Shown here: piece after piece, positions 1 through 6,472 of the stretch
How positions within the stretch are numbered: the first letter of the stretch is position 1
Layout of the letters: each line of letters starts with the position of its first letter
NCBI GenBank assembly: GCA_018830405.1
Contig: JAHJSF010000080.1
Span: 1 to 6,472, forward strand
From: Nitrospinota bacterium
GTDB taxonomy: Bacteria; Nitrospinota; Nitrospinia; UBA9942; JAHJSF01
Direction: 5' to 3'
Length of the DNA stretch: 6,472 nucleotides
Program-made: the position numbers and the translations under genes
The notes under the pieces: generated by a model
Seen by the model: the letters and a program-made list of their open reading frames with translations, nothing else
What the model was told of the DNA's origin: nothing
Database searches by the model: none

Positions 1-2
1 CG

Positions 3-83
3 GACATAGAAAACTGGCAACATATAATTCACAGGGAAAGGAGGTCAACAATTCTGATAAGAAAGCCGCTTAATATCAAGTAG
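3..83 (+). CDS. Possible C-terminal end of a gene entering from the left edge (perhaps a transposase)
   Basis: One plus-strand frame is open from base 3 to a TAG at 81-83. It would encode a basic 26-residue tail containing HRERRSTILIRKPLNIK. The stretch is too short to assign a family. The reason to suspect a transposase tail is the context: directly downstream (93-138) are two tandem GGACA-type repeats ending in TTGACA, which resemble transposase-binding sites at the end of an insertion sequence. A neighbouring frame is also open from base 2 to a TAA at 71-73, so the reading frame is not certain. No start codon can be judged because the gene would begin outside the window. Confidence 0.3.
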   Translation, partial: DIENWQHIIHRERRSTILIRKPLNIK

Positions 84-138
84 CTGCAAACAGGACAGTT
101 TATTTGCTACAAAACCGGACAATTCTATTTGTTGACAA
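84..138 (+). mobile_element. Candidate insertion-sequence terminus with two tandem subterminal repeats
   Basis: Two imperfect direct repeats, offset by 24 bases, are visible: GGACAGTTTATTTGCTACAA at 93-112 and a copy starting GGACAATTCTATTTG at 117, ending TTGACAA at 138. Read from the outside, the end would begin TGTCAAC. Multiple subterminal repeats next to a TGTCA-type tip are a known design in IS21-like and related DDE (rve) integrase elements. Assignment to a family is inference, since the transposase is not in the window and no target duplication can be checked. Confidence 0.4.
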
Positions 139-166
139 CACAATTGTTTAAAAAGTTTCCCCCCTT

Positions 167-256
167 ACAACCCCCTTGATCCCCCTTTGTTAAGGGGGAA
201 TATTGTAAATAGGGTTTCATGTAATTCCCCCTTAGAAAAGGGGGTAAGGGGGTTGT
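167..256. repeat. Composite palindromic C/G-run element, copy 1 (downstream of pgsA)
   Basis: The ends are inverted: ACAACCCCCTT at 167-177 and AAGGGGGTTGT at 246-256. Inside lie two hairpin cores. One is CCCCCTTTGTTAAGGGGGA (181-199), and the other reads CCCCCTTAGAAAAGGGGG (227-244), which is the reverse-strand form of a TTTTCTAA core. About 25 bases of AT-rich sequence separate the halves. The element sits just past the pgsA stop, so the pgsA transcript would run into strong hairpins. There is no U-tract after them, so this is not a typical intrinsic terminator. No open frame is present, so it is probably a non-autonomous (MITE- or REP-like) element. Confidence 0.75.
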
Positions 257-273
257 TGCAGTGGATTAGACCA

Positions 274-864
274 TCAAAAATCGGTCAAATCTTTCCAGGC
301 AATCTGGAGGTAGGCAACCATAGTCCAGGCGGTCATGGCGGCGGCGGCATACAATAAAATCTCCCCCATGAAAAAAATGGGTAGGCCAAACAAATTATCG
401 TGGTAGAGGATAAAAGGGATAGCCGTCATCTGAATACCCGTCTTGACCTTACCGGCATTTGAAACCTTCAGTTTAGACCTTTTACCAAGTTCGGCCATCC
501 ACTCCCTCAGGGCCGAGATAGTTATCTCGCGCCCTATAATAATCAGGACGGCCATTGAAAAGATCCCCCTCCCCAGGAGGTAGTCATTGTGCGTATCGGA
601 TAAAAGGAGAATCAGGGCGGCGGCCACCATCAGTTTATCGGCCACCGGGTCAAGGAAGGCCCCGAAGGGGGAGGTCTGCTCAAGACTGCGGGCCAGGTAA
701 CCATCCAGCCAATCGGTCAGGGCGGCCGCGACAAAGATGACCGTGGTTATAATGTTGGCGTGCCGGTAGGGAATAAAGTAGGCTGCGACGAATAGGGGAA
801 TCATGGCTATCCTCGATGCGGTTACAAGGTTGGGGATAGTATAGGGATTATTTATCTTTCTCAT
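274..864 (-). CDS. pgsA: CDP-diacylglycerol--glycerol-3-phosphate 3-phosphatidyltransferase
   Basis: This 196-residue integral membrane enzyme transfers the phosphatidyl group from CDP-diacylglycerol to glycerol-3-phosphate. That gives phosphatidylglycerolphosphate, the committed step to phosphatidylglycerol and cardiolipin. The full CDP-alcohol phosphotransferase signature is intact: D51-x2-D54-G55-x2-A58-R59-x8-G68-x3-D72-x3-D76, with all metal- and substrate-binding aspartates present. The N-terminal NPYTIPNLVTASRI block and the GREITISALREWMAELGKRS block (111-130) are typical of bacterial PgsA, as is the KVKTGIQM segment that follows. Hydrophobic stretches fit about five or six membrane helices, and the length matches the family. 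The start is supported by a GGAG Shine-Dalgarno (minus strand, 876-873) eight bases before the ATG. The gene is divergent from ftsE and flanked on both sides by palindromic repeats. I see nothing broken in it. Confidence 0.96.
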   Translation of the reverse strand: MRKINNPYTIPNLVTASRIAMIPLFVAAYFIPYRHANIITTVIFVAAALTDWLDGYLARSLEQTSPFGAFLDPVADKLMVAAALILLLSDTHNDYLLGRGIFSMAVLIIIGREITISALREWMAELGKRSKLKVSNAGKVKTGIQMTAIPFILYHDNLFGLPIFFMGEILLYAAAAMTAWTMVAYLQIAWKDLTDF

Positions 865-889
865 CGAATCTTCTCCGGCTGCCTGTTAA

Positions 890-1056
890 AACCCCCTGCC
901 CCCCTTTGTTAAGGGGGAGTTGCGGCAAAGTTCCCCTTTTCTAAGGGGGATTTACCACAAGTCCCCCACCATAATCCCCCCCCCGCTGTGGGGGAGGAAA
1001 AAGGAGAGGGGGGGACTCTACTAATATTCCCCCTTAACAAAGGGGGCTAGGGGGTT
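890..1056. repeat. Composite palindromic C/G-run element, copy 2 (three cores plus central G/C block)
   Basis: The ends are inverted: AACCCCCT at 890-897 and AGGGGGTT at 1049-1056. The cores are CCCCCTTTGTTAAGGGGG (900-917 region), TTCCCCTTTTCTAAGGGGGA (931-950) and TTCCCCCTTAACAAAGGGGG (1028-1046 region, opposite orientation to the first). Between them is a further inverted pair, AGTCCCCC (960-967) and GGGGGACT (1010-1017), around a run of nine C (976-984). It is larger than copy 1 and may be two elements inserted into one another. It lies just upstream of the pgsA start, so the pgsA promoter probably lies within or very close to it. Confidence 0.7.
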
Positions 1057-1161
1057 GTTATATAGGGACTCCCCTTTTCATATATCCATCCCCGATAAAG
1101 GCCATTATAACCAAGAAATGGTCAAAAGAAAAATTGTCTGTTAAAACAAATACAAATTGGG

Positions 1162-1194
1162 ACAACCCCCTTATTCCCCCTTTATTAAGGGGGA
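1162..1194 (+). repeat. Single-arm C/G-run repeat, copy 3
   Basis: An ACAACCCCC end is followed by a CCCCCTTTATTAAGGGGGA hairpin core (1176-1194). The opposite GGGGGTTGT end is absent, so this is a half-element or a decayed copy. The loop differs by one base from the usual TTTGTTAA form. Confidence 0.65.
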
Positions 1195-1295
1195 TTATTG
1201 AGTTAAACTCTAAATTTACTTATAAAGAGCTAATTGTTATTATTACAGGTGTGTATTGTGTATACGGTGAAGGCCTTGGGTAAGCTGATATCAAA

Positions 1296-1328
1296 TCCCC
1301 CTTTCCCCCCCTTTGCTAAAGGGGGGAT
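1296..1328 (+). repeat. Single-arm C/G-run repeat, copy 4, upstream of ftsE
   Basis: TCCCCCTTT is followed by a hairpin of seven C, a TTTGCTAAA loop and six G (1305-1326). The terminal ACAA is missing and there is no inverted partner arm. It ends about 75 bases before the ftsE start, so an ftsE promoter must lie between it and 1402, or transcription must pass through it. Confidence 0.6.
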
Positions 1329-1388
1329 TATGGCAATTTTCTTTTTACCGTTACCATGGCCTATAAAAACATTGGGCATACGTTCCAC

Positions 1389-1394
1389 AAAGGA
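1389..1394 (+). promoter_or_regulatory. Ribosome binding site of ftsE
   Basis: AAAGGA lies eight bases before the ATG at 1403. It supports that codon as the start and fits the conserved N-terminus of FtsE proteins, in which a short first strand precedes the Y-G-S-A block. Confidence 0.75.
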
Positions 1395-1402
1395 TAGACA
1401 CA

Positions 1403-2053
1403 ATGGTTAATCTTTATCACGTGTACAAAAGATACGGCTCGGCCCAGACTTTATCGGACATTACTTTTAAAGTCGACAAAGGAGAGTTTATCTATATAAC
1501 CGGTCCGAGCGGGGCGGGCAAGTCAACCCTTCTCAATATCCTATTCTGTTCTATATCCTTTAATGAGGGACAGATAGTAGTCAACGGGAAAAATATTCTT
1601 AAGATGAGAGATAGTAGTATCCCCTACTACAGAAGAGATATTGGGATGGTCTTTCAGGATTTTCAACTTCTGACCCATAAGACCATATTTCAAAATATCG
1701 GTTTTGCCCAACATGCAGTCGGGACATGGGGAGCCAAAGCTAAACAGAGGGTCTGGTGGAAACTGAAAGATGTCGGGCTGACAACCAAGAAAGACCATTA
1801 CCCCTTAGAGCTGTCGGGGGGAGAACAGCAAAGAGTGGCCGTAGCCAGGGCCTTAATAAATAACCCCAAGATAGTTATGGCCGACGAACCTACCGGAAAC
1901 CTTGATGAACAGATGTCAAACCAAATTATAAGGCTCCTCCAAAAGGCGAATGAAGAGGGGGCAACCGTTTTATTCGCCACCCATAACGAAAGGTTGATAG
2001 AAAATTTTCCGGCCAGGGTTATCAGGCTGGATAAAGGGAGGATGGTCGAATGA
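1403..2053 (+). CDS. ftsE: Cell division ATP-binding protein FtsE
   Basis: This is the cytoplasmic ABC-type ATPase of the FtsEX complex, which acts at the division septum and powers regulation of peptidoglycan hydrolysis through FtsX. All nucleotide-binding motifs are intact in the 216 residues. They are Walker A GPSGAGKST (34-42), Q-loop Q85 in MVFQDFQLL, signature LSGGEQQR (137-144), Walker B IVMADEP with the catalytic E162, D-loop NLD (166-168) and switch H194. The FQDFQLL sequence after the Q-loop and the TGNLD block are characteristic of FtsE. The length is normal for the family, which is usually around 220 residues. The stop overlaps the ftsX start by ATGA, as expected for two subunits made together. 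It is the first gene of the plus-strand operon, and the preceding 538 bases carry no gene. Confidence 0.96.
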   Translation: MVNLYHVYKRYGSAQTLSDITFKVDKGEFIYITGPSGAGKSTLLNILFCSISFNEGQIVVNGKNILKMRDSSIPYYRRDIGMVFQDFQLLTHKTIFQNIGFAQHAVGTWGAKAKQRVWWKLKDVGLTTKKDHYPLELSGGEQQRVAVARALINNPKIVMADEPTGNLDEQMSNQIIRLLQKANEEGATVLFATHNERLIENFPARVIRLDKGRMVE

Positions 2054-2952
2054 TACGCCAATTTGTTTTCTCCGTTGTCGAGGCAATGGATGGGGTAAAG
2101 AGTAACCGAGGGACAACTCTCCTGACCATCGGAACAATTACTGTCTCAATCTATTTCATGGGTTTCTTTTTTGTTTCTCTGACAAACCTAAACAATATAT
2201 TTAACAGCCTAAAACAAAGGTCGAGCTTGGTTGTCTACCTAAAGGACAATCGGCCTGAAAGGGAAATAAAAGACCTCGAAAGCTGGATAGCCGAAAACAA
2301 AGACGTCGCCACAATGAATTATATATCCAAGGATGACGCCTTGGCCGACTTCAAAAAAGAATTTAAATGGGACGAATCGGTTTTGGAAGGGATAGGCCAT
2401 AATCCGCTCCCGGCCTCATTTGTTATCACCCTCAAAGGCGGGGCAAAAAACTTAGAGGCCATTGATGGCATTGCTGCCGACCTGATTAAGTTTAAAGGGG
2501 TAGAGGATGTTGAGTATGGGCGGGAATGGGTAGAGCAATTACGATCTCTTATCGCTATCGCCCGCCTAATTATAGTAGGAGTGGGGATACTCCTGGCCCT
2601 GGGGCTTCTTTTCATCGTCTCAAACACGATTAGTCTATCCATATATTCAAGACTGGACGAAATAAAGGTTATGAAATTGGTTGGGGCCACAAAACGTTTC
2701 ATAAGAGGACCATTCGTTGTAGAAGGAATAATAGAGGGAATAATCGGTTCGATAGCCGCTATGATCTTTCTATACGGCTCCTACCTAATATTAATTTTCA
2801 AAATACCTGAATCAACCATCATCTTGCTCGGTCTACAGGAGATATCCTTCCTCTCCCGAGCTACAATTTTTTGGCTGATTGCCTCCGGCGGATTGATAGG
2901 ACTAATCGGCGCCGAGATAGCCATAAGTAAAGTGATTAGGATAAGAGATTGA
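2050..2952 (+). CDS. ftsX: Cell division protein FtsX (membrane subunit of FtsEX)
   Basis: FtsX is the membrane partner of FtsE. It passes ATP-driven changes to periplasmic activators of cell-wall hydrolases. The 300 residues show the standard layout. There is a short cytoplasmic N-terminus and a first helix (about 23-45), then a periplasmic domain (about 46-165) with the NPLPASFVITLKG block (118-130). Three more helices follow, at about 168-192, 222-250 and 272-294. The conserved cytoplasmic loop SNTISLSIYSRLDEIKVMKL (191-210), followed by VGAT, is the strongest family marker. The start is set by the ATGA overlap with ftsE and a GGAGG at 2037-2041, eight bases upstream. The last base of the stop codon is also the first base of a large inverted repeat that fills the gap to the next gene. 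Confidence 0.95.
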   Translation: MIRQFVFSVVEAMDGVKSNRGTTLLTIGTITVSIYFMGFFFVSLTNLNNIFNSLKQRSSLVVYLKDNRPEREIKDLESWIAENKDVATMNYISKDDALADFKKEFKWDESVLEGIGHNPLPASFVITLKGGAKNLEAIDGIAADLIKFKGVEDVEYGREWVEQLRSLIAIARLIIVGVGILLALGLLFIVSNTISLSIYSRLDEIKVMKLVGATKRFIRGPFVVEGIIEGIIGSIAAMIFLYGSYLILIFKIPESTIILLGLQEISFLSRATIFWLIASGGLIGLIGAEIAISKVIRIRD

Positions 2953-3106
2953 TACGGAGTCGCATTCAAACGCTAACTACGTTGGCTTCGTCGTCAGCTC
3001 CTCGACATACAACCCCCTATCCCCCTTTGTTAAGGGGGAATAAGGGGGTTGTACGTCGCCTCCTCCTGGCCGCCTTGTTATCATTTTGAATGCGACTCCG
3101 TATGAA
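2949..3106. repeat. Large nested palindrome filling the ftsX-envC junction
   Basis: The outer arms are a perfect 19-bp inverted repeat, ATACGGAGTCGCATTCAAA at 2952-2970 and its reverse complement at 3085-3103. One mismatch aside, the match extends to 2949 and 3106. An inner pair, CGACATAC (3003-3010) and GTACGTCG (3051-3058), closes the centre with one mismatch. The loop of that pair is occupied by a separate C/G-run hairpin (3008-3053). The element therefore appears composite, with one palindromic repeat lodged in another. It starts on the last base of the ftsX stop and ends inside the start region of the next gene. It encodes nothing convincing and would form a long hairpin in the operon mRNA. 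Confidence 0.85.
3008..3053. repeat. C/G-run hairpin, copy 5, inside the ftsX-envC palindrome
   Basis: TACAACCCCCTAT and its counterpart AATAAGGGGGTTGTA form an outer stem around the core CCCCCTTTGTTAAGGGGGA (3021-3039). This is the most compact and symmetric copy in the window: one core, with both ACAACCCCC ends present. It is close to a minimal form of the elements at 167-256 and 890-1056. Confidence 0.8.
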
Positions 3107-4298
3107 TATAAAACGACTCCTTAGATATGTGGCCGTCACACTCCTTATAATTTCTCTCCCTTTATCTGCGTTTTCGGCCAAGGATAATATAGACAGCCGG
3201 ATAGCCAAAGGGACTGAAACCTTAAACAAATTAAATAACGAAATCGTCAAAAATAAAACAGAACTGGCCCGCTTAAAAAAGATGGAAGATTCCATAACCA
3301 ACCGACTCAACACAATAGACCGGAAGATAAAGCTGACCGACAACGAAATAGCCGTTCTTAAAATCGACCTCGATAAGAATAGACAAGAGGGGGAGCGGAT
3401 AAGAGGGGAAAGAGGAATAATTCAAAAAAATATCAGCGATAATAGTGAGCTGCTCAGCAAGCACATGATAAGGCTGCATAAGGAAGGACATTTTTCCTTC
3501 CTTAAGGCTGTCCTTACTTCCAAAAACTTTTCCGACTTTTTAAGGAGGGCCAAATACTCAAGAATATTGGCCAAAGAAGAGGCGAGGGTCTTACGTAGCC
3601 AGAGGGAAGAAGAGAAGAAATTTGACAGGATACAGATAGAATTAAACAGCAACGAGAGTAAAATTAAAAATCTTATAGAGGGAATATCGAGCAAAAAAGT
3701 AGTCGCCCTCGAAGAGCAGAGAAAGAAGAAGGGGATGCTTGAAGATATAGCCGTCAAGCGCGAGGTCTACCTGAAACATAAAGAAGAGGCGGAAAAAGCG
3801 GCCAAGGATCTGTCGGCCCTCCTTGGAACCTTAAAAAGGAAGGAGAAGACTGCCTATGTTCCCCAAAAAGGTTCGACCAACTTTGCTAATATGCGGGGGA
3901 AACTCCCCTGGCCTATATCGGGAAAAATAATATCCCCCTTCGGAAAGATAAAAAATCCAAAATTCAATGTCTACACATTCAACAACGGTATAGAGATACA
4001 AACCCGCCCCGACCTGGAGGTAAAGGCGATACATGACGGGCAGGTTATCTTTGCCGACTGGTTCAAAGGTTACGGCAAATTGGTCATTGTTGACAACGGC
4101 GGGGGCTACTACTCCCTCTACGGCCATCTGGATAAGATAGAGGCCCCGATAGGGAAGAACATATACTCGGGGAATGTTTTGGGCTATTCGGGAGAGACCG
4201 GTTCTATAAACGGATATACCCTCTATTTTGAGATAAGGAAAGATGGGAAACCTGTTAATCCTCTGATATGGCTGAACAAGAACAGAAGGGTGGCCTGA
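3090..4298 (+). CDS. envC: EnvC-like murein hydrolase activator (signal peptide, coiled coils, degenerate LytM/M23 domain)
   Basis: This is an exported protein of about 400 residues, probably the periplasmic partner of FtsEX that activates cell-wall amidases. Numbering is from the ATG at 3090. A signal peptide is visible (basic NIKRLLRY, a hydrophobic core, and AFSA with cleavage probably after A30). Charged coiled-coil segments run at about 35-125 and 155-250. A C-terminal LytM/M23 fold (about 270-397) carries the EnvC-like blocks VKAIHDGQVIFADWFKGYGK, YSLYGHL and LYFEIRKDGKPVNPLIWL. Three metal or catalytic positions of active M23 enzymes are replaced: the GIDI region reads NNGIEI (N298, E302) and HLHF reads TLYF. 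Only H346 remains. This loss matches activator-type EnvC. The start is uncertain. ATG at 3090 and ATG at 3102 both lie in or at the edge of the inverted repeat, and neither has a visible Shine-Dalgarno. The 3102 start gives the more typical signal peptide. The gene symbol is assigned by architecture and position next to ftsEX. Confidence 0.85.
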   Translation: MRLRMNIKRLLRYVAVTLLIISLPLSAFSAKDNIDSRIAKGTETLNKLNNEIVKNKTELARLKKMEDSITNRLNTIDRKIKLTDNEIAVLKIDLDKNRQEGERIRGERGIIQKNISDNSELLSKHMIRLHKEGHFSFLKAVLTSKNFSDFLRRAKYSRILAKEEARVLRSQREEEKKFDRIQIELNSNESKIKNLIEGISSKKVVALEEQRKKKGMLEDIAVKREVYLKHKEEAEKAAKDLSALLGTLKRKEKTAYVPQKGSTNFANMRGKLPWPISGKIISPFGKIKNPKFNVYTFNNGIEIQTRPDLEVKAIHDGQVIFADWFKGYGKLVIVDNGGGYYSLYGHLDKIEAPIGKNIYSGNVLGYSGETGSINGYTLYFEIRKDGKPVNPLIWLNKNRRVA

Positions 4299-4301
4299 AA
4301 A

Positions 4302-5231
4302 ATGTTAGTCATAAGAGATGCGGCAAACATAAAAAAGGAAATCAAAACCCCCGTAGTTACCCTGGGGAATTTTGACGGAATCCACCTCGGCCATAAAACA
4401 ATCTTGAACTATGTCTCAGATATGGCCGGCAAGACAGACGGCACGGCTGTGGCCATAACCTTCAGTCCCCATCCTCTCAAAGTCCTCTCCCCCGACCTCT
4501 CCCCGGCCATGCTGACAACATTCAAAAAGAAGGTGACCCTTATTCGGGATGAGGGGATAGATATACTCGTCTGCGCCAGATTCTCCAAAAAATTTGCCGA
4601 TCAGCACCCGCGCAGCTTTGCCGAAGATGTCTTGGTTGGAAAGATAGGGGCCAAAGAAGTAGTGGTGGGCTACGACTACCGATTCGGTAAAGGGAGAGAA
4701 GGGACAATAGACTACCTCAAAAAAATGGGGGAAGAGTTTGGTTTTGCCATAACCGTTATTGATGCCTACAAGGTGGAGGGAGAAATAGTCAGCAGCACGG
4801 CCATTCGCTCGTTTATCGAGGATGGCGAGGTAGACAAGGCCTCCCGAATGTTGGGACGATATTACTCTATAGAGGGGAGGGTAATAAATGGGATGAAACA
4901 GGGGATAGCCATCGGCTACCCGACCGCCAACATATCGACCCCTTCCGAACTCCTTCCACATACGGGGGTCTACGCCGCCAATGTTAATATCGAAAACAAA
5001 AGATATAACGGTGTGGTCAATATCGGTTTTAACCCCACCTTCAAACGTGACAGGTTGACCATAGAAACTCATATCTTAGAATTTAAAGGAGATCTCTACG
5101 GCTGTAGAATGGAAATAGAATTTATAGGCCGGATAAGAAACGAGCAGGAATTCCCCTCGGCTGAGGAACTGGCCAAGCAGATAAGAAAAGATGTAGACAC
5201 CGCAACAAAAATCATTGCCAAGGCCGGATGA
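4302..5231 (+). CDS. ribF: Bifunctional riboflavin kinase / FAD synthetase
   Basis: RibF phosphorylates riboflavin to FMN and adenylates FMN to FAD in the cytoplasm. The 309 residues show both modules. The N-terminal nucleotidyltransferase has GNFDGIHLGHK (22-32), TFSPHP (53-58), GYDYRFGKGREG (123-134) and VSSTAIR (163-169, matching the family ISSTxIR). The C-terminal kinase has GIAIGYPTAN (201-210, with the PTAN metal/ATP motif), NIGFNPTF (240-247) and ETHIL with the catalytic E255. The length is normal. The start lies three bases after the envC-like stop, with a weak GAAGGG upstream at 4285-4290, so translation is probably coupled. There is no room for an FMN riboswitch. The stop overlaps the next gene by ATGA. 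It seems to be a housekeeping gene carried in the division operon. Confidence 0.96.
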   Translation: MLVIRDAANIKKEIKTPVVTLGNFDGIHLGHKTILNYVSDMAGKTDGTAVAITFSPHPLKVLSPDLSPAMLTTFKKKVTLIRDEGIDILVCARFSKKFADQHPRSFAEDVLVGKIGAKEVVVGYDYRFGKGREGTIDYLKKMGEEFGFAITVIDAYKVEGEIVSSTAIRSFIEDGEVDKASRMLGRYYSIEGRVINGMKQGIAIGYPTANISTPSELLPHTGVYAANVNIENKRYNGVVNIGFNPTFKRDRLTIETHILEFKGDLYGCRMEIEFIGRIRNEQEFPSAEELAKQIRKDVDTATKIIAKAG

Positions 5232-6241
5232 AAAAAAAACATATCATCATAAGCCTGCTGTTGGCCGGGGCGGCCCTCTACCTGACATTCAAAAACCTCT
5301 CCTACACCGAAATAAGAGATGCCCTCCGAATGGTTCAATATTCCTACCTCATATATGGAACGATATTGATATTGTTAACCTTTGTTGTCAGGGCAGTCAG
5401 GTGGCAGCATATCGTCAAACATGTCAAGCCGATGACCATAAAAGAACTCCTCCCCCCTCTGATGATAGGTTTTATGGGGAACATGCTCCCGGCCAGAGCG
5501 GGGGAATTTATACGCGCCTACCTGATCGGCAAAAAGGGGAATATAAGTTTCAGTTCCTCCATAGCCACTGTATTTATCGAGAGGGTCTTCGACCTTCTGA
5601 TGCTCCTGATGTTGCTCGTTTGGGTCCTGCTATTTAAAGCCAGCCTCTTCGCCCACCTCAACATCTATGGAAAATCGGTTGAGGGGTTGATGATAAAATT
5701 TGGCTATGGGGCTCTGGCCTTATGTCTGGGACTGATAATATTCTGCTACATGCTCCTACACGCCACCAAGGCAATCATCCAGCCAATCGCCTACCTCATC
5801 CGCCCCTTCCCCTATAAATTTAAGAGAAAGGTATTCAGGCTGATCCATGCCTTCAGAGCCGGACTCGGCATGCTGACCAGCTATAAAACAGTCGCCCTCG
5901 TCTTCTCCATGACCGCCTTGGAGTGGTTCTTAATAGTACTCTCCAACTACCCCTTCTTCCTGGCCTTCAACCTTGGCTATCTCCCCTACACCGCCTTGGT
6001 AGTAGTGATTGTAATGGTAGGAGTATTCATATCTCTACTCCCAACCCCAGGCTACCTTGGCTCATTCCAGCTGGCAACCGTCGTTGCCCTCTACCACATC
6101 TACGGAGTCCCTGAAGTAACCGCCGCAAGTTTCGGCATAATAACTTGGGGGGTCAACACGGCCATAGTAGCTGTCTTCGGGACCTACTTCCTGATGACTC
6201 AAAAGATATCCATAAAGGAATTAAAGGCCAAGGTAGAATAA
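5228..6241 (+). CDS. Flippase-like integral membrane protein, lysylphosphatidylglycerol-synthase TM (UPF0104) family
   Basis: This is a 337-residue polytopic membrane protein with roughly eight hydrophobic segments. Family markers are RAVRW (55-59), the loop GFMGNMLPARAGEFIR (81-96), ERVFD (118-122) and LPTPGYLGSFQ (271-281). All of these belong to the transmembrane domain shared by MprF and the UPF0104/AglD-like proteins. The soluble aminoacyl-transfer (DUF2156) domain of MprF is absent, so it is not a complete lysyl-PG synthase. It may move or modify a lipid or lipid-linked sugar, but the substrate cannot be told from sequence. The start is fixed by the ATGA overlap with ribF. The only upstream purine patch is a weak AAGG, so expression probably depends on coupling. 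It is the last gene of the run, and a C/G-run repeat follows 36 bases later. Confidence 0.88.
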   Translation: MKKKHIIISLLLAGAALYLTFKNLSYTEIRDALRMVQYSYLIYGTILILLTFVVRAVRWQHIVKHVKPMTIKELLPPLMIGFMGNMLPARAGEFIRAYLIGKKGNISFSSSIATVFIERVFDLLMLLMLLVWVLLFKASLFAHLNIYGKSVEGLMIKFGYGALALCLGLIIFCYMLLHATKAIIQPIAYLIRPFPYKFKRKVFRLIHAFRAGLGMLTSYKTVALVFSMTALEWFLIVLSNYPFFLAFNLGYLPYTALVVVIVMVGVFISLLPTPGYLGSFQLATVVALYHIYGVPEVTAASFGIITWGVNTAIVAVFGTYFLMTQKISIKELKAKVE

Positions 6242-6260
6242 AAAATAGCAGGAACTAAGA

Positions 6261-6278
6261 TAGGGGTTTAAACCCTTA
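6261..6278. repeat. Short palindrome GGGTTTAAACCC after the last operon gene
   Basis: GGGTTTAAACCC (6264-6275) is perfectly self-complementary, and the pairing extends to 6261 and 6278 with one G-T position. It has no loop and no T-run, so a terminator role is not supported. It could be a protein-binding site or chance. Confidence 0.4.
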
Positions 6279-6345
6279 CAACCCCCCGCCCCCCTTTTCT
6301 AAGGGGGATTTACTATAACCCCCCCTCAATTCCCCCTTAACAAAG
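6278..6345. repeat. C/G-run element, copy 6, apparently truncated on the right
   Basis: The left half is intact: ACAACCCCCC, then a core of six C, TTTTCTAA and GGGGGA (about 6289-6307). The right half starts normally as TTCCCCCTTAACAAAG (6330-6345), but the expected GGGGG and GGGGGTTGT end are missing. The sequence changes abruptly to CTTGCTATATTG. This suggests deletion or replacement at about 6345. Confidence 0.65.
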
Positions 6346-6455
6346 CTTGCTATATTGTGGAAAGGGTTTAAGCCATACTTTATGTAATAGGCTATACTCC
6401 GGAAAGAATTATAAATAAGTTGGTTAAAATTCAACCCGGAGAAAGGAGTACAGCC
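6346..6455 (+). promoter_or_regulatory. Leader of the next gene with a stem that ends beside its ribosome binding site
   Basis: CTCCGG (6397-6402) can pair with CCGGAG (6436-6441), and inside it GAATT (6406-6410) can pair with AATTC (6428-6432). The 3' strand of the stem lies directly before AGGAG (6444-6448), which is seven bases before the ATG at 6456. TATACT at 6393-6398 could serve as a -10 box, but no clear -35 lies at the right distance. Whether the hairpin controls translation or is incidental cannot be decided here. Confidence 0.4.
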
Positions 6456-6472
6456 ATGAAAGGATCTAACAC
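6456..6472 (+). CDS. Start of a gene leaving the window (first six codons)
   Basis: An ATG at 6456 follows a strong AGGAG Shine-Dalgarno (6444-6448) at seven bases. The visible residues are M-K-G-S-N-T, too few to identify a family. It is separated from the preceding operon by more than 200 bases with a repeat, so it is likely a separate transcription unit. Confidence 0.6.

Follow-up and report, generated by a model that had tools for sequence, protein, structure and literature searches.

A composite palindromic element, probably inserted as a unit, at the ftsX-envC junction of a Nitrospinota genome

The ftsX-envC junction

The window analysed here (6,472 nt) is the whole of contig C52 of a 1.42-Mb MAG that is 87% complete. 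It contains ftsE, ftsX, an envC-like M23 peptidase gene and ribF, and between ftsX and the envC-like gene lies a palindromic element with a second palindrome at its apex. The outer element belongs to a repeat family termed A, and the inner one, a C/G-run hairpin, to a family termed D. The junction is made up as follows (TSD, target-site duplication):

2050..2952, + strand: ftsX (Pfam FtsX_ECD and FtsX), an ORF whose TGA stop is the insertion target
2950..2952, no strand: left TSD copy, 3 bp (TGA), from the TNA duplication across 31 copies and the ATGA found here in relatives
2952-2970, + strand: left terminal inverted repeat, ATACGGAGTCGCATTCAAA, its first base being a TSD base
2953..3102, + strand: composite element, a putative family-A MITE (core TACGG..CCGTA) with the family-D hairpin in its apex, from genome copies, TSD and alignment
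3009..3052, + strand: family-D C/G-run hairpin in place of the family-A apex loop, from C/G-free copies, D sites genome-wide, family B (see below) and alignment
3085-3103, - strand: right terminal inverted repeat, TTTGAATGCGACTCCGTAT, its last base being a TSD base
3102..4298, + strand: envC-like gene (CC_PcsB coiled coil and peptidase M23), from Pfam and the orthologues that follow ftsX in relatives
3102-3104, + strand: envC start codon ATG, part element and part TSD
3103..3105, no strand: right TSD copy (TGA), which with the last A of the element (3102) gives the envC ATG

The 19-bp arms are perfect and can be extended to 23 nt at 96% (2948-2970 and 3085-3107), with an inter-arm distance of 114 nt; arithmetic gives a chance expectation of about 1e-6 for such a pair in a 6.5-kb window. 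As an earlier, sequence-only reading had stated, the left arm starts on the last base (A) of the ftsX stop TGA (2950-2952) and the T of the ATG (3102-3104) closes the right arm, but these coordinates include TSD bases and the element proper is 2953-3102. The same reading had rightly placed a C/G-run hairpin in the middle, although its limits of 3008-3053 took in one flanking base on each side of the 44-nt hairpin. A search of the window with Rfam covariance models gave no match.

In five relatives of the same order and several of the same class, the gene following ftsX is the envC orthologue, the two genes overlap as ATGA, and the element is absent. In the window the junction reads GAT TGA [TACGG..CCGTA] TGA ATA, in which the left TGA still serves as the ftsX stop, and the last A of the element together with the TG of the right TSD forms the envC ATG. 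Because TGA is duplicated on insertion and an A comes from the element, the stop is kept and the ATG is rebuilt, and the view that neither gene was broken is borne out. When emptied, the site of this MAG reads TTGA, as opposed to ATGA in the relatives, which reflects either an original TTG start or a later mutation of the left base. In relatives of the same order (L140-L144), short tandem repeats occur in the first envC codons (e.g. AGTAGGCAGT and CAGAAGT), so that this junction has received a further repeat there.

The same start-codon arrangement was found in this MAG at gcvPA (C27:5026), ruvC (C20:829) and cobS (C151:17166). It recurs in other genomes, at a 324-codon ORF (L134) and, following a stop codon, at a RemA-like gene (L122); gene names other than ftsX and envC were assigned by reading the protein sequences. 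Thus, the 3-bp TNA duplication and the terminal A let the element sit exactly on the stop and start codons of tight operons with both proteins unaltered. With overlapping junctions excluded from the null (a loose one), 11 of 53 insertions hit stop codons (P about 4e-6). With overlapping junctions counted, the stricter null left 10/53 at stops versus 9.8% expected (P 0.03) and 5/53 at starts (P 0.38). Targeting of these codons is therefore marginal for stops and without excess for starts, and we do not claim a target preference; that harmless insertions survive suffices to explain the positions.

Distribution, ends and affinities of the outer element

The outer family, described by the sequence-only reading as present once, is indeed single in the window but occupies about 45 loci in the MAG when the two ends of each copy are merged. 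The basic form is near-palindromic, about 124 nt long, with ends TACG..CGTA. Complete copies (124–192 nt) are dispersed, shorter than 500 bp and without coding capacity. About 10 other full-length or nearly full-length copies share 88–96% identity with the window element across about 150 nt that include the C/G core, and the commonest full-length form in this MAG bears D. Six full-length copies of 124 nt (C151:17166, C23:12227, C185:1905, C130:3578, C167:19411 and C169:3276) have no C/G core and carry a short palindromic loop. In addition, minimal hairpins of 51–87 nt with both ends intact and the centre lost were observed at L172, L173 and L174, which suggests that loss or replacement of the apex occurs readily.

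An exact scan of GTDB genomes, in which the right-end pattern matched 21 stretches, detected family A also in Deltaproteobacteria nzgw173, HGW-Nitrospira-1, Nitrospirae DP16D_bin.35 and Ca. Solincola sediminis; it was not found in the 99 relatives searched. All complete copies in these four genomes are about 124–125 nt long, lack the C/G core and keep the short palindromic loop. That the family occurs in several phyla suggests horizontal movement.

If TACG..CGTA is taken as the core, matching between the flanks peaks at a TSD length of 3 bp (0.69, versus about 0.30 at 6–8 bp). The TSD consensus is TNA, perfect in 13 of 31 copies (permutation mean 4.1, maximum 11), with the middle base matching in 23 of the 31, and the duplication recurs in the other genomes (12/24 perfect; permutation mean 3.7, maximum 10). 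The two ends co-vary: in 52 copies, 7.13 of 9 outer positions are paired versus a shuffled mean of 5.86 (maximum 6.29), a figure to which shared ancestry contributes. This sequence signature of mobility fits a DDE-type MITE.

Bacterial MITEs are well described, e.g. Chunjie of Geobacter uraniireducens, ERIC and QMITE2 (review PMC10969869). Family A resembles them in being short and non-coding, with terminal inverted repeats, a target duplication and tens of dispersed copies, which are mostly intergenic, form a stable hairpin and include truncated forms. It differs in being a sequence family of its own, in its TNA duplication, in having a second palindrome at the apex of most copies here, and in that no autonomous parent or transposase gene with family-A ends was found in this MAG or the other host genomes, all of which are incomplete. 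PF01609 is absent from this MAG and PF13359 from all five genomes, while the PF01609 genes of two other host genomes are without family-A ends; because the MAG is 87% complete, the absence of a transposase from it is weak evidence. A pair of terminal inverted repeats 2 kb apart in nzgw173 was considered as an autonomous parent and rejected, as it encloses SurA-like genes and no transposase. IS5-like (PHIS) transposons use a 3-bp AT-rich target, with TNA duplicated by NuwaII and ANT given for bacterial IS5 (PMC4482050). Family A likewise shows a 3-bp duplication of the TNA/TWA type, TNA as in NuwaII; unlike PHIS, it has no linked DDE transposase, and its TNA differs from the ANT of bacterial IS5. 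Since both PF01609 and PF13359 are absent from the MAG, family A was not filed as IS5-derived. Rickettsia palindromic elements are defined by in-frame insertion within coding sequences, whereas the checked family-A copies lie between ORFs or on stop or start codons. Family A is a new family whose composite form is unusual, and not a new kind of system.

Formation of the composite and its predicted RNA hairpin

The C/G-run core of family D occurs at about 128 sites in the MAG, mostly outside family A. It is also found in the apex of a second palindrome, family B (ends GTGTTTAGTTGC..GCAATTAAGCAC, apparent TA target duplication), where it again replaces the apex loop; family B measures about 161 nt by itself and about 192 nt when it contains D. 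About 45 copies of family B were observed (L081-L110), and a good many have the C/G hairpin at the apex. Although the ends of families A and B are unrelated, both have a similar stretch beside the apex (GGCTTcGTCGTCA..CCTCG), so that exchange of D between them by recombination is possible.

The sequence-only reading had proposed two unrelated elements, one nested in the other, which would instead be a single element if every copy of the outer repeat had the C/G centre. That centre is missing from six full-length copies here and from every complete copy in the four other genomes, and D exists alone and within another palindrome family; the nesting of two separately mobile elements is therefore real. 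It is a clean case, with single and nested states in one genome and an empty junction in relatives. The further proposal that the two elements inserted successively at ftsX-envC is not supported and probably wrong, since at about 12 other loci D occupies the same place in the apex and has replaced the same loop. Alignment shows common D junctions (left ..CGACAT, right ..GTCGC) and the same lost loop in the window copy and in about a dozen further ones, variant junctions also existing (e.g. C120), and 10 complete composite loci aligned with the window copy have a mean identity of about 92%. The most economical interpretation is that A+D arose a single time and was thereafter copied as a unit, so that, judged from these sequences, insertion of a ready-made composite probably accounts for the ftsX-envC site. 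The shared junction could also have spread by gene conversion between copies.

We thus consider it very probable that the element is one copy of a non-autonomous transposon, a D-bearing family A that was amplified as a composite and inserted into the TGA of the ftsX stop and envC start. Family A (about 124 nt) would have gained the D hairpin in place of its apex loop, the resulting composite (about 152 nt) would have amplified in this genome, with A+D presumably spreading as a unit, and one copy would have entered the TGA common to the two genes, perhaps mobilised in trans by a DDE transposase. The junction would tolerate the insertion because duplication of TGA beside the terminal A restores both codons. 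That family A arrived at this locus first and D entered its apex afterwards is unlikely. In other A copies (C167:15385, C71:2001, C71:8960, C126, C105, C109 and C65) D sits elsewhere and replaces larger parts, which indicates that D enters A repeatedly, but repeated independent hits on the one junction seen at about 12 loci are less likely than one event followed by amplification. That the C/G core is native to a single element and the C/G-free copies are deletions could be argued from the predominance of the D-bearing form in this MAG, but is scarcely credible, given the loop-bearing, D-free complete copies of all four other genomes and the many D sites outside A, family B included. Small repeats nested in one another are also known from the BOX, RUP and SPRITE repeats of Streptococcus pneumoniae (PMC3049150); the sequences differ, and in A+D the nested form itself has been amplified.

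The composite is predicted to form a single long hairpin (-84.3 kcal/mol, z -9.5), with the ftsX stop and envC start at its base and, in most predicted folds, the A and U of the AUG paired in the stem. Such a stable structure might be taken for a host regulatory hairpin, an attenuator or translational switch for envC, but this is very unlikely, as the same sequence recurs, with target duplications, beside unrelated genes at some 45 loci, and the ftsX/envC junctions of relatives are without it. As an addition to insertion of the composite, we also considered that the RNA hairpin may be looped out at initiation, so that the old Shine-Dalgarno (SD) sequence and the rebuilt AUG act as neighbours, for which the chances appear low. 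The earlier envC SD region (AGGA) is now 150 nt upstream, and native-looking SD sequences (AGGA, GGGAG, GAGG and GGA) stand about 6–8 nt before the element, on its 5' side, at envC, gcvPA, ruvC and cobS. Among the start-codon insertions, folding predicts a closed terminal stem in 6 of 7, and T4 genes 38 and 25 (PMC3014915) provide a precedent for a split ribosome-binding site bridged by a hairpin, which there likewise lies between SD and AUG. On the other hand, the AUG is partly paired in most folds, the terminal stem of the D-free cobS copy is predicted not to close, and the T4 spacers are just 22–27 nt, whereas those here are 124–152 nt and come from a mobile element, bypass in this case being a prediction. 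One may speculate, with considerable doubt, on a mobile hairpin transparent to translation, which would land in ATGA junctions and restore stop and start while its stem brings the SD or the terminating ribosome to the new AUG, making insertion into an essential operon nearly neutral. If ribosomes do bypass the hairpin, this would explain the spread of such repeats through dense genomes.

Further palindromes and repeats in the genome

REP dimers lie within longer palindromes in Anabaena variabilis (GTAG-15) and H. neapolitanus (CGTC-1) (PMC3733652), and A+D is similarly a small palindrome regularly found inside a larger one. Unlike REP dimers, family D has no GTAG or CGTC tag, and no RAYT flanked by the D palindrome was found in the MAG, whose single Y1 transposase (RAYT-like, C26) has other inverted repeats. 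This gene was rejected as a partner of D or A, being unrelated to either; it lies between inverted GTGACGGGGTCAGGTCTTGCAATG repeats (L176), and upstream of it is an ORF with repeats of the calcium-binding type.

L117, L022, C50:880-1000 and C130:7040 contain palindromes of a third family (..CAGACCGAGGCGCGAC..), which likewise occurs with the C/G hairpin in its apex and in L117 is apparently inserted into a family-A element. Four contig ends (window 6331-6472, C91:6598-6734, C115:1-132 and C135:10447-10514) share the start of a putative insertion sequence (TTGCTATATTGTGG.., followed by the ORF start ATGAAAGGATCTAACAC). Each of these starts directly follows a C-run and then ..AGCAAAGC or AACAAAGC, which is the loop region of a C/G-run hairpin. 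In C91 that hairpin is itself within a family-A element, possibly representing a third level of nesting.
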